DNA of 64,000 nucleotides from Sulfurovum sp. Lineage in GTDB: Bacteria > Campylobacterota > Campylobacteria > Campylobacterales > Sulfurovaceae. Position numbers and translations under genes: made by a program. A model generated the notes under the pieces. That model saw nothing but the letters and a program-made list of their open reading frames with translations, was not told where the DNA came from and did not search any database. The DNA lies in the NCBI GenBank assembly GCA_027081115.1, contig JALWLD010000112.1, positions 62,001-126,000 on the forward strand, given 5' to 3'. Shown here one piece after another: positions 1 to 64,000 of the stretch (its first letter is position 1; every line of letters begins with the position of its first letter).

Positions 1-627
1 CAACCTATAACCAATCGTTTGATGTTAAGTATTTGGGAAGCAGAACAAGCACTTTATAAAACAGAGAACTTATATATAGAGAGTAGTAAAAAAGTAGACT
101 TTTCAAATGTAAAGACACGTCTGCTCATCAAAATAGGAAAGGCAGCAGTAAAAACCCATTTTGCTCTCTATGCCAAAGCCATTGGTTTACATGATTATGA
201 TATCCCCAATATGGAAAAACTCGCAGCCCTTGCAAAAGAGTATTATACCCTTGACTGTAGCGGTGGAGAGGGACATCTGGAAGTGGCACACCTCATTGAG
301 TCAGTCAAACACAATCTTTCACATTTGGTCATCTCCATTAAACCTTTTGGATGTATGCCCTCTTCTGCAGTTTCAGATGGTGTTCAGTCTTTGGTTACCA
401 ATCGTTACCCTGAAGCAAACTTTTTAAGTATTGAAACTTCTGGAGAAGGCGCAGCAAATTTCTATTCACGGGTACAGATGGCGCTGTTCAAAGCTAAACA
501 ATTGGCAAAAGAGGAATTTGAAAGGATAGAAGTACCGGAATATATACCTGAAAAAGTACATAACTATCTCTACCAGCCGCTAAGTACCAAAGCAGGTACG
601 GCGGCACAACTCATTGAGACTCTATAA
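1..627 (+). CDS. C-terminal part of an acyl-CoA dehydratase activase-like protein (COG3580/COG3581 type), cut by the window start
   Basis: The frame is open from the first base, so the true start lies outside the window; the TTG/ATG codons at 19-24 are probably internal. The visible ~208 residues look like the C-terminal region of the large proteins related to 2-hydroxyacyl-CoA dehydratases and their ASKHA-type activases. The motif KPFGCMPSS, with a Cys that could help hold an iron-sulfur cluster, is followed by a conserved ETSGEG segment and a helical tail. The family's substrate is unknown in most bacteria, so I assign no reaction. The gene ends 5 bp before the end of convergent modC. Confidence is good for the family and low for function. 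Confidence 0.7.
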   Translation, partial: QPITNRLMLSIWEAEQALYKTENLYIESSKKVDFSNVKTRLLIKIGKAAVKTHFALYAKAIGLHDYDIPNMEKLAALAKEYYTLDCSGGEGHLEVAHLIESVKHNLSHLVISIKPFGCMPSSAVSDGVQSLVTNRYPEANFLSIETSGEGAANFYSRVQMALFKAKQLAKEEFERIEVPEYIPEKVHNYLYQPLSTKAGTAAQLIETL

Positions 628-632
628 AATAT

Positions 633-1481
633 TTACACGATCATAGGAGCAAAAGCTTTGGTACTTACTGTAACTTTTTGCCCTATCTTAAGCTTTTCTG
701 CCTCATGTGAAGAGATGACCACTTCTACAAGCTGCTGTCCTATGGAGACAATCGCCACATAGATGACATCTACCTTGCTTATATCAAGAAGTTCACCCTC
801 AAAAGAGAATTTTTGAGACCCCTGTGTTTTAAGAAGAACCTCTTTGGGACTACCATCATTAATGATCTTTCCCTCTTCCAAAACAAGCACACGTGAAGCC
901 AAACGATACATTTCTGAAGGGTCATGACTTACCATAATCGTTGTCGTACCAAACTCTTTATGCAGTTTGAGTATTTCATCCTGTAATTTTGTTCTCATTT
1001 TGGGGTCAAGTGCAGAGAGTGGTTCATCCATCAGTAGTAGTTTTGGTCGATGCATCATCGCACGGCACAGTGAAACACGTTGCTGCTGTCCACCACTTAA
1101 AGCATGAGGTAGTCGATCTCTCATATCCTTTAACTCAGTAAGCTCCAATAGATGCTCTGCCAATTTTGGATCATTTTTTACAAAAAGAAGGTTCTCTATC
1201 ACTGTCATGTTTAAAAAGAGTGCATAGTCTTGAAATACATACCCAATTTTACGTTTTTGTGGAACCAATGATTTTTTACCATCCAACCAGACTTCATTAG
1301 CAACACTAAGCGTACCCTGTGCTGACTCAAGTCCTGCGAGTATACGCAAAAGTGTAGTTTTCCCACTACCACTTACACCGGAAAGTGCTAAAAATTCACC
1401 CTCTCCTATCTCTACGTTAACAGAAAGATCCATCTCTCCTTTTGCACCATGAAGTTTTTTATGTATATCAAGCTTTATCAT
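633..1481 (-). CDS. modC: Molybdate ABC transporter ATP-binding protein
   Basis: Cytoplasmic ATPase that energises molybdate import through ModB. Visible motifs are Walker A GVSGSGKTT (residues 35-43), a Q-loop FQDYALF near 83, signature LSGGQQQR (128-135) and Walker B LLLMDEP (148-154). The last ~60 residues form a Mop/TOBE-like oxyanion-binding domain. The 282-residue length is slightly short for ModC, which often carries two Mop repeats; here the extra repeats may be supplied by the separate Mop protein of the operon. Its ATG overlaps the end of modB by 4 bp (ATGA), so translation is probably coupled. Molybdate would feed molybdopterin enzymes such as periplasmic nitrate reductase, none of which is in this window. 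Confidence 0.92.
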   Translation of the reverse strand: MIKLDIHKKLHGAKGEMDLSVNVEIGEGEFLALSGVSGSGKTTLLRILAGLESAQGTLSVANEVWLDGKKSLVPQKRKIGYVFQDYALFLNMTVIENLLFVKNDPKLAEHLLELTELKDMRDRLPHALSGGQQQRVSLCRAMMHRPKLLLMDEPLSALDPKMRTKLQDEILKLHKEFGTTTIMVSHDPSEMYRLASRVLVLEEGKIINDGSPKEVLLKTQGSQKFSFEGELLDISKVDVIYVAIVSIGQQLVEVVISSHEAEKLKIGQKVTVSTKAFAPMIV

Positions 1482-2173
1482 CTTATACCTATCTTCATTC
1501 TATATTTATGATTGAATATATAGACCGTAAGCAGTACAGTAAAACTAAGTAGTAACATAAATATACTGTAGATATGTGCAGAAGTATAATCCATGATCTC
1601 TACCATTTCATAAATTGCCACAGATGCCACTTTAGTCTCTCCAGGTATACTTCCTCCTACCATCAACACCACACCAAACTCACCGACAGTATGGGCAAAA
1701 GTTACAATAAGGGCTGTCAAAAGTGCAGGTTTCATATTGGGTAGTGCCACTTTCCAAATGGTAACCAATCTGCTTTTCCCAGAGATATAGCTCGCTTCAA
1801 GCATATGCTTATTTAAAGATTCAAACCCACTTTGCAAAGGTTGTACCATAAAAGGAAGAGAGTAGAGACAACTTGCTACAACTAAACCACTAAAAGAGAA
1901 TGCCAATTCAACACCAAAACTCTCTTGTAAAAAAACACCTATAGGTGAATTTTGTGAAAAAGCCCATAGGATGTAAAAACCTAAAACTGAGGGAGGAAGT
2001 ACAATGGGCAGAGCTGTAACCGCTTCAATCATCGGTTTCATTTTTGAACGCGTTTGAGAGAGGTACCAGGAAAGAGGTAGACTGAATATAAAAAGAATAA
2101 CTGTCGTGATCAAAGCCAATTTAAAAGAGATAAGAAATGGAGTAAACTCCATCGCGTTTAACACTTCAATCAT
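1478..2173 (-). CDS. modB: Molybdate ABC transporter permease
   Basis: Inner-membrane permease with about five hydrophobic segments and the cytoplasmic EAA-type loop (EASYISGKSRL, then A-L-P-N-M) that contacts ModC. I take the start at 2173 (MIEVLNAMEF) rather than 2227, because this fits ModB family length (231 residues) and places the start 8 bp inside the end of the upstream Mop gene; the longer frame would run 62 bp into that gene. It is the third gene of modA-mop-modB-modC. Confidence 0.92.
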   Translation of the reverse strand: MIEVLNAMEFTPFLISFKLALITTVILFIFSLPLSWYLSQTRSKMKPMIEAVTALPIVLPPSVLGFYILWAFSQNSPIGVFLQESFGVELAFSFSGLVVASCLYSLPFMVQPLQSGFESLNKHMLEASYISGKSRLVTIWKVALPNMKPALLTALIVTFAHTVGEFGVVLMVGGSIPGETKVASVAIYEMVEIMDYTSAHIYSIFMLLLSFTVLLTVYIFNHKYRMKIGIR

Positions 2174-2585
2174 GAAGCACCTCAAGGATGGAAAGTTCAT
2201 TGGCCTTAATAAGGGCGATGACTTCATCCCCCACGTTCAAAGAGAGTCTCTCCACAGCATTTGTACCCATCATAGATTCAAGTGAAAAACTTCCAATGCG
2301 TAACAATATCACACTTAACAGTTTACCTCTATTAATCCTCTCTATCTCTACTTTAAGCTGATTGGAGTAACTCAACATGGAACATAAATTTTGCACATCT
2401 CTGCTTGGTTTTGCCAACGCAACAGCAGTAGCCTTGCAGGCAAGCTTTACTTTAATTCCAAATTGTATCTCGTCAGCCAATTCCAAACTCACCATTTGTA
2501 GTTTCTGTCCGGCACAATCAAAAGTTACAATATTCAAATCATCTACATTCTCTATTCCTTCTATAGTTGCTATTAAATGGCTCAT
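2166..2585 (-). CDS. Two-domain Mop (molbindin/TOBE) protein
   Basis: A 139-residue protein made of two tandem ~65-residue Mop/TOBE repeats (about 1-67 and 72-138) without the DNA-binding domain of ModE. Small Mop proteins bind molybdate or tungstate in the cytoplasm, so this is probably a storage or delivery protein for the uptake system; that role is inferred. It sits between modA and modB, with a 4-bp overlap to modA and an 8-bp overlap to modB. From memory, Campylobacter jejuni has a similar stand-alone gene in the same position. A fused ModE regulator is excluded because no helix-turn-helix precedes the repeats. Confidence 0.82.
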   Translation of the reverse strand: MSHLIATIEGIENVDDLNIVTFDCAGQKLQMVSLELADEIQFGIKVKLACKATAVALAKPSRDVQNLCSMLSYSNQLKVEIERINRGKLLSVILLRIGSFSLESMMGTNAVERLSLNVGDEVIALIKANELSILEVLHD

Positions 2586-3328
2586 GGTATGTTATATCCA
2601 AACTTTTTCAAGATCGTTTTAGCCTCTTTGCCTAACATGAAGTCATAAAAAGCTTTCACTTCAGAATTGGATTGACCTTTTTTAAGTATGACCATTCCCT
2701 GTGCAATAGGTGTATAAAGTTTAGCATCTACCTCTTCCCAGTTTTTACCCTCTTTGTATTGTTGCATCTGTTTACTATAGAGTGATGACTTGGCGATAAA
2801 TCCAAGATCAGCAGCAGTCACCGCATAAGAAACAGTTTGAGAGATAGACTCGCCAAAAATAAATTTATCTTTTACTTTCTCATAAAGCCCTGCATTTTCC
2901 AAAGTCTCTTTTGTAGCTATACCATAAGGTGCGGTCTTAGGGTTAGCCACTGCTATTTTTTTAATACTTTCCTCAGTCACTATCCCAATCCCCTGTGAAA
3001 GATCATAAGGTTTAACAGAAAAATATGCCAAAGTACCTTCCGCATAAATCACAGGTTTATTCACCGCAATTTCTTGCTTATACAATGCTTCAGGATAAGT
3101 CATATTTGCTGACATAAAGAGTTGATAGGGAGCACCATTTTTGATCTGTGCGGTTAACTTCCCGGAGCTCCCAAGTATAACCTGTATTTTTGTCTCGGGG
3201 TGTGCTTTGGAAAAAGTCTGTTTGAGATCTTCAATGGCATAACTTACATTGGCCGCAACAGCCACACGTATAGTACCTGCCAATGCATGTGTGGTTAACA
3301 ATAAAATTAAAAATATTGTAAATCTCAT
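2582..3328 (-). CDS. modA: Periplasmic molybdate-binding protein
   Basis: Solute-binding protein that captures molybdate in the periplasm and delivers it to ModBC. From the chosen start it has a Sec signal peptide (MRFTIFLILLLTTHALAG) followed by the typical ModA opening T-I-R-V-A-V-A-A-N-V-S and, further on, GSSGKL and LFMSAN. The open frame extends upstream to 3400, but the ATG at 3328 has AGGAGT just before it and begins exactly at the signal peptide, so it is preferred. It is the first gene of the mod operon and is transcribed away from ssrA; the shared upstream region is about 120 bp. Confidence 0.93.
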   Translation of the reverse strand: MRFTIFLILLLTTHALAGTIRVAVAANVSYAIEDLKQTFSKAHPETKIQVILGSSGKLTAQIKNGAPYQLFMSANMTYPEALYKQEIAVNKPVIYAEGTLAYFSVKPYDLSQGIGIVTEESIKKIAVANPKTAPYGIATKETLENAGLYEKVKDKFIFGESISQTVSYAVTAADLGFIAKSSLYSKQMQQYKEGKNWEEVDAKLYTPIAQGMVILKKGQSNSEVKAFYDFMLGKEAKTILKKFGYNIP

Positions 3329-3383
3329 CCACACTCCTAGAATGATAATTATATAACAATATTCTATGAAATCTCTTACAGTA

Positions 3384-3412
3384 TTGACAAAAATGACCAA
3401 AAGTGTTAAAAT
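3384..3412 (+). promoter_or_regulatory. Sigma-70 promoter of ssrA
   Basis: TTGACA at 3384-3389 and TAAAAT at 3407-3412 are separated by exactly 17 bp, close to the ideal sigma-70 arrangement. Initiation is expected near 3419, about 30 nt before the mature tmRNA 5' end, which fits a precursor trimmed at its 5' end. Confidence 0.75.
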
Positions 3413-3451
3413 CCGCCACCTTCCAATTAGTTAACTTTATTAATTGTAATC

Positions 3452-3826
3452 GGGGGTGACTTGGTTTCGACTGGAGTAGTCGGGGCTATGTGCATGTCGG
3501 ACTGAGCAATTCCGTTACGCGGCTCACACGCATTTAAACGCAAACAATACAGATTACCGTCCAGCTTACGCAGTAGCGTAAGTCATTAACCCCGCTCACG
3601 CGGAGGACTGCCCTGCCGAGGAGTGTCATCTTAATCGGATTTTTGGGTATCACATCTGATGACTATGCTTCGGGGAAGCCATGCCCCGTTGTGAGAATTC
3701 TGGCTGGTCTGGCAAAGTTTTGGGTGTCGTACAAAACCAGATGAGATTTAACAACACCGACTAAGCATGTAGAGTCATAGTCCTAGCTACTTTAGGACAG
3801 GGGTTCAATTCCCCTCACCTCCACCA
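3452..3826 (+). ncRNA. ssrA: Transfer-messenger RNA (tmRNA)
   Basis: One-piece tmRNA that rescues stalled ribosomes by trans-translation with SmpB. The tRNA-like ends are clear: 5' GGGGGTG pairs with CACCTCC (3816-3822) followed by A and encoded CCA, and a T-arm GGGTTCAATTCCC precedes it. The reading frame resumes at GCA 3540 and ends at TAA 3579-3581, giving the tag ANNTDYRPAYAVA, of the ANN...PAYA style of Campylobacterota. The tag ends in hydrophobic residues as expected of a protease signal. The 3' end lies 8 bp from the end of convergent alr. Confidence 0.97.
3540..3581 (+). other. tmRNA proteolysis-tag reading frame
   Basis: Resume codon GCA at 3540 and 13 codons, A-N-N-T-D-Y-R-P-A-Y-A-V-A, then TAA. 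The peptide is added to truncated proteins during trans-translation and directs them to degradation. Confidence 0.92.
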
Positions 3827-3834
3827 AAACAACT

Positions 3835-4839
3835 TTAAACAATACGCCGTTTAATATCTTTACTCAACCCTGTTGTCATTTCATAAGAGATTGTACTAAA
3901 ATATTCTGCTGCTTTTTGTGCATCGTCCATAATCACAACTTCCTCTTTCTCGCTCTCCAACATAATAAAATCCATCGAAACTCTTCCTAGTAGAGGTAAG
4001 CCTTCAGGTATTACATACGCGTTACTGTTAACTGTTCTTGTCCAACCATTGCCATAGCCAAGATCATACGTAGAGACTGTCATCTCTTTGTTAGCTGTAA
4101 AATCTCCGGCATATCCTACTCTTTGTGATTCTTTGAGTATTCGTGTTGATGTTTTTTTAGCATAGAGGGTTAAAACCGGCTTCAAAGATATTGCATCATA
4201 AATGGCAGGAAGTTCGTTATAACCATAAATAGCTATACCTACTCTGACGAGGTCTTCATCGAATGATTGTGTACGAAATATAGCTGCAGAGTTATGAGAA
4301 TGGAATCTCACATTTTTAAACCCTCTATTTCTAACTTTCTCTTTAACCCTTTCAAAATTCTTTTTCTGCCAAAACAGTTCGGAGCTTAAAAGGTCTGCGG
4401 AACGAAAGTGGGTCATAACACCAACTAAAGTTAAATGCTTTTTCTCTATTTCAGCCAATGCTTCATCAAGTTCATCCATAGCAATACCATTTCGATGCAT
4501 ACCGGTATCTACTTTCAACTCTACACGTGCACCCTCTTGTGCTGATGTTATATCAGTCAAACTATTCACAGTAAAAGAGCATACCTCATCTGCTATGATC
4601 TCATCTTTTAAAATCAAAACTGTTTTAAAAAGATATCTGATCTGTTTTGCTTCCTCAAAATCTTTGACTACTGCATGCTTAATGCCATATTCATGTGCAA
4701 GACCTGCCATAAGTTCTAAGCCATGACCATAAGCATTGTCTTTTAAAACCACTGCTATTTTATCTACAGAGCCGGTCTTTAGTGCAATTTGGTTAAGATT
4801 GTAAAAGAAATTTTCTTTATTAAGTGTAATAGTTGCCAT
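3835..4839 (-). CDS. alr: Alanine racemase
   Basis: PLP enzyme that interconverts L- and D-alanine for peptidoglycan. The PLP lysine lies in [10 protein letters not shown] (K33), the second catalytic base is the Tyr of RVGYAGDF (Y243), and GRVSMDF marks the C-terminal domain. I use the start at 4839 ([11 protein letters not shown]) instead of the five-residue longer frame, because family proteins begin with this strand. At 334 residues it is slightly shorter than typical Alr (~360). It converges on ssrA with only 8 bp between them, so the two transcripts may share or lack a dedicated terminator; I see no clear hairpin there. Confidence 0.93.
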
Positions 4840-4878
4840 ACGATGATTATACAAATATAAAGACTAAAAAGGGTTTAA

Positions 4879-5016
4879 ATGGATTGGCTTACACTATTGG
4901 AAGGTATCGGTATGCTCATTACTTTTATATTTATTGGGTTACTGATCAAAGAGTTTAAAAAAAGTTTTAAAGAGAGTAATGAAGGCAAAGGAAGCAGAAG
5001 GTGTGAGCTTGAATAA
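4879..5016 (+). CDS. Small single-pass membrane protein (45 aa)
   Basis: A short frame starting at ATG 4879 encodes 45 residues: MDWLTLLEGIGM, then a hydrophobic segment of about 15 residues, then a charged tail KEFKKSFKESNEGKGSRR. It has no recognised family. The upstream AAAAAGGG is a plausible ribosome-binding site. It lies divergent from alr and overlaps the start of the agmatine deiminase gene by 38 bp if that gene begins at 4979, so the two would be translationally coupled. It could be chance, but the composition (one clean transmembrane helix with a positive cytoplasmic tail) looks like a real small membrane protein. Confidence 0.5.
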   Translation: MDWLTLLEGIGMLITFIFIGLLIKEFKKSFKESNEGKGSRRCELE

Positions 5017-6016
5017 AAGACGTTTACCTGCAGAATGGGAAAGACAGCAACTTGTACTTATGTCTTTTCCTCATGAAGATACAGACTGGGCAAACAATGA
5101 CTTGCAAGCTTCTCTTTCTCCTTTTATTCGCATTGCCCAAGCCATAGCCTATGGAGAAGCTGTTTATATCATTTGTAAAGATAAAAATAAAATAAGCTCC
5201 ATGTTTTGCTCTACACGGAATTTGACCTTTGTAGAGATCCCTACCAATGATACCTGGATTCGAGACTATGGCTACATCAGTATTAAAGAGTATGGAGACA
5301 AAAGACTCCTTGACTTTACATTTGACGGATGGGGCAAAAAATTTGAAGCTTCACTTGACAATAGTGTCAACAGAACTTTACATAAAAAAGGATACATGGG
5401 GATTACACCTTTAGAATCTATAGACTTTGTACTTGAAGGTGGTTCTATAGAGAGTGATGGCGAAGGTACCATACTGACTACATCAGCCTGTCTTTGCAAT
5501 CCTAACCGAAATGGTGGACTTTCAAAAGAAGATATAGAAAAACAACTCAAAACCTCACTTGGTGCAAAAAGATTTTTATGGTTAGACAATGGGTATCTAG
5601 CAGGAGATGATACAGATTCTCATGTTGATACTCTGGCACGTTTTGTCAATAGAGAGACAATTGTTTATCTCAAATGTAATGACAAAGAAGATGAACACTA
5701 TGAAGCACTTCAAAAAATGGAAAAAGAGCTACAATCTTTCAAAACAGTAGAGGGGAAACCTTACAGCCTAATACCACTTCCTATGTGTGAAGCAAAATAC
5801 AATAAATCCGGAAAAAGACTACCTGCAACCTATGCCAACTTTCTTATTACCAATGATGCACTCATCTACCCAACTTATGAGGATGTGAACGATAAAAAGG
5901 TGAGAGAACTCTTTAAAGACCTGTTTCCCACAAAAGAAATCATCCCTGTAAATTGTTTAAAGCTCATAGAAGAGGGAGGAAGCCTTCACTGTTCAACCAT
6001 GCAGGTTGCCTACTGA
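4979..6016 (+). CDS. aguA: Agmatine deiminase (peptidyl-arginine deiminase family)
   Basis: Hydrolyses agmatine to N-carbamoylputrescine and ammonia in putrescine synthesis. The guanidine-modifying fold is shown by NDTWIRDYG (90-98), EGGSIESDG (153-161), GDDTDSHVDTLARF (209-222, with the catalytic His) and GGSLHCSTMQ with the nucleophile Cys at 338. The length of 345 fits the family. The start is uncertain: ATG 4979 overlaps the small upstream frame, while an in-frame TTG at 5009 after AGAAGG would give a product 10 residues shorter and closer to family N-termini. The partner amidase AguB is encoded about 630 bp downstream, with an unrelated lipoprotein gene on the opposite strand between them. 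Confidence 0.9.
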   Translation: MKAKEAEGVSLNKRRLPAEWERQQLVLMSFPHEDTDWANNDLQASLSPFIRIAQAIAYGEAVYIICKDKNKISSMFCSTRNLTFVEIPTNDTWIRDYGYISIKEYGDKRLLDFTFDGWGKKFEASLDNSVNRTLHKKGYMGITPLESIDFVLEGGSIESDGEGTILTTSACLCNPNRNGGLSKEDIEKQLKTSLGAKRFLWLDNGYLAGDDTDSHVDTLARFVNRETIVYLKCNDKEDEHYEALQKMEKELQSFKTVEGKPYSLIPLPMCEAKYNKSGKRLPATYANFLITNDALIYPTYEDVNDKKVRELFKDLFPTKEIIPVNCLKLIEEGGSLHCSTMQVAY

Positions 6017-6594
6017 CGTGTACCAAAATTTTGGGTCCAATAACTCACACCATTTAAGGATTTTACTTCAGCCATCCCAAACTCTGTAAATTTTGGATTC
6101 ATAATATTTTTACAGTGACCACTTGAAGCCATCCACTGTTGCATGACTTCATCTATACTCTTTGCTCCATAAGCAATATTTTCTGCGAGTCCTCTGTGAG
6201 CAATGTACCCATTTTGCTTACTGCGTTCTACAAAATTACTTCCACAACCCAAACCTTGTTCTATACAAGTACGGTCACTTTGTTGACCTGAACCTTTATG
6301 GGAAAAATACCTTGTATACGCCATATCTTGACTATGCTCATAAGCAGCTTGATAAAGTGGTTCGCTCCAGCGTAGTGGTTTTGCAGCCTCATATACTTTT
6401 CTTCCACATATCCTACGTGTTGCCCGCATATAATTTACCACATCTAAAGCATACTGTTTTTGCGTACTTAATACCAAAGATGGAAATACAACAGGAGAAG
6501 AAACATGATTGACTGAATGGGGTATCACTTCTTGTCGGCCACAAGCTCCCAATACCATAGCAACAAAAAACCAAATACATATTCTTCTACGCAT
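6010..6594 (-). CDS. CAP (SCP/PR-1) domain lipoprotein
   Basis: The N-terminus MRRRICIWFFVAMVLGAC ends in a lipobox (LGAC, Cys18), so the protein should be lipid-anchored. The rest is a CAP domain: YEHSQDMA, a YFSHKGSG segment, GLAENIAYG and SSGHCKNIMNP, ending in YWTQNFG. Bacterial CAP proteins are secreted or envelope-associated, mostly without a known biochemical role. The paired Cys at 114 and 119 may form a disulfide. The 3' end overlaps convergent aguA by 7 bp, and the gene is divergent from aguB. I assign no specific function. Confidence 0.85.
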   Translation of the reverse strand: MRRRICIWFFVAMVLGACGRQEVIPHSVNHVSSPVVFPSLVLSTQKQYALDVVNYMRATRRICGRKVYEAAKPLRWSEPLYQAAYEHSQDMAYTRYFSHKGSGQQSDRTCIEQGLGCGSNFVERSKQNGYIAHRGLAENIAYGAKSIDEVMQQWMASSGHCKNIMNPKFTEFGMAEVKSLNGVSYWTQNFGTRQ

Positions 6595-6643
6595 AACAGA
6601 CCTCTTTTTTAAGATTATAATATATTATGCTAAAATCATACAC

Positions 6644-7519
6644 ATGAAAACAGCATTAATTCAACAAAAATATTATGGAAGTAAAGAAACTACTATTCAA
6701 GAAACTGTGAGTAAAATAAACGAAGCTGCCCAACATGGTGCCAAACTCATTGTCCTGCAAGAGCTTCATCAAAATGAATATTTTTGTCAAAGTGAAGATA
6801 CACAATTTTTCGACTATGCCAGTGATTTCAATGAAGATGTCTTATTTTGGGCTGAGGTAGCAAAAAAAAATCATGTTGTCCTGGTTACTTCACTCTTTGA
6901 AAAGCGTACTGCAGGCTTATACCACAACACTGCAGTAGTATTTGAAAAAGATGGTTCTATTGCAGGAAAATACCGTAAAATGCATATTCCTGATGATCCG
7001 GGCTTTTATGAAAAATTTTATTTTACGCCAGGGGACCTGGGGTTTGAACCTATCCAAACTTCAGTAGGAAAACTGGGAGTACTCATTTGTTGGGACCAAT
7101 GGTATCCTGAAGCAGCCCGTATCATGACACTTAAAGGGGCAGAGATACTTATCTATCCTACTGCCATAGGATGGTTTGATACAGACAGTAGTGAAGAAAA
7201 AGAGAGACAACTTGAAAGCTGGGTAACCATACAACGTTCCCATGCCATTGCCAATGCTATTCCTGTTATCAGCTGTAACCGTGTTGGCTTTGAAGCAGAC
7301 AGTTCCGGCATTATGGCAGGGACTCGTTTCTGGGGTAACTCCTTTATATGCGGTGCTCAAGGAGAGATGCTTACTCAAGCAGATAGTAAAAATGAATCTA
7401 TCCTTTATGCAGAGATTGTCCATAAGCGTACCAAAGAGGTAAGAGATATCTGGCCTTTTTTAAGAGACAGACGTATTGAAAATTACAACTGCCTCTTAAA
7501 GCGTTATTGTGATTCCTAG
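6644..7519 (+). CDS. aguB: N-carbamoylputrescine amidase
   Basis: Nitrilase-superfamily enzyme that converts N-carbamoylputrescine to putrescine, the step after AguA. The Glu-Lys-Cys triad is visible: LQELHQNEYFC (E40), KYRKMHIPD (K112) and VLICWDQWYPEAARI (C149). The open frame runs back to 6509, but the ATG at 6644 opens directly with the family sequence MKTALIQQKYYG and gives a normal length (291 aa). A TAAAAT element lies at 6631-6636, close to the start, so the 5' leader may be very short. With AguA this completes the two-step agmatine-to-putrescine route; arginine decarboxylase is not in the window. Confidence 0.92.
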   Translation: MKTALIQQKYYGSKETTIQETVSKINEAAQHGAKLIVLQELHQNEYFCQSEDTQFFDYASDFNEDVLFWAEVAKKNHVVLVTSLFEKRTAGLYHNTAVVFEKDGSIAGKYRKMHIPDDPGFYEKFYFTPGDLGFEPIQTSVGKLGVLICWDQWYPEAARIMTLKGAEILIYPTAIGWFDTDSSEEKERQLESWVTIQRSHAIANAIPVISCNRVGFEADSSGIMAGTRFWGNSFICGAQGEMLTQADSKNESILYAEIVHKRTKEVRDIWPFLRDRRIENYNCLLKRYCDS

Positions 7520-7570
7520 TATCATTTTGTTACGTTTTACAAAGCAACATTATAAAATACTTTACAATTC

Positions 7571-7600
7571 ATGACCTCAATCTTTACTCTACGATATAAT
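7571..7600 (+). promoter_or_regulatory. Probable sigma-70 promoter of the globin gene
   Basis: TATAAT at 7595-7600 is preceded by ATGACC at 7571-7576 (18 bp spacing, four of six bases of TTGACA). The ATG of the globin gene follows 30 bp later, with AAGGG before it. I see no CRP/FNR-type palindrome here. Confidence 0.5.
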
Positions 7601-7630
7601 CACACCATATATTTAAGATAAGGGTACATC

Positions 7631-8125
7631 ATGTCAATGGAAATTACAGAGGTCAAAAAGGGTGAAGCAGTTCACTTTCAAAACCCTGCAAAAGAGTTTT
7701 ATAAAGCAGTAGGTGAAGAAGAAGGGATGAGAACACTCATGTACAACTTCTATGACAAAATCTATGAGAGTGATATTGCAAACTTCTTTCCACAGGATGA
7801 AGAGGAATTTGAAGCTATCAAAGTCAAAAATACCAAATTTTTCATCCAGATATGCGGTGGTCCAAAAGTGTATGAAGACGAAGCACAGGGAATGGAACTC
7901 AATGAATACATGATCCGTATTCATGATGACTTTTCCATTACTGAAAAATCACGTATTGAGTGGCTGGGAACTATGAGAGAAGCTTTGCAGGAACTTGAAG
8001 ATGTAAATGAAAAACTCATAGAAGATTTCTGGTCATACCTTGATAATTTCTCTAAACTAACTGTCAACTCTTTCTCAGATGGAAGTACCTATTACGCAGC
8101 CTACACCCAAGCCAAAGAAGACTAA
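7631..8125 (+). CDS. Truncated hemoglobin, group II-like
   Basis: Small heme protein of the 2-on-2 globin family, proposed to bind O2 or NO. The core from residue 22 contains FYDKIYESDIANFFP (the B/C/E region), a Gly pair at 76-77, and RIHDDFSITEKSRIEWLGTM, where H98 is the proximal heme ligand and W111 matches the conserved Trp of group II proteins. The C-terminal ~30 residues extend beyond the usual ~130-residue domain. It stands alone, with its own promoter, and ends 10 bp from the convergent NUDIX gene. Function in this organism (oxygen handling or nitrosative-stress defence) cannot be settled from sequence. Confidence 0.85.
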   Translation: MSMEITEVKKGEAVHFQNPAKEFYKAVGEEEGMRTLMYNFYDKIYESDIANFFPQDEEEFEAIKVKNTKFFIQICGGPKVYEDEAQGMELNEYMIRIHDDFSITEKSRIEWLGTMREALQELEDVNEKLIEDFWSYLDNFSKLTVNSFSDGSTYYAAYTQAKED

Positions 8126-8135
8126 GAGATTACCC

Positions 8136-8705
8136 TTAATTGCTGAGTTTATCAAAGTACCACATAAAAGAAAACATCAATCCTGGTGTTTTCACAATGC
8201 TCTCATCGTAGATAAAGGCTTTGGCTTCCTTCAACGGAAGTGTTATAACCTCTATCAATTCACCATCAACACCTCCACCTTCAGAAATTTTCATTCCTTC
8301 ATTTACTTCAACATAATAGAGTGTCTGTCTACTCCCTGCAAAACCGACTGAAGTATAAAAAGAGCTGATTTTTTCTATACTCTCTAGAGGTACAGCATAT
8401 CCACACTCCTCTTCTATCTCTTCTTGTGCAATCTGTGCCAAACTCATCTGTTTATCTACAATTCCTGCACAAAGTTCTATGCTCATCCCTACCTTATTGT
8501 TTACATATACAGCCGGCCTGAACTGTTTAACCAAAATAAAACTCTTCTTGTCTATATGGTAAATAAGTATGGCAACAGAGTCATGTGCCTGAACGATCTC
8601 CCAACTCTTAGCTATACCATTTTGTTCATAACTGGCTAAAGAGGTACTAATGAACTTAGGGTCTGTCAATGCATTTAATTTAAATTTTTCAATACGGTTT
8701 TGCAT
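8136..8705 (-). CDS. NUDIX hydrolase, ADP-ribose/UDP-sugar pyrophosphatase-like
   Basis: The NUDIX region (residues 81-103) runs GIVDKQ-M-SLAQIAQ-EEIEEECGY. The metal-binding EExxEE core is intact, but the first Glu of the textbook motif is Met and the Arg is Glu, as is seen in some nucleoside-diphosphate-sugar hydrolases. An ELCAG strand before the box and a VDGELIEV segment after it fit the ADP-ribose/UDP-glucose pyrophosphatase group. Length is 189 residues. The gene ends 10 bp from the globin gene and lies just downstream of the M23 peptidase gene (2-bp gap). The substrate is not determined. Confidence 0.82.
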   Translation of the reverse strand: MQNRIEKFKLNALTDPKFISTSLASYEQNGIAKSWEIVQAHDSVAILIYHIDKKSFILVKQFRPAVYVNNKVGMSIELCAGIVDKQMSLAQIAQEEIEEECGYAVPLESIEKISSFYTSVGFAGSRQTLYYVEVNEGMKISEGGGVDGELIEVITLPLKEAKAFIYDESIVKTPGLMFSFMWYFDKLSN

Positions 8706-8707
8706 TT

Positions 8708-9988
8708 TTAGAGAAATATCTCCTTATCACTTATATTAACTTCAAGAAGAGCTTCTTTATTCCATACTTTTGTTGGTATATTATTTTGAACATACTCTAA
8801 AAGCTTCTCTTTTGACTTGATGATTGCTTTCATATCAACTGCTTTATATTTTGTTTTTTCTACATCTTCATAACGTGTAAATTTCTTCAATATAGAGGTT
8901 TTAATAGACTTTTTACGCAATACTTTCATTGGATTGACCCATCTACCATTTTTCATCAGACCAAAGTGTAAGTGAGGTCCTGTACTTCGCCCTGTACTTC
9001 CTACATAGCCAATCACTTGACCCTTTTTAACATACTTTCCTTTTTTGACACGTATACGGCTCTGGTGTGCATACAGTGAGACATACCCGCCATCATGTCT
9101 GATCTTGACTACCTTTCCATAACCACCCATACGTCCTGCAAAGATAACTTTCCCAGAGTTGACAGCCAAAAGTGGCGTACCCCTTCTTGCCCCAAAATCT
9201 GTACCATGATGTGGTCTATAACTATGGAGGATCGGATGCCAGCGTCTATAGGAAAAACTGGAAGTGATCCTCGCATGGCGAAGAGGCATACCAAATCTGG
9301 ATTCTGCTTTACTTGCTCTTACTTTACGGGTATAGGTTACTTTCTTTTTACCCATGACCGTATAAGATATCTTCTTAGCCGTATCTTTGTACCCTATGCC
9401 ATTTTCATCCACATAGATAAATTTCTCTTTATCTCCACGTTTTATCCGTGCCACTTCAATGGTCGGCATAGCATAGATCAAGCCTAACCGTGTTCTTTGC
9501 GTATAGATAAAAGAAAGTTCATCACCTTTTTTAAGTTTCTTGGCATCTACATCTCCTCTAAAAACTCTGGCAATTTTTTTAGCAACAGAAGCCTCTTTTA
9601 CCGTTTTTAAGGTATCGGTATAGGGATTACTCTCTATAACTACTTTGGCAAAGTATTCTCTTTTTTTATACTCAATAGGAATAATATCAAAACCATATCC
9701 ACTACCGGAAGGTTTACGGTAGATATGTATTTGCATCTCTACAGAGATAGGAATCAATGCTTGAATCAATATACCTGTAGCATTTTTAAGTTCATAATAT
9801 TTATATTTATTTCGGATCTCTAAAAGAAATTTCTGATCCTCTTTTGATATAGATTCCAGAAAACTTGAGGAGATCTTGTTGGCTTGAAGATAAGCAGAGA
9901 AAGTTTGTCCCTCTTTCCACTCTTTCAATTCTACTTTTGCTGCAGACAAAAGTTGCACCATCATTACCAGTACTAAAAAAAACTTCAT
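8708..9988 (-). CDS. csd3: Csd3-like M23 peptidoglycan endopeptidase
   Basis: Periplasmic zinc metallopeptidase. A signal peptide (MKFFLVLVMMVQLLSAA) precedes about 210 residues of N-terminal regulatory domain, then a LytM/M23 domain with HHGTDFG (H260/H261, D264), YAH (H308) and HLHFG (H339, H341), the zinc and catalytic residues. The architecture and length match Csd3/HdpA of Helicobacter pylori, a DD-endopeptidase/carboxypeptidase involved in cell shape; the symbol is assigned by resemblance. The start has an upstream GGGAG. The gene is divergent from the PgbA-like gene and likely cotranscribed with the NUDIX gene. Confidence 0.82.
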   Translation of the reverse strand: MKFFLVLVMMVQLLSAAKVELKEWKEGQTFSAYLQANKISSSFLESISKEDQKFLLEIRNKYKYYELKNATGILIQALIPISVEMQIHIYRKPSGSGYGFDIIPIEYKKREYFAKVVIESNPYTDTLKTVKEASVAKKIARVFRGDVDAKKLKKGDELSFIYTQRTRLGLIYAMPTIEVARIKRGDKEKFIYVDENGIGYKDTAKKISYTVMGKKKVTYTRKVRASKAESRFGMPLRHARITSSFSYRRWHPILHSYRPHHGTDFGARRGTPLLAVNSGKVIFAGRMGGYGKVVKIRHDGGYVSLYAHQSRIRVKKGKYVKKGQVIGYVGSTGRSTGPHLHFGLMKNGRWVNPMKVLRKKSIKTSILKKFTRYEDVEKTKYKAVDMKAIIKSKEKLLEYVQNNIPTKVWNKEALLEVNISDKEIFL

Positions 9989-10117
9989 AACACTCCCGAT
10001 ATTTTGTTATGTCAAAATTCTACCCACTCAACATCAATAGTTGTCATTATATCAAAGTTAGCTAATGTTATTACCGTACTCTTTCCAACAATCAATAGAC
10101 TTTTATTGTTTTGTTTG

Positions 10118-10123
10118 TATAAT
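10118..10123 (+). promoter_or_regulatory. Probable -10 element of the PgbA-like gene
   Basis: A perfect TATAAT at 10118-10123 lies 36 bp before the ATG at 10160. The -35 region is poorly conserved, as is common in this phylum. The 172-bp divergent region shows no other clear feature. Confidence 0.4.
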
Positions 10124-10159
10124 CAACATAGAATATTACCTACATTAAAAAGGATCGAT

Positions 10160-10840
10160 ATGCTTAAAATAGCACTTATCGCACTCACTGCTCTGCCTCT
10201 ATTTGCAGGGTTCTTCCCCCCTACGGTCAACACATCTATTGCTACCATTTCAGGTAAAAATATTACCCTGCGTAATTCTCTGCCTCGTAACGGCATGAGT
10301 GGTGTGGTTATCCACAACTACGGAAGTGATCTCAAAGCCATCACCAGTCGCATTGTTCAAACCTCTAAAGGCCATGCTCTACTTACAGACAATGATGTCA
10401 TCCTGCACGACAACCTGCCAACTATCAATACGGCCATTGCACGTGGTGACAAAGTTATCGGTGGCTATCTTTACGACAATGTTATGGTACTTGCACCCGA
10501 TGCCAATACCTATGCAAAAGCCACTTCTTCTGCAAATAAAACATGGATACACCCTGACCTCTATGCACTCTATCTTTCACAAGAAGGAGAAGGTATCCCA
10601 ACAAGAGAAAACCTTGCAGAATTTTCTAAAAAATATCAAGTGGGTCTTATCTACATTATTAGGAAAAGTTCTGCTGTACTCTTAGACCCAATTTCAGGAA
10701 AAATCGTAGGGCAAAAGGGAGTAAGTGGAAACCCAAGTAAAGCAAAGTTTCCTTTCTTTATGCGCTTCGACAAAATTGACTCGGGTTGGTTCTCAAAATC
10801 TGCAACAGGTACTTACTACAATCTTATGGAGACACTTTAG
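10160..10840 (+). CDS. PgbA-like exported protein (plasminogen-binding protein N-terminal family)
   Basis: A 226-residue exported protein with a signal peptide (MLKIALIALTALPLFAG) followed by the domain found at the N-terminus of H. pylori PgbA: SGVVIHNY, then R-G-D-K-V-I-G-G-Y-L-Y and a long C-terminal segment. It lacks the repetitive lysine-rich tail on which host plasminogen binding by PgbA depends, so host binding should not be assumed; this is the conserved domain common in free-living relatives, of unknown role. The ATG at 10160 is preferred to the frame start at 10004 because AAAAAGGA precedes it and the signal peptide begins there. Its stop overlaps the GTG of glcD by one base (TAGTG). 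Confidence 0.75.
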   Translation: MLKIALIALTALPLFAGFFPPTVNTSIATISGKNITLRNSLPRNGMSGVVIHNYGSDLKAITSRIVQTSKGHALLTDNDVILHDNLPTINTAIARGDKVIGGYLYDNVMVLAPDANTYAKATSSANKTWIHPDLYALYLSQEGEGIPTRENLAEFSKKYQVGLIYIIRKSSAVLLDPISGKIVGQKGVSGNPSKAKFPFFMRFDKIDSGWFSKSATGTYYNLMETL

Positions 10841-12231
10841 TGCTAGAAAAAAAACATATTGATGCCCTGAAAGATCTTGTGGGCAAAGAGAATGTCTTTT
10901 CCGACAAAGCCCATATGATTGCATACTCTTACGATGCTACACGTACACGTTTTGAACCCGATGCCGTAGTTTTCCCTAGAAATGAAGAAGATGTAAGCCG
11001 CATACTTGTTTATTGTAATCATCATGGTATTGTGATCACCCCTCGCGGTGCAGGTTCAGGATTTACCGGCGGTGCTTTACCTACCAATGGTGGTATTACC
11101 CTTGCCATGGAAAAACATATGAACAAGATCTTAGAGATCGACATGGAAAATATGGTAGCTGTAGTACAACCCGGTGTTATCAATATGGACCTACAGCGTG
11201 CCGTTGAGGAGGTAGGTCTCTTTTATCCTCCTGATCCAGCCAGTGAAGAGTACTCAACACTTGGAGGCAATGTTTCTGAAAATGCCGGTGGTATGCGTGC
11301 TGCCAAATATGGTATTACCAAAGATTACGTAATGGCACTACGTGCTATTCGCCCCAATGGAGATATCATTCGTGCAGGAAAACGTACCATTAAAGATGTG
11401 GCCGGATACAACATTGCAGGTATTCTCATTGCTTCAGAAGGTACATTGGCCGTTATAACAGAAATCACTTTAAAACTGATTCCAAAACCACAATTTACCA
11501 AAGCCTATATGGGTATTTTCCCTTCTGTTGATGATGCGATGAATGCCGTCTTTAAATCTTTAGCAGCCGGAGCAAACCCTGTAGCTATGGAGTTTATGGA
11601 TTCATTGGTCGTACAGGCACTTAAAGAAAAACTAGGAATCGAGCTGCCCAAAAATGCGGGGGCACTGCTTATTGGTGATGTAGATGGCAATGTAACCCAG
11701 GAAGTTGATCTGCAACTAGATATTTTAGAAAAAACCTTTAAGGAAAATGGTGCACAGGAATTTATAGTTGCACATGATGCCAAAGAAAGAGAAAAGCTCT
11801 GGTATGCCAGACGTAATGCCTCGCCTTCTATTACTATTTTTGGTTCTAAAAAACTCAATGAAGACATCTCTGTACCACGCTCTATGCTACCTGAAGCACT
11901 CAAACGTATTTATGAAATTGGCGATCGCTATGGATTTAAAGTACCATGTTTCGGTCATGCAGGAGATGGCAACATTCACGTAAATGTCATGGTGGATGGT
12001 TCAAATACAAAAGACCTTGAAGAGGGACACAAAGCTATTGAGGAGATCTTTCAACTCGTAGTTGATATGGGTGGAACACTAAGTGGAGAACATGGTATTG
12101 GTACCTCTAAGGCACCATTTATGAATATCGCTTTTAATACTGTTGAATTAGAACTTTTTAAAGACATTAAACGTGCTTTTGATCCAAACAATATCTTAAA
12201 TCCAGGGAAAATGGGTCTGCCCAACACTTAA
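10840..12231 (+). CDS. glcD: FAD-linked glycolate/D-lactate oxidase subunit
   Basis: Flavoprotein of the GlcD/DLD family, oxidising a 2-hydroxy acid such as glycolate or D-lactate and passing electrons to the quinone pool. PRGAGSGFTGGA (residues 68-79) is the FAD-binding PP-loop, and GHAGDGNIHVN and GEHGIGTSKA belong to the C-terminal substrate domain. I choose GTG at 10840: it overlaps the previous stop by one base and has GGAGA upstream, whereas the open frame from 10786 would run inside the preceding gene. Length 463 is normal. No GlcE or GlcF genes follow, so it may work alone or with subunits encoded elsewhere. Confidence 0.88.
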   Translation: MLEKKHIDALKDLVGKENVFSDKAHMIAYSYDATRTRFEPDAVVFPRNEEDVSRILVYCNHHGIVITPRGAGSGFTGGALPTNGGITLAMEKHMNKILEIDMENMVAVVQPGVINMDLQRAVEEVGLFYPPDPASEEYSTLGGNVSENAGGMRAAKYGITKDYVMALRAIRPNGDIIRAGKRTIKDVAGYNIAGILIASEGTLAVITEITLKLIPKPQFTKAYMGIFPSVDDAMNAVFKSLAAGANPVAMEFMDSLVVQALKEKLGIELPKNAGALLIGDVDGNVTQEVDLQLDILEKTFKENGAQEFIVAHDAKEREKLWYARRNASPSITIFGSKKLNEDISVPRSMLPEALKRIYEIGDRYGFKVPCFGHAGDGNIHVNVMVDGSNTKDLEEGHKAIEEIFQLVVDMGGTLSGEHGIGTSKAPFMNIAFNTVELELFKDIKRAFDPNNILNPGKMGLPNT

Positions 12232-12237
12232 AAGACC

Positions 12238-13089
12238 ATGGGAAAACAAAAAAAGGTCCAGCAAAAAGGAGCATTGAAAAAGATCTTTGGAAATTACTAT
12301 GTTTTCTTAAGAGACTTTTTTAAAGACCTTTTGGATGACAGACTGGGGTACTATGCATCAAGTCTCAGCTGGAATACCATCTTCTCTATTATTCCTCTTC
12401 TTGTTATTCTCTTTTATGTCTTTACTACTCTGCCTCTCTTTCAAGAGATGTATGACTCTGTACAAAAACTCATTTTTACCAATCTCATGCCCACACAATC
12501 AAAAGTCATTATGGATAACATCAATACCTTTATTGGAAATTCTGATAAACTGGGAATAGTTGGTGCCTTTTACGTCACATTTGCCGCCATCATGTTTTTT
12601 AAAAACTATGACTATGTTGTCAATGATATTTTTGAACTCCCAAGCCGGGGTATTCTTAAAAGTATCAAGACCTATCTGCTACTTATTGTACTACTGCCTA
12701 CTATGATGGGAGCATCCTTTTACCTCTCCTCTTTCATTCAAAGCTATCTTAACAAAAATGAGATCACGTCAGGCATACACCTCTACTCTATTTTACCCTA
12801 TATGATCGTTTGGACTGCTTTTTACATTGCATACCAACTTTCAGCCAATACACGTATAAAAAAGAGGGCTGCACTCATCTCTTCCTTTATCGCTTCACTT
12901 ATTTGGTATCTCTCAAAAAGTGGCTTTGTTTTTTATGTAATGCATAATAAAACCTATACATCTGTTTACGGGAGTATTAGTACCGTACTCTTTTTTCTTT
13001 TATGGATCTACATCTCCTGGGCAATCTTTCTACATGGATTGAGATTTTGTTATCTACTTGATAAAGAAGATGAAATTAAAAATATCTAA
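12238..13089 (+). CDS. YihY/BrkB family inner-membrane protein
   Basis: Polytopic membrane protein of 283 residues with about six hydrophobic segments. Family signatures are the early amphipathic D-D-R-L-G-Y-Y-A-S-S-L-S-W region (residues 34-46) and the VYGSISTVLFFLLWIY segment near the C-terminus. It was once annotated as ribonuclease BN, but the family is not a nuclease; its role is unclear (envelope transport or lipid handling has been suggested). It begins 6 bp after glcD and its 3' end overlaps convergent comEC by 4 bp. Confidence 0.85.
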   Translation: MGKQKKVQQKGALKKIFGNYYVFLRDFFKDLLDDRLGYYASSLSWNTIFSIIPLLVILFYVFTTLPLFQEMYDSVQKLIFTNLMPTQSKVIMDNINTFIGNSDKLGIVGAFYVTFAAIMFFKNYDYVVNDIFELPSRGILKSIKTYLLLIVLLPTMMGASFYLSSFIQSYLNKNEITSGIHLYSILPYMIVWTAFYIAYQLSANTRIKKRAALISSFIASLIWYLSKSGFVFYVMHNKTYTSVYGSISTVLFFLLWIYISWAIFLHGLRFCYLLDKEDEIKNI

Positions 13090-14345
13090 ATAAAAAGATA
13101 AACACCATATATACCAACAAGACCACAAACTGTCCAAAAAACCTTTTTAGACTTTATAGCATACAAAGATAGAAGTATATAGGGTATACCTAACCATAGA
13201 GGTAGAAGATACTCTCCACTCTCTTCAGGCAATGTAAACAATCCCAACAATGCACTGTCAAAAAAATAACCAAAACCAAACAGGTGTAAAAGCATTACAA
13301 GTGGATAAAAAGGTATAAAGAATACAGACAGTAGTGGTGATAAGAGTTGATAGATACTTGTCATTGGAAAAATCATATGTACAATAGGTAACATCAAGAA
13401 AAAGATACCCAGAGGAATCAACAAGAGTGAAACCAGCCACCTTGAATAGTTTTTAGCATAGAGTAAAAGAAGGAAAATGTAAAATACACCGGCAAGAGAA
13501 AGCCAAAAGCTCAAAGAGACAAGTAAATTGGGGAATAGTGCCAATAGTACCAATCCTATAGTAGCAAGGAATATAAAACTTAACAATTCTACACCCATTA
13601 ATATTACTACCCATCCTGCCAGAACCATAGCATATGAGCGTAGTAACGAAGGGGGGAAATTTACAAACCAAAGATACACACCTAACAAGATGATCGTTAC
13701 CAGACCTACATCCAAGAGGGCATGCCTATAAGGGAAATACTTTTGTTGCAAAGGTCTATAGATGAGTAAAAAAAGTCCATACAAGACAGCCCAAAGTATG
13801 CCCAAATGAAACCCACTGAGTGCCACAAGATGACTCACTCCCAGTAAAGAGATCTTTTCACGTAAAGATCTATCGATAGGTGTAGCAAAGAAGATTGCAT
13901 TGTAAAAACTTGCTAGTGCACGATCTTCATGCTGTTCACTAACATACATCATGAGTCTCTCTTTAAATGTAGACGGTATTTTTTCAACACTTTGAATACG
14001 GCTTTTCACATAAAATGTACCCAAATACTCCCAAAAAGAGATATCCTCATTAGGGAAAATCTCTATCCGTATACGTGTATGAGAAAAATTCTCTTTTTTA
14101 TAGGTTGTGGTATAAAACGTAAAACCTTCGTCTGCCTGTAATTTTAGCACATTATAGGTTTTTTCATTTTTTGATTTTTGGTAGGAATGAAGCACTTTTG
14201 CCTGAGTAAAATAAAAAGGTTTAGTTATAAATTCACGGTATGTCGTATAGTCAAAAAGAAGTCGTATCACAATAACGAAAGATAAAAACAATACTGTCCA
14301 TCCAAAACTCTTTTTCGTATCAAAAAGTTCCGGTTTTATTAACAC
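13086..14345 (-). CDS. comEC: ComEC/Rec2-type DNA uptake channel, short form
   Basis: Inner-membrane channel for natural transformation. The competence domain is visible from about residue 130 on: FYNAIFFA, LGVSHLVALSGFHLGILW (the family's H-L-x-A-I/L-S-G-x-H motif) and PPSLLRSYAM, among about ten transmembrane segments. The N-terminal ~100 residues form an OB-like periplasmic region. At 419 residues it lacks the C-terminal metallo-beta-lactamase domain of longer ComEC proteins, as in other Campylobacterota. It is followed (upstream in transcription) by dnaB, 23 bp away. Confidence 0.88.
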   Translation of the reverse strand: MLIKPELFDTKKSFGWTVLFLSFVIVIRLLFDYTTYREFITKPFYFTQAKVLHSYQKSKNEKTYNVLKLQADEGFTFYTTTYKKENFSHTRIRIEIFPNEDISFWEYLGTFYVKSRIQSVEKIPSTFKERLMMYVSEQHEDRALASFYNAIFFATPIDRSLREKISLLGVSHLVALSGFHLGILWAVLYGLFLLIYRPLQQKYFPYRHALLDVGLVTIILLGVYLWFVNFPPSLLRSYAMVLAGWVVILMGVELLSFIFLATIGLVLLALFPNLLVSLSFWLSLAGVFYIFLLLLYAKNYSRWLVSLLLIPLGIFFLMLPIVHMIFPMTSIYQLLSPLLSVFFIPFYPLVMLLHLFGFGYFFDSALLGLFTLPEESGEYLLPLWLGIPYILLSLYAIKSKKVFWTVCGLVGIYGVYLFI

Positions 14346-14368
14346 CTTCTTCTCGCTATAACTCTGTA

Positions 14369-15799
14369 CTAAATAGTAGGTATCTCTATATTCCCCGTGT
14401 TGGCAGGGATATCTGCATCTTCATATGTAATCTCAAAAGCAGGTCCTGCTACTTTGTCCACAAAACGTGTAAAGTTTTTTTGAAATACCAATTCTACCGT
14501 ACCCGTTGGTCCATTTCTCTGTTTGCCGATAATGATCTCCGCATCCTCTTCTGGTTTTTTTCTAAACTCGGATTCATACGGTTTACCTTCAGCTTTTGCC
14601 TTCATCTCTTTCTCTTTTTCCATTGCTTCTCTATAGACATCATCACGATAGACAAAAAGAATAATATCGGCATCCTGCTCAATTGCACCAGATTCACGAA
14701 GATCTGAAAGCATTGGACGTTTATTGTCTCTACTTTCTACTCCACGGTTTAGCTGTGAAAGTGCAACTATTGGTATCTGTAGCTCTCTTGCCAGTTGCTT
14801 AAGTCCTCTGGAGATCTCAGAGACCTCCTGCTGTCTTCCCTCTTTTCCTTCACCAGACATCAACTGTAAATAGTCAATGATCGCGACCGATATCTCGGGA
14901 TGCTGAGACTTCAGCTTACGTAGTTTTGAACGTACATGGTGAATAGTCGCATACCCACCATCATCTACAAAAAGTTTTTTCTGCGACATATCTGCTGTTG
15001 CAGCAGCCAACTGAGACCACTGTTCATCTCTCAGATCACCCACTCTGAGTGCTTGAAGAGGTATAGAAGTCTTTGCAGAAAGCATTCTAAGCATCAGCTG
15101 TTCTGCTGGCATCTCCAGGGAGAAGAAGGCTACACCTTCGTTACGCTCTATAGCCTTAAGTGCCATATTGAGTACCAATGCCGTTTTCCCCATCGCTGGT
15201 CTTGCTGCAATAATAACAAGATCCCCTTTACCAAACCCAGAAGTCTTATCATTCAGATTTTTAAACCCTGTATCTGTACCAATAAGTTTAGAGTTACCCA
15301 GGGCTTTCAAACGATTAATTTCATCCATCATGGCAAGTGTGATTTCAGAAGATTCTCTAAAGTCTTCGTTAGTGTTATTTTGTGTAATCTCATAGAGCTT
15401 TTTCTCTACAAGATTCATCACTTCTTCTGCAGGAAGATCATCCTCAATAACTACTTTTTTAATCTCCGTAGCCAAAGTAGCCAAAGCCCTTTTACTCGAT
15501 TTTGCTTTAATCTCAGTAAGATATGCAGCAGTATTGGAGATAGGGTTGGCAGAAAGGAGATCAAGCATTGCAACTTCATCAAATTTACCCATGGCATTAA
15601 GCTTTGCACGTAAAAACTCTTCATCAATAGGCTTTTCATTACGGCTCAACTCTTCCATAGCAGCAAAGATATGTTGATGAAAAGGCAGGTAAAAATCTGA
15701 ATAAGAGAGTTTTGATGCAATCTCTTCATAGGTTTCTGGATCAAAAATAATAGCAGAAAGCACCGCTCTTTCTATGTTTAGGTTATACATATTTTCCAT
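14369..15799 (-). CDS. dnaB: Replicative DNA helicase
   Basis: Hexameric helicase that unwinds DNA at the fork and interacts with primase. The N-terminal helical domain (about 5-105) is followed by a linker and the RecA-like core with Walker A RPAMGKT (200-206), Walker B VAIIDYLQLM and LSQLNRGVE. No intein is present; the core is continuous. The ATG overlaps the ispG stop by one base (TAATG); a second ATG three codons in would also be possible. Length 476 is normal. Confidence 0.96.
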   Translation of the reverse strand: MENMYNLNIERAVLSAIIFDPETYEEIASKLSYSDFYLPFHQHIFAAMEELSRNEKPIDEEFLRAKLNAMGKFDEVAMLDLLSANPISNTAAYLTEIKAKSSKRALATLATEIKKVVIEDDLPAEEVMNLVEKKLYEITQNNTNEDFRESSEITLAMMDEINRLKALGNSKLIGTDTGFKNLNDKTSGFGKGDLVIIAARPAMGKTALVLNMALKAIERNEGVAFFSLEMPAEQLMLRMLSAKTSIPLQALRVGDLRDEQWSQLAAATADMSQKKLFVDDGGYATIHHVRSKLRKLKSQHPEISVAIIDYLQLMSGEGKEGRQQEVSEISRGLKQLARELQIPIVALSQLNRGVESRDNKRPMLSDLRESGAIEQDADIILFVYRDDVYREAMEKEKEMKAKAEGKPYESEFRKKPEEDAEIIIGKQRNGPTGTVELVFQKNFTRFVDKVAGPAFEITYEDADIPANTGNIEIPTI

Positions 15800-16860
15800 T
15801 ATTTATTCTCCTCTGCAAACTTTTCCACTTCTTCAACGAAACGGTCTACTAACTCCTCTTCAGGCAAACGTGCTACCACTTCCCCTTTAAGCATCACTAG
15901 TCCTGCACCTTTTCCGTACGCTATTGCTACATCAGCATGTTTTGCTTCCCCAATCGCATTTACCACACAACCCATGACTGAGACATCCATAGGTGTTTTA
16001 ATATGCGCTGTTCTTTTTTCTACCTCAGCTACAGCCGTAACCAAGTCAGCTTCTATACGTCCACAAGTAGGACAAGAGATAATATTAAGCCCCTCCTGCA
16101 CACGTCCGGAGTCTTTCAATATGGCTTTTCCTACTTTGATCTCCTCTTCTAACTCACCTGTTATCGAAACCCTCATCGTATCACCAATACCATCTAACAA
16201 CAGTGTACCAAGTCCAATGGCAGATTTTACAGTTGCATGAAAAATAGTCCCTGCTTCTGTTACACCCAAGTGGAAAGGGTAGTCATTTTTAGGTCTTAAC
16301 ATTCTGTAAGCATCTACCGTTCTGTCTACATCAGATGCTTTAAGAGAGATTTTAATGTCTGTAAACCCAAGATCTTCCAAAAACTTGATATTGTACTCAG
16401 CAGAAGCTACCATACCCTCTGCAGTCGCCCCATATTTTTGATCAAACTCTTTTTCAAGAGAGCCTGCATTCACACCTATACGAATAGGCAAAGATCGTTC
16501 CTGACATGCTTTGACAATCTCTTTAATACGACTCTTTTCACCAATATTTCCCGGATTTAAACGAATACAATCTACCCACTTCGCCGCTTCCAGAGCCAAT
16601 TTATAGTTAAAATGAATATCTGCGATCAAAGGTAACGAGATCTGTTCTTTTATTGCCTTCAGAGCCAAAGCATCCTGCATTTCGGGTACTGCGACACGTA
16701 CCATGTCTGCACCGGCAAAATGAAGCCTGTTGATCTGTTCTACCGTTGCAGCAACATTGTGTGTATCAGAATAAGTCATAGACTGTACAGAAATAGGGGC
16801 ATCCCCGCCTACTGCAACATCTCCAACATAAATTTTTTTAGTTTTAACACGTTCTTTCAA
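15799..16860 (-). CDS. ispG: 4-hydroxy-3-methylbut-2-enyl diphosphate synthase
   Basis: [4Fe-4S] enzyme of the MEP isoprenoid pathway, converting MEcPP to HMBPP. Cluster ligands are visible as SCPTCGR (C263, C266) and [10 protein letters not shown] (C298, E305). The N-terminal TIM-barrel portion has VQSMTYSDT and LIADIHFNY. Length 353 is that of the bacterial short form. It is upstream of dnaB with a one-base overlap, so the two are probably cotranscribed. Confidence 0.95.
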
Positions 16861-16931
16861 GACATACCTTATTGTAGTCGATAAGCGACCCTACATTCAT
16901 TGTATTTTATCCAAACTATCTTCATTCCCAT

Positions 16932-18782
16932 TTACGAGAATTCAACAGGATCCATATCTACTTCTATTTCACGACACTCCACAGCATGTAATGCCTTCAA
17001 GAGTGGCACTCTGCTCTTTGCACGCAATAAGATATGAAATCTATATTTATTGGCTATTCGTTCCACTGGTGCCTTACCATGCCCCACTATTTCAACCTCT
17101 TCAAATGCTTTAAGTTTGATGACAGTATCTAAAGTGATCTTTCCTGCTTTACTCTCATCTTTATGCGCAATGAGTATCCGTGCCAGAGAAGAAAATGGTG
17201 GGTAGTTTGCCATCTCAAGGAAAAGAAGCTCATCTTTTACAAACTCTTCATAATCATTTAAGTAGGTTTGAAAAAATTCTGCATCCCCAGTCTGAACAAT
17301 CACATCTGCCTCTTTGGCCCTACCTGATCTTCCTGCAATTTGAAAGAGCAAAGACATTGCTCTTTCTCTAGCTCTATAATCAGCCAATCCTAAAATATAA
17401 TCAAGACCCATAATAACAGAAAGTGTAATATTGGCATAATCATGCCCTTTACTCAACATCTGTGTACCCAACAGCAAATTACTCTCACCGGATTCAAAAC
17501 GTCTCAAAGCCTCTTTTAGTTTCTTTGCCGTAGTAATACTGTCTTTATCAAACTGTTCAACTTCGATACCTTTTATAGATGACTCAATGACTTCAATAGC
17601 CTCCTGTGTCCCCATACGCTCACTCTTTAGTGGGCTATGTCCACACTGCGTGCAGGTATCTTGTATCGTTTCAGTAAAATTACAGTAATGGCACTTCAAG
17701 TGTCTTCTTTGTCTATGTAACGCCATACCCACAGAACAGTAAGGACATAAATGGGTCTTCCCACAATTTTCACAATAAAGGTATTTAAAATTTCCTCTGG
17801 TTGGCAAGAAGAGCAAAGACTGTTCTTTACCTTTAAAATTTTTATCTAACATTGTTAATATAGGCGTATTTATACTGTTACCTGTAATAAATTTATATCG
17901 TTTTTTAGTTTCCACATAAGGTTTTTCCAACTTCACAACATCAAACTTATAGTACGAAGTCATAGAAGGTGTAGCCGAAGCCAAAAGTACTTTAGTCTCA
18001 AGCTTCTGGCCCATCAACACAGCCACATCCCGTGCATGGTACCGAGGCCTGGTCATTGCCTTGTAAGAGTCATCATGCTCTTCATCTACAATTATGAGTC
18101 CCAAATTAGAAAGTGGAACAAACAATGCAGAGCGTGCCCCTGCAATAATACGTATATTTCCTGCTTCTATTCCTTCTAAAATAGAGGCTTTTTTCTTCTT
18201 CGTCAACTTAGAGTGCCACATCTCAACAGCATCCCCAAAATAAACCTTTAGACGCTTCTCCATCTGAGGAGTAAGAGAAATTTCCGGCATCAAAAAGATA
18301 GAAGTTTTCCCCTCTTCCATCATCTTAACCATCAAAGAGATAAAAATCTCCGTTTTCCCAGAACCTGTGACTCCAAAGAGTAAAGCCCGATCTTTTTTTA
18401 GAAGTTGTTCGTAAGCTTTTTCTTGAATTGCAGATAATATAGGAGCCACAATAGGTTCTACCAATGTTTTTATTTTCACTCCCTGAGCTTCTTGAGTAGA
18501 AAATGGCAAAAATAAAGAAATCGCTTCAGAAAAAGAAGAAAAATAATACTCTGAAATAAACTTTGCTATTTCCATTTGTTCAGCACTATACACTCTATCA
18601 GTTACAGAAACAATCTCAGCTGTATTAAACTCAGGTTTTTCAACCTCCAAAATGACTACAGCATCTTTAAATGTTGTTTTTAACGGAACTGTAACCACAG
18701 TACCCATTGCTAAGATTTCATGAGAAGAGTAGGTCAAGTCAGGTGCACTTGACCGAAGAAGGATAATTTTATAATATTGCAA
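16932..18782 (-). CDS. priA: Primosomal replication restart helicase
   Basis: Superfamily 2 helicase that reloads DnaB at stalled forks. Walker A is [10 protein letters not shown] (136-145), the DEEHDD box follows near 233, and a zinc-binding block contains four C-x2-C pairs (CENC, CPYC, CHYC, CTQC). Length 616 is short compared with E. coli (732) because the N-terminal domain is reduced, as in relatives. The start is TTG at 18782: the family N-terminus (M-Q-Y-Y-K-I-I-L-L-R) begins there, and the next ATG (residue 26) would remove it. Confidence 0.94.
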   Translation of the reverse strand: MQYYKIILLRSSAPDLTYSSHEILAMGTVVTVPLKTTFKDAVVILEVEKPEFNTAEIVSVTDRVYSAEQMEIAKFISEYYFSSFSEAISLFLPFSTQEAQGVKIKTLVEPIVAPILSAIQEKAYEQLLKKDRALLFGVTGSGKTEIFISLMVKMMEEGKTSIFLMPEISLTPQMEKRLKVYFGDAVEMWHSKLTKKKKASILEGIEAGNIRIIAGARSALFVPLSNLGLIIVDEEHDDSYKAMTRPRYHARDVAVLMGQKLETKVLLASATPSMTSYYKFDVVKLEKPYVETKKRYKFITGNSINTPILTMLDKNFKGKEQSLLFLPTRGNFKYLYCENCGKTHLCPYCSVGMALHRQRRHLKCHYCNFTETIQDTCTQCGHSPLKSERMGTQEAIEVIESSIKGIEVEQFDKDSITTAKKLKEALRRFESGESNLLLGTQMLSKGHDYANITLSVIMGLDYILGLADYRARERAMSLLFQIAGRSGRAKEADVIVQTGDAEFFQTYLNDYEEFVKDELLFLEMANYPPFSSLARILIAHKDESKAGKITLDTVIKLKAFEEVEIVGHGKAPVERIANKYRFHILLRAKSRVPLLKALHAVECREIEVDMDPVEFS

Positions 18783-18867
18783 ATGATACTCTACTTAACT
18801 ATTTTTGTAGTATTATATCTAGAGATAATAAACAATTTTACTATTAATCTCGTAAAACAAATTTTTA

Positions 18868-19224
18868 CTAAAGATCACTCATCCCGGGAACAGAACATGT
18901 GCCTTTGACAAGTTTATTGTTTGTCACTGAGAAAGCACAAGTACCTGATGGACCTGTAAATGTCAAGCCAGACCATTTTGAGCCTAAGCCATATTCAAGT
19001 AAACCAGGGACATCAGCATCTACAATATCTGTAAAATCCCCTCGTAAAATTCTTTTTTGTCTCTCGGTTGCAATTGCCGATCGCATAGCTGCTACTTCAG
19101 CTCTACCTTTAGATACTGCGGCATCATCTCTTGTTGCTGCAAATTTTGGTATTGCTATTGCAGAAAGTATACCTATTACCACTATTACAAAAACTAATTC
19201 GATCATCGTAAATGCTTTTTTCAT
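18868..19224 (-). CDS. Type II secretion/type IV pilin-like prepilin (pseudopilin A)
   Basis: Prepilin with a short leader MKKA cleaved before F5; the class III-type signal continues as FTMIELVFVIVVIGILSAIA. A 118-residue protein with a TRDDAAVSKGRAEVAAMRSAI helix region and a C-terminal domain with two Cys (in GTCAF and GTCSV) that may form a disulfide. Such pilins assemble into pseudopili of type II secretion or DNA-uptake machines. It is less similar to the two neighbouring pilins than they are to each other. Assembly genes (ATPase, PilD, platform) are not in this window. Confidence 0.85.
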   Translation of the reverse strand: MKKAFTMIELVFVIVVIGILSAIAIPKFAATRDDAAVSKGRAEVAAMRSAIATERQKRILRGDFTDIVDADVPGLLEYGLGSKWSGLTFTGPSGTCAFSVTNNKLVKGTCSVPGMSDL

Positions 19225-19280
19225 TTTTTACCATCTCCTATTTTGTCAATATTAACATAATAAATAATCTAAATTATATA

Positions 19281-19313
19281 TTATCTTTCTAACTAAATAA
19301 GTTAGAAAGATAA
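19281..19313 (-). terminator. Strong hairpin after pseudopilin B
   Basis: A 14-bp perfect stem (TTATCTTTCTAACT paired with AGTTAGAAAGATAA, loop AAATA) lies 23 bp after the stop of the pilin gene ending at 19336. The following T-tract on the minus strand is weak (TATATAATTT), so it may act as a terminator or as a 3' stabilising stem. Confidence 0.55.
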
Positions 19314-19335
19314 AATTGTAAATCAAACTATACTA

Positions 19336-19695
19336 TTACATATTATTATAGTTTACACTATTACCCTGAAAATCTGTATATGTTCCATTAATATTTGTTG
19401 CTGCTGGTGCTCCGGCAATAACAACTTGTTCAGAACCTGCTGTAATAGTTACTGTTGCTGTTACAGTATCTCCGGTTGTTGCTGCTATACAAGCTGTTGA
19501 ACTAAATCCTGTCAAATTATTCTGACTTGTATAATATGTAGAAACATCAATAAGACATATTTTTGCATTCGAAATTTCTGCCGACAATTTAGCATCATCT
19601 CTTGTTGCTGCTAATTTAGGAATAGCCACTGCTGCCAAAATACCAATAATTACAATTACAAAAATTAATTCAATCATAGTAAAACCTCTTTTCAT
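19336..19695 (-). CDS. Type IV pilin-like prepilin (pseudopilin B)
   Basis: 119-residue prepilin with leader MKRG and signal FTMIELIFVIVIIGILAAVAIP. The central part has two Cys (KICLID and TACIA). The C-terminal half (GSEQVVIAGAPAA, then INGTYTDFQG) is shared with pseudopilin C, 220 bp upstream, showing that they are tandem duplicates. It is flanked by hairpins on both sides, so it is probably its own transcription unit. A ribosome-binding AAGGAAG precedes the ATG. Confidence 0.85.
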   Translation of the reverse strand: MKRGFTMIELIFVIVIIGILAAVAIPKLAATRDDAKLSAEISNAKICLIDVSTYYTSQNNLTGFSSTACIAATTGDTVTATVTITAGSEQVVIAGAPAATNINGTYTDFQGNSVNYNNM

Positions 19696-19873
19696 TTTAC
19701 TTCCTTTTCATATTATTACTATTTAAAAGAATATTTATATACTATCTAACCTAAAAATAATAAACTGAACAAAAGCAAATTTATTAAATATAATTTATGG
19801 AGTACTTGTGAAGAATTTATTTATTATGTAGAAAAAGTATGTTAAAGAGACTTAAAAATTAATCAAATTTTAA

Positions 19874-19903
19874 TTGAGTCAAGCAAATTCTTGCTTGACT
19901 CAA
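19874..19903 (-). terminator. Strong hairpin after pseudopilin C
   Basis: A 13-bp perfect stem (TTGAGTCAAGCAA / TTGCTTGACTCAA, loop ATTC on the plus strand) begins 14 bp after the stop of the pilin gene ending at 19918. On the minus strand it is followed by TTAAAATTTG. A likely intrinsic terminator, or an end-stabilising structure, between the two duplicated pilin genes. Confidence 0.65.
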
Positions 19904-19917
19904 AAATTAATAGGGTA

Positions 19918-20289
19918 TTAATCATAAGATACAGATGTTCCTTGGAAGTCTGTATATGTACCATTAATTCCTACAGCTGCCGGAGCACCAGCAATAACAA
20001 CTTGTTCAGATCCAGCTGTTGTAGTTATTGCTGCTGTTACAGTAGTTCCAGCTGTTGCTGCTGTACAAGCTGGTGAAGTAAAAGCTGCAAGATCACCCTG
20101 TGCTGTATAATATGCTTGTGTATCAGTTAAACAGGTTCTTGCATTAGCTATCTCTTTAGTTAATTGTGCATCATCTCTCGTTGCTGCCAATTTTGGAATG
20201 GCAACTGCTGCCAAAATACCGATAATTACAATTACAAAAATCAATTCGATCATTGTGAATCCGCTTCTCATGTTAGATGTTTCTCTCAT
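19918..20289 (-). CDS. Type IV pilin-like prepilin (pseudopilin C)
   Basis: Prepilin paralogous to pseudopilin B: RSGFTMIELIFVIVIIGILAAV, TRDDAQLTKEIANAR, two Cys (RTCLT and PACTA) and the shared C-terminal GSEQVVIAGAPAA / INGTYTDFQG. I keep the start at 20289 because AGGAG lies 7 bp before it; this gives an unusual ten-residue leader. A second ATG at 20271 (MRSGFTM) would give the normal four-residue leader. It is the first pilin gene of the set and is followed by a strong hairpin. Confidence 0.84.
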   Translation of the reverse strand: MRETSNMRSGFTMIELIFVIVIIGILAAVAIPKLAATRDDAQLTKEIANARTCLTDTQAYYTAQGDLAAFTSPACTAATAGTTVTAAITTTAGSEQVVIAGAPAAVGINGTYTDFQGTSVSYD

Positions 20290-20398
20290 GATATAACTCC
20301 TGAAAATAAATTTTTAGTACCAGTTCAATAACTAGTCCACTGTAATTGTAAGATTTATAAACTTAAAAGTATATAAAATTAAAAAAAATTATACTACC

Positions 20399-20620
20399 TT
20401 ATAATCCATCCAGTGTTTCTATAAGTAATTCAATTTCATCTTCATAGGATGTTGCCTGCTTGGCAAGTCTTAGATAAGCTTTGAGAAGTTTATCCGGTTT
20501 ATTGTCTGTATGTAGGTTTACACCTGCATCTTGTAGATCCTTATTGACAAAGTCTGCGAAGTCATCTTCCAGTTTGATTTCGTACCGGTTACCAGATACG
20601 GTCAGTCCAACTTGTTTCAT
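20399..20620 (-). CDS. Conserved small protein, possibly ZapA-like
   Basis: A 73-residue acidic protein starting M-K-Q-V-G-L-T-V-S-G-N-R-Y-E-I-K-L. No family is recognised with certainty. The opening beta-strand pair resembles the N-terminus of the cell-division protein ZapA, and the gene follows one for a short ZapB-like coiled coil, but it lacks the long C-terminal coiled coil of ZapA. AAAGGATT precedes the ATG. It ends about 110 bp before the pilin genes and is probably cotranscribed with the coiled-coil gene. Confidence 0.6.
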   Translation of the reverse strand: MKQVGLTVSGNRYEIKLEDDFADFVNKDLQDAGVNLHTDNKPDKLLKAYLRLAKQATSYEDEIELLIETLDGL

Positions 20621-20651
20621 GAAAAATCCTTTTAGATTTCAATAAAGAACA

Positions 20652-20870
20652 CTACGAAAGTAGTGATTCAACCTGTGCAATGATCTTTTCAATCTCAGCA
20701 TCTTTTTCTGCTAACTCACGTCTAAGTGTTTCAATGACCGTATCTTTTTCTCCTTGTGCCCCGGAAGCATTACTCAGCTCTGTTCTAAGTTGTGCATTTT
20801 CACTCTTCAATGCCTCGTGATCCACTCTCCACTGCTCAATTTTCTCTTGTAGTTTCTGTAAAGCGCTCAT
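20652..20870 (-). CDS. Short coiled-coil protein (ZapB-like)
   Basis: A 72-residue protein that is nearly all predicted coiled coil (heptads from L6 on, with the SNASGAQGEKD stretch as the only likely break). It resembles ZapB and other small division coiled coils in size and composition; function is inferred only from that. The ATG at 20870 is chosen over 20882 because the GGAGA overlapping the first ATG is a well-spaced ribosome-binding site for the second. It is divergent from uvrB (80 bp between). Confidence 0.65.
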   Translation of the reverse strand: MSALQKLQEKIEQWRVDHEALKSENAQLRTELSNASGAQGEKDTVIETLRRELAEKDAEIEKIIAQVESLLS

Positions 20871-20949
20871 ACTTTTCTCCATAATATTTTGTTGTGTTAT
20901 AATACCAAAAATAATTAAATTGTAGACTTACTTCCAAAAAAGGATTTTT

Positions 20950-22923
20950 TTGCCGGATTATACAGTAAACAGCCCATATGCCCCTTCCGGTGATCAGCCC
21001 ACAGCGATTGAACAGTTATCTACCTCCATAGAAAATGGAAATAAATACCAAACTTTACTGGGTGTTACAGGATCAGGAAAAACCTATACAATGGCAAAGG
21101 TTATTGAAAAAACCAAGAAGCCGACACTTATTATGACACACAATAAAACTTTAGCCGCACAGCTCTATTCAGAGTTTAAAAGTTTTTTTCCCAACAACCA
21201 TGTTGAATATTTCATAAGTTACTATGACTACTATCAACCTGAAGCATATCTTCCTCGGCAGGATCTCTTTATAGAAAAAGACTCATCCATTAACCAAGAG
21301 TTGGAGCGTTTACGTTTAAGTACAACTGCTTCTCTACTCTCCAATGATGATGTTATTGTTATTGCTTCCGTCTCAGCCAATTATGGGTTGGGATCTCCTG
21401 ATGATTACCGTTCAATTGTGCAAAAACTTGCCATTGGCCAGGAGTATAACCAGAAAGCCCTGCTGCTCAGACTTGTCGACATGGGGTACAAACGTAATGA
21501 TGAGTTTTTTGACCGTGGAGACTTTAGAGTAAATGGAGAGGTCATAGACATCTACCCTGCCTACTCGGAAGAATTTGCACTGCGTATAGAGTTCTTTGGA
21601 GATGAGATAGAAGCACTCTATGAGTTTAATTCTCTTACTGGTGAAAAACAAGACGATATGAAAGAAGCCACCATCTATTCTGCCAATCAGTTTATTGTCT
21701 CTAAAGAGAAGTTGGCACGTGCTGTTAAAAGTATTGAAGAGGAGTTGGATGAGCGTTTGGCTTATTATCAAAAAGAAGGTCGTATGGTGGAATTCAACCG
21801 GCTTAAACAACGTACCGAGTTTGACCTCGAGATGATAGAAGCCACAGGTATGTGTAAAGGAATCGAAAACTATTCACGGCATCTAACAGGTAAAAAACCA
21901 GGAGAAACACCTTATTCGATGATGGACTACTTTGAAGCAATGCATGATGACTACTTGGTCATCGTAGATGAATCTCATGTCTCACTTTCACAATTTCGTG
22001 GAATGTATGCAGGAGACCGAAGCCGTAAAGAAGTCTTGGTAGATCACGGATTTAGACTGCCTTCTGCACTTGACAACCGTCCTTTAATGTTTGACGAGTA
22101 TATTAACAAAGCTCCTCATTTTCTTTTTGTTTCCGCCACACCCAATGAACTTGAACTTGACCTCTCTTCGGTCGTAGCAGAACAGGTGGTAAGGCCTACG
22201 GGATTGATTGATCCACTTATCGAAGTAGTTGACAGTACCTATCAGGTTGAAGACCTGCATGACCGTATGAAACCAGTCATTGAAAAGGGAGAACGTGTAC
22301 TTGTCACCGTGTTGACAAAAAAGATGGCAGAGGAGTTGACATCTTACTATAATGACCTTGGTTTGCGTGTACGATACATGCACTCTGATCTCGATGCCAT
22401 TGAAAGAAACCAGGTCATACGCTCTTTACGTTTGGGAGAGTTTGATATTTTAGTGGGAATTAATCTGCTTAGAGAGGGGCTTGACCTGCCAGAAGTAAGT
22501 TTAGTTGCCATACTCGATGCAGACAAAGAAGGGTTTTTACGTTCCAAAACCTCTCTCATACAAACTTCAGGACGAGCTGCAAGAAATACCAACGGCCATG
22601 TGTTGATGTATGCTAAGAAAATGACTGACTCGATGAAAGCGACTATTGAAATTACCCAAAAAAGACGTGAAAAACAGATCAGCTATAACAAAAAACACGG
22701 TATTACACCCAAAACAACTATCCGTGAACTAGATACCAATCTCAAAGTTGATGATGACGGAGAGCTGTACAACAAACGAAGTAAACTGGACAAAATGCCA
22801 AAGGCTGAACGCCAACAGCTTGTCAAAGAACTCAAAGCCAAAATGTTGCTTGCTGCAAAGAATTTGGAATTTGAAGAGGCTGCAAGATTGAGAGATGAGA
22901 TAGCGAAAGTTAAAAAGTTGTAA
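20950..22923 (+). CDS. uvrB: Excinuclease ABC subunit B
   Basis: Damage-verifying helicase-like subunit of nucleotide excision repair. Walker A is GVTGSGKT, followed by the [10 protein letters not shown] beta-hairpin region and [18 protein letters not shown] is motif VI. The C-terminal UVR domain (about residues 625-657, [14 protein letters not shown]) binds UvrC. The start is TTG at 20950, preceded by AAAAGGA. Length 657 is normal. Confidence 0.96.
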
Positions 22924-22924
22924 T

Positions 22925-22950
22925 ATTTTTCGCTATAATACGCGAAAAAT
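22925..22950. other. Palindrome between uvrB and ppk with an embedded TATAAT
   Basis: ATTTTTCGC and GCGAAAAAT form a 9-bp perfect stem around TATAATAC. It starts 1 bp after the uvrB stop and ends 22 bp before the ppk ATG. It may terminate uvrB transcripts or act as an operator around a -10 element for ppk; sequence alone does not separate these. Confidence 0.45.
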
Positions 22951-22972
22951 ATACATTATATAGGCAATTTAC

Positions 22973-25060
22973 ATGACTTTAGACCTAAACTCTTCACAAC
23001 TCTACTTCAACCGTGAACTCTCATGGCTACAGTTCAACTCTCGTGTACTTGCACAAGCATTGGATGAAAAGCTGCCACCGCTTGAACGTCTAAAATTTCT
23101 TGCTATCTACGGAACAAACCTTGATGAATTCTATATGATTCGCGTGGCCGGACTAAAAGCTCTTTTCAAAGCACGTGTTCAAGAGACAGGTGCAGACAAA
23201 CTTACTCCTTCCGAACAGCTTCAAGAGATACACACCTATTTGCATAAAGAACATCAGGTATTGGAGTCTTGTTATACTTCCATCATCTCTGACCTGCATA
23301 CCCATGGTGTAAACGTTAAACATTATGATGCACTTAATGAGACTGAACAATCACAAATAGAAAATATCTTTTTTGAAGAGATCTACCCGGTTATCATTCC
23401 TATTGCTATTGATGCGACACACCCCTTCCCTCACCTGAACAATCTTAGTTTTGGTTTGGCCTTGACACTCAAAGATGATTCCAAGAACATTAAACATGGT
23501 CTTATTAGAATACCAAGGATCTTACCAAGATTCATTAAACTGGGACATACCTTTGTTCCTATTGAATCGGTGGTAGAACACTTTGCCTCAGAGCTTTTCC
23601 CAGGATTTAAGCAACTTGCCTCTACCCCATTTAGGGTTACTAGAAATGCGGACATCGAAATAGAAGAAGAAGAGGCAGATGACTTTTTAGAGATCCTACA
23701 GGAGGGACTTCGTTCAAGAAACAAAGGTTCTCTCATACGTCTTGAACTCATAGATGGTGCAGATGCTGACCTTATCAAGTTTTTACTTTCCCATCTTAAC
23801 CTTGATGATCGGGACATTTACTCTTACAAAAGTCTCTCGTTAAATCTTGGTTCATTATGGCAGATCGTAGGGGATAAAGAGCTTTCACACTTGGTATTGC
23901 CCACTTTCAGTCCCAAAACACTTCCCCCTCTGGATTCGGAAAATATTTTTGAAGCCATAGAGAAACAGGATATCCTGCTCTACCATCCTTTTGACAGTTT
24001 TGAACCGGTTGTGAAATTCATCAGACAGGCAGCAGTAGATACGGACACCATTGCTATTCGTATGACACTCTACCGTGCAGGACCCAACTCACCCATAGTC
24101 AAAGCCCTCATCGATGCTGTACGTGACGGTAAACAGGTTACAGTCCTCGTAGAACTTAAAGCACGTTTTGATGAAGAGAACAACCTACGCTGGGCAAAGG
24201 CATTGGAAGATGCCGGAGCACATGTTGTGTATGGAATTCCAGGGCTTAAAGTTCATGCAAAGATCGCACAGGTGATCAAACGAAAAGGCAAAAAGTTACA
24301 CTCGTATGTACACTTGGCAACAGGGAACTACAACCCAAGTACAGCAAAAATCTATACGGATATCTCTTACTTTACCTCAAAAGAGGCATTTTCAACAGAT
24401 GCCACACACTTTTTTCACTTTCTAACAGGTTTTTCAAGAACAACAAAACTGGATACCCTATTTATTTCACCGTCACAGATCAAGCCAAAACTCTTAAAGC
24501 TCATAGAAAAAGAGGGCAAAGAGGGAAAGAATGGACACATCATCCTCAAAGCCAATTCACTGGTTGATACAGATATTATCAAAGCACTCTATAAGGCATC
24601 ACAGAATAACTGCAAGATAGACTTGATCATTCGTGGTATTTGTTGTCTGAAACCGGGGGTCAAAGGTGTGAGTGAGAATATTACTGTCTCGTCCATTATT
24701 GGAAAATATCTGGAACATCCACGTATCTACTTCTTTAAAAATGACAAAGTGAAGTGTTATATTGCTTCTGCCGACCTGATGCCACGTAATCTTGTTCGTC
24801 GTGTAGAGTTGATGACCCCGATACTTGAGGAAAATCTCAGACAGAAAATTGAACAGATACTCATTTTGCAACTGGCAGACAATCAACTACGCTGGTTCCT
24901 GAAAGAAGATGGAAATTATGTCAAAGTACCTCTTCTAGGGAAATCTGTCAATAACCACAATGTATTGGAATCTTACACAAACAAGATTCATGATAAAACA
25001 AAAAAAGAGACACCTGATTATGTCAGCCGTCTTGCAAACCGTATATTGAAGGATAGCTGA
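22973..25060 (+). CDS. ppk: Polyphosphate kinase (PPK1)
   Basis: Reversibly polymerises the gamma-phosphate of ATP into polyphosphate. The N domain begins FNRELSWLQFN; the conserved EENNLRWAKALEDAG and GLKVHAKIAQV contain the autophosphorylated His (about residue 427), and HLATGNYNPSTAKIYTD follows. Length 695 matches the PPK1 family. Its ATG follows the palindrome after uvrB, and the stop overlaps the next gene's ATG region (TGATG), so the downstream gene is probably coupled. Confidence 0.95.
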   Translation: MTLDLNSSQLYFNRELSWLQFNSRVLAQALDEKLPPLERLKFLAIYGTNLDEFYMIRVAGLKALFKARVQETGADKLTPSEQLQEIHTYLHKEHQVLESCYTSIISDLHTHGVNVKHYDALNETEQSQIENIFFEEIYPVIIPIAIDATHPFPHLNNLSFGLALTLKDDSKNIKHGLIRIPRILPRFIKLGHTFVPIESVVEHFASELFPGFKQLASTPFRVTRNADIEIEEEEADDFLEILQEGLRSRNKGSLIRLELIDGADADLIKFLLSHLNLDDRDIYSYKSLSLNLGSLWQIVGDKELSHLVLPTFSPKTLPPLDSENIFEAIEKQDILLYHPFDSFEPVVKFIRQAAVDTDTIAIRMTLYRAGPNSPIVKALIDAVRDGKQVTVLVELKARFDEENNLRWAKALEDAGAHVVYGIPGLKVHAKIAQVIKRKGKKLHSYVHLATGNYNPSTAKIYTDISYFTSKEAFSTDATHFFHFLTGFSRTTKLDTLFISPSQIKPKLLKLIEKEGKEGKNGHIILKANSLVDTDIIKALYKASQNNCKIDLIIRGICCLKPGVKGVSENITVSSIIGKYLEHPRIYFFKNDKVKCYIASADLMPRNLVRRVELMTPILEENLRQKIEQILILQLADNQLRWFLKEDGNYVKVPLLGKSVNNHNVLESYTNKIHDKTKKETPDYVSRLANRILKDS

Positions 25061-25584
25061 TGATCATGAAATTTCAAGAGTGGTTACCGGAGCTGAAAAA
25101 AAATGCCTGGGTAGCAGAAGGGGCTTCTGTCATAGGACGTGTGAAAATGGGAGAAGACAGTGCTGTCTGGTTTGGCTGTGTAGTACGTGGGGATGTACAT
25201 TTCATTACTATTGGAGACCGAACCAATATTCAAGACCTCAGTATGATCCATGTAACCCATCATAAAAAGGCAGATATGAGTGATGGAAATCCTACACATA
25301 TAGGCTCTGATGTTACAGTGGGGCACCGGGTCATGCTCCATGGATGTACTATTGAAGATGCCTGTCTCATCGGTATGTCAGCCACTATCTTAGATGGTGC
25401 GGTCATAGGTAAAGAGTCTATCGTTGGTGCAGGAAGTCTTGTAACAAAAAACAAAGTTTTTCCTCCACGAAGCCTCATTATGGGAAGTCCGGCAAAAGTG
25501 GTACGCGAGTTGACAAAGGAAGAAGTCAAAGAGCTGTATGCTTCAGCAGCACGTTATGTTACATTTAAAAATGAGTATTTATGA
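25060..25584 (+). CDS. Gamma-carbonic anhydrase-like protein
   Basis: Left-handed beta-helix protein of 174 residues. Hexapeptide repeats run from about residue 18 to 135, and the metal-binding His of gamma carbonic anhydrases appear in MIHVTHH and in GHRVMLHG. Similar proteins are annotated YrdA/PaaY; some hydrate CO2, others are inactive. The gene is wedged between ppk and the EI24-family gene with a 4-bp overlap to the latter. Enzyme activity is plausible but unproven. Confidence 0.85.
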   Translation: MIMKFQEWLPELKKNAWVAEGASVIGRVKMGEDSAVWFGCVVRGDVHFITIGDRTNIQDLSMIHVTHHKKADMSDGNPTHIGSDVTVGHRVMLHGCTIEDACLIGMSATILDGAVIGKESIVGAGSLVTKNKVFPPRSLIMGSPAKVVRELTKEEVKELYASAARYVTFKNEYL

Positions 25585-26237
25585 ACCAGGTTATCAGTAA
25601 AAGCTTTAAAGACATCTTCTCGGCAACGGTACTCTCTTTTGTAGCCAAAGCCACCATTATCTCCATAGCTGTAACAGTTATACTCATTTGGCTTTTAAAT
25701 GGTACACTTACAAATTTTATTACCAGCTATCTTTCATGGATACCCTGGGAATGGGTACAAACAACAGGTGCTTCTGTTGCAACCATCGCTATAGCCTATA
25801 TGCTTTTTATCCTTGTACTCTCCATAATAACCTCTCTTATGATAGAACCTCTTTTAAAAAAATTGGCTAAAAAACACTACCCAGATGTCCCTGTAATAGG
25901 TACTGCAAATATAAGTACTTCTCTGCTGCTTAGTTTAAAGTCAGGACTTATATTTTTGATTCTATTCCTTTTTACCTTTCCCCTCATGTTCATACCACTT
26001 ATTGGTGCAGTATGGATGCTATGGCTCTGGTCTATTCTACTTAAAGCCCCAACTATTTATGATGTCAGTGCTCTTTTTCTCTCGGATAAGGCAGAAGTCA
26101 AAAGAAGAACAAAAAAGTCAACCCTTACGGCAATGATCGCAGCAGGATTTAACTACATCCCGGTCTTAAATATTTTTGCACCTGTATTTGCACAAATACT
26201 GTTTTTACACCAAATACTCGGAGAAGAAAAACGTTAA
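25581..26237 (+). CDS. EI24/CysZ-like integral membrane protein
   Basis: 218 residues with about four to five hydrophobic segments (near 20-42, 62-86, 113-155 and 185-208). The pattern, including a long hydrophobic pair around VWMLWLWSILLKAPTIYDV, fits the EI24 domain family that includes the sulfate permease CysZ. Substrate is unknown; no sulfate-assimilation genes are nearby. Its ATG overlaps the gene before by 4 bp, and it converges on the exonuclease gene with no gap. Confidence 0.72.
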   Translation: MNQVISKSFKDIFSATVLSFVAKATIISIAVTVILIWLLNGTLTNFITSYLSWIPWEWVQTTGASVATIAIAYMLFILVLSIITSLMIEPLLKKLAKKHYPDVPVIGTANISTSLLLSLKSGLIFLILFLFTFPLMFIPLIGAVWMLWLWSILLKAPTIYDVSALFLSDKAEVKRRTKKSTLTAMIAAGFNYIPVLNIFAPVFAQILFLHQILGEEKR

Positions 26238-27032
26238 TCAGGTATTCAGTTTTTTCTTTTGAGTACGCTCTTTTCTACTTGAAGTGGAAAAACGTATCAG
26301 ATCATCTGCACTCTTTACATACTCAGGAATATTTTCTAAACTCTTCTCCATCACTTTATTGGCACAGACTGCATCTGAAAAAGCACGATGGTGTGTAGCT
26401 GTTTCTATCTCAAGTGAGTCTATAAGATATGCCAAACCATAACGTTCACTTTCAAAAGTGCGTCTTGCCAAGTCTATTGTACATAGTTTAGGGTTACCTA
26501 TGCCTCCGAGTCCAAACCTATTGAACGATGCATTCAAAAAACTGTAATCAAAATTGGCATTGTGTGCTACAAATATAGCATCTTCCATAAAATGTCGTAG
26601 TCCTATGAGTGCTTCTTTTCTAGAGGGTGCCCCTATAAGGTCTTCAGGTTCAATACCGGTAATTTTTGTAATATACTCTGGTAAATAGGCACACTCTACA
26701 AATGTTTCATACTGATCAATGACTTTACCGTTTTGTACCATGATAGCCCCTATCTCTATCACTTGTGATGTTCCTGGTTTGGAACCATTTGTTTCTATAT
26801 CGATGACACAATACTTTTGATCTCTATATGGAGTAAAAAATGTTTCTAACCTGTATCTGCCGTCTTCAGTTTGTGCAATGGGATAGCCTGAAGCTTGAAG
26901 TAAAAGAAAGATTGTATTGCTGTCTTCAAGTAAAGTGGTATGTCTCTGGGCGATATCTGTATATTGCTCTTCATTTAACATACCTTTATGTTTACGAAAA
27001 GCTGTGGTCAGTTCATCAAATACTTTTTGCAT
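26238..27032 (-). CDS. dnaQ: DnaQ-like 3'-5' exonuclease (DNA polymerase III epsilon type)
   Basis: DEDDh exonuclease: motif I VIDIETNGS, motif II HNANFDYSFL and motif III HHRAFSDA carry the acidic residues and the catalytic His. The N-terminal ~70 residues are a helical extension. It is probably the proofreading subunit or a relative; the phylum often has one such protein. Its start overlaps the end of trpF by 17 bp, so the two genes are coupled on the minus strand. Confidence 0.85.
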   Translation of the reverse strand: MQKVFDELTTAFRKHKGMLNEEQYTDIAQRHTTLLEDSNTIFLLLQASGYPIAQTEDGRYRLETFFTPYRDQKYCVIDIETNGSKPGTSQVIEIGAIMVQNGKVIDQYETFVECAYLPEYITKITGIEPEDLIGAPSRKEALIGLRHFMEDAIFVAHNANFDYSFLNASFNRFGLGGIGNPKLCTIDLARRTFESERYGLAYLIDSLEIETATHHRAFSDAVCANKVMEKSLENIPEYVKSADDLIRFSTSSRKERTQKKKLNT

Positions 27033-27606
27033 TGGCGATAAACTGCTCTACTTTCTTTGGATCTTTTTTCCCTTTGATAGATTCTACTCCAGAGCTGATA
27101 TCAACTCCGTAAAAGCCATACTTTTTAAGTTCTGAAACATTCTGGGCATTCAAACCTCCTGCCAGAATAATTTTAGAACAGTCCACTCCCTCAAACCATT
27201 CAAGATTAAGACGTTTTCCTGAACCACCATAAGCTTCGCAATAGGCATCAATAAGACGATAACGGTCTGAAAAAAGATGTACATCTTCTGGTTTTTGTGC
27301 ACGTACCACCGGTAATGTTTTAGAATCAATGGCATCCAAAGACTCTTCATCTACTTCAAAATGTATCTGCGCTAGTGAGATATCAGAATATCTACAGACC
27401 GTGTCAATCGTCTCCACACCTTCATTGACAAAAAGTCCTACCCTTTCTACAAAAGGAGGAAGCTGATCGATAATACGTTTAGCTGCTGCAGGGGTAATAT
27501 AACGTGGAGATTTATTATAAAAAACAAAACCCAGTGCATCTGCACCACATTCAACCGCATGAAGTGCATCTCTTAAGTTTGTGATACCGCAAATTTTTAC
27601 TCTCAT
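27016..27606 (-). CDS. trpF: Phosphoribosylanthranilate isomerase
   Basis: TIM-barrel enzyme of tryptophan synthesis. It opens with the diagnostic MRVKICGIT (catalytic Cys7), contains GFVFYNKSPRYI, and ends with ILAGGLNAQNV and GVDISSGVE (phosphate binding and catalytic Asp). Length 196 is normal. It sits apart from other trp genes, between rpe and dnaQ in what looks like one minus-strand operon. Confidence 0.94.
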   Translation of the reverse strand: MRVKICGITNLRDALHAVECGADALGFVFYNKSPRYITPAAAKRIIDQLPPFVERVGLFVNEGVETIDTVCRYSDISLAQIHFEVDEESLDAIDSKTLPVVRAQKPEDVHLFSDRYRLIDAYCEAYGGSGKRLNLEWFEGVDCSKIILAGGLNAQNVSELKKYGFYGVDISSGVESIKGKKDPKKVEQFIANAKSI

Positions 27607-27616
27607 TGTAAACCCC

Positions 27617-28258
27617 CTATTTTAATGCAGAAATTGCTTTTGCTATACCTTCAGGATGCTTATAGACAAAAGAGCCTGCAACCACAATATTGACACCTGC
27701 TGCTTCCAGCTCTTTCACATTTGCATCATTTACACCACCATCGACTTCTATAAGACACTTTGGATTTCTTTTTTCAATAAGTGCTTTGAGTCTTTGGGCT
27801 CTTTCTATAACAGAAGGTATAAATTTTTGTCCTCCAAATCCTGGGTTTACGGACATCAAAAGTACCATATCTAAATCTTCCAGTAAAAACTCGATAGCTT
27901 CGGGTGGTGTATGGGGATTTAAAGTAATCGCTGGTCTTATGCCGAGTGCACGGATCTTTTGAATCAATCTATGCGGATGCTTCTCCTCTTCTATATGAAA
28001 AGAGATAAATCCCGGTTTAAGTGGTGCAAAAAGGTCTACAAAAAAAGAGTTATTCTCAACCATAAGATGGATATCAAGTGGTTTTGTTGCTGCTTGTGCA
28101 ACAGCTTCTACCACTACAGGGCCTATGGTGAGGTTGGGAACAAAGTGTCCATCCATCACATCAACATGTACAAGGTCACATCCACCTTCACAAATGGCTT
28201 CCACATCACGTGCCAAATGTCCAAAATCAGCAGAGAGTATACTAGGGGCTACTAACAT
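27617..28258 (-). CDS. rpe: Ribulose-phosphate 3-epimerase
   Basis: Interconverts ribulose-5-phosphate and xylulose-5-phosphate. Family motifs are LVAPSILSADFG at the start, HVDVMDGHFVPN, VNPGFGGQKF and EVDGGV. The open frame runs back to 28507, but ATG 28258 begins with the exact family N-terminus and gives 213 residues, the normal size; the longer frame would overlap the divergent rpmB region. First gene of rpe-trpF-dnaQ. Confidence 0.94.
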   Translation of the reverse strand: MLVAPSILSADFGHLARDVEAICEGGCDLVHVDVMDGHFVPNLTIGPVVVEAVAQAATKPLDIHLMVENNSFFVDLFAPLKPGFISFHIEEEKHPHRLIQKIRALGIRPAITLNPHTPPEAIEFLLEDLDMVLLMSVNPGFGGQKFIPSVIERAQRLKALIEKRNPKCLIEVDGGVNDANVKELEAAGVNIVVAGSFVYKHPEGIAKAISALK

Positions 28259-28386
28259 AAATGTCCTCGTGTAAAATATTTCAGTTATTATAACAAAACC
28301 TAACTTGGCTTGCATCTTTTTCAACAAGCATCTTTTTATCCATTGGAAAAGCTGAGAACTTAAGCAAAATTTATGCTCAATTTGTC

Positions 28387-28392
28387 TATAAT
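28387..28392 (+). promoter_or_regulatory. -10 element of rpmB
   Basis: A perfect TATAAT lies 66 bp before the rpmB ATG, with no good -35. The leader it would produce contains the 12-bp palindrome ACCCAATTGGGT at 28417-28428, too tight to form a hairpin but a possible protein-binding site. Confidence 0.45.
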
Positions 28393-28457
28393 CGCACAAA
28401 ATATTCGAGATTGCAAACCCAATTGGGTGTAAATCTACATTAAAAGAAGGTACTATC

Positions 28458-28667
28458 ATGTCAAGAAAATGCGAAATTTCTGGTAAAGGTCCGCTTACAG
28501 GAAACAATGTTTCTCACGCGAACAACAAAACAAAAAGAAGACAACTTCCTAACCTTAGATCTGTAAAGATCACATTGGAAGATGGAACAACAAAAAGAAT
28601 CAAAGTTGCTGCTTCTACTCTTAGAACAATGAAGAAAAAAGCTGCTCAAGCTGCTGTAGCAAACTAA
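28458..28667 (+). CDS. rpmB: 50S ribosomal protein L28
   Basis: 69-residue basic protein with the L28 opening [12 protein letters not shown], then [14 protein letters not shown] and a lysine-rich C-terminus. AGAAGG precedes the ATG. It is followed by a hairpin and then the K+ channel gene, an arrangement I recall also in Helicobacter pylori. Confidence 0.96.
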
Positions 28668-28668
28668 A

Positions 28669-28686
28669 TATCCCTCTCCAGGGATA
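28669..28686 (+). terminator. Hairpin between rpmB and the K+ channel gene
   Basis: TATCCCT and AGGGATA form a 7-bp stem with loop CTCC, followed by AAATCTTTT. It could act as a partial terminator for rpmB. Its 3' arm also contains the AGGGA that would be the ribosome-binding site for the downstream TTG start. Confidence 0.45.
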
Positions 28687-28693
28687 AAATCTT

Positions 28694-29824
28694 TTGAGCT
28701 TATCTCAAAAAATCAAAAAGTTTCTCGGTTGGAGAAGCACCCCAAAACCACATATTAACCTAAATGATGAGTTCTATAGTCATTTAGCCCCTTTTAGACT
28801 TCCTCTCGTACTTACTGTATTTATTATGCTTATCGGAACGATAGGATATATGGTCATTGACGGTTTTCCACTTATGGATGCCATTTATCAAACAGGGATC
28901 ACTTTTACGACCGTTGGATTTGGAGAGATACAGCCTATATCCGATATGGGTCGTATCTTTACGATTACCCTTATTATTTTCGGATTTATTGTATTTTCCA
29001 TTGCAGTGGGTATTATTGCTGAAGTGGTTAAAAAAGGTGAATTCCAAAAAACTGCCAAGGAGCGTAAAATGCTTTATGAAATTGCCAGACTGAAGCACCA
29101 TTTTGTGGTCTGTTACCACAATGAGTTTACTATTCAAGTCACAAAACAACTCAGAGAAAATCACATCCCTTTTGTAGTGGTTGACCCGAGGGAAGACCTT
29201 GAAGAGATTGCAAAAAAGTACCACTACCCCTACTTTGTAACCACCGAACCACATACAGAAGAGGGTATTTTAAAATCACACCTCTCTTCAGCCAAAGGGG
29301 TTATCACACTAGCAGACAATGTGGCAGATAATATTGCAACCATTGCCTCAGCACGTCTTTATGAACGAGAGATAGGGCGTTCTAGAAAATTCCTTATCAT
29401 TGCCAATGCAAAAAGTAATGAAGATGATCAAAAACTTTTAAAATTGGGGGCAGATAAAGTTGTCACTGCTACCAAACTAATGGCAGAGCGTGTCAATGCC
29501 ATGGCAGCAAGACCGGACATGGAAAATCTACTGCAAGAGTTCTTGTATAAAAAAGATACCCCACTTGATATGGAAGAAGCAAAAGTATCCAAAACATCAT
29601 GGCTGACACTTAAAAAGATCAAAACAGCAAGGTTTAGAGATGTTGCAAATGTTACTATCATTGGTATACGTCAAAAAGATGACAAATTCATCCCTATGCC
29701 AAAAGGCGATACCATTATCATGCCTGAATCTAAACTTCTACTCATTGGTACTGAAGAGGGTATCCGTAAAGCAAAGAAGATCATACGCAAAAAAGAGAAG
29801 CCTGACGAGCTTAAATATATTTAA
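28694..29824 (+). CDS. kch: Two-TM potassium channel with RCK (TrkA-N/TrkA-C) domains
   Basis: Inner-membrane K+ channel subunit. TM1 is around residues 36-57, the pore helix and selectivity filter TTVGFG at 72-77, and TM2 about 88-108. A cytoplasmic RCK region follows, with TrkA-N (about 120-250) and TrkA-C (about 290-370). The start is TTG 28694 and the weak AGGGA site lies in a hairpin; there is no in-frame ATG before TM1. The symbol kch is used for the family. Length 376 fits RCK-gated channels such as that of H. pylori. Confidence 0.88.
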   Translation: MSLSQKIKKFLGWRSTPKPHINLNDEFYSHLAPFRLPLVLTVFIMLIGTIGYMVIDGFPLMDAIYQTGITFTTVGFGEIQPISDMGRIFTITLIIFGFIVFSIAVGIIAEVVKKGEFQKTAKERKMLYEIARLKHHFVVCYHNEFTIQVTKQLRENHIPFVVVDPREDLEEIAKKYHYPYFVTTEPHTEEGILKSHLSSAKGVITLADNVADNIATIASARLYEREIGRSRKFLIIANAKSNEDDQKLLKLGADKVVTATKLMAERVNAMAARPDMENLLQEFLYKKDTPLDMEEAKVSKTSWLTLKKIKTARFRDVANVTIIGIRQKDDKFIPMPKGDTIIMPESKLLLIGTEEGIRKAKKIIRKKEKPDELKYI

Positions 29825-29877
29825 ATTTATGGTGCCACAGAAATCGCACCTTACAAAATCTAAAAGGTAGAATAGAA

Positions 29878-31095
29878 ATGTCTAAATTTACAATTACTCC
29901 CTTAGAAAACGGCCTGGATAATGTCCAAGGATTTTACTGTGGTGCTACCAATGTAGGTATGCGTACCAACCCGGCGAACTCAGGTCCCTCAGATATAGAT
30001 GGGGATGTTGCATTTATCCGTTCTATAGTACCTTGTGATGTCTCAGCCGTTTTTACCTCAAACACATTTCAGGCAGCACCGATCAAACATTATCAGCGAT
30101 ACCCTAAAGGGTTTCAAACAGACTTTATACTGATGAATGCAAAAAATGCTAATGCAATGACAGGAAAACAGGGTATCAATGACATTGACACTATCATGTC
30201 TGTACTCTCATCAAAATTGGATGTATTTAACCCTATTATGGCATCTACCGGGGTTATAGGATACCGTTTACCCATTGACAAAGTTACATCCGCTTTTGAT
30301 ACTTTAGATTTTAACGCTTCAAACTCACACATGGCAGCACGTGCTATTATGACTACAGACAGCTTTAAAAAAGAGTTGGCATACAAAGTAAAACTGGAGA
30401 ATGGGAAAAGTTTTAACATTGCAGCCATCTGTAAAGGTGCAGGGATGATCAACCCTGCTATGGCTACTATGCTCTGTTTCATTACTACAGATGCTGATAT
30501 TCCTAAGTCTGATATGGATACTTTACTCCTTGATGCTACGGAGGACTCCTTTAACCGTATTTCTGTAGATGGAGACACATCTACCAATGATACAGTGCTA
30601 CTGCTTGCCAATAAACAAAGTGGTAACTATGATAAAGAGGCTTTTACAGCTGTACTCAAACAAATCATGTTTGAACTTGCTATGATGATACTCAAAGATG
30701 GTGAAGGTGCCAATAAACTGGTTGCCTTTGAAGTTAAAGGAGCTAAAACACTCGACGATGCAAAAAAAGCTTCCATGGCTTTAAGCAATTCACTACTTGT
30801 AAAAACTGCCCTCTTTGGTGAAGACCCTAACTGGGGGCGTATAGCCTCTACTATTGGGGCAAGTGGGATCACGTGTGATGATAGTACCCTTGTCATTCAT
30901 TATGATGACCTGCTGATCTATTCAGACACATTCAGAGAACTGGATAAAGAGAGAGAAGATAAAGCCTATAGCATTATGAAACAGGAGAGTTTCAAAGTTA
31001 CCTGTGACATCGGTTTGGGTAGCGCTTCTTACATCTCATACGGTTGTGATCTGAGTTATGAATATGTCAAGATCAATGCTGAATACAGAACATAA
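29878..31095 (+). CDS. argJ: Glutamate N-acetyltransferase (bifunctional ArgJ)
   Basis: Transfers acetyl from N-acetylornithine to glutamate in the cyclic arginine pathway. The self-cleavage/catalytic threonine lies in NPAMATMLCF; GVIGYRLP and DPNWGR are further family motifs. Length 405 is normal for the single-chain precursor that autoprocesses into two subunits. Whether it also uses acetyl-CoA (bifunctional) cannot be told here. AAAAGG precedes the ATG. Confidence 0.94.
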   Translation: MSKFTITPLENGLDNVQGFYCGATNVGMRTNPANSGPSDIDGDVAFIRSIVPCDVSAVFTSNTFQAAPIKHYQRYPKGFQTDFILMNAKNANAMTGKQGINDIDTIMSVLSSKLDVFNPIMASTGVIGYRLPIDKVTSAFDTLDFNASNSHMAARAIMTTDSFKKELAYKVKLENGKSFNIAAICKGAGMINPAMATMLCFITTDADIPKSDMDTLLLDATEDSFNRISVDGDTSTNDTVLLLANKQSGNYDKEAFTAVLKQIMFELAMMILKDGEGANKLVAFEVKGAKTLDDAKKASMALSNSLLVKTALFGEDPNWGRIASTIGASGITCDDSTLVIHYDDLLIYSDTFRELDKEREDKAYSIMKQESFKVTCDIGLGSASYISYGCDLSYEYVKINAEYRT

Positions 31096-31167
31096 AAGAG
31101 AACCTTGATTTAACGCATCTATAACCACAAAAACGATAAAATATACAAATTACATTTAGGAGTGACT

Positions 31168-31392
31168 ATGTTACACGAATACAGAGATGAGATACACGAA
31201 TTAAAACAAAAAAATGCACACTTTGCAAATATTTTTGAAAAGCACAATGCACTTGACAAAAAAGTAGAGGATGCGGAAGCGGGAAGAACCATTCTTACTG
31301 ATGTAGAGTTGGAAACTTTGAAAAAAGAGAAACTTCTTTTAAAAGATGAAGCGTATAAAATGATCATGGATTATAGAAAAGAAAACGCATAA
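31168..31392 (+). CDS. DUF465 (YdcH-family) small helical protein
   Basis: A 74-residue protein with two charged helices (MLHEYRDEIHELK, and ELETLKKEKLLLKDEA), the pattern of the DUF465 family of unknown function. ATG 31168 follows TAGGAG at the right spacing; the GTG two codons upstream is not needed. It is followed by a weak hairpin. In C. jejuni a similar gene lies close to rpmB, as here (from memory). Confidence 0.85.
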   Translation: MLHEYRDEIHELKQKNAHFANIFEKHNALDKKVEDAEAGRTILTDVELETLKKEKLLLKDEAYKMIMDYRKENA

Positions 31393-31400
31393 TCTATTTT

Positions 31401-31419
31401 TGTGGGCCTTTGGCTCACA
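31401..31419 (+). terminator. Weak hairpin after the DUF465 gene
   Basis: TGTGGGCC and GGCTCACA form an 8-bp stem (one G-U) with loop TTT, 8 bp after the stop. No T-tract follows, so termination may be inefficient. Confidence 0.35.
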
Positions 31420-31501
31420 TCTTCAACACCTCCGTATTAATCCATTTACTCTATACTTACAACTATAAACACTTATACAAATCATAAAGAAGTTCAAAAC
31501 C

Positions 31502-32863
31502 ATGGCAACATTTGATACAATAGACAACATACCACAAGCCCTCCTAGAGATACTAAATATACTCAATTTCAAAGAAATGAGTGAGATACAAAGTAAAGTG
31601 ATAAACCCTATTTTGGAGGGAAAAGACATTTTGGCACAGTCTAAAACAGGTTCTGGAAAAACATTGGCTTTTGGACTACCTGCTGTGATGAAAATAGATA
31701 CCGGCCATAACAAACCACAAACCATCATTATTACCCCTACTCGAGAATTGGCTGAACAAATTGCTGTAGAACTTCGAAAAGTCGCATCCTACAAACCCAA
31801 CTTGAAAATACTCACACTCTATGGAGGTGTACCACTTCGTGCACAGGCTGAGTCTTTGGCAAAAGGAGCACACATACTCATAGGAACCCCAGGGCGTATT
31901 CAAGACCACTTGGCAAAAGAGACACTGCTACTTGACAGTATTAAAACTCTCGTACTTGATGAAGCAGACCGTATGCTAGATATGGGTTTTTATGATGAGA
32001 TTGTTAAGATTGGTTCCAACATGCCAAGATCCAAACAGAGCCTCCTCTTCTCTGCTACTTTTCCTGAAAAAATAGAAAAACTTGCAAAAGCCCTACTTAA
32101 ACAACCTTTGAGCATCAAAGTAGATACCATCATTGAAGAGAACAAGATAGATGAAATCGTTTATGAAACAGAAGATAAATTTAAAACACTCACTACACTG
32201 ATACAGGCCCACAAGCCAGAATCCCTTCTTATTTTCTGCAATACAAAAGCACAGGTCATAGAGTTGACAGATCAGCTTTACAGACGTGGGCACTCTGCTA
32301 TTGACCTACATGGAGACTTGGATCAAAGAGAACGAAATGAAGCAGTTCTTGTCTTCTCCAATAGTTCAAAACGAATTTTAGTTGCAACAGATGTAGCTTC
32401 ACGTGGTCTAGACATTAAAAATATTGAGCTTGTCATCAATTATGACCTTCCTTTTGATCAAGAGGTCTATACCCATCGTATCGGTCGTACAGGACGTGCA
32501 GATGCTACAGGTACAGCACTCTCCTTATATAGCTCCCGGGATTCAGATAAATGCTCCTACATTACTTCTTCTGCTCGTAAGGGGGAGATGAAAGAGTTAC
32601 GTGTAGATGCTGCCTTTAAAATGATTTCAAACTATGATACTTTGGGTATCAATGGCGGTAAAAAAACCAAACTTCGTGCAGGCGATATTTTAGGAACACT
32701 TTGTAAAGAGATTGGTATTGACAATAAGTTAATAGGGAAAATTACCATTACTGATACAAAGTCTTATGTCGCCTTACATCATACTGTTATAGAGAAAGTA
32801 TTTAAAGCCTTGAAAAAAACGACTATAAAGAAAAAAAGATATGTAAGCTGGATATTGGACTAA
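31502..32863 (+). CDS. dbpA: DEAD-box RNA helicase with DbpA C-terminal domain
   Basis: ATP-dependent RNA helicase. Motif [10 protein letters not shown], Ia [20 protein letters not shown] and [11 protein letters not shown] are all present. The last ~70 residues ([11 protein letters not shown], ending K-K-R-Y-V-S-W) form the DbpA RNA-binding domain that recognises 23S rRNA in E. coli, suggesting a part in 50S assembly. Length 453. It converges on a DedA gene with a 4-bp overlap. Confidence 0.9.
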
Positions 32864-33474
32864 TCTTCCAATATCTCTTTTTTACGTTTGTTTCTAACCA
32901 CATAAAAAACTGTGATAAATACAACACAGGTAAGCGTAATCAGTGTTGCTGTATGTAGATATTCAGAGATGAGTGCTTCATTTGAACCCAATAAATAGCC
33001 CAAGGCAACCAAAACAATAACCCAAATACCAGCACCCAGTGCAGAGTAGAATGAGAAAGTGAAAATATTCATCTTTGCAAGACCTGCAGGTAGAGAGATG
33101 AGCTGGCGTATACCTGGGATCAATCTTCCATTAAAAGTGGATAGCTCTCCATGTTTGGTAAAAAAAGCTTCCAGTTTATCAAGTGTCTCTTCTTTGATAA
33201 AAACATATTTTCCATATTTTAAAATGAATTTTCTACCAAAATAGAGTGCAAGGTAGTAGTTGAAAAGTGCACCCAAAACAGAACCCAATATACCGATGAT
33301 CACTACAAGGTAAAGATTCATCTCCCCTTTAAAAGCAAGATACCCCGCAGGAATCATAATAATCTCAGAAGGGAAAGGGAAAAAGGTACTCTCAAGAAAC
33401 ATAAGAAAGAAAATACCCCAATAACCCATGTGACCTATATATTCAACAATAGTCTGGGCTATATCATGTATCAT
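32860..33474 (-). CDS. DedA/SNARE-associated family membrane protein
   Basis: 204-residue polytopic protein with the family signatures [12 protein letters not shown] (28-39) and [18 protein letters not shown], a re-entrant loop motif in the second half. DedA proteins are now linked to undecaprenyl phosphate or lipid transport and membrane homeostasis; the exact substrate here is unknown. It sits just downstream of accA (15 bp) and could be transcribed with the fatty-acid genes. Confidence 0.88.
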
Positions 33475-33489
33475 CTAAGAAAAAAAACT

Positions 33490-34425
33490 TTATTCGCTAT
33501 AGGCGCCAACAGCTGTTAATCTCTGATAACGCTGATCAAGCAGTTCATCTACCGTTAACTCTCTTAATGCTTTTACATTGTCTAAGAAATATTGTTTAAG
33601 AACCGCAGCTGCTGTTGCTTTGTCTCTATGTGCGCCAATGAGTGGTTCATCCAGGACATCGTCAATCAACTTATGCGCAAGTAGATCACTCGGTGTGATT
33701 TTCAAGGCTTTGGTTGCCGTTTCTACTTTTGATGGGTCATTCCATAAAATAGCAGAACACCCTTCTGGAGAGATAACTGCAAAAACCGAGTAACGCATCA
33801 TGGCAAGTTTATCGGCTACACCGATTGCAAGTGCACCACCGGAACCACCTTCTCCAATGACAATAGAGATCATTGGCACTTTAACAGAAGCAAATTCAAA
33901 AAGGTTTTTGGCAATGGCTTCTGACTGACCCCTCTCCTCTGCACCTAGTCCAGGGTAAGCACCGGGAGTGTCTATAAGCATAAGTACAGGTATATCGAAC
34001 TTTTCAGCCATTTTTACTGCACGCAAAGCTTTTCTGTAGCCTTCAGGATTTGGCATACCAAAATTACGTTTGATTTTATTCTTAACCCCACGCCCTTTTT
34101 GTTCACCAATCAGCATAGTCTTTTGACCATTGATCCAACCGATATAACATAAAATAGCTGGATCATCACGAAAAGCACGGTCTCCATGTATCTCATAGGC
34201 ATTATCCATAATTAATTTAATATAATCCATAGCATAAGGTCTATCCGGGTGACGTGCAAGTTGGAGTTTTTGGTAATCAGAAAGAGAACCAAAGGTTTTT
34301 TCAACCTCTTTTTCAAGCTCTTTTTGGTATTTATCAACCGCTTCCAGATTGGCAATGGCATGAGCAGATACGATCTCTTCTTGTATCTTCTCAATTTTAT
34401 TTTCAAATTCTAAATAGGTTGCCAT
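33490..34425 (-). CDS. accA: Acetyl-CoA carboxylase carboxyltransferase subunit alpha
   Basis: Forms the carboxyltransferase with AccD to make malonyl-CoA. Motifs include [12 protein letters not shown], the acyl-CoA/oxyanion segment [14 protein letters not shown] and [15 protein letters not shown]. Length 311 is normal. It lies 9 bp after fabF in the group acpP-fabF-accA. Confidence 0.95.
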
Positions 34426-34434
34426 TTTATATCC

Positions 34435-35652
34435 TTACACTTTTTTAAAGATCACTACACCGTTGGTACCGCCGAAACCAAAAGAGTTAGACATTACAAC
34501 ATTGATCTCTGCTTTTCTTGCTTCATTAGGTACATAATCAAGATCACAATTCTCATCTGGATTTGTATAGTTGATTGTTGGAGGTAATATGCCATCTCTC
34601 ATTGCCATAAGTGAAATAACTGCTTCAATTGCACCGGCAGCACCAAGACAGTGACCTACTTGGCCTTTAGTTGAAGAGACCGGAGGACAGTTCTCTTTAC
34701 CGCCAAAGAGCTCTTTAAGCGCTGCTGTTTCATTTTTATCATTCACTGGCGTAGAAGTACCATGTGCATTGACATAGTCTACTTTTGGCTCTCCTGCCAT
34801 TTTGTAGGCACCCTTCATTGCACGAAGCGGTCCATCCATAGTCGGGGTAGTGATATGATTTGCATCTCCACTCTCACCAAAACCAATAAGCTCACCATAA
34901 ATTCTTGCACCACGTGCAACTGCATCATCATAACTTTCAAGAACAAGTGCACCTGCACCCTCACCCATAACAAAGCCATCACGCTCTGCATCAAAAGGTC
35001 TTGAAGCTGTCTGAGGATCATCATTTCTCGTAGAAAGTGCTTTCATGGCAGCAAAACCACCCATACCAGCACCGCAGATTGCAGATTCTGCACCAATGAC
35101 CAACATTTTATCTGCTGTTCCAACCATAATAGACTTAGCCGCTTCACCAATGGCATGTGTTCCCGCTGCACAGGCAGTAACAGAGGAGAGGTTTGGCCCT
35201 TTTAAATCTTCGTAGATCGAAACAAATCCACCCAGCATATTGACAAGTGAAGAAGGAATGAAGAATGGAGAGATTCTTCTTGGTCCTCTTGTTGCACATA
35301 CAACAGAGTTCTTCTCAATATTGGGAAGTCCTCCAATACCTGACGCAGAGGCCACACCAAATCTCTCTCTGTCAAAATCTTCCGGTAAATTTGCATCTTT
35401 CATTGCTTCAGCAGATGCCTTGAGCCCTAGTTGAATAAATCTATCTGCTTTTTTTGCCTCTTTTGCATCCATGACCATAGAAGGTTCAAAATCTTTGATC
35501 TCTCCTGCAATCTGTGCTGAAAAAGCTTCTACATCAAAAAGTTCAATCTTTGAAATTCCACATTTGCCTTCTATTACAGCTGAAAATGCACTCTCTTTAT
35601 CAAGCCCTAAAGCATTGATCATTCCCAAACCTGTCACTACTACTCTTTTCAC
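34435..35652 (-). CDS. fabF: 3-oxoacyl-ACP synthase II
   Basis: Elongating condensing enzyme of fatty-acid synthesis. The Cys-His-His triad is visible in TACAAGTH (C161), NAHGTSTPVND and KGQVGHCLGAAG. Length 405. It is separated from acpP by about 100 bp containing a hairpin, which would let the carrier protein be made in excess. Confidence 0.96.
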   Translation of the reverse strand: MKRVVVTGLGMINALGLDKESAFSAVIEGKCGISKIELFDVEAFSAQIAGEIKDFEPSMVMDAKEAKKADRFIQLGLKASAEAMKDANLPEDFDRERFGVASASGIGGLPNIEKNSVVCATRGPRRISPFFIPSSLVNMLGGFVSIYEDLKGPNLSSVTACAAGTHAIGEAAKSIMVGTADKMLVIGAESAICGAGMGGFAAMKALSTRNDDPQTASRPFDAERDGFVMGEGAGALVLESYDDAVARGARIYGELIGFGESGDANHITTPTMDGPLRAMKGAYKMAGEPKVDYVNAHGTSTPVNDKNETAALKELFGGKENCPPVSSTKGQVGHCLGAAGAIEAVISLMAMRDGILPPTINYTNPDENCDLDYVPNEARKAEINVVMSNSFGFGGTNGVVIFKKV

Positions 35653-35722
35653 TGGGGCTCCTATTTACTCTTTATAAGATATATATAAATATTTCATTAA
35701 AAACTCATATATATGTTAATGC

Positions 35723-35740
35723 TTTCCCAAAAAAGGGAAA
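35723..35740 (-). terminator. Hairpin between acpP and fabF
   Basis: TTTCCC and GGGAAA form a short stem around six A (six T on the minus strand), 12 bp after the acpP stop. It is short and probably only partially terminating or stabilising, consistent with higher acpP expression. Confidence 0.35.
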
Positions 35741-35751
35741 ACAAAATCAAA

Positions 35752-35979
35752 TTATACGTTTTCGATGAATTTGATAGCGTCAGCAACTGTTGCGATCGCT
35801 TCAGCTTGGTCGTCTGGAATTTCGATGTCGAATTTCTCTTCAAGTGCCATAACAAGCTCAACTACGTCAAGGCTGTCTGCTCCTAGATCTTCTACGAATT
35901 TTGACTCTTCTTTAACCTCGTCTGGGCTCACGTTTAGTTGCTCAACAACTACTTCTTTTACATCATCAAATAATGCCAT
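35752..35979 (-). CDS. acpP: Acyl carrier protein
   Basis: 75-residue acidic carrier. The phosphopantetheine serine is S36 in G-A-D-S-L-D, followed by the [18 protein letters not shown] recognition helix. TTAAGGAG precedes the ATG. It lies in front of fabF and accA; the 136 bp upstream hold its promoter region, and then the end of the nos accessory operon. Confidence 0.97.
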
Positions 35980-36114
35980 TGATTACTCCTTAAGTTTGTT
36001 ATAAAATACGCAATAAGTATAGCGAAATAATGATAAAAAGTTTATGCAATATCTGCGTCTATACACAGGAAGTTATGATTTTCATCAGAATGATCACACA
36101 GAAGAAGTCTCTGT

Positions 36115-36618
36115 TTAGTGATCCAATAGCTTCTTTTTTATAAAAGGGTCATGTAAGTTTTTACCCTGAAGCATTAAGAGTTTCATTTCATCATAAGGAA
36201 TAAAGCCCTTCTGGGATTTCTCATAAGCAGCAAACCCGTACCCCATAGGAGAGGAAGCAGTGCGTGAATACCAGGCTTTTTTCGCATCGATCCACTTAAG
36301 GGTATCCTGTGTCTGCGTAAAAATTGTATGTATATCCTTACTGTTCTTCTTTAACCAGAGTATGGCACATCCGATATCATCAAAAAAATAAGTATTTCCA
36401 TTTTCAGAAGTTATCTGTGCTGCATAACTGAGTGCTTCTATATTCATGTTACATTCGGAACACTGATACTCCTTTACTTTAATAGGCACAGCACTGTGTG
36501 TGGTATTTCCCTTGTAGACATAGCGGGCACCCTCATCACTTCCAAAAGAGAACAATAATATCAGAATCACTGCGATCACAATGACAACAGTAATAATATT
36601 TATAAAGATATTTTTCAC
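36115..36618 (-). CDS. NosL-family membrane-anchored protein (paralogue 1)
   Basis: 167 residues with an N-terminal membrane anchor (about 3-24) and a periplasmic NosL domain. It has the metal-site motif CSECNM (C53, C56, M58), then FFDDIGC (C84) and SPMGYGFAA, as in true NosL. NosL proteins bind Cu(I) and deliver it to apo-NosZ. The start is GTG 36618, overlapping the stop of the upstream gene (GTGA) with GGAG 7 bp before it; the open frame to 36666 is not needed. Last gene of the accessory operon. It is very like nosL at 43080-43553, but anchored by a helix rather than a lipid. Confidence 0.82.
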   Translation of the reverse strand: MKNIFINIITVVIVIAVILILLFSFGSDEGARYVYKGNTTHSAVPIKVKEYQCSECNMNIEALSYAAQITSENGNTYFFDDIGCAILWLKKNSKDIHTIFTQTQDTLKWIDAKKAWYSRTASSPMGYGFAAYEKSQKGFIPYDEMKLLMLQGKNLHDPFIKKKLLDH

Positions 36619-37583
36619 AATAAAACTCCATTTCTTACATAAAATACAAGTACATATGCACTGCATATCAGCACAAATAGTGTGAGTAATAGTAACGAAA
36701 TTCTCTTTAGAGTTTTTGCAGGTTTTTTAAAAAAGTATTGTAACAGAGCAGAATCAACAGCAAGAAACACACCTGAAAGTAAAAGTCCCCAGATTAGGTA
36801 CCCTACATAATAATAGTGATCCTGCAGCATGCAGAAAGGACACTGATGTGTGGGAAGCTGATAGATATAAGTCCCAAAAAAATAGACAACCGCGTAGTAG
36901 GCAACTACAGCAAAAAGTAATACGCTGCCTATGCTCATAAGACTGCGTTTTGAAAGTATTGTTAAAAGTAGCAATGCATAGAGAAGATAAAAGAGTATAA
37001 GCAGTTTAGGGGTATTCAATCCAAAAGGTAATCCGTTTGCCCCTCCAGTCTGCCCAAATATAACAGAACAACAGGAGACAGGATTGATCGTCTCTATGTG
37101 TGTAAAATACAATATATCAAGTAGATATTCCACACTAAAAAATACAAAAAGCAGTATAAAGAACCATGACTTCAATTTTAGGTAAGGATAACTCTTTTCC
37201 TGAAGATCAAGCCTATTGAGAGTAAGCCATAGAGCACTGAGAAAAAGGATAATTACTTTAAGACCTAAAAGAGGATTACCATAGGCATTGGCTTTGATCA
37301 CACCAGCCCCACACATTGCCCCAGGGATCAGGTCTGAAAGCTGGTCTATCGTATAGACAAAATAGGGTAAGAGCACTATCTTAATAAGAAGCACAAAGAA
37401 AATGATGGTCATCACAAGATATGAGCGGTTCTCCAGCATGAACTGTTCACTGGTAAAAAGATCAAAATTCCATTTTTTCACCAAACCCAACGTGGCAAGA
37501 AAAGCGATAAAGAGCAATAGATAGAGCAATGTTTCAGAAAGTAGATAGACAATGACTTCATTACTTAAGAGTATTTCATTCAA
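36615..37583 (-). CDS. Polytopic membrane protein with conserved-looking cysteines (unknown)
   Basis: 322 residues with eight to nine hydrophobic segments. I do not recognise the family. Five Cys stand out near membrane edges: C91 in GAMCGAG, the pair C171-C172 in NPVSCCSV, and a CxxC at 248-251 in THQCPFCML with His before it. The last resembles thiol-oxidoreductase or metal-site motifs. It lies between a MacB-type ABC ATPase gene (13 bp upstream) and a NosL paralogue (4-bp overlap), which suggests a role in copper or thiol handling for the nos system. This is inference from context. Confidence 0.7.
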   Translation of the reverse strand: MNEILLSNEVIVYLLSETLLYLLLFIAFLATLGLVKKWNFDLFTSEQFMLENRSYLVMTIIFFVLLIKIVLLPYFVYTIDQLSDLIPGAMCGAGVIKANAYGNPLLGLKVIILFLSALWLTLNRLDLQEKSYPYLKLKSWFFILLFVFFSVEYLLDILYFTHIETINPVSCCSVIFGQTGGANGLPFGLNTPKLLILFYLLYALLLLTILSKRSLMSIGSVLLFAVVAYYAVVYFFGTYIYQLPTHQCPFCMLQDHYYYVGYLIWGLLLSGVFLAVDSALLQYFFKKPAKTLKRISLLLLTLFVLICSAYVLVFYVRNGVLL

Positions 37584-37596
37584 AACAGCTGCCTCT

Positions 37597-38280
37597 TCAT
37601 TGCTTTTGCTTCACTATTTTACCCTCTTGCATATGCAGTACTCTGTTCACGAAAGGAAGAGTTTCAAACAGAGGATCATGCGTAGCCACAATAATGGTTG
37701 TACCACTATTGTGAAGATTTTTCAGGATATCAATAAATTTCAGTGTATTCTCTTTATCAAGATTCGCTGTAGGTTCATCACAGATGATCAATGGTGGTGC
37801 ATGTACCAAAGCTCTTGCAATAGCACAACGCTGTTTCTCTCCTCCTGAAAGTTCTTTTACCTGTTGATCAGCTTTATGGAATATGGCAGCCATTCCCATA
37901 CTTTTTTTTGCCATATTTTCAACTTCTGACAAGGTTAAGCCTGAATTGACCAGAGGGGAAAGAACATTCTCTTTAACTGAGAGAGCCTCCAACAAATTAA
38001 AATGCTGAAAGACGACACCAATACTTGTTGCACGATACTCTGAAGCATGCAAGTCCGGCAGTTTTGAAATAAGTGTATTGTTCACAACGATCTTTCCAGA
38101 ACTAGGCTTGTCCAATGCAGCAATCAAAGAGAGCAGTGTTGATTTTCCACTGCCACTTACACCACTTAAAATCACAGTTTCACCTTTTTTTACTTCAAGG
38201 TTTACATCTTTAAGTGCTTCAAATGCCTGTACAGTACCCTCATTGAATATTTTATTGACATTTTCAACCTGAATCATCAT
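37597..38280 (-). CDS. MacB/LolD-type ABC transporter ATP-binding protein
   Basis: 227-residue ATPase: Walker A GVSGSGKST, Q-loop VFQHFNLLEAL, signature LSGGEKQR, Walker B LIICDEPTANLD, H-loop ATHD. The sequence is of the MacB/LolD/FtsE group that partners FtsX-like permeases. It overlaps the permease stop by 4 bp (ATGA). It is clearly different from NosF, encoded 5 kb upstream in the same gene block. Substrate unknown; placement within the nos accessory genes suggests an envelope-linked task. Confidence 0.9.
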   Translation of the reverse strand: MMIQVENVNKIFNEGTVQAFEALKDVNLEVKKGETVILSGVSGSGKSTLLSLIAALDKPSSGKIVVNNTLISKLPDLHASEYRATSIGVVFQHFNLLEALSVKENVLSPLVNSGLTLSEVENMAKKSMGMAAIFHKADQQVKELSGGEKQRCAIARALVHAPPLIICDEPTANLDKENTLKFIDILKNLHNSGTTIIVATHDPLFETLPFVNRVLHMQEGKIVKQKQ

Positions 38281-39455
38281 AACATTGCCTCTTTAGGTGG
38301 TGTTACTGCTATTTTCCATGCGGGTATAAGTACTGCCGCAAGAAATGGGATCGCATAAAAAAGAAATATAGTTCCAAGTGTACCAAACTTCAATACAGGT
38401 GCATAGGTTACCGTATTGTTTAAATTAGATCCTCCTAAAAATATCTGACTCAAAAGTGGTGCATGAAAAAAATAGACATAAAAATAAGCAAGAGTCACTC
38501 CTACAGTAAAACTTACAAATACAATCACAAGGTTTTCATAAAATTTCAATTTCAGAATATCTTTGATACTCCAGCCTACTGCACGAAGAATACCAATCTC
38601 CCTCTTCTCTGTAGAGTAAACCATGGAATAACGCTGATAGAGTATCAGTATAAAGGTAACAATAGTCACCAAATAGAGTATGAGAAAAAGTCCACCTTTA
38701 TAGTTGTAAAGATTTTCATATGCTTTTTTAACTTCTCTTTTTTCTATGACTCGAACATCATAAAAAAGCAAATGCATTTTCGTGATAATATTATCCCACT
38801 CTGCATCATTAGGCACATTGAAAGTGATATCTGTTACCTCCTCTTTATCCATACCAAAGATCTCTCTGGCAAGATCAATAGGCACAATAATCATATCATT
38901 GGAAAGAAGATTGCTTTGTAAGGGGAGAGTATTTGCAATATTAACTTTTTTAAATTTTCCATCAGGGGTTTTAAATGTAAAACTCTCAGGGTAGTAGTGT
39001 TCAGCCAAAAACTTTTTCACACCTTCTCCTACCAGCATACTATCCTGAGATAAAAAACTTTTCAGATCAAGATCTTTGAGCAGTGTTTGCAAAGACAGAC
39101 TGCTCTGTTCATCAAAGAGATCAACTCCGATAATTAAAAAAGACTTTTCACGCGGACTAAAGAAATATCTTCCATAGACCCGGGGTGACACATGGGTCAC
39201 CCCATTGATCTCTATGATCTTATCCAACCAGGAGAGTGGCGTATTGACCGCTTTCCCTGCCTCTATCCGGTGTATAGTAAAGTCTGCTTCATCCTCTAGT
39301 GTTTGAAACAATGAATACTGTAAAGATGAAGAGATAAAAAGTACCGAAGACAAAAGAAAAATAATAATTACAGAGATAAGTACTGCACCAATATGTTTAC
39401 TTTTTTGCTTAAACAACATAAGGCTCAAGAAGTGAAAAAAAGGACTATCTTGCAT
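38277..39455 (-). CDS. FtsX/MacB-type ABC transporter permease
   Basis: 392 residues with the four-helix FtsX/MacB topology: TM1 about 22-45, a ~210-residue periplasmic domain, then three C-terminal helices. The cytoplasmic coupling segment EKREIGILRAVGWSIKDIL is characteristic. Type VII ABC systems of this sort do mechanical work across the membrane (lipoprotein release, efflux, hydrolase activation) rather than classical transport. It overlaps the preceding small gene by 11 bp and the ATPase by 4 bp. No MacA-like adaptor is encoded nearby. Confidence 0.87.
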   Translation of the reverse strand: MQDSPFFHFLSLMLFKQKSKHIGAVLISVIIIFLLSSVLFISSSLQYSLFQTLEDEADFTIHRIEAGKAVNTPLSWLDKIIEINGVTHVSPRVYGRYFFSPREKSFLIIGVDLFDEQSSLSLQTLLKDLDLKSFLSQDSMLVGEGVKKFLAEHYYPESFTFKTPDGKFKKVNIANTLPLQSNLLSNDMIIVPIDLAREIFGMDKEEVTDITFNVPNDAEWDNIITKMHLLFYDVRVIEKREVKKAYENLYNYKGGLFLILYLVTIVTFILILYQRYSMVYSTEKREIGILRAVGWSIKDILKLKFYENLVIVFVSFTVGVTLAYFYVYFFHAPLLSQIFLGGSNLNNTVTYAPVLKFGTLGTIFLFYAIPFLAAVLIPAWKIAVTPPKEAML

Positions 39456-39699
39456 AAACCATATCCATTTTATTGATCGTCTGCATTTGGGGGTAGGCAG
39501 GATTTACCGCTGCATCATACAATAATATCCTTGGTTCATAATAGGCAACACTCAAAGCAGGAGAAGAGAACTTTGTCACCCTACTTACAATTGAAAGCTG
39601 TTTTTGTTCCATATCATGATCAAACATGCTGTAGTGTATAAATACTATAAGAAGTAACACTCCCATAAAGAGGATCAGAAGTTGAAGTTGCCTTAACAC
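39445..39699 (-). CDS. Small single-pass membrane protein in the nos accessory operon
   Basis: 84 residues: one N-terminal transmembrane helix (about 6-24), then a ~60-residue periplasmic part ending in K-M-D-M-V-Y-A-R. No family recognised; no Cys. Its position in front of the FtsX-type permease, with an 11-bp overlap, suggests that it is a small partner of that transporter. It follows a NosL-family gene by 16 bp. Confidence 0.6.
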   Translation of the reverse strand: MLRQLQLLILFMGVLLLIVFIHYSMFDHDMEQKQLSIVSRVTKFSSPALSVAYYEPRILLYDAAVNPAYPQMQTINKMDMVYAR

Positions 39700-39715
39700 C
39701 TAAACGTCCTTCTCT

Positions 39716-40387
39716 TCACAAAAGTCCATCCAGCTTCATAAGCATTGAATCACTTATCTCATCAAATTTTACAATAGACTTTCCATTATGCTCTGACAAA
39801 AACTGTTTGGCCTTCTCTTTACTCTTAAAAGGGATCAGTTCACGCCCCATCGGTCCAAAAATATCTGAGTCAAGCACATAAAAAGCCTCTTTTGCTTCTA
39901 TCATTTCAAGAGTATAATAATCACTTACCACCATCTGGGAAATGTGTGTACGGTCATAGAGGAAATCACCATCAAAGATATAATATTTCATCATATCTTT
40001 CACACCGTCAAAATAGTAGATTTTTTCATCATGTTCCATCTGTGCTACCCATTTTGGGTACTTGGAGACGAACATACCACAGACGGGGCATTTTGCATTT
40101 TCAGGTACAACAATATGTTTTTGTAACACGTTACTACTGCCATAGATCAGATAATAGGCAACTGCCTCCTGTTTTGCTTTTGAGAGAGGAGGACAGGCTT
40201 GAGAAATTTTGATCTTTTGCATCAGTGTTTCAATATCTTTCCAAGCCGTAGGCAGTTTCTCTTTTTCACAAAGTACCTGGACGATCTTCTCACCTTTATG
40301 GGCAAGGTGCATATTTTTTAAAGTAGTACTCTGCTGAGCATACAAAAAAGTCATCGTGCTCACAGCAATTAGAAGTGTAATTCTCAT
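39716..40387 (-). CDS. NosL-family protein with N-terminal two-Cys domain (paralogue 2)
   Basis: 223-residue exported protein. A signal peptide (MRITLLIAVSTMTFLYA) is followed by a ~50-residue helical domain (31-80) with C40 and C65, then a NosL domain with the site CPVCGM (C100, C103, M105), KIYYFDG and D-S-D-I-F-G-P-M-G. The helical domain matches one at the C-terminus of the next gene's product: the K-G-E to Cys spacing and the A-V...Y-L end are the same. It resembles a c-type cytochrome fold without the heme motif. Likely a periplasmic copper-binding protein. Confidence 0.8.
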   Translation of the reverse strand: MRITLLIAVSTMTFLYAQQSTTLKNMHLAHKGEKIVQVLCEKEKLPTAWKDIETLMQKIKISQACPPLSKAKQEAVAYYLIYGSSNVLQKHIVVPENAKCPVCGMFVSKYPKWVAQMEHDEKIYYFDGVKDMMKYYIFDGDFLYDRTHISQMVVSDYYTLEMIEAKEAFYVLDSDIFGPMGRELIPFKSKEKAKQFLSEHNGKSIVKFDEISDSMLMKLDGLL

Positions 40388-40404
40388 AATCTATTCTGTT
40401 AAAG

Positions 40405-41142
40405 CTATCTGTTCTTCAGATAAAGTCCAACTGCCTGTAACTGTTTTGCATGAATATCTTTACACAGACTGTTCTGAATGACAAATGCTTTCGCTTCAGC
40501 TACAGTATCAAACTTTTTATCTGTTTTTTCACATTTGTTGCTATAAACCATCTCTCCCTTTTCAGCCATCATTTTCTGTTTGGAAGTGATCATTTTACTC
40601 TCTTTGGCAAAGTCACTTTTTGCGTCTGCCAAAGCAGTCTCAAAATCTACAACTTTTCCTCCATTGCTTTTTGCAAAGGCTTCCGCATCTTCTTTTTTTG
40701 CAAAAGCATATTTACTGACCATAGTCATAGTCCCTTTTACACCACTGCCAACCACATAAAATGCTTTAGGTGCAGAAATAAATTTCAATGTACTTACATC
40801 TACAACCTTGATATCGGTCAACTTACTTCCTTGTTGCATATCGTCTACTACACAATGCATAGAACAATATTGTTTTACCTTACCATCTACTGTAGCCGCA
40901 TGGTTGGTTTTAAAGAACATTGGTAAAGTCATACCACACTCCGGACAAAATACTTTTGCATCACCTTCCTGAAGTAAAGTTGCTTCCCCTTTAGAGACAG
41001 ACTGAAACATTTTCATCATCTTTTTAGGTTTAGCCGGAGATTTCATCGCAGAGCCACATTTTCCTGATTGACACTTCATTTCTGCCTGAGCAACACTTAG
41101 CATTGTTCCCCATACCAATAACACCATAAATATTTTTTTCAT
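40405..41142 (-). CDS. NosL-family protein with C-terminal two-Cys domain (paralogue 3)
   Basis: 245 residues with a signal peptide (MKKIFMVLLVWGTMLSVAQA). The mature N-terminus is rich in Cys, Lys and Met (C24, C29, then KKMMKMF), then a NosL domain with CPECGM (C66, C69, M71), QYCSMHC (C93, C97) and GTMTMVSKYAF. The tail 195-242 has C204 and C227 and is homologous to residues 31-80 of paralogue 2. The many soft-metal ligands point to Cu(I) binding. AAGGAT precedes the ATG and a promoter-like sequence lies about 30 bp upstream, so it may start a separate transcript. Confidence 0.82.
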   Translation of the reverse strand: MKKIFMVLLVWGTMLSVAQAEMKCQSGKCGSAMKSPAKPKKMMKMFQSVSKGEATLLQEGDAKVFCPECGMTLPMFFKTNHAATVDGKVKQYCSMHCVVDDMQQGSKLTDIKVVDVSTLKFISAPKAFYVVGSGVKGTMTMVSKYAFAKKEDAEAFAKSNGGKVVDFETALADAKSDFAKESKMITSKQKMMAEKGEMVYSNKCEKTDKKFDTVAEAKAFVIQNSLCKDIHAKQLQAVGLYLKNR

Positions 41143-41169
41143 AACTTATCCTTTTTTTAATTGTATATC

Positions 41170-41198
41170 TTAATACAGCTATGTTAACTCACTGTTAA
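41170..41198 (-). promoter_or_regulatory. Possible internal promoter of the nos accessory sub-operon
   Basis: Reading on the minus strand, TTAACA (41198-41193), a 17-bp spacer and TATTAA (41175-41170) form a fair sigma-70 promoter, 28 bp before the ATG at 41142. It would drive the five accessory genes and the last NosL gene (41142 down to 36115) separately from nosZ and nosB. Confidence 0.45.
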
Positions 41199-41200
41199 TT

Positions 41201-41725
41201 CTAATAAAATTTATGGATCTCTTCCATAATATTGGCAAACTCCACATCGTCACCTTTCTCTTTCAAGAATTTGATAAGGAACTTTTCAGAGGCTTCTACC
41301 CCCTCTTTTTTCTCTATCTCCAGTAACTTGGCATAAAGATCTGCAATAATTTCCAATACATGTTTAGAGATACTTTTTCTAGCAGCATGATAGCCTATGA
41401 CCTCTCCCGTATCAGTGTCTTTTCTGGTTTCAAACTCAGTAAATATCCAGTAGTATCGACCATCTTTTGCAAGATTCTTTACTACTGCATTAATATTTTT
41501 ACCTTGTGAGATCGTCTCCCACAAAAGTTTAAAGACCACTTTGGGCATATCTGGATGACGTACAATACTGTGTGGTTTTCCTATGAGTTCATCCAAACTG
41601 TATCCGCTGACTTCAATGAAATAATCATTGGCAAAAGTAATCTTCCCTTTTTCATCTGTCTCTGAAACAATATAACGTTTCGGGTCAAGTATGATCTCTT
41701 CATCAATAGGTATTGGTTTATGCAT
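41201..41725 (-). CDS. PAS-domain sensor protein, CetB/Aer-like
   Basis: 174 residues. A PAS domain (about 16-125) with the Aer-type pattern T-F/I-A-N-D-Y-F, G-K-P-H-S-I-V-R-H-P-D-M-P and D-G-R-Y-Y-W-I-F, the Trp belonging to the FAD-binding site of aerotaxis sensors. A helical tail follows, with no transmembrane segment or signalling domain. In C. jejuni the similar CetB works with the HAMP-domain protein CetA to sense redox state. Here the gene lies inside the nos block, which suggests sensing of respiratory state, but no CetA partner is encoded nearby. Confidence 0.82.
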   Translation of the reverse strand: MHKPIPIDEEIILDPKRYIVSETDEKGKITFANDYFIEVSGYSLDELIGKPHSIVRHPDMPKVVFKLLWETISQGKNINAVVKNLAKDGRYYWIFTEFETRKDTDTGEVIGYHAARKSISKHVLEIIADLYAKLLEIEKKEGVEASEKFLIKFLKEKGDDVEFANIMEEIHKFY

Positions 41726-41739
41726 CTCTACTCCTTTGG

Positions 41740-42246
41740 TTAAATTCGTCCGTTGATCAATCTTATGAGAGCATCAGACACCTTTTCAAAAGGCATGACT
41801 CTTGCACCATGATGTGTTTTTGAAAATTTTTCTGCTGCCTCTTTTGTAGCAAAAGGCACCAGGTCATCACCCGCAGGTGAAGTAACATTGCTTCCATACA
41901 CATAGTAAGATGTCTCCGCATTAACAGGCTTCCCTGTTTCATAATCTGTCACAACGATCTCTGAAAAATCTCTTTCACTTTTTACCCCTACCTCATGCCA
42001 TTTCCCCGGTCTGAAATAAAACTCAAACATTGATTTTGGAGAGGAGAAATAAACAACTTCCCCATTTCTTACTTTAATCTTCGCTACCCAATTTGGTGCT
42101 TTATAAACCTTCAAATGGCGTACCAGACAGCTGGTATTTTTATCGTAGGTCAAAAAGTACTTTTTTTCAACATTGAACGGTTTGAGATCTGTGTTAGCAG
42201 ATAAAAGGCTACTAAACAAAACAAAAGCTATAAGTAAATATCGCAT
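41740..42246 (-). CDS. NosL-like periplasmic protein without the CxxC site (paralogue 4)
   Basis: 168 residues with a signal peptide (MRYLLIAFVLFSSLLSA). The body follows the fold of paralogue 2 (WVAKIKVRNGEVVYF versus WVAQMEHDEKIYYF; Y-V-Y-G-S-N-V-T-S-P-A-G-D-D-L-V-P-F), but the usual C-x2-C-x-M motif is replaced by TSCLVRHLKV, leaving one Cys (C40) and a nearby His (H44). Either the metal site is remodelled or the protein is a non-binding partner. It starts 9 bp after nosY. Confidence 0.75.
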   Translation of the reverse strand: MRYLLIAFVLFSSLLSANTDLKPFNVEKKYFLTYDKNTSCLVRHLKVYKAPNWVAKIKVRNGEVVYFSSPKSMFEFYFRPGKWHEVGVKSERDFSEIVVTDYETGKPVNAETSYYVYGSNVTSPAGDDLVPFATKEAAEKFSKTHHGARVMPFEKVSDALIRLINGRI

Positions 42247-42255
42247 CGTAACTCC

Positions 42256-43083
42256 TTACACCAAATCTTTTTTGGCAAAAATAGTAAAGCCTAAAAAGGC
42301 AAAAAGAACCCCAAGAAAAAGAGGATAGACGATCGAGACAAATACAAACATCTTTTGACTCATCATATCAAGAATGTAAAAAGCCACCGGTCCCATCACG
42401 GTCAATTCAGGATCAAAAAGTGAAATAGCAGCAACTCTAAATATCTCCATAGGGTTGACCAGAGCAATTCCAATAATCAATTCTGTACTCATGCGCTCTT
42501 GCATCATAAGAGAGATCAACGCGATATCGATAAATGCCAAAAGGAAGATCCATACAAAAAAAGAGATACCCAGTGCCATCTCTGAAGACTTCACGATAGA
42601 AGAGACAAAAAATGCAATACCCAGAAAAGCTGAAGACATAGCGAAAAGTAGTCCTGTATAGAGGAAAAAGATATTCCAGGGAACATCTGCTCCTTTAAAT
42701 ACACCATACAAAATAGCAAAGACCATCGCCATAAATACAGGAAGGAATACTGTAATAAAACGTCCAAATACCTTTCCCCAATAATACTGTTTTAGAGAAA
42801 TAGGGAAAGAGAGCATATACTCTAGTATGTGGCTGTCCCTGTCTCCAGAGATGGAACGCACTGTCGTTATCAAAATAAAAATAGGCAGGATCACGATCGT
42901 CACTTGAATATACATCAGCAGTAAACGGCTTAACCCTGAAAACCCCATCACCTGGGATTCTGTAATACCCGCAATGAAGAAGAGTGCGATCAATCCACCA
43001 AAGACCACAGAATAAACAATGAACCAGTTTGCACGAATAGACTCTTTGAGGTCAAGATATGCAATTAAAAGTAAATTTTTCAA
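42256..43083 (-). CDS. nosY: Nos ABC transporter permease NosY
   Basis: 275-residue integral membrane protein with six hydrophobic segments and the NosY/ABC-2 pattern (S-G-D-R-D-S-H-I-L-E-Y-M-L-S after the second helix). With NosF and NosD it forms the complex required to build the copper centres of NosZ. It overlaps nosL by 4 bp. In this genome nosL lies between nosF and nosY, whereas the order reported for Wolinella is F-Y-L. Confidence 0.93.
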   Translation of the reverse strand: MKNLLLIAYLDLKESIRANWFIVYSVVFGGLIALFFIAGITESQVMGFSGLSRLLLMYIQVTIVILPIFILITTVRSISGDRDSHILEYMLSFPISLKQYYWGKVFGRFITVFLPVFMAMVFAILYGVFKGADVPWNIFFLYTGLLFAMSSAFLGIAFFVSSIVKSSEMALGISFFVWIFLLAFIDIALISLMMQERMSTELIIGIALVNPMEIFRVAAISLFDPELTVMGPVAFYILDMMSQKMFVFVSIVYPLFLGVLFAFLGFTIFAKKDLV

Positions 43084-43553
43084 TGAGCTCTCCTGTGATT
43101 ATTTTTCTCTTCTATCTTTTTAACCTGTGAGAAGAGAGTATCATAATTAAAGATATCTTTCCCCTTTTTAATACTCTCTTTTTTGGCATGTGCAGCAAAA
43201 CCGTATGCCATCGGTGTAACATTACCGACGTCATAAAAGGCATCTCTCGCATCAATCCATGTACCTGTATCCACATCAGTAATCCACACTTTTGCCTGCT
43301 CTTTCCATGAGACCTTCTCTTCATCGAACCAAAGCAGTGCACAGCCAATATCATCAAACATATAGGCTCTTCCTGTTGTAGGATCAATAACCTGTACAGC
43401 ATGATGTCTGTCAGAAGTAACCATTTTACATCTTTCACACATATCTCTGTCCCAATGTACTTCCTGAAGTTCTGTGGTGATCTCTTTCTTTTCACATCCG
43501 TTAAAGCCCATAACGAGCAGTATTGTAAAGAAAAAAGTCTTAACAGCGTTCAT
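43080..43553 (-). CDS. nosL: Copper chaperone lipoprotein NosL
   Basis: 157-residue lipoprotein: N-terminal hydrophobic stretch ending in F-N-G-C (C20), then the Cu(I) site CERCKM (C39, C42, M44), FDDIGC (C71) and TPMAYGFAA. NosL delivers Cu(I) to apo-NosZ together with NosDFY. Its start overlaps nosF by 14 bp and its end overlaps nosY by 4 bp, so it is embedded in the F-L-Y unit and is the best candidate for the canonical NosL of the five present. Confidence 0.92.
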   Translation of the reverse strand: MNAVKTFFFTILLVMGFNGCEKKEITTELQEVHWDRDMCERCKMVTSDRHHAVQVIDPTTGRAYMFDDIGCALLWFDEEKVSWKEQAKVWITDVDTGTWIDARDAFYDVGNVTPMAYGFAAHAKKESIKKGKDIFNYDTLFSQVKKIEEKNNHRRAH

Positions 43554-44178
43554 CAGATACTACCTTTCCCAGATCCATATATATCTCTCGGTTCACGATC
43601 GATTCTACCTCTTCTATACGGTGTGTTACAAAGAGAGAAAGTTTCTCTTTTTTGCTCTCCTGTATCAAACTGTAAAAATCATCCCTTGCTTTAGGGTCAA
43701 GATTGGCTGTAGGTTCATCATAGATCACGATCTCTGATTCTTTTGCCAAAGAGATTGCTATTAATAGCTTTTGCTTCATACCACCCGAAAGTTTAAAAAA
43801 TGATTTTCCGAGATTGGCTTTGATATCCAGTTTCATCGCAGAAGCATAGTGATAGATACGTGCTTCTTCCACACCTGAACTCTGACACACGTAATAGATC
43901 AACTCACCCAGGCTCAACTTGATCGGTGGTGGTAGCTGTGGGACAAAAGAGACATGTTTTAAAACTTCTGTACGCTCCTTTACAGGATTCAAACCTTTAA
44001 CCAGCACAGAGCCACTTGTAGGGTGATAATAGCCTAAAATAGAGCGAATAAGTGTTGTTTTACCTGCACCGTTGGCACCCATAAGTGCAACGGCATCCCC
44101 TTTACTGAAATCCAGTGTCACATGATCCAAAGAGAGTGCTTTTTCAAATATTTTACATAAATCGTTAATTTTTATCAT
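43540..44178 (-). CDS. nosF: Nos ABC transporter ATPase NosF
   Basis: 212-residue ATPase with Walker A GANGAGKTT, Q-loop VPQLPPP, signature LSGGMKQK, Walker B IVIYDEPTANLD and VTHRIEEVE. It powers NosDFY, which acts with NosL in maturation of the tetranuclear CuZ centre. It is shorter than proteobacterial NosF (~300), lacking the C-terminal extension. It begins immediately after nosH (adjacent stop and start). Confidence 0.93.
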   Translation of the reverse strand: MIKINDLCKIFEKALSLDHVTLDFSKGDAVALMGANGAGKTTLIRSILGYYHPTSGSVLVKGLNPVKERTEVLKHVSFVPQLPPPIKLSLGELIYYVCQSSGVEEARIYHYASAMKLDIKANLGKSFFKLSGGMKQKLLIAISLAKESEIVIYDEPTANLDPKARDDFYSLIQESKKEKLSLFVTHRIEEVESIVNREIYMDLGKVVSDERC

Positions 44179-45084
44179 TTATACCAAGCTTTTTAACCTA
44201 AAATCAAATTTCAATGCATCTTCATGACATACATCGATACATCTTCCGCATAGTGTACAGTCTGCACCCGTAATGTAAGCTGTTTTTATCTCTTTTTCAT
44301 CGATCTGTTTTTTATATTTTGCTTTAGTGATCTCCAGCACTTGATTTTCAAAACAGACATCATGACAGACCATACAAGAATCACAATTGTCATTCCACTC
44401 TACTCTTGTTGCTGAAATTTTTCCGATCATACCGTAAGTAGTACCGATAGGGCAGATATAGGTACACCATGCACGTCTTGAGAAAAAGACTTCCAACGCC
44501 AGTACCAAAAGTACCCAGATCAATGCCAGGGACCAACCATATGCAATGGCACGGCTCAATATACCTATCACATTAAAGGTTTCAAATACCATATATCCTG
44601 AAGTAAAAGCAAGAATCAAAAAGATAGCCCAGAAAATATAACGCACACGGTGGTCGAATTTTCTGTTTTTAATGATCTTTTTGCTTACCAGTGTATTGTG
44701 CCATTTCTCTCCAATTTCAGAAAGTATACCGTAAGGACAAACCCAAGCACAATAAGATCGTCCACCTACCAAAAGATAAAAGATAACAATAGTACTTGTA
44801 CCAATAATCATATTGATATGCATATGATGCTCAGCCAGAAACATCTCCATGGTCGTAAATGGGTCAATCAGGTGGAAACCTAAAAAGCGTGAACCACTTA
44901 AGGTACCTTCCAATGTCTGTATATCTATAAAAAAAGACAAGAAGAAAAGCAAGTGGATCATAAATACAAGGATCCAACGTTTGGAACGATAAGATAAAAA
45001 TTTTTTACCTTCTCTAGTTGTGCTGATAAATGTAGACCAAAATGTACTGTTCTTTATGGTCTCTCTATTGTTATACTTATCCAT
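44179..45084 (-). CDS. nosH: Polyferredoxin-type membrane protein NosH (NapH-like)
   Basis: 301 residues with four to five transmembrane helices. Cytoplasmic-side motifs CAWVCP (C112, C116) and CTYICP (near 207-211) are typical of NapH/NosR-like proteins; two [4Fe-4S] ferredoxin motifs (C-x2-C-x2-C-x3-C types in CDSCMVCHDVC and CTLCGRCIDVC) are at the C-terminus. It is proposed to move electrons from menaquinol to NosG and then to the cytochromes and NosZ. It lies between nosC2 and nosF. Confidence 0.92.
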   Translation of the reverse strand: MDKYNNRETIKNSTFWSTFISTTREGKKFLSYRSKRWILVFMIHLLFFLSFFIDIQTLEGTLSGSRFLGFHLIDPFTTMEMFLAEHHMHINMIIGTSTIVIFYLLVGGRSYCAWVCPYGILSEIGEKWHNTLVSKKIIKNRKFDHRVRYIFWAIFLILAFTSGYMVFETFNVIGILSRAIAYGWSLALIWVLLVLALEVFFSRRAWCTYICPIGTTYGMIGKISATRVEWNDNCDSCMVCHDVCFENQVLEITKAKYKKQIDEKEIKTAYITGADCTLCGRCIDVCHEDALKFDFRLKSLV

Positions 45085-45131
45085 ACAATACTCCCTTTTT
45101 AGGTACGTTTTCTATTTGCCACTGTCAACTA

Positions 45132-45623
45132 TTATTTAGCTGCTGCCGCTCTTGCCGGGAATTCACCAATCTCATCTGCAAATTTTCTCAGGTCTGATTC
45201 TTCAAGGTGCATCAAAAGTCCTTTCATGACAACATTCTCTTTTCTGCCTGCTTTAAAATCAACAAGTTTTTTAAAGATCTCATCAGCATTCTGTCCAAAA
45301 AGTTTAGGCCCCATCATCGGTTTACCATTCTGAAAACCTGAACCATTTACACCATGACAAGAAGCACACTTACTTTTATATGCTTGAGAGACTTCAAATG
45401 CACCGGCATTTCCTGCTTTATCTCTCAATGCATTCAACTTGTCATCTTCTTTCTGTCTGTCGTCTTTTTCTGCCACTTTGGCTGTTTTGGCAGTAGTATT
45501 ACTACCCATATCAGCAATAACTTTTCCATGTTCCCCACCATTGTAAGGACCACCCTTTGAAGCTACCCAACCTGCTACACCTAAAATAAAAAGCACCAAA
45601 ATACCTACAATTGCATTCTTCAT
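45132..45623 (-). CDS. nosC2: Monoheme cytochrome c NosC2
   Basis: 163 residues: one N-terminal membrane helix (about 3-20) or uncleaved signal, a charged linker, and a class I cytochrome domain with the single heme motif CASCH and a downstream Met (GLLMHL) as the probable second ligand. In Wolinella, NosC1 and NosC2 are proposed to carry electrons to NosZ. Its ATG overlaps the stop of nosC1 by one base. Confidence 0.9.
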   Translation of the reverse strand: MKNAIVGILVLFILGVAGWVASKGGPYNGGEHGKVIADMGSNTTAKTAKVAEKDDRQKEDDKLNALRDKAGNAGAFEVSQAYKSKCASCHGVNGSGFQNGKPMMGPKLFGQNADEIFKKLVDFKAGRKENVVMKGLLMHLEESDLRKFADEIGEFPARAAAAK

Positions 45624-46243
45624 TACTTTTTCTCCCTCATTTTTTGAATTTCTTGGTTAAAGTGATAAATCTCATCCGCCAATGTACGGATCTCCTCTTC
45701 ACTCATCTGATGAATTAAACCATCCATCAAAGGGTTGGATTTTTTACCACTTTTAAAATCTGCGATCTTGTTATAAATATAATCTGAATCACGTGAAAGT
45801 AAAGACGGACCGATGATCCCGTTAGCATAGTCATCATGACAGGCAGAACATTTTACTCTAAAAGTCTTGCTCAGCTTCTGCACCAGCATAGAGACCTGTA
45901 CGCTTTCATAAGGACTACGTATCTGTATATTCGCATCGACCTGTGTTCGAGGTTTAGCTCTTACAGAAGCATCTTCATTGGCAGGTCTTGCATTGGGGTC
46001 ATATTCACTTTTGATGTTATAGTCATAATAGTATGATTTGCTCTGATTTTTATCAACTTTTTTCTCTTTGACTTTAACCTCTTTTGCATTTTCATTGACA
46101 ACTACTTCTATCTTGGCTGCCTGCGCTGCTTCAGACTCTTTCCTTGGTACTTTCTCTTTTTTCTCTTCTCCACATCCTGCTAAAAAAAACATCAGTGTCA
46201 AACCTGACACTGTCACAGAAAGTTTGGTATATTTATTTATCAT
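45623..46243 (-). CDS. nosC1: Monoheme cytochrome c lipoprotein NosC1
   Basis: 206 residues. The N-terminus ends in a lipobox (FFLAGC, C24), followed by a lysine/glutamate-rich linker (about 28-100) and a cytochrome c domain with CSACH and a later Met (PLMDGL). Lipid anchoring and the long linker would let the heme domain reach membrane and soluble partners. It lies between nosG (8 bp) and nosC2 (one-base overlap). Confidence 0.9.
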   Translation of the reverse strand: MINKYTKLSVTVSGLTLMFFLAGCGEEKKEKVPRKESEAAQAAKIEVVVNENAKEVKVKEKKVDKNQSKSYYYDYNIKSEYDPNARPANEDASVRAKPRTQVDANIQIRSPYESVQVSMLVQKLSKTFRVKCSACHDDYANGIIGPSLLSRDSDYIYNKIADFKSGKKSNPLMDGLIHQMSEEEIRTLADEIYHFNQEIQKMREKK

Positions 46244-46251
46244 TTTTATTC

Positions 46252-46986
46252 CTAACTTTTATAAAATTGTTCATACGTTACTCTTGGCTTCACTACAATG
46301 GAAGGTACTGAGGTTGGACAGACCTCCTGACAGGCACCACAACCGATACATCCGTCATAAATCTCCGGTCTCTGTCCTCCTTGGGCATCTCTCACCATAG
46401 AAATAGCTGACATCGGATTTGGCACAGGACACATATCGGCACAAAGCGTACATGCTTTGCCTTCATACTGATCAAACTTCTCAAGCAGTTTCAATTCAAG
46501 ATCGGTCACATTACGCGTATTGTCAATAAAGTCATGCATCTTTTGGTTGTACCCTTTAGGTACAGGCTCTTTTAAAATACCCAAACAGGTATCTGGAAAT
46601 TCAAGAACAGCAATACCCATTTGAATATCTTCTGCTTTCTCTGTACCATGATCCAGTGCGCCACTTGGGCAAGCAAGTACACAAGGTACAGCATTACAGG
46701 CATAACATCCTCTTTCATTGGCGTCAATGTACGGTGTACCCAGACCATGCCCCTGCCCGATATCTGCAAGTTTTATAGAGTGGTAAGGACAGACTTGAAG
46801 ACACTGCCCACATTTGATACACAGTGCTAGAAACTCTCTCTCAGGTACGGCACCTGGAGGACGCAGTCTATTCTCAGCTTTTACAGCCATAGGAGAAAAA
46901 ACAAATCCACCTGCCAATACTGCACCAAGAATACCCAGGGTCGAATATTTAATAAATTCTCTTCTCTCGGTTTCTATCTTTGCCAT
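46252..46986 (-). CDS. nosG: Tat-exported polyferredoxin NosG (NapG-like)
   Basis: 244 residues with a twin-arginine signal (ERREFIKYS, R8-R9) and four [4Fe-4S] motifs: CIKCGQCLQVCP, CYACNAVPCVLACP, CTLCADMCP and CIGCGACQEVCP. It is the periplasmic partner of NosH in menaquinol oxidation, passing electrons to NosC1/C2. Resembles NapG closely; the nos context sets the name. Confidence 0.93.
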   Translation of the reverse strand: MAKIETERREFIKYSTLGILGAVLAGGFVFSPMAVKAENRLRPPGAVPEREFLALCIKCGQCLQVCPYHSIKLADIGQGHGLGTPYIDANERGCYACNAVPCVLACPSGALDHGTEKAEDIQMGIAVLEFPDTCLGILKEPVPKGYNQKMHDFIDNTRNVTDLELKLLEKFDQYEGKACTLCADMCPVPNPMSAISMVRDAQGGQRPEIYDGCIGCGACQEVCPTSVPSIVVKPRVTYEQFYKS

Positions 46987-46989
46987 CTT

Positions 46990-48222
46990 TTATCCTTTCA
47001 TTCCATGTTGTTCTATTTTTACTTTAGGTGATGTATCTTCCATCAAAAACAAAGGCTTGGTAAACGGTGCCAGTTTTGCCAGAAAATTTAGCAGGGAGAT
47101 CACTGGAGAGGCATAAAAGAACTTTACATCCCGATTATATACCCAAAGCTGATCTGCATACTGATACACTTTATGTGGTGTATCCCCTATATTATCACCA
47201 TTCCTATCAAACCCTTCGTACTTATCCCAGTAATTTCCTGCAATTTCATTTTCATTGGTCTTTGAACCACGACTGTCATTGACTATATCTTCAATATTTC
47301 CCATGATCGTATTGTTCTTGATAATATTATTTTCACTTAAAGAGTGAAAATGCAGGGCTTCTGCATTATAAATAACCTGATTACCCTCAATCCAATTATG
47401 TGTTCCCGGCTCAAAAGGAGATCTGTCAATATAAAGCCCCTGTGCATTGTAAAGCACCGTATTGTTAATAAGTTTAAAATTGGAAACATCCTTTAGACCT
47501 ATACCCATACCCGTGGCACCCTGGGAACTTTTGACTACATTGCCTTCAGCAATGGTATCTTTCGAATACATGAAAAAAATCCCTACAGAATTATACTGAT
47601 AGTGGTTATTTTTTACAAGATTTTTTCCTGCATACATAAAGTGCAACGAATAACGGCAGTACTCTCCGGAATTATCAATGATCTGATTACCGTGAGAATA
47701 CCAAACAACCATATCTCTTGATTTATATAAAACATTTTTTTTCACAATGTTGTCATTGCTGTACCAGAGTCTCAATCCATCCCCACGAAGTCCCAGATCA
47801 AGATCTTTGGATGTAACCCGATTATGTGAGACAATAGAGTTGTTCACCATTTGCAGATCAATACCGAAAAGACAATCTTGAATCACACAGTGAGAGATCT
47901 CACATTGTGAGCCTTCCATAAGTTTAATAGCAGCATCTAACCCTTCATGTCTGTCTCCGGAACCTACGATGTTCAGGTTTTTCAAAGTAATATAGGAACC
48001 TTTGGCTGTAATCACCGTACCACTACCCTCACCGTCAATAACAACTCCATCTTCTTTACCTACAATTGTAATTGGTTTGTTAATGACAATACTTCCTTTG
48101 TAAACACCTGCAGGCAGTTTCAATATGGAACCACTTGGTGCCTTGTCTATAGCATCTTGCAGTACTGACCCTTGCAGGACTGTAAAAAATACTAAAAAAG
48201 AAAGTACAAAAAACCTAATCAA
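46990..48222 (-). CDS. nosD: Periplasmic beta-helix protein NosD
   Basis: 410 residues: signal peptide (MIRFFVLSFLVFFTVLQGS) followed by a right-handed beta-helix made of CASH repeats (N-N-S-I-V-S-H-N, S-N-D-N-I-V-K-K-N, Y-N-A-Q-G-L-Y patterns). NosD bridges NosFY and NosL/NosZ during CuZ assembly. It is separated from nosF and nosY by the electron-transfer genes, as in other Campylobacterota. Confidence 0.94.
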   Translation of the reverse strand: MIRFFVLSFLVFFTVLQGSVLQDAIDKAPSGSILKLPAGVYKGSIVINKPITIVGKEDGVVIDGEGSGTVITAKGSYITLKNLNIVGSGDRHEGLDAAIKLMEGSQCEISHCVIQDCLFGIDLQMVNNSIVSHNRVTSKDLDLGLRGDGLRLWYSNDNIVKKNVLYKSRDMVVWYSHGNQIIDNSGEYCRYSLHFMYAGKNLVKNNHYQYNSVGIFFMYSKDTIAEGNVVKSSQGATGMGIGLKDVSNFKLINNTVLYNAQGLYIDRSPFEPGTHNWIEGNQVIYNAEALHFHSLSENNIIKNNTIMGNIEDIVNDSRGSKTNENEIAGNYWDKYEGFDRNGDNIGDTPHKVYQYADQLWVYNRDVKFFYASPVISLLNFLAKLAPFTKPLFLMEDTSPKVKIEQHGMKG

Positions 48223-48235
48223 AAAAATTCCTTCG

Positions 48236-49024
48236 TTATGCTTGTGCTTCTGTTTCTTTCATCGCTTTTTGTTTAGCGAAAAAAGCAAGCAGACTCAATA
48301 AAGAGATCGCTACCAACATGTAAAACCCAATAGTCGGATAAGAGTGTGTGGTAAACTGTGCAATCTTTCCGTCTCCAAATACTGTCGGCATAAACGGTTT
48401 GATCTTAAATGCACCCCAGTCATGCAGATTGTGTCCAAACCAGTAGAGCCAGTAGGAGTAATCCATTATGAAGAGTATCGGTAATGAAACCGGTATCAGC
48501 ATTAAATAGGTCAATATCTTTGAATCATAAGCTATAAACAAGATAATAATCAACGTCAAAAGCAGCAGTGCATATGGACCAATTGCACGTTCAAAATGAC
48601 CTCCTACCCACATAGGATCCATCCCTACATAGTGGTTGATCGTATTCATTTCATGCACTTCTCCACTGTATCCGTCAAAATGGAAAAAGACAGGAATTCC
48701 TTCGGGGAATGCCTCTTTTGGATAATTTGGCGCTTCCAGAGAAACTGCCCATATAGGCATAGAAGCCACACCGATCTCTGCAGATTCATCGATCATTTTA
48801 AGCAAGTCGTTGTGTGCATCTTTAGGAGTACTGACACTTTTGTATCTACCCTGATTATACAAGTTCCATACTTTGACTGATATAGGGGATATCTCATCTG
48901 TTTTCCCTGCGTCTATCTTATTTAATGTACCATGGAATGTCACCATGGGAAAGGTAAATGCGACGGTCAAAATAACCAAAGCCAACCCGGCAAATATTTT
49001 TGCTTTCATAAAACTAGGATGCAT
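48236..49024 (-). CDS. nosB: Nos membrane protein NosB
   Basis: 262 residues: an N-terminal transmembrane helix (about 8-28), a ~110-residue extracytoplasmic domain, and four C-terminal helices. This is the NosB family found next to clade II nosZ; its function is not known for certain, though a role in the electron pathway or in NosZ maturation has been proposed. AAGGAGGA precedes the ATG. It is the first gene after a stem-loop and has its own TATAAT with a CRP/FNR-type box, so it probably starts the nosBDGC1C2HFLY transcript. Confidence 0.88.
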   Translation of the reverse strand: MHPSFMKAKIFAGLALVILTVAFTFPMVTFHGTLNKIDAGKTDEISPISVKVWNLYNQGRYKSVSTPKDAHNDLLKMIDESAEIGVASMPIWAVSLEAPNYPKEAFPEGIPVFFHFDGYSGEVHEMNTINHYVGMDPMWVGGHFERAIGPYALLLLTLIIILFIAYDSKILTYLMLIPVSLPILFIMDYSYWLYWFGHNLHDWGAFKIKPFMPTVFGDGKIAQFTTHSYPTIGFYMLVAISLLSLLAFFAKQKAMKETEAQA

Positions 49025-49054
49025 AGATCCTCCTTATTCGTGTAAACTCTAAAT

Positions 49055-49096
49055 ATTATATCCAAGAAGACTGATATATTACTTGACAGAAATCAA
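49055..49096 (-). promoter_or_regulatory. nosB promoter with CRP/FNR-type box
   Basis: On the minus strand TTGATTTCTGTCAA (49096-49083; one mismatch to TTGAT-N4-ATCAA) is followed after exactly 22 bp by TATAAT (49060-49055). That spacing puts the box centre near -41.5, the class II position for FNR-like activators. No -35 hexamer is needed in such promoters. Confidence 0.7.
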
Positions 49097-49158
49097 TAAA
49101 AAACTACAACTTATGATTTTAATAAGATTTAATTATAAATTAGGGGGGTAGAGATAAT

Positions 49159-49184
49159 TGTCAAAGGCTAAAATGCCTTTGACA
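49159..49184 (-). terminator. Stem-loop after nosZ
   Basis: TGTCAAAGGC and GCCTTTGACA make a perfect 10-bp stem with a six-base loop, 8 bp after the nosZ stop. The downstream T-tract is poor, so it may act as a partial terminator or as a 3' stabiliser of nosZ mRNA. Confidence 0.55.
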
Positions 49185-49192
49185 TGTGTAGA

Positions 49193-51787
49193 TTAAAAGA
49201 GGTTTGCGTTCTCGTCAATCCATTTGAAGTATTCGATAAGATCTTTGATCTCATCATCACTCATATGCTGGTTAGGCATTTTAAGATTAAAGTAATCGAT
49301 CATACCTTTTACATATGGATCATCATACATTTTTGCCGGATCTTTAATGAAATTAGTCACCCATTCCTCAGCATTTTCATGACGCTGTAGCACACCTGTC
49401 AAGTCTGGACCTGAAGATACTTTACCTACAACGTGACATCCTGAACAACCACCTTCATCAAAGGCTCTTGCTCCACGCTCAGCTGCTGGAGATTGCTTTG
49501 TTGCGATGATTCTAACCAATGCATCTTTCGCTCTAATTCCAACATCTGCAGTCTTAACCATAAGCTGCCAGATCATATTTTCAAAGAGGATCGCTTTTTC
49601 CAAATCTCCAGCTTTCACTGCAGCATCAGCTTTCTCTTTTTGACCCTTGATCTGTCCATACTGTGCAAATGCATCATCAACAAGGTCCGCAACAACTTTA
49701 TGATCAGCAAATTTATTATCTTTTAAGAACTTCACAACAGACTGGATAACGGCATCCGTTGCATCATTCACAGCTACTGTTTTGTCATACTCGGCTTTCA
49801 ACTGCTCCGGCGTCATTGTAGCCATTTTTAGTTTCTGTGCTGATGTATACTTTTTGTTCGGGTCTTTAACCATAAGGTAACCCATCATCTCCAAGTGTAG
49901 TGCAGAACAGAACTCTGTACAGTAGTAAGGGAATACACCCTCAAGATCTGCTGTAAATTTAACTTCTGCTGTTTCACCCGGTTCAAGTGATGCGTGGATA
50001 TTATAGTTATCTACCGTAAATCCATGAGTCTCATCTTGTGCTCTCTCAAGGTTGGTCAAGTACATTGTTACTTCATCACCCTTGTTCACTGTAATTCTCT
50101 CAGGATTAATGTGAGATCTTACCATGGTTGCATAAACAGTAACTTTATTACCTTCTCTTACGATCTTCTCTTGACCTGCAAGTGTTTTACCAACATGCTG
50201 CTCACCAGTTTTCGTATTTGTACCCATTTTATAACGTACATGCGGGTGTAGTTTCTCTGCTCTGATTGCAACTGCCTGGTGAGGCTCACCCAATGGCAAC
50301 GGCATATCTACCAGTAGATCCATTTTCTTCCCTGAAATGTCAATAAGCTGGTGGTTTTGAGGATGCAAAGGTCCAACTGGGTCAAATCTGTCAATGGTCA
50401 ATTTATTCAATGAAATAATATATTTACCTTGAGGATCTGCAGTTTTTCCTTCCATACCACAAAGGTGTCCAACGTTATAGTGTACGTTCTCTTTATCGAT
50501 CACTTTAAGTGTTTTATAGTTCCACTTCACGATCTGAGAATCCACATAAAGAGAAGTATAAATTTCACCGTCTACAGGAGAATACTGGTTATGCAATGGC
50601 CCAAGACCCAACTCAACCTGTCCGTGTAGAGACTCTTTCATATCAAGGATAGGTATACCATACGGGTCTTTCCCTGCATATTTCTTGTCAGCAATAAGTT
50701 TTTTGATCTTGCTCCATTTATAGACAGAAGCATGTGTATCCAATTTACCACAAACTGTAATATACTCACCATCAGGAGAGACATCAACACCATGTGGTGA
50801 TTTTGGCTCAGGGATCAAGAATAGCGCATCATTTTTTACTGCAGTTTCCATAGAGATCACTTTAATACCATTGACTACTTTAACATTTTTAGGATCTTTG
50901 GCTACTTCTGCCAATTTTTTCCAATTATATACATGAAGGAAGTCAGTATCATTTCTAGACATACCCGCTTCATTTGGCGGCATACCTACTTCAATACCAC
51001 CTGTATACATCTCTGTGTTAAATGAGTTTGTAAAACCCCAACCATAAGAAGCACCTTTACCTGCATCGGAAAGATCCTGCATATATGGTGGCAGTTCCAG
51101 AACAAATGACTCTTTTTCGTTAATACGACCCTTTTCATGGTTGAACTTCCAAAGTGTCACACCTCCACGGTATGTCTCTTTATAATCTTCAATCGGGTGG
51201 TATTCATTATCAAACGGTGCAGCATACTGACATGCTTCCAAAATATATTCAGAGTTTGGTGTAAAAAATGCTCCACCATGCTCAGATTTGAATACTGGGT
51301 TAACAACAATCTGCTTCGTCTCAAAATCTTCCAGGTCAATAATAGCCACTCTTGGATTGGCTTTATCGTTGATCGCTAACCATTTACCATCATATTTACC
51401 GTCAGTTTCAGAAAGTCCAGGGTGGTGTGTATCTCCCCAGTTAATCTCTTTACCTCTAATATTACCCTGTCTGAGTATTTTGAGTGAATCTTCATCATAC
51501 CCGTATCCTTGCCAAGGTTCAGGTGTAAATACAGCAATGTATTTCAAAATTCTCATAGATGGCACGCCATATACAATCATCTGTCCAGACTGCCCACCAG
51601 AACTAAATACGATAAATTCGTTTCTTCCTCCGGTCGGGTTATAGGTCTTAGCTGCACGAATAACATCTGTCTCCGTTAAGCCTCTGTCTTTCATTACTTT
51701 TTCAAGTGCTCCTGAACCAAACGCTGTGGAAGCAGCGATTGCAGAACCCAGAAAAAGAGATGAAAGTTTATTTAACTTGTAATCCAT
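49193..51787 (-). CDS. nosZ: Nitrous oxide reductase, clade II with C-terminal cytochrome c domain
   Basis: Periplasmic copper enzyme reducing N2O to N2. From ATG 51787 (GGAGGAG upstream) it has 864 residues: a Sec-type signal without twin arginines (MDYKLNKLSSLFLGSAIAAS), a seven-bladed propeller whose His residues (such as the D-T-H-H-P motif) bind CuZ, a cupredoxin domain with the CuA motif CTEFCSALHLEM near 622-633, and a C-terminal class I cytochrome domain with CSGCH near 781. The Sec signal and fused cytochrome are the atypical features known from Wolinella and other Campylobacterota. The longer frame to 51844 lacks support. Confidence 0.97.
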   Translation of the reverse strand: MDYKLNKLSSLFLGSAIAASTAFGSGALEKVMKDRGLTETDVIRAAKTYNPTGGRNEFIVFSSGGQSGQMIVYGVPSMRILKYIAVFTPEPWQGYGYDEDSLKILRQGNIRGKEINWGDTHHPGLSETDGKYDGKWLAINDKANPRVAIIDLEDFETKQIVVNPVFKSEHGGAFFTPNSEYILEACQYAAPFDNEYHPIEDYKETYRGGVTLWKFNHEKGRINEKESFVLELPPYMQDLSDAGKGASYGWGFTNSFNTEMYTGGIEVGMPPNEAGMSRNDTDFLHVYNWKKLAEVAKDPKNVKVVNGIKVISMETAVKNDALFLIPEPKSPHGVDVSPDGEYITVCGKLDTHASVYKWSKIKKLIADKKYAGKDPYGIPILDMKESLHGQVELGLGPLHNQYSPVDGEIYTSLYVDSQIVKWNYKTLKVIDKENVHYNVGHLCGMEGKTADPQGKYIISLNKLTIDRFDPVGPLHPQNHQLIDISGKKMDLLVDMPLPLGEPHQAVAIRAEKLHPHVRYKMGTNTKTGEQHVGKTLAGQEKIVREGNKVTVYATMVRSHINPERITVNKGDEVTMYLTNLERAQDETHGFTVDNYNIHASLEPGETAEVKFTADLEGVFPYYCTEFCSALHLEMMGYLMVKDPNKKYTSAQKLKMATMTPEQLKAEYDKTVAVNDATDAVIQSVVKFLKDNKFADHKVVADLVDDAFAQYGQIKGQKEKADAAVKAGDLEKAILFENMIWQLMVKTADVGIRAKDALVRIIATKQSPAAERGARAFDEGGCSGCHVVGKVSSGPDLTGVLQRHENAEEWVTNFIKDPAKMYDDPYVKGMIDYFNLKMPNQHMSDDEIKDLIEYFKWIDENANLF

Positions 51788-51902
51788 TTTCTCTCCTCCA
51801 AATTTTAAGAACCGATTTATACATACAAAAATATGATAAATCAACGCTTGTTTAATTAAAATAATAATAATTCTAACTTATTATTATCATCAAACACATC
51901 TA

Positions 51903-51945
51903 ATTATAACGAAACTAAATGGTGGTTTTACTTGATTTGCATCAA
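51903..51945 (-). promoter_or_regulatory. nosZ promoter with CRP/FNR-type box
   Basis: A perfect TTGAT-N4-ATCAA palindrome (51932-51945) is followed on the minus strand, after 23 bp, by TATAAT (51908-51903). The predicted start near 51896 gives a leader of about 110 nt. The spacing is that of a class II activated promoter. Confidence 0.75.
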
Positions 51946-51976
51946 TAATTTAACACTAATTTAACATTTCTGTCTT

Positions 51977-52822
51977 TTAGTTACTGATTTGAGAAAGCGT
52001 GAGAGAGACAGTGGTACCTCTATTTTTTTGAGACTTTATATCTATACCAATTTGTTCTTCATCACAATAGCTTTTGACAAGTGCCAAGCCAATACCCTGC
52101 CCTGATTTCTGACTATCTGCCTGATAATAACGTTCATAAACTTGAAGCAATTGTGTTTCATCCATACCTATACCATTATCAATAATGTTAAGTGTAGCAC
52201 CGGTTAAAATAAGGCTGATAGATGCATCTTTATCGGAATACTTCATAGCATTCATTAACAGGTTGTCTATCATCTTCTCAAAACCTATTTTATCTGCTTT
52301 TAGGTCAAGTGGAGCGATATCTAAGATAAAACAGTTACGTTCAAAAGTTTCAAATACCTCTATTCGTTCCTCAATTAGTGTTTTTAATGAAAAAACCTCT
52401 TTTTTGACCGGATGAATCTCTTTCTTGATACTATAGACCAATTCTGCATAGAGTCTCTCCAGTCTAACTGACGAATCCTCTATACGCTTAAGCCGTTTGA
52501 GACTTTTTTCATCCTCCATATGCTTTTCAAGCATTGCTATATTGGCTTTAATAGTAGAAAGAGGAATGTTGAGTTCATGCAATATTTCAGTACTCAATTG
52601 TGAAAGATGGGCATCCTGTTCAGCTTTAGGGGCAAGAAGATGAGAGGCAATAATGTACCCCCACCCCGCAGCCAAAAAAAGTACCAAGATAGATGCTATG
52701 AGGTAGTTACTCTCTGAAAAACCTTCATTTTTCAAAAACCAGTAGACAAAACTCAACAGTATAGCTACAGAGGAGAAATAGCCCAATGCTGCAAAAAGTG
52801 TTCTTTTTCTTATTGCACCCAT
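51977..52822 (-). CDS. Sensor histidine kinase
   Basis: 281 residues. Two transmembrane helices (about 9-30 and 40-61) are separated by only ~10 residues, so there is almost no periplasmic sensor domain. The dimerisation helix has the phospho-acceptor H82 in ILHELNIPL. The ATPase part has NAMKYSD, DNGIGM and GQGIGLALV. With such topology it probably senses membrane or cytoplasmic signals. Its start overlaps the response regulator by 13 bp. The pair lies directly upstream of, and in the same direction as, nosZ, but nosZ has its own promoter. Confidence 0.9.
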   Translation of the reverse strand: MGAIRKRTLFAALGYFSSVAILLSFVYWFLKNEGFSESNYLIASILVLFLAAGWGYIIASHLLAPKAEQDAHLSQLSTEILHELNIPLSTIKANIAMLEKHMEDEKSLKRLKRIEDSSVRLERLYAELVYSIKKEIHPVKKEVFSLKTLIEERIEVFETFERNCFILDIAPLDLKADKIGFEKMIDNLLMNAMKYSDKDASISLILTGATLNIIDNGIGMDETQLLQVYERYYQADSQKSGQGIGLALVKSYCDEEQIGIDIKSQKNRGTTVSLTLSQISN

Positions 52823-53463
52823 CTGTACCCAATGCCTCGCACATTGACAATATTGGCAGAAAAATACTTTTTAAGCTGAGTTACATAGACACGAAGCGCA
52901 CCATCACTGGCATTTTGTCCTGCTGCCCAAAGACGATTTTTAATCTCTTCAGTGCTAACCACTTCACCATTGGACTCTAGCAGTAAAACAAGAAGTTCCA
53001 ATGCCTTTTTTGTGATATCCAACGCTTGATCTTCAAAATAAAGTGTTTTAGAGAGCATATCAAGAGAATATTTACCAATAATCATCTTCTCATTTCTTAT
53101 CTGCCTTCGCATCAGTGCAGCTATGCGAAGCAACAGTTCATTCAAATCAATTGGTTTTTTCATATAGTCATCTGCACCGATTTCAAATCCCTGTGCAAGT
53201 GATGACTTATCATCTCTTGAAGTTAAAAATATTGTAGGTGTTGTATCTCCACTTTGGCGCAGCTTTTTAAGCAGATCAAATCCACTCTCATAAGGCAAAT
53301 TCACATCAAATAAGTAGAGATCATAGACATGTGTATAACTGAGTTCAAGTGCGGTGTATGGGTCTAATGCATAGTCTAAAACGAAACCTTCCTCTTCAAG
53401 AAAGTCTTGAAGGGTTTCATTAAAGAGTTTATCATCTTCTAAAAGTAATATTTTTACAGACAA
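52810..53463 (-). CDS. OmpR-family response regulator
   Basis: 217 residues: receiver domain with phospho-acceptor D53 in LYLFDVNLP, acidic pair E9-D10-D11 and K102 region (YMKKPID), and a winged-helix DNA-binding domain (about 125-217) ending G-I-G-Y-R-W-V-Q. It is cotranscribed with the histidine kinase. Target genes are not apparent from sequence; the neighbouring nos and fatty-acid genes are candidates only by position. Confidence 0.92.
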   Translation of the reverse strand: MSVKILLLEDDKLFNETLQDFLEEEGFVLDYALDPYTALELSYTHVYDLYLFDVNLPYESGFDLLKKLRQSGDTTPTIFLTSRDDKSSLAQGFEIGADDYMKKPIDLNELLLRIAALMRRQIRNEKMIIGKYSLDMLSKTLYFEDQALDITKKALELLVLLLESNGEVVSTEEIKNRLWAAGQNASDGALRVYVTQLKKYFSANIVNVRGIGYRWVQ

Positions 53464-53497
53464 AGTTTTTTAATTTATATGGCATTGCAAAGCAACA

Positions 53498-54241
53498 CTA
53501 CATAAACATCCCCCCATTGACTTTAAGGGTTTCACCCGTAATATAAGAAGCATGGTCAGAAAGTAAAAATGCTACCGCTTCAGCTACTTCACCGGGTTGA
53601 CCGAATCGTGCCAGAGGTATCTTTGCTGTAAAGGCATCTTTAACCTCATCCTTAAGGACATCTGTCATCTCAGTTGCTATGAAACCCGGAGTAACGGTAT
53701 TGTATCTAATGCCACTTGCAGCCGCTTCAATAGCAAACGATTTAGTCATGGCGATAGTACCACCTTTACTTGCCGCATAATTGGTCTGACCGGCATTACC
53801 TGTCTCTCCAACAATAGAAGCAATATTTACCACAGAACCAAAACGTTTTTTACGCATAAGTTTAAGAGATTCCCGACACCCAATAAATGTTGATTTCAGA
53901 TTGGCATCGATCACATCCATAAAAGCATCTGCTTTCATACGCATTGCCAAACCATCTTTGGTTATACCCGCATTGTTTACAAGATATGAAAGCTCTCCAT
54001 CTTCTCCCACAATTGACTTCATTGCAGCTACAAATGCTTCTTCGTTGCTCACATCAAAACCGATAATCTCTGCTTTTCCTCCTGCAGCTACTATTTCCTC
54101 TTTCACAGCAGTCGCTTCTGCTTCCCCGGATCTATAGTTGACCCATACCTTCAGACCCATTTTGGCCAATGTTTTTGCTATCTGTGCCCCTATACCTCTA
54201 CTTGCACCTGTGACCAGTACATTTGTCCCCGTAAATTTCAT
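53498..54241 (-). CDS. fabG: 3-oxoacyl-ACP reductase
   Basis: NADPH-dependent ketoreductase of fatty-acid synthesis. SDR motifs: TGASRGIGAQ (cofactor), NNAG, and the Ser-Tyr-Lys triad in NIASIVGE and YAASKGG. Length 247 is normal. In several Campylobacterota fabG lies close to acpP-fabF-accA; here 17.5 kb of kinase and nos genes separate it from acpP. Confidence 0.94.
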   Translation of the reverse strand: MKFTGTNVLVTGASRGIGAQIAKTLAKMGLKVWVNYRSGEAEATAVKEEIVAAGGKAEIIGFDVSNEEAFVAAMKSIVGEDGELSYLVNNAGITKDGLAMRMKADAFMDVIDANLKSTFIGCRESLKLMRKKRFGSVVNIASIVGETGNAGQTNYAASKGGTIAMTKSFAIEAAASGIRYNTVTPGFIATEMTDVLKDEVKDAFTAKIPLARFGQPGEVAEAVAFLLSDHASYITGETLKVNGGMFM

Positions 54242-54277
54242 TTATTCCCTTTGTTTTATACTTTATTTTTTTATCTA

Positions 54278-54622
54278 TCACTCTTCACAAGCAAAAAGTC
54301 TCTCTTTTATATCTTCAAAGACTTTATAATCCTCTGCAGAGATCGTATCTGAGTAGATAATATGATTTAACTGTTCCAAAAGATGGAATTTTGAAAGCTT
54401 GTCATCACATAACGCATCATTAATGATCTCTATATGTTTATCAAGATCATAGTCTTTATTCATCATCGCATAAAGAAACGTTTCTGCTTCATCAGGGTTA
54501 CAGTCAAAATTCTGTCCCATAATCTCACAAAAAAGTGGTGCCTCTTTTTGAACATCTCTGTTGTCTATTTTTATAATATGTGCCAGCAGTGTCCCTACTG
54601 ACTCTTTAATTGTCTTTTCCAT
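54278..54622 (-). CDS. TerB-like helical protein
   Basis: 114 residues, mostly alpha-helical and acidic, with the TerB pattern (K-E-A-P-L-F-C-E-I-M-G, then E-A-E-T-F-L-Y and D-Y-D-L-D-K-H). TerB-like domains occur in tellurite-resistance and membrane-associated complexes but here the gene stands alone between gpmI and fabG, a position common in relatives. No function is assigned. Confidence 0.65.
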   Translation of the reverse strand: MEKTIKESVGTLLAHIIKIDNRDVQKEAPLFCEIMGQNFDCNPDEAETFLYAMMNKDYDLDKHIEIINDALCDDKLSKFHLLEQLNHIIYSDTISAEDYKVFEDIKERLFACEE

Positions 54623-54689
54623 AAAAACTACCTTTATAAATAGATAAGAGTTTATTGTACCACAAAGAGCAAAAAAATGCGAAAATTCT

Positions 54690-56171
54690 CTAAATAAGTG
54701 ATTCGTCCATCTCTGGCGGTATCTCTAGACCCAATAGTTTCAATACTGTCGGGGCCACATTGTTCAAACCACAACCCTCTTTTACAGAATCCACACCTTC
54801 TGCCAATACAAAACACCAAACTTCTCCCACGGTATGATTGGTCAAGGTATGGCCTTCCCCATCACACATCTCTTCACAATTTCCATGATCAGAAGTCAAG
54901 ACTACAGCATACCCCTCTTCTTTGGCTTTTGCAATAATCTTCCCTAGTTGCATATCTACTGCATTCACTGCGACACAGGCAGCATCATAATTACCTGTAT
55001 GTCCTACCATATCACCGTTGGCAAAGTTCACAACAATGAACTCATAACTCTCATCCATGGCTCTACGTACAGCTTCTCCTACTTCAGGGGCAGACATCTC
55101 CGGTTTCATATCGTACGTTTTCACATCTGGGCTAGGTATAAGTACACGACTCTCTCCTATCATTGGCTCTTCAATCCCACCATTTAAAAAAAACGTTACA
55201 TGGGCATATTTCTCAGTCTCTGCCGTATGCAGCTGTCGAAGTCCTGCACAGGAAATTACTTCAGCCATCGTATTTTTCGGTGCCTCTTTAGGAAAAATAA
55301 CCGGGTAGGGAAAGCTCGCATCATACTGTGTCATTGTTGCAATGTGCAGTGGGATATACACTCTTTCAAATCCACTGAACGCTGTATCTCCTAACGCTGC
55401 AGTAATTTCTCTTACTCTGTCTGAACGGAAATTAGCCATGATTACAGCATCACCTTCTTTCATCCCTTCATACCCTTTAAAAGCTACGGGTTCTATAAAC
55501 TCATCTAGCTCATTTTTGGCATAAGAATCATCCACATAAGCTTGAGGATCCAAATGGGTAGAAGGTTCTGCTTGCGCTATAACCCTATATCCTTTCTCCA
55601 CTCTCTCCCAACGGTTGTCTCTATCCATTGTATAAAAACGTCCTCCAATAGTAGCAATAGAGATATTTTCATCACAAATTCTTTCAATCTGTGCTATATA
55701 GGTTTTTGCAGAGCTAGGAGAAACATCTCTACCATCTGTAATCAAGTGTAAAAAGACCTTTTTACCTCTCTTTTTTGCTAAAAGTGCAAAGCCGATAATA
55801 TGCTCAATATGTGAATGCACACCACCATCACTTAAAAGCCCTATAAGATGCAGACGATCACTTTTTGCCATAATATCAACAATGACAGCATTGTCATTTA
55901 ATGTCCCCTCTTTCAGAGCCAGAGAGATCTTAACCAGGTCTTGATACAAAATACGTCCCGCCCCAATAGTCATATGCCCAACTTCTGAATTACCCATCTG
56001 ACCTTCGGGTAATCCTACACTCAAACCATGTGTTGAAATAAGTGCTCTAGGTGCTGTTTCAAACAGCATATCATAGGTTGGTTTTTTAGCTCCTTCAAAA
56101 GCATTACAGGCTGCCCCCTGCTTCTCTCCAATCCCGTCAGTAATAATTAATATCGTTTTTTGAATGCTCAT
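54690..56171 (-). CDS. gpmI: Cofactor-independent phosphoglycerate mutase
   Basis: Mn-dependent enzyme interconverting 3- and 2-phosphoglycerate. The catalytic Ser lies in G-N-S-E-V-G-H-M (about residue 60); [15 protein letters not shown] and [10 protein letters not shown] carry metal and substrate ligands. ATG 56171 is preferred over the TTG two codons upstream because AAGG is well spaced from it. Length 493 is close to typical. Divergent from mraY. Confidence 0.94.
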
Positions 56172-56282
56172 TGACAACCTTTTTTCATAGATATACTCTT
56201 CTTATATTTTAATGAAATAATAGTAGAATACCTCTTTAAATACAATTAGGGTTAGTCAAGTGCCCTACAATGAAAGATTCCC

Positions 56283-57341
56283 ATGGTTTATGAACTGAAC
56301 AACCTCCTGCATATGCATCTTTTTGGATACATATCTATTCGTGCTGGTCTTGCCTTCTTACTGGCTTATCTTCTTGTACTCATACTCATGCCCAAATATT
56401 TAACCTGGGCCATTTCCAAGAATGCCAACCAACCCATAAGTAAATATGTAGCAGCGCATGAGAGTAAAGGAAAAACACCTACTATGGGTGGAGCTGTATT
56501 CCTTGCGGCAACCCTCATTGCTGCATTTATTGTGATTGACCTTGAGAACCCCTATGTCTGGGGAGGGATCATCACCCTTGTTGGTTTTGGTTTGGTAGGG
56601 TTCAAAGATGATATCGGGAAAATTATCTCAGGAGACAACCTTGAAGGTTTAACACCCAAAGGGAAAATGGCTTTACAGATGATTGTAGCAATTATAGCAA
56701 CAGGGCTATTGATCTATGTTGGTTTTCCTACCGAACTCTATGTCCCTTTTGTAAAAAACCCTCTTTTTGATATGGGTTATTTTGCTATTCCATTCTGGGT
56801 CTTAATGTTTCTTGCCACCACCAATGCGGTTAACCTTACCGATGGCCTTGATGGATTGGCAACTGTACCTTCCATTATTGCACTCTTCTCTCTAGGCGCT
56901 ATTGTCTATGTAACAGGTCATGCCATATTTTCCAACTACCTGCTTGTACCAAACATAAAAGGAGTAGGAGAGCTTGTTGTTCTTGCTTTTGCCTTAGCTG
57001 GTGCACTTATGGGCTTCTTATGGTACAACTGCTACCCTGCTGAAATATTTATGGGGGACACAGGAAGTTTAGCTATTGGTGGTTTTTTGGCTTACCTTTC
57101 TATTGTTGGCAAAAGTGAATTCCTGCTTCTGCTTATTGGTTTTGTCTTTGTCATGGAGACCGTTTCGGTTATCTTGCAGGTTGGGTCTTACAAGTTACGC
57201 AAAAAACGTATCTTCCGAATGGCACCTATACACCATCACTTTGAACTTAAAGAGTGGGCGGAGAACAAAATCATTATCCGTTTCTGGATGATCGCCTTCA
57301 TTACCAATGTCCTGGCTCTTATAACCTTCAAGATAAGATAA
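56283..57341 (+). CDS. mraY: Phospho-N-acetylmuramoyl-pentapeptide transferase
   Basis: Integral membrane enzyme forming lipid I, with about ten transmembrane helices. Motifs: [10 protein letters not shown] near 58-67, [10 protein letters not shown] (catalytic Asp), FMGDTGS, and the cytoplasmic HHHFELKEW loop. Length 352 normal. It is followed by murD with one base between them. Confidence 0.95.
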
Positions 57342-57342
57342 T

Positions 57343-58542
57343 ATGAAGCCAACACTTTTCGGATACGGACTCACAACCAAAGCCATTGCCAAAAAGCTTG
57401 GTGGCGGCTGTACTTTTTTTGATGACAACTGTAAAGAACCTTACCGTGATGAGATGGGAAACCACATTCTTCCATCTTCTATGTTCGACCCTGAAAAAAG
57501 TAAATGTGAAGTCACCACCCCTAGTCTTAAACCAGACCATCCCCTCATCCAAAAAGCAAAACATCTTCTAAGCGAGTATGACTACTTTACAGATGTCATG
57601 CCTTTTAGTATTTGGATAAGCGGTACCAACGGTAAAACGACCACTACACAAATGTTGACACATCTTTTGGAAAAAAGAGATGCACTTAGTGGAGGAAATA
57701 TTGGTACCCCACTTGCCAACCTAGATACCAAAGCACCTATTTGGGTCTTGGAATCCAGTTCGTTTACACTACATCATACCCATACCGCTTCGCCAGATAT
57801 TTATCTTCTGCTTCCAATTACACCTGATCATTTAGACTGGCATGGTACTCCTGAACAATATGAAGCAGATAAACTCAAACCTCTATTGAGTATGAGAGAA
57901 GGAGAGTTGGCACTGGTACCCAAAGGTTTAAACCTTCCAAAAACAGATGCATATGTGGTTGAGTATGACAGTCAGGCATTCTTATGTGAGTATTTCAAAC
58001 TTGATGCTTCCAAGCTAAATTATAAAGGAGCATTTTTAGAAGATGCCCTGTTGTCACTTGCCATTACCAAAGTACTTTTTGATGAGGCAGACTATGCTCT
58101 GCTTAATACCTTCAAGAGAGATGCACACAGACAAGAAGAGATCAAAGACTCCAAAGGCAGACTCTGGGTGAATGATTCAAAGGCTACCAACCTAGATGCT
58201 ACCATCCAAGCAGTCAAAGGCTATGACGATCATTACATTCATCTTATTTTAGGAGGCGATGATAAAGGGGTTGATCTTAGCCCTCTTTTTGAAGTAATGC
58301 AAACACTTAACCTTACACTATATACTATAGGGGCCAATACAGAGAAACTTTTAGCACTTTCCAAAACCTACCAAATCGATGTTATGCAATCAGATACTAT
58401 AGAGACTGCCATTGAAGCTATAGATAAAGTATTTATTAAAGATGAAATTGCACTACTTTCTCCTGCTGCAGCTAGCTTTGATCAGTTCAAATCCTATAAG
58501 CACAGAGGGGAAACCTTTATGGAATTGGTAAAAAAACTGTAA
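57343..58542 (+). CDS. murD: UDP-N-acetylmuramoylalanine-D-glutamate ligase
   Basis: Adds D-glutamate to UDP-MurNAc-L-Ala. The ATP-binding loop is S-G-T-N-G-K-T-T-T-T (about 91-100); further signs are ESSSFTLHH, PDHLDWHG and WVNDSKATNLDAT. At 399 residues it is shorter than the E. coli enzyme (438), mainly in the N-terminal domain, as in other members of the phylum. It ends about 80 bp before tRNA-Phe. Confidence 0.93.
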   Translation: MKPTLFGYGLTTKAIAKKLGGGCTFFDDNCKEPYRDEMGNHILPSSMFDPEKSKCEVTTPSLKPDHPLIQKAKHLLSEYDYFTDVMPFSIWISGTNGKTTTTQMLTHLLEKRDALSGGNIGTPLANLDTKAPIWVLESSSFTLHHTHTASPDIYLLLPITPDHLDWHGTPEQYEADKLKPLLSMREGELALVPKGLNLPKTDAYVVEYDSQAFLCEYFKLDASKLNYKGAFLEDALLSLAITKVLFDEADYALLNTFKRDAHRQEEIKDSKGRLWVNDSKATNLDATIQAVKGYDDHYIHLILGGDDKGVDLSPLFEVMQTLNLTLYTIGANTEKLLALSKTYQIDVMQSDTIETAIEAIDKVFIKDEIALLSPAAASFDQFKSYKHRGETFMELVKKL

Positions 58543-58619
58543 AAATTCTATTTTTTAGAATTTTTACTTTCTAATTTAAGGTTTTGCTGTTATAATTTCA
58601 GCCACTTCAAACAATATGT

Positions 58620-58695
58620 GGCTCCATAGCTCAGTTGGTAGAGCAAAGGATTGAAAATCCTTGTGTCGGCGGTTCGATTCCGTCTGGCGCCACCA
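58620..58695 (+). tRNA. tRNA-Phe (GAA)
   Basis: 76-nt cloverleaf with encoded CCA. The anticodon loop TTGAAAA within GGATTGAAAATCC gives GAA (Phe), the D-arm is AGCTCAGTTGGTAGAGC and the T-arm GGCGGTTCGATTCCGTC. The acceptor stem GGCTCCA/TGGCGCC has one mismatch (U4-C69). Confidence 0.95.
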
Positions 58696-58821
58696 TTCAC
58701 TTAAAATCCAAAATTTTTCAAAAATATCTTAATAGATCTAAGATCAATATAGCTATGATCATTTCAGATAATATCACTCTCATTAATTTTTCATTAAGAA
58801 ATCAATAAATTTACCTTAAAA

Positions 58822-58835
58822 TTGATCTGGATCAA
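58822..58835 (+). promoter_or_regulatory. CRP/FNR-type box upstream of the porin gene
   Basis: A perfect TTGAT-CTGG-ATCAA palindrome, the same motif as at nosZ. It is 144 bp before the porin ATG; a loose TGATAT -10 lies 22 bp downstream. A second promoter closer to the gene does not need it. Confidence 0.6.
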
Positions 58836-58916
58836 GACTTTTTAGCTTAAAGAAAGCTGATATATCCGTGTTTTTATGCAATTATTAATAAATTGTTAAC
58901 TTTTTATTAATTTTTC

Positions 58917-58946
58917 TTGACTTTTATAAATGTTATATGTTATGAT
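58917..58946 (+). promoter_or_regulatory. Proximal sigma-70 promoter of the porin gene
   Basis: TTGACT (58917-58922), an 18-bp spacer and TATGAT (58941-58946), giving a start near 58953 and a short leader with AAGGAG before the ATG. Confidence 0.6.
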
Positions 58947-58979
58947 TATGGCCAATCTAACAAAAATAAGGAGATTACA

Positions 58980-60440
58980 ATGAAAAAAACATTATTACTT
59001 TCAGTAGTAGCGTCAACAATGATTATGGCGGGTGGAGACATCGAGCCAGTAGCGGCACCAGTAGTAGAAACATCTAACTGGGAGTGGAGCGGAACAGCTA
59101 AAGTGTATTACCAGACAATGGATCACAAAAACTATACAGTTGATCCTAGTGCAAGAGTTGTTGGTGAGTCTAACAGCATGTTTGACAAAGATGGTTCAGC
59201 AGCAGATGCAGGTCTTCAACTTAGAGTTGTGAACAAAGATGTAGTTGCAGGTATCGGTTTTGGTGCAGAACTTACAGCACTGTCTACACTTAATCTTGTA
59301 AATGCAGGCGTGGTAACAGCAAGTATGCAGAGTGCTGCAGATGGTTCTGTTAATGGTAACCTAGGAGATGCAGACAATCAGCTTAGCAGTGGATGGGTAA
59401 GTCAAGCATATTTGACTTATGGATTTGGAAACACTTCAATCAAAGTTGGTCGCCAAGAGCTTCCTAAATCACTTTCACCATTTGCTTTCTCTGAAGGTTG
59501 GAATGTATTTAAAAACACATTTGAAGCAGCGCTTGTTGTAAACACAGATCTTCCAGACACAACTTTGGTTGGTGCTTATGTAAACAGAGCAAACGGTTCA
59601 TTGTCTTATGCAGGTTCTATCGTTGCTATTACTGCAGGAACAGCTGTTAACCATGGTGCGGGAGACCTTTCTGACTGGAGAAATGTTGGTGACGACGGTA
59701 CTTACATGTTGACTGCTCAGAACAAATCTATTGCTGGTTTGACGGCAACAGGTTCATTCTACTATGCACCATCTTTTGCTAAAAATGGTATCATCAGTGG
59801 AAACAACTCTTACATTTCTGGACTTGCAGGAACAGCAATCAACAACAGTGACTCTGACGCTATGGTTCTCTGGGGTGACTTGGCATATAATAATGCTGAC
59901 TTACCGGTAACTTTTGGTCTACAGGGTGGTATGATCAGCGCTGATACAGATGCTGCTACACTGGGTCTAACAAGTGATCTTGATGACACTACCGCATGGG
60001 GTGCAAAAATCGGTGGTAAAATCGGTCCTGTATCTCTTCTTGCAGCATATACAAGTGTAGATATTGATGATAGAGTACAAGCACTAACAGTAACTAACTT
60101 CGGTACTGCCGTGAAGTCTCCACTTTATACACAGCAGGTTCTTAACCAAATCTTTATTGATGGTCACTTCGGAGACTCTGACACTTGGCAAGTTAAAGGT
60201 GTTTATAAAGGTCTAGGTGGGAAAATTATTGCTCAGTATGCAAGTTCAAGCATGGATCTTAAAACAGAAGACTATAATGAACTTGACCTTATTTATGCAA
60301 CAAAACTCAATACTTCATATGGAGATATTGGTCTTAAAGCAATGTGGATGTATCAAGACTTCGATGGTTTCACAGTTAATACTATTGAAACAGACGATAC
60401 AAACAACGTTCTTCGTTTGATCGCTTCTTACGACTTCTAG
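58980..60440 (+). CDS. Outer-membrane porin (Campylobacterota Opr/OprD-like)
   Basis: 486 residues with a signal peptide (MKKTLLLSVVASTMIMAGG) and then alternating beta-strands typical of a 16-18-strand barrel (YLTYGFGNTSIKVGRQELP, GDLAYNNADLPVTFGLQGG), ending in the strand ...R-L-I-A-S-Y-D-F with a C-terminal Phe, the outer-membrane assembly signal. ATG 58980 follows AAGGAG; the open frame to 58917 lies in the promoter. GC and codon use suggest high expression. The substrate is not evident. It has two likely promoters, one with a CRP/FNR-type box, and is followed by a good terminator. Confidence 0.87.
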   Translation: MKKTLLLSVVASTMIMAGGDIEPVAAPVVETSNWEWSGTAKVYYQTMDHKNYTVDPSARVVGESNSMFDKDGSAADAGLQLRVVNKDVVAGIGFGAELTALSTLNLVNAGVVTASMQSAADGSVNGNLGDADNQLSSGWVSQAYLTYGFGNTSIKVGRQELPKSLSPFAFSEGWNVFKNTFEAALVVNTDLPDTTLVGAYVNRANGSLSYAGSIVAITAGTAVNHGAGDLSDWRNVGDDGTYMLTAQNKSIAGLTATGSFYYAPSFAKNGIISGNNSYISGLAGTAINNSDSDAMVLWGDLAYNNADLPVTFGLQGGMISADTDAATLGLTSDLDDTTAWGAKIGGKIGPVSLLAAYTSVDIDDRVQALTVTNFGTAVKSPLYTQQVLNQIFIDGHFGDSDTWQVKGVYKGLGGKIIAQYASSSMDLKTEDYNELDLIYATKLNTSYGDIGLKAMWMYQDFDGFTVNTIETDDTNNVLRLIASYDF

Positions 60441-60469
60441 GAACTGTTTTATTAAACAGTCCTACTCTT

Positions 60470-60506
60470 AGAGTTCAGGCTTTGGCCTGACTCTAACTTC
60501 TTTTTT
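60470..60506 (+). terminator. Intrinsic terminator of the porin gene
   Basis: AGAGT-(T)-CAGGC pairs with GCCTG-ACTCT around TTTG, followed by a T-rich run (TTCTTTTTT). A second 7-bp stem (ACTGTTT/AAACAGT, 60443-60460) lies just before it. Confidence 0.75.
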
Positions 60507-60619
60507 ACCTTTTTCTTTCAACTTTACATCAATAATCCTTTTTACTTTCTATTTGATACTTGCACATGCTAAACCTACTTTTATGCTATAATTCTCAAAA
60601 TATTTATAAAGAAACCATT

Positions 60620-61936
60620 ATGACCAAAAAACTACACCTTGTAAGCCTTGGCTGTACAAAAAACCTTGTTGACAGTGAAGTGATGCTGGGACGACTTAAA
60701 GAGTATGAGATTACCGATGACAACTCTCAGGCCGATGTTATCATCGTCAATACCTGTGGATTCATTGATGCAGCAAAAGAAGAGAGTATTAACACTGTAC
60801 TAAACTTACATGATGAACGTAAAGAAAATTCCATCCTCGTGATGAGTGGATGTTTGACTGAACGATACAAAGAAGAACTGCAAGCAGATATGCCTGAGAT
60901 TGACATTTTTACAGGGGTAGGAGACTATGAAAAGATCGATGAGCTTATTGCTTCTAAGCAGAGCACCTTCTCTCCAGAAGTCTATCTGGCAACAGAGACA
61001 TCAGGCAGGGTCATTACCGGGTCCAAATACCATGCTTATATCAAAATAGCTGAGGGCTGTAATCAGGCTTGCTCTTTTTGTGCCATTCCAAGCTTTAAAG
61101 GAAAACTACATTCGCGTTCACTCTCCTCTATTGTGAAAGAAGTAAAAAATTTGGCAGACCAAGGCTTCCATGACTTCTCATTCATCTCCCAGGACTCATC
61201 AAGTTATGGTAGGGATATGGGACTTAAAGATGGGCTTAGAAACCTCATCAAAGAAATAGAAACGATCAAAGGTGTATATTCTGCACGTATTTTATACCTG
61301 TACCCCTCAACCACGACATTTGAGCTCATTGATGATATAGCTGATTCAACAGTCTTCCAAACATATTATGATATGCCCATCCAGCATATTGATGATAGTG
61401 TACTAAGAAGTATGAAGCGTGGCTTTGGAGAAGCAAAAACCATAGAGTTACTTGAGCATATGAAAAGTAAACCCAATGCCTTTTTACGTACCTCTGTAAT
61501 TGCTGGGCACCCGGGAGAAAGTATAGAGAGTTTTGAAAAACTTTGTAACTTTATGGAAGATTTCGGATTTGACAGATTTAACACTTTTCACTACTCCAAT
61601 GAAGAGACAACCACGGCATATGACATGGAACAGATCTCTCAGGATACCATTGACAAAAGAGCAGATAGACTAGGAGAAATTGCAGAACTGTCTACCCTAC
61701 ACTCTCTAGAGAAGATGGTGGGGGAAACTGTAGAACTTGTCATTGACGGGGAGAGTGATGAACATGAATATCTTCTCTCTGCCAGGCCACTTAACTGGGC
61801 AGTAGACATCGATGGAGAGATCTATATTAATGATACTTCTGACCTTCTTGTAGAGTATGGAAAAGTCTATGAGGCCAAAGTGACAGAACTTGTTGGCACA
61901 CAACTACTTGCTACACTGATCAAATCTATTTCATAA
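60620..61936 (+). CDS. rimO: Ribosomal protein S12 methylthiotransferase
   Basis: Radical-SAM enzyme that methylthiolates Asp88/89 of ribosomal protein S12. The N-terminal UPF0004 domain has Cys in SLGCTKN, NTCGFI and SGCLTE; the radical-SAM motif is CNQACSFC; a TRAM domain closes the protein. ATG 60620 matches family N-termini (MTKKLHLVSLGC), so the upstream frame is dismissed. Length 438. It is followed after 2 bp by tilS. Confidence 0.94.
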   Translation: MTKKLHLVSLGCTKNLVDSEVMLGRLKEYEITDDNSQADVIIVNTCGFIDAAKEESINTVLNLHDERKENSILVMSGCLTERYKEELQADMPEIDIFTGVGDYEKIDELIASKQSTFSPEVYLATETSGRVITGSKYHAYIKIAEGCNQACSFCAIPSFKGKLHSRSLSSIVKEVKNLADQGFHDFSFISQDSSSYGRDMGLKDGLRNLIKEIETIKGVYSARILYLYPSTTTFELIDDIADSTVFQTYYDMPIQHIDDSVLRSMKRGFGEAKTIELLEHMKSKPNAFLRTSVIAGHPGESIESFEKLCNFMEDFGFDRFNTFHYSNEETTTAYDMEQISQDTIDKRADRLGEIAELSTLHSLEKMVGETVELVIDGESDEHEYLLSARPLNWAVDIDGEIYINDTSDLLVEYGKVYEAKVTELVGTQLLATLIKSIS

Positions 61937-61938
61937 CT

Positions 61939-62922
61939 ATGTTACACTTCGATACTTCACATCTGAAAGGGAGAAAAAACCTTTTGGCTTTCTCTTCAGG
62001 TGTGGATTCTTCTGCACTTTTCTTTTTACTTTTAGAAAAAGGTATCTCATTTGACATTGCTTTGGTCAATTATGGTACACGCCAAAATAGTAACAAAGAA
62101 GAAATTCATGCAAAAATATTAGCTGAAAAATATAACCTCATTTGCCATACTGCTCAAGCACCAAATTTTGATGGACATTTTGAAAAAAATGCAAGAGATT
62201 TTCGTTATACATTTTTTGAAAAGTTAATCAAGGTACATCATTACGATAATCTGCTTACTGCACACCAACTCAATGATCAATTGGAATGGCTGCTTATGCG
62301 TTTAGTAAAAGGTGCAGGAATTTCAGAGTTACTTGGTCTAGAAGCTCTAAGTCAACGTAAAAATTATACACTTGTCCGACCTCTGCTGTCTTATAGTAAA
62401 GAAGAACTGTTGGATTATCTCAAAACCAATGACTACCCTTATTTTGTTGATGAAAGTAATAGTGATGAAAAGTATGAGCGTAATCATTTTAGAAAAGTCT
62501 TTTCAGACCCTCTTTTATGCCAATATAAAGAAGGTATTAAACGTAGTTTTGACTACCTAAGGAAAGATAAACAGTCACTTGAAAAGAGATTTGAAACCAT
62601 TTATTCGGAAAAAAAACTAAGAATCATAAAACTACAGACTCATAGAGTGAAAACAAAAGCTGCAGATCTCGCATTAAAAGAATTAGGCTATCTTCTCTCT
62701 GCTGCACAGCGAAAAGAGATAGAAAAAGAAGAAAGTTTGGTTATAGGTGGAGAATGGGCTATAGAAATACAAGGTGATCTACTTTATATTTCTCCCTATT
62801 TGACAGTTGACATGCCCAAACAATTTAAAGAGGAATGCAGAGTTTTTAAAATACCAAAAAAAATAAGAGCCTACTATTTTAAAAATGATATCGATCCAAA
62901 ACTCTTAATTTCCAATTCCTGA
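61939..62922 (+). CDS. tilS: tRNA(Ile)-lysidine synthase
   Basis: Modifies C34 of the CAU-anticodon tRNA-Ile to lysidine. The PP-loop motif is SSGVDSSA, and HQLNDQLEWLLMRL plus G-A-G-I-S-E-L-L-G-L confirm the family. Length 327 fits the short form lacking the C-terminal tRNA-binding domain of E. coli TilS. Convergent with the recombinase gene (2 bp apart). Confidence 0.92.
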   Translation: MLHFDTSHLKGRKNLLAFSSGVDSSALFFLLLEKGISFDIALVNYGTRQNSNKEEIHAKILAEKYNLICHTAQAPNFDGHFEKNARDFRYTFFEKLIKVHHYDNLLTAHQLNDQLEWLLMRLVKGAGISELLGLEALSQRKNYTLVRPLLSYSKEELLDYLKTNDYPYFVDESNSDEKYERNHFRKVFSDPLLCQYKEGIKRSFDYLRKDKQSLEKRFETIYSEKKLRIIKLQTHRVKTKAADLALKELGYLLSAAQRKEIEKEESLVIGGEWAIEIQGDLLYISPYLTVDMPKQFKEECRVFKIPKKIRAYYFKNDIDPKLLISNS

Positions 62923-62924
62923 TT

Positions 62925-63755
62925 TTACTTTGCAAGAGGGTGTGCTTTCATATACTCTTGCATCTTTTTAACAGAACCTAACTTCGTATAGACCTGTGTT
63001 GTTGCCATTGTCTCATGCCCTAACAGTTCACTCACATCTGATATACGTGCACCATGATTGAGTAAATGGGTTGCAAATGAATGGCGTAACTGATGTGGTG
63101 TCACTTTCAATCCTGCATCTTTAAAAAGTTTTGTCAACTTGTATCGTAGTTGTGCAGCATTCAACGGGGCATTGCCTTTTTCAAAGAGATACTTCTTGGG
63201 ATGATAATTCTCAAGATAGTGACGAATCAATATTTGTAACTCTGACAAAAGAGGAAGTTCCCGTACCTTTGAACCTTTCCCGTGTACCTGTACCCACTCT
63301 GCTTTGATATCTGTAAGTTTTAGCTCACTCAACTCAGAGATACGAAGTCCCAAACCATACAACATAGAAATTAGAAGTCTCTCTTGCAGATTTGCTCCCT
63401 CCAATACTTCTGTAATATATTTTTCTTCTATGGGCTTAGGAAGGCTCTGAGGTACCTTTATGGACTCATCTGCAATCAACTTCAAAGAAAATTGACATTG
63501 ATCTTCAAGATACTTTGCAAATGAACGTACTGCAGAGAGTTTTTTAACAATAGTCTTTTTGGAATTTTTTACAATATTAAAACGAAATGGAGTAATATCG
63601 AGAATTGTTACACTATCTTCTTCATAAAAATGACTTACTTCAGCCATTTGGCGAAGTGCAGTCTCATAAGTCGTTATTGTAGTATCGGAATAGCCACGTA
63701 CATTGTAAAGATAATCAAGAAACTCTTCTACATAATTCTGAAGATTCTCTTTCAT
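62925..63755 (-). CDS. Tyrosine recombinase XerC/XerD-like
   Basis: 276-residue site-specific recombinase. The N-terminal SAM-like DNA-binding domain (about 1-85) is followed by the catalytic domain with the R-H-R-H-Y set: R in GLGLRISEL, HQLR, H in LLGHE and Y in TQVYTKL. It is probably the chromosome-dimer resolvase. Its length is that of XerC/D (~300), whereas H. pylori XerH is about 360 residues. No integration signs (attachment site, cargo genes) are nearby, so a mobile-element integrase is unlikely. Confidence 0.87.
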   Translation of the reverse strand: MKENLQNYVEEFLDYLYNVRGYSDTTITTYETALRQMAEVSHFYEEDSVTILDITPFRFNIVKNSKKTIVKKLSAVRSFAKYLEDQCQFSLKLIADESIKVPQSLPKPIEEKYITEVLEGANLQERLLISMLYGLGLRISELSELKLTDIKAEWVQVHGKGSKVRELPLLSELQILIRHYLENYHPKKYLFEKGNAPLNAAQLRYKLTKLFKDAGLKVTPHQLRHSFATHLLNHGARISDVSELLGHETMATTQVYTKLGSVKKMQEYMKAHPLAK

Positions 63756-63765
63756 ATCTGCCTCC

Positions 63766-64000
63766 CTACAAAATCGTATTTTCTAACATTTTCTCGCGTA
63801 AATATACTTTTGCTGTTTCCAACTCCATACCTTCAAGAGAGAGACTCTGTATGTAAAAATCAATTTGAGTAAATGGTTTGGGTATCACAAAACGATCCCA
63901 ACTTTTCAATTCCCAATACTTTTGGGCTTTATAGTTCATCACAAAAATAGGTAATTTACTTTTTAATGCTATACCTATGGCACCATCACTCATTGAGTGT
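63766..64000 (-). CDS. DUF374 (lysophospholipid acyltransferase-like) protein, C-terminal part, cut by the window end
   Basis: Frame open through the window edge; the ATG at 63993 is internal, as the family motif begins upstream. The visible ~78 residues (SDGAIGIALKSKLPIFVMNY, then S-W-D-R-F-V-I-P-K-P-F) match the C-terminal half of DUF374, an acyltransferase-like domain linked to lipid A or phospholipid acylation. The gene lies 10 bp upstream of the recombinase gene and may be cotranscribed with it. Confidence 0.7.
   Translation of the reverse strand, partial: HSMSDGAIGIALKSKLPIFVMNYKAQKYWELKSWDRFVIPKPFTQIDFYIQSLSLEGMELETAKVYLREKMLENTIL

Follow-up and report, generated by a model that had tools for sequence, protein, structure and literature searches.

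What does a second ABC transporter, encoded among genes for copper-chaperone-like NosL proteins, do beside the nos genes of Sulfurovum sp.? In the window, the 64,000-nucleotide stretch of DNA that was analyzed, ORF and domain searches place seven minus-strand genes next to the nos genes, at positions 41142-36115. In coding order, this module encodes NosL3, NosL4, the small protein p84, an FtsX-fold ABC permease, an ABC ATPase, the membrane protein P322, and NosL5. A preliminary description had counted six genes; the block is real, and its positions, strand, and domains agree with the ORFs and profile searches, but seven genes are present.

NosL3 (40405..41142, minus strand) is a Sec-exported protein of 245 aa that lacks a lipobox, and NosL4 (39716..40387, minus strand) is a Sec-exported protein of 223 aa. 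They score 60 and 106 bits, respectively, against the NosL profile PF05573, which has a curated cut-off of 24 bits, and in many relatives they are fused into one protein of ~340-400 aa. NosL5 (36115..36618, minus strand) carries a NosL-like domain on an N-terminal transmembrane (TM) anchor. Its 183-aa ORF is borderline for PF05573, with 23.1 bits in one search and 24.2 in another, and the NosL content proposed earlier is upheld in the 223- and 245-aa proteins and weakly in this one. The start codon of NosL5 is probably the GTG at 36618 because this codon overlaps the P322 stop as GTGA, an arrangement also seen in relatives such as L111; the Cys-rich N-terminus MQCICTCILC is thus probably untranslated. 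NosL3, NosL4, and NosL5 contain CxxCxM-type Cu(I) motifs (CPECGM, CPVCGM, and CSECNM), and this type of motif is missing from 39 of 74 NosL5-type relatives. Cu(I) binding has been demonstrated for NosL of P. denitrificans (PMC6530538), and the three module proteins may likewise carry Cu(I). The nos part of the window holds two further NosL genes: NosL2 (41740..42246, minus strand), an exported family member without CxxC (PF05573, 73.7 bits), and NosL1 (43080..43553, minus strand), a lipoprotein-type NosL with a CERCKM motif located between nosF and nosY (PF05573, 20 bits).

The transporter genes are tightly packed, with an 11-bp overlap between p84 and the permease, a 4-bp overlap between the permease and the ATPase, and a 13-bp gap between the ATPase and P322. 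p84 (39445..39699, minus strand) consists of an N-terminal TM helix and a short periplasmic tail with a D-F-V-Y-like end motif, and in most relatives a counterpart of 62-107 aa is encoded ahead of the permease. The 392-aa permease (38277..39455, minus strand) matches PF02687 (FtsX) at 50.8 bits. As in LolCDE and MacB, which are FtsX-fold "type VII" ABC transporters, TM1 is followed by a large periplasmic domain, then TM2 and the FtsX C-terminal TM bundle, and the LolD/FtsE-like ATPase is a separate protein. This ATPase (37597..38280, minus strand, 227 aa) matches PF00005 (ABC_tran) at 117.6 bits with intact Walker A, signature, and Walker B motifs. An AF2 model of the permease (pLDDT 84), compared with the PDB over residues 1-392, most resembles LolE (9rlc_E, Z 21.3) and LolC (Z 20.5); MacB (5lj7_B) follows at Z 16.1, and the wider set of modeled fold relatives is LolE, LolC, Spr0695, HrtB, and MacB. 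The transporter had been called MacB/LolD-type, and that class stands, although its best solved permease relatives are LolE and LolC with MacB close behind. Unlike LolCDE and MacB, the module has a single permease gene, no fused ATPase, and no MacA/TolC gene nearby, and its partners are NosL proteins and P322. The separate ATPase gene also sets it apart from MacAB-TolC.

P322 (36615..37583, minus strand) is a 322-aa protein with eight predicted TM helices that has no family or sequence match in Pfam, NCBIfam, or the PDB and represents a new family. Its AF2 model is confident (pLDDT 91.8), and comparison with PDB folds gives a best Foldseek E of 0.92 and a best Z of 12.5, the latter to generic helical bundles. 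Across an alignment of 40 sequences, M90-C91, C171-C172, and H246-x-C248-P-x-C251 are invariant, and the AF2 model and the positive-inside rule place all five invariant cysteines on the predicted periplasmic face. In 64 genomes, 69 of 71 P322 copies lie 0.65-1.1 kb from the permease, a proximity far beyond chance.

In the preliminary description, the module was suggested to add a step to the maturation of NosZ, an idea that frequent occurrence without nosZ was to refute. In a sample of 200 Campylobacteria genomes, in which co-occurrence figures are counts of species rather than independent events, P322 is present in 64 (71 copies). The proposal that the module is a NosZ-specific accessory, serving an extra loading, repair, or chaperone-recycling step for nitrous oxide reductase, draws on its position immediately after nosY-NosL2, both in the window and in other Sulfurovum genomes, and on its presence in 40 of the 51 nosZ genomes. 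It also draws on the nos cluster of Sulfurospirillum cavolei, where an insertion of five genes between nosL and nosY encodes a hypothetical protein, an ABC permease, an ABC ATPase, and two hypothetical proteins (PMC4794192, 2016). The gene order of this insertion matches p84-FtsX-ATPase-P322-NosL5, and it is in all probability this module; if so, genes of the module have already been described in one nos context, in a paper that gives no function, family, distribution, or mcc link. However, the refuting pattern is what the genomes show: nosZ is absent from 24 of the 64 module genomes, and 11 nosZ genomes lack the module. P322 and nosZ are no more than 25 kb apart in only six of the 40 genomes that have both, and nos-linkage is no more clustered on the P322 tree than shuffled labels are. 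The module is thus not NosZ-specific by distribution, which makes a dedicated NosZ function very unlikely and cautions against labeling the block a NosZ accessory when genomes of N2O sinks are annotated.

NosL, by comparison, is found in all 64 module genomes, which bears out the earlier view of a second ABC system, of the mechanotransmission class (LolCDE/MacB), tied to copper-chaperone-like proteins. NosD is confined to exactly the 51 nosZ genomes. Among the 149 genomes without nosZ and NosD, 24 contain both NosL and the module, three contain NosL only, none contains the module only, and 122 contain neither, so that 24 of the 27 NosL genomes in this set carry the module (Fisher p = 9e-25, uncorrected for phylogeny). 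Because NosD tracks nosZ and the module tracks the remaining NosL genomes, NosL appears to pair with NosDFY for NosZ and with the module for others, and so to have two ABC partners in these genomes. The module resembles NosDFY-NosL in that an ABC ATPase/permease pair is tied genetically and phyletically to NosL and a periplasmic copper enzyme. It differs in lacking the NosD beta-helix protein, in having a permease of the FtsX/LolE fold rather than NosY, in adding P322, a small single-span protein, and the TM-anchored NosL5, and in occurring beyond nosZ genomes; the 24 module genomes without NosD and nosZ place it outside NosDFY. Among the best 80 P322 matches in a contig search, every one with a named taxon belongs to Campylobacterota, and among the rows listed for a phylum-wide sample, P322 occurs solely in in-class genomes. 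The module was not found in the PLSDB plasmids searched.

The foremost candidate client of the module is MccA, a sulfite reductase and haem c-copper enzyme (Hermann 2015, as cited in PMC6682613). All 30 genomes with canonical MccA carry the module, and mccA lies within 12 kb of it in 29. The mcc-linked P322 proteins form one clade with a support of 100/100, and the link probably goes back to a single capture event. Since NosD is restricted to the nosZ genomes, the module is the only NosL-linked ABC system found in seven genomes that have MccA and lack NosDFY. In genus g15, nosZ is present in all seven listed species and the module only in the single mccA species. In a second group of MccA-like proteins, both of the presumed copper cysteines are retained, yet the module is missing from 28 of the 31 genomes concerned, which implies that such a copper site can be filled without it. 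Loss of the copper cysteines had been predicted for MccA proteins from module-free genomes, but both MccA groups keep them. In Shewanella, the operon of the MccA-family gene sirA ends in genes labeled nosL...nosY (PMC5955497, PMC6976685), which suggests that enzymes of the MccA type need NosL together with an ABC set. There are also 17 module genomes with neither nosZ nor canonical mccA.

Several periplasmic copper enzymes, MccA foremost, probably receive their copper with the help of the module. On balance, we consider it likely to be a self-contained unit of Campylobacterota that uses ATP to deliver copper, or to cycle its chaperones, in the periplasm on behalf of respiratory copper enzymes. 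Soluble NosL3 and NosL4, often fused, would carry Cu(I) through the periplasm, while an inner-membrane complex would combine the LolCDE/MacB-type transporter (permease, ATPase, and small single-span protein) with P322 and anchored NosL5. Powered by ATP hydrolysis, conformational changes in the periplasm could run in a cycle that passes Cu(I) from one chaperone to another or recharges chaperones, and copper would thereby reach extracytoplasmic respiratory copper enzymes. The module would do for MccA and other clients what NosDFY does for NosZ; in the lineage of the window it came to adjoin nos and may also serve NosZ. More tentatively, at somewhat less than even confidence, we propose a new copper-insertion machine in which the FtsX-fold ABC transporter and P322 pass Cu(I) among NosL chaperones and metallate MccA and others, with NosL a general factor that has two ABC partners and is not dedicated to NosZ.

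The same components allow other readings. One is a copper stress or efflux system, in which the transporter would protect the cell by exporting copper itself, or a product damaged by or loaded with copper, out of the periplasm or inner membrane. In its favor, the permease model is similar not only to LolE but also to MacB and the heme exporter HrtB, and the module is accompanied by chaperones of a metal type and by a two-component system. Such a role is unlikely, as no HlyD/MacA membrane-fusion gene recurs among the conserved neighbors and the operon partners are copper uptake-like genes and mcc/nos rather than copper resistance genes. Some operons add ExbBD-TonB and a copper-receptor-like gene directly upstream of NosL3, and others a DsbD_2 gene downstream; both arrangements, like the invariant Cys, His, and Met residues of P322, speak for copper delivery. 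The best named family of the receptor is the TonB-dependent copper receptor TIGR01778, at 178-190 bits and below the cut-off of 472. Alternatively, P322, together with a DsbD_2 protein where present, could hold the CxxC cysteines of NosL and those of clients in the reduced state needed to insert copper, with the transporter moving a thiol compound or re-arming chaperones. The CPxC, CC, and MC cysteines of P322 and the DsbD_2 protein encoded after NosL5 in many operons fit this idea, which is partly compatible with copper delivery. It is nonetheless unlikely: the DsbD_2 gene is missing from many module operons, including that of the window, and the AF2 model of P322 has no clear match in the PDB to DsbB-, VKOR-, or CcdA-like or other folds, a comparison that is itself inconclusive. 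Dedicated extraction of NosL lipoproteins from the inner membrane would suit the LolE/LolC fold and LolD-like ATPase, and the preliminary description had likewise suggested the release of lipid-anchored chaperones. That role is extremely unlikely, since lipoboxes occur in just two of 108 NosL3/4 proteins and in NosL1, which lies outside the module, while NosL5 is anchored by a TM helix in 65 of 74 cases. The single permease also scores 37 bits against the lolCE profile TIGR02212, compared with a cut-off of 362, and the genome encodes another LolC/E-like permease elsewhere (C46, 280 bits).

For copper delivery, a natural test case is Wolinella succinogenes, in which the module is probably present twice. 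Its mcc gene cluster for sulfite respiration was reportedly described by Kern in 2011, and a NosL-like protein, MccL, is said to have been named there as a putative copper chaperone. In one genome (G167), the module lies directly behind mccC-mccD-ccsA1-type genes, and part of the module-mcc linkage may have been described already. No account of copper supply to the MccA haem-copper site or other periplasmic copper enzymes was found in the papers searched. By its distribution, the module, with its new membrane-protein family, becomes a specific candidate for this task. The distribution also leads to the prediction that NosL has clients other than NosZ, and W. succinogenes offers a system in which the question can be tested.

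In a promoter and terminator scan, promoters show no excess (25 versus 21.7 expected), and terminator-like sites number 7 versus 3.5 expected (sd 2.1), counts that are not informative. A response regulator and histidine kinase are encoded upstream of nosZ (51977..53463, minus strand), and their relatives elsewhere adjoin the module or the copper-receptor-like gene.

Seven minus-strand genes span positions 41142 to 36115 of the window, 3′ of nosZ-B-D-G-C1-C2-H-F-L1-Y-L2 and a PAS-domain gene, as read from the window's genes and domain profiles. They encode NosL3 (245 aa), NosL4 (223 aa), a small single-span protein (84 aa), an FtsX-fold permease (392 aa), its ATPase (227 aa), the polytopic protein P322 (322 aa), and NosL5. 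The most probable start of NosL5 is the GTG at 36618, where a GTGA overlap with the P322 stop also occurs in relatives; with this start, the Cys-rich N-terminus of the longer open reading frame would be untranslated. The window is part of contig C112 in a genome of 2.45 Mb, and the closest P322 relatives are Sulfurovum MAGs with at most 81% identity. The PAS-domain protein (41201-41725), located between NosL2 and NosL3, occupies this position in a number of Sulfurovum nos clusters.

The block is a conserved module: the gene arrangement reported in the preliminary description is present in the window, and its order is maintained across relatives. P322 is found in 64 of 200 genomes of the class (65 with one weak match in genome G185, which the count omits). 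A permease orthologue lies 649-1120 bp from 69 of 71 P322 copies, with the ATPase filling the gap, and both exceptions belong to one genus. The order NosL, small transmembrane protein, FtsX, ATPase, P322, and NosL5 recurs with all or nearly all members in the 40 neighbourhoods that were read and in the majority of 80 additional loci. NosL3 and NosL4 are frequently fused in relatives.

The module is not NosZ-specific. It had been proposed as an accessory of NosZ, a reading that its distribution strongly weakens, by the test set in the preliminary description: nosZ is absent from 24 of the 64 module genomes, and the 51 nosZ genomes among the 200 divide into 40 with the module and 11 without it. 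Where both occur, they are within 25 kb of each other in only 6 of 40 genomes and share a contig at more than 25 kb in 22. Mapped onto a tree of 72 P322 proteins, linkage to nos requires at least seven changes on starred branches and clusters no more strongly than with shuffled labels. In genome G167 (presumed W. succinogenes), nosZ reads as two pieces at C1:870536-874421, separated by about 1.3 kb, which fits an inserted element.

The haem-copper sulfite reductase MccA is a closer companion. Canonical MccA is accompanied by the module in 30 of 30 genomes, at a distance of at most 12 kb in 29; in the thirtieth, mccA and the module are split over contigs. The module is directly 3′ of mcc-type genes in ten loci read, preceded by genes for an NrfD-like subunit, a roughly 890-aa CcsBA-type cytochrome c synthase, and, in most cases, a Sel1-repeat protein. 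Further upstream, where the stretch is long enough, are a ferredoxin-type subunit, a PPIase, and an octahaem cytochrome that matches W. succinogenes MccA (PDB 4rkm) with 1094 bits. The mcc-linked P322 proteins form a single clade on the 72-protein tree (support 100/100). In genus g15, all seven species listed have nosZ, and the module is found only in the one that has mccA. In genome G056, IS-type genes occupy the expected place of mccA, which is lost genome-wide, and the module is retained. At L041:636-2504, IS-type transposase genes stand at the truncated start of an mcc cluster, with mccA lost and the module retained.

NosL, scored as PF05573, is found in 78 of 200 genomes, including all 64 with the module. 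NosD occurs in exactly the 51 nosZ genomes. NosD, the module, or both are present in 75 genomes, all with NosL, and NosL occurs elsewhere in only three. The 149 genomes without nosZ and NosD comprise 24 with NosL and module, 3 with NosL only, 0 with module only, and 122 with neither; P-values from these counts ignore phylogeny, and species within a genus are not independent, but the exceptions are few and spread. NosL thus appears to have two ABC partners, NosDFY and the module. MccA and the module occur together without NosDFY in seven genomes.

The operon of the MccA-family enzyme of Shewanella oneidensis is sirAIGCDJKLM (PMC6976685). Beside it, SO0485 and SO0488 are labelled nosL and nosY, and are listed together with nosA, a TonB-dependent copper receptor (PMC5955497). 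The most economical interpretation is that a NosL-plus-ABC set serves MccA-type enzymes; it would take the NosDFY form in Shewanella and the form of the module in Campylobacterota. A 2016 paper on three S. cavolei strains showed, within their nos cluster, an insertion of five genes that include an ABC permease and an ATPase, and left them unexplained (PMC4794192); judged by gene order, the insertion is in all probability the module. A literature search that covered few subscription papers, with the two main mcc papers outside it, found none linking NosL to a transporter of this type in any context but nos. A NosL-like MccL has reportedly been discussed for W. succinogenes, in which case the mcc linkage is partly known.

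The permease model (AF2, pLDDT 84) best matches LolE (9rlc_E; Z 21.3, 5.8 Å over 373 residues), followed by Spr0695, LolC, HrtB, and MacB. In transporters of the LolE/MacB class, ATP hydrolysis in the cytoplasm probably drives movements of periplasmic domains. P322 has no matches in Pfam, NCBIfam, or PDB sequences, and its model (pLDDT 91.8, eight transmembrane helices) has no clear fold match among PDB structures. Its invariant residues in an alignment of 40 sequences, M90-C91, C171-C172, and H246-x-C248-P-x-C251, are placed by the model in loops TM2-3, TM4-5, and TM6-7. Most Lys and Arg residues are in the remaining loops, so by the positive-inside rule the translation and model predict periplasmic cysteines. 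Most NosL3 and NosL4 proteins have a signal peptide, and a transmembrane helix anchors most NosL5 proteins; lipoboxes occur in the nos-type NosL1. Permease class, predicted P322 cysteine placement, and NosL anchoring suggest an inner-membrane station at which soluble NosL would dock, and where copper might be handed on or the chaperone recharged in an ATP-driven cycle. Distribution, linkage, and anatomy support the block as a candidate NosL-dependent copper-delivery module for several enzymes.

A second MccA-like octahaem cytochrome group (about 50% identity; loci L076-L089) is present in 31 of 200 genomes, its gene adjoining that of a 670-730 aa rhodanese-like protein. It is unlinked to the module, which occurs in 3 of the 31. 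In the 4rkm chain, the MccA copper ligands, which we take to be Cys399 and Cys495, are numbered Cys411 and Cys507 (constant offset 12), and in the alignment the second group retains both. Such a site alone therefore does not call for the module. In this group one of the presumed copper cysteines usually has a further Cys next to it, and in L086 an SCO-like protein is encoded nearby.

Genes for TonB and for a TonB-dependent receptor are directly upstream of NosL3 in three Sulfurovum-type loci (L111, L113, L118), joined by ExbB and ExbD in L111; in L167 the receptor gene stands alone. Among named families the receptor scores highest against the TonB-dependent copper receptor, but its 178-190 bits fall short of the cut-off of 472, which makes it copper-receptor-like with membership unconfirmed. 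The window's genome carries an ExbB-ExbD-TonB-receptor operon homologous to that of L111 on contig C57:168061-171836 (L176:8061-11836). The module is found in 29 of 44 receptor genomes, and 38 of these 44 are shared with the 45 that encode the histidine kinase whose gene, in the window, is upstream of nosZ. A DsbD_2 protein gene comes next after NosL5 in many operons. Together, the partners suggest roles in acquiring copper and in thiol chemistry.

The window's histidine kinase (51977-52822) has a very short predicted periplasmic loop of about 14 residues and may act as an intramembrane-sensing kinase in a copper regulon. Directly upstream of the module at L060:12283-13098 (minus strand) is a TonB protein with a Cys-rich stretch, KKECSCKKCACKNCKMHK, that weakly matches metallothionein. 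Contig C57 of the window's genome also encodes a 918-aa polyferredoxin-like membrane protein with a NosL domain (L177:8945-11701; PF05573, 59.6 bits), which we read as NosR/CcoG-like. Its gene adjoins those of a 219-aa DsbD_2-like and a 728-aa TonB-dependent receptor-like protein, a set that is possibly a further copper or metal system.
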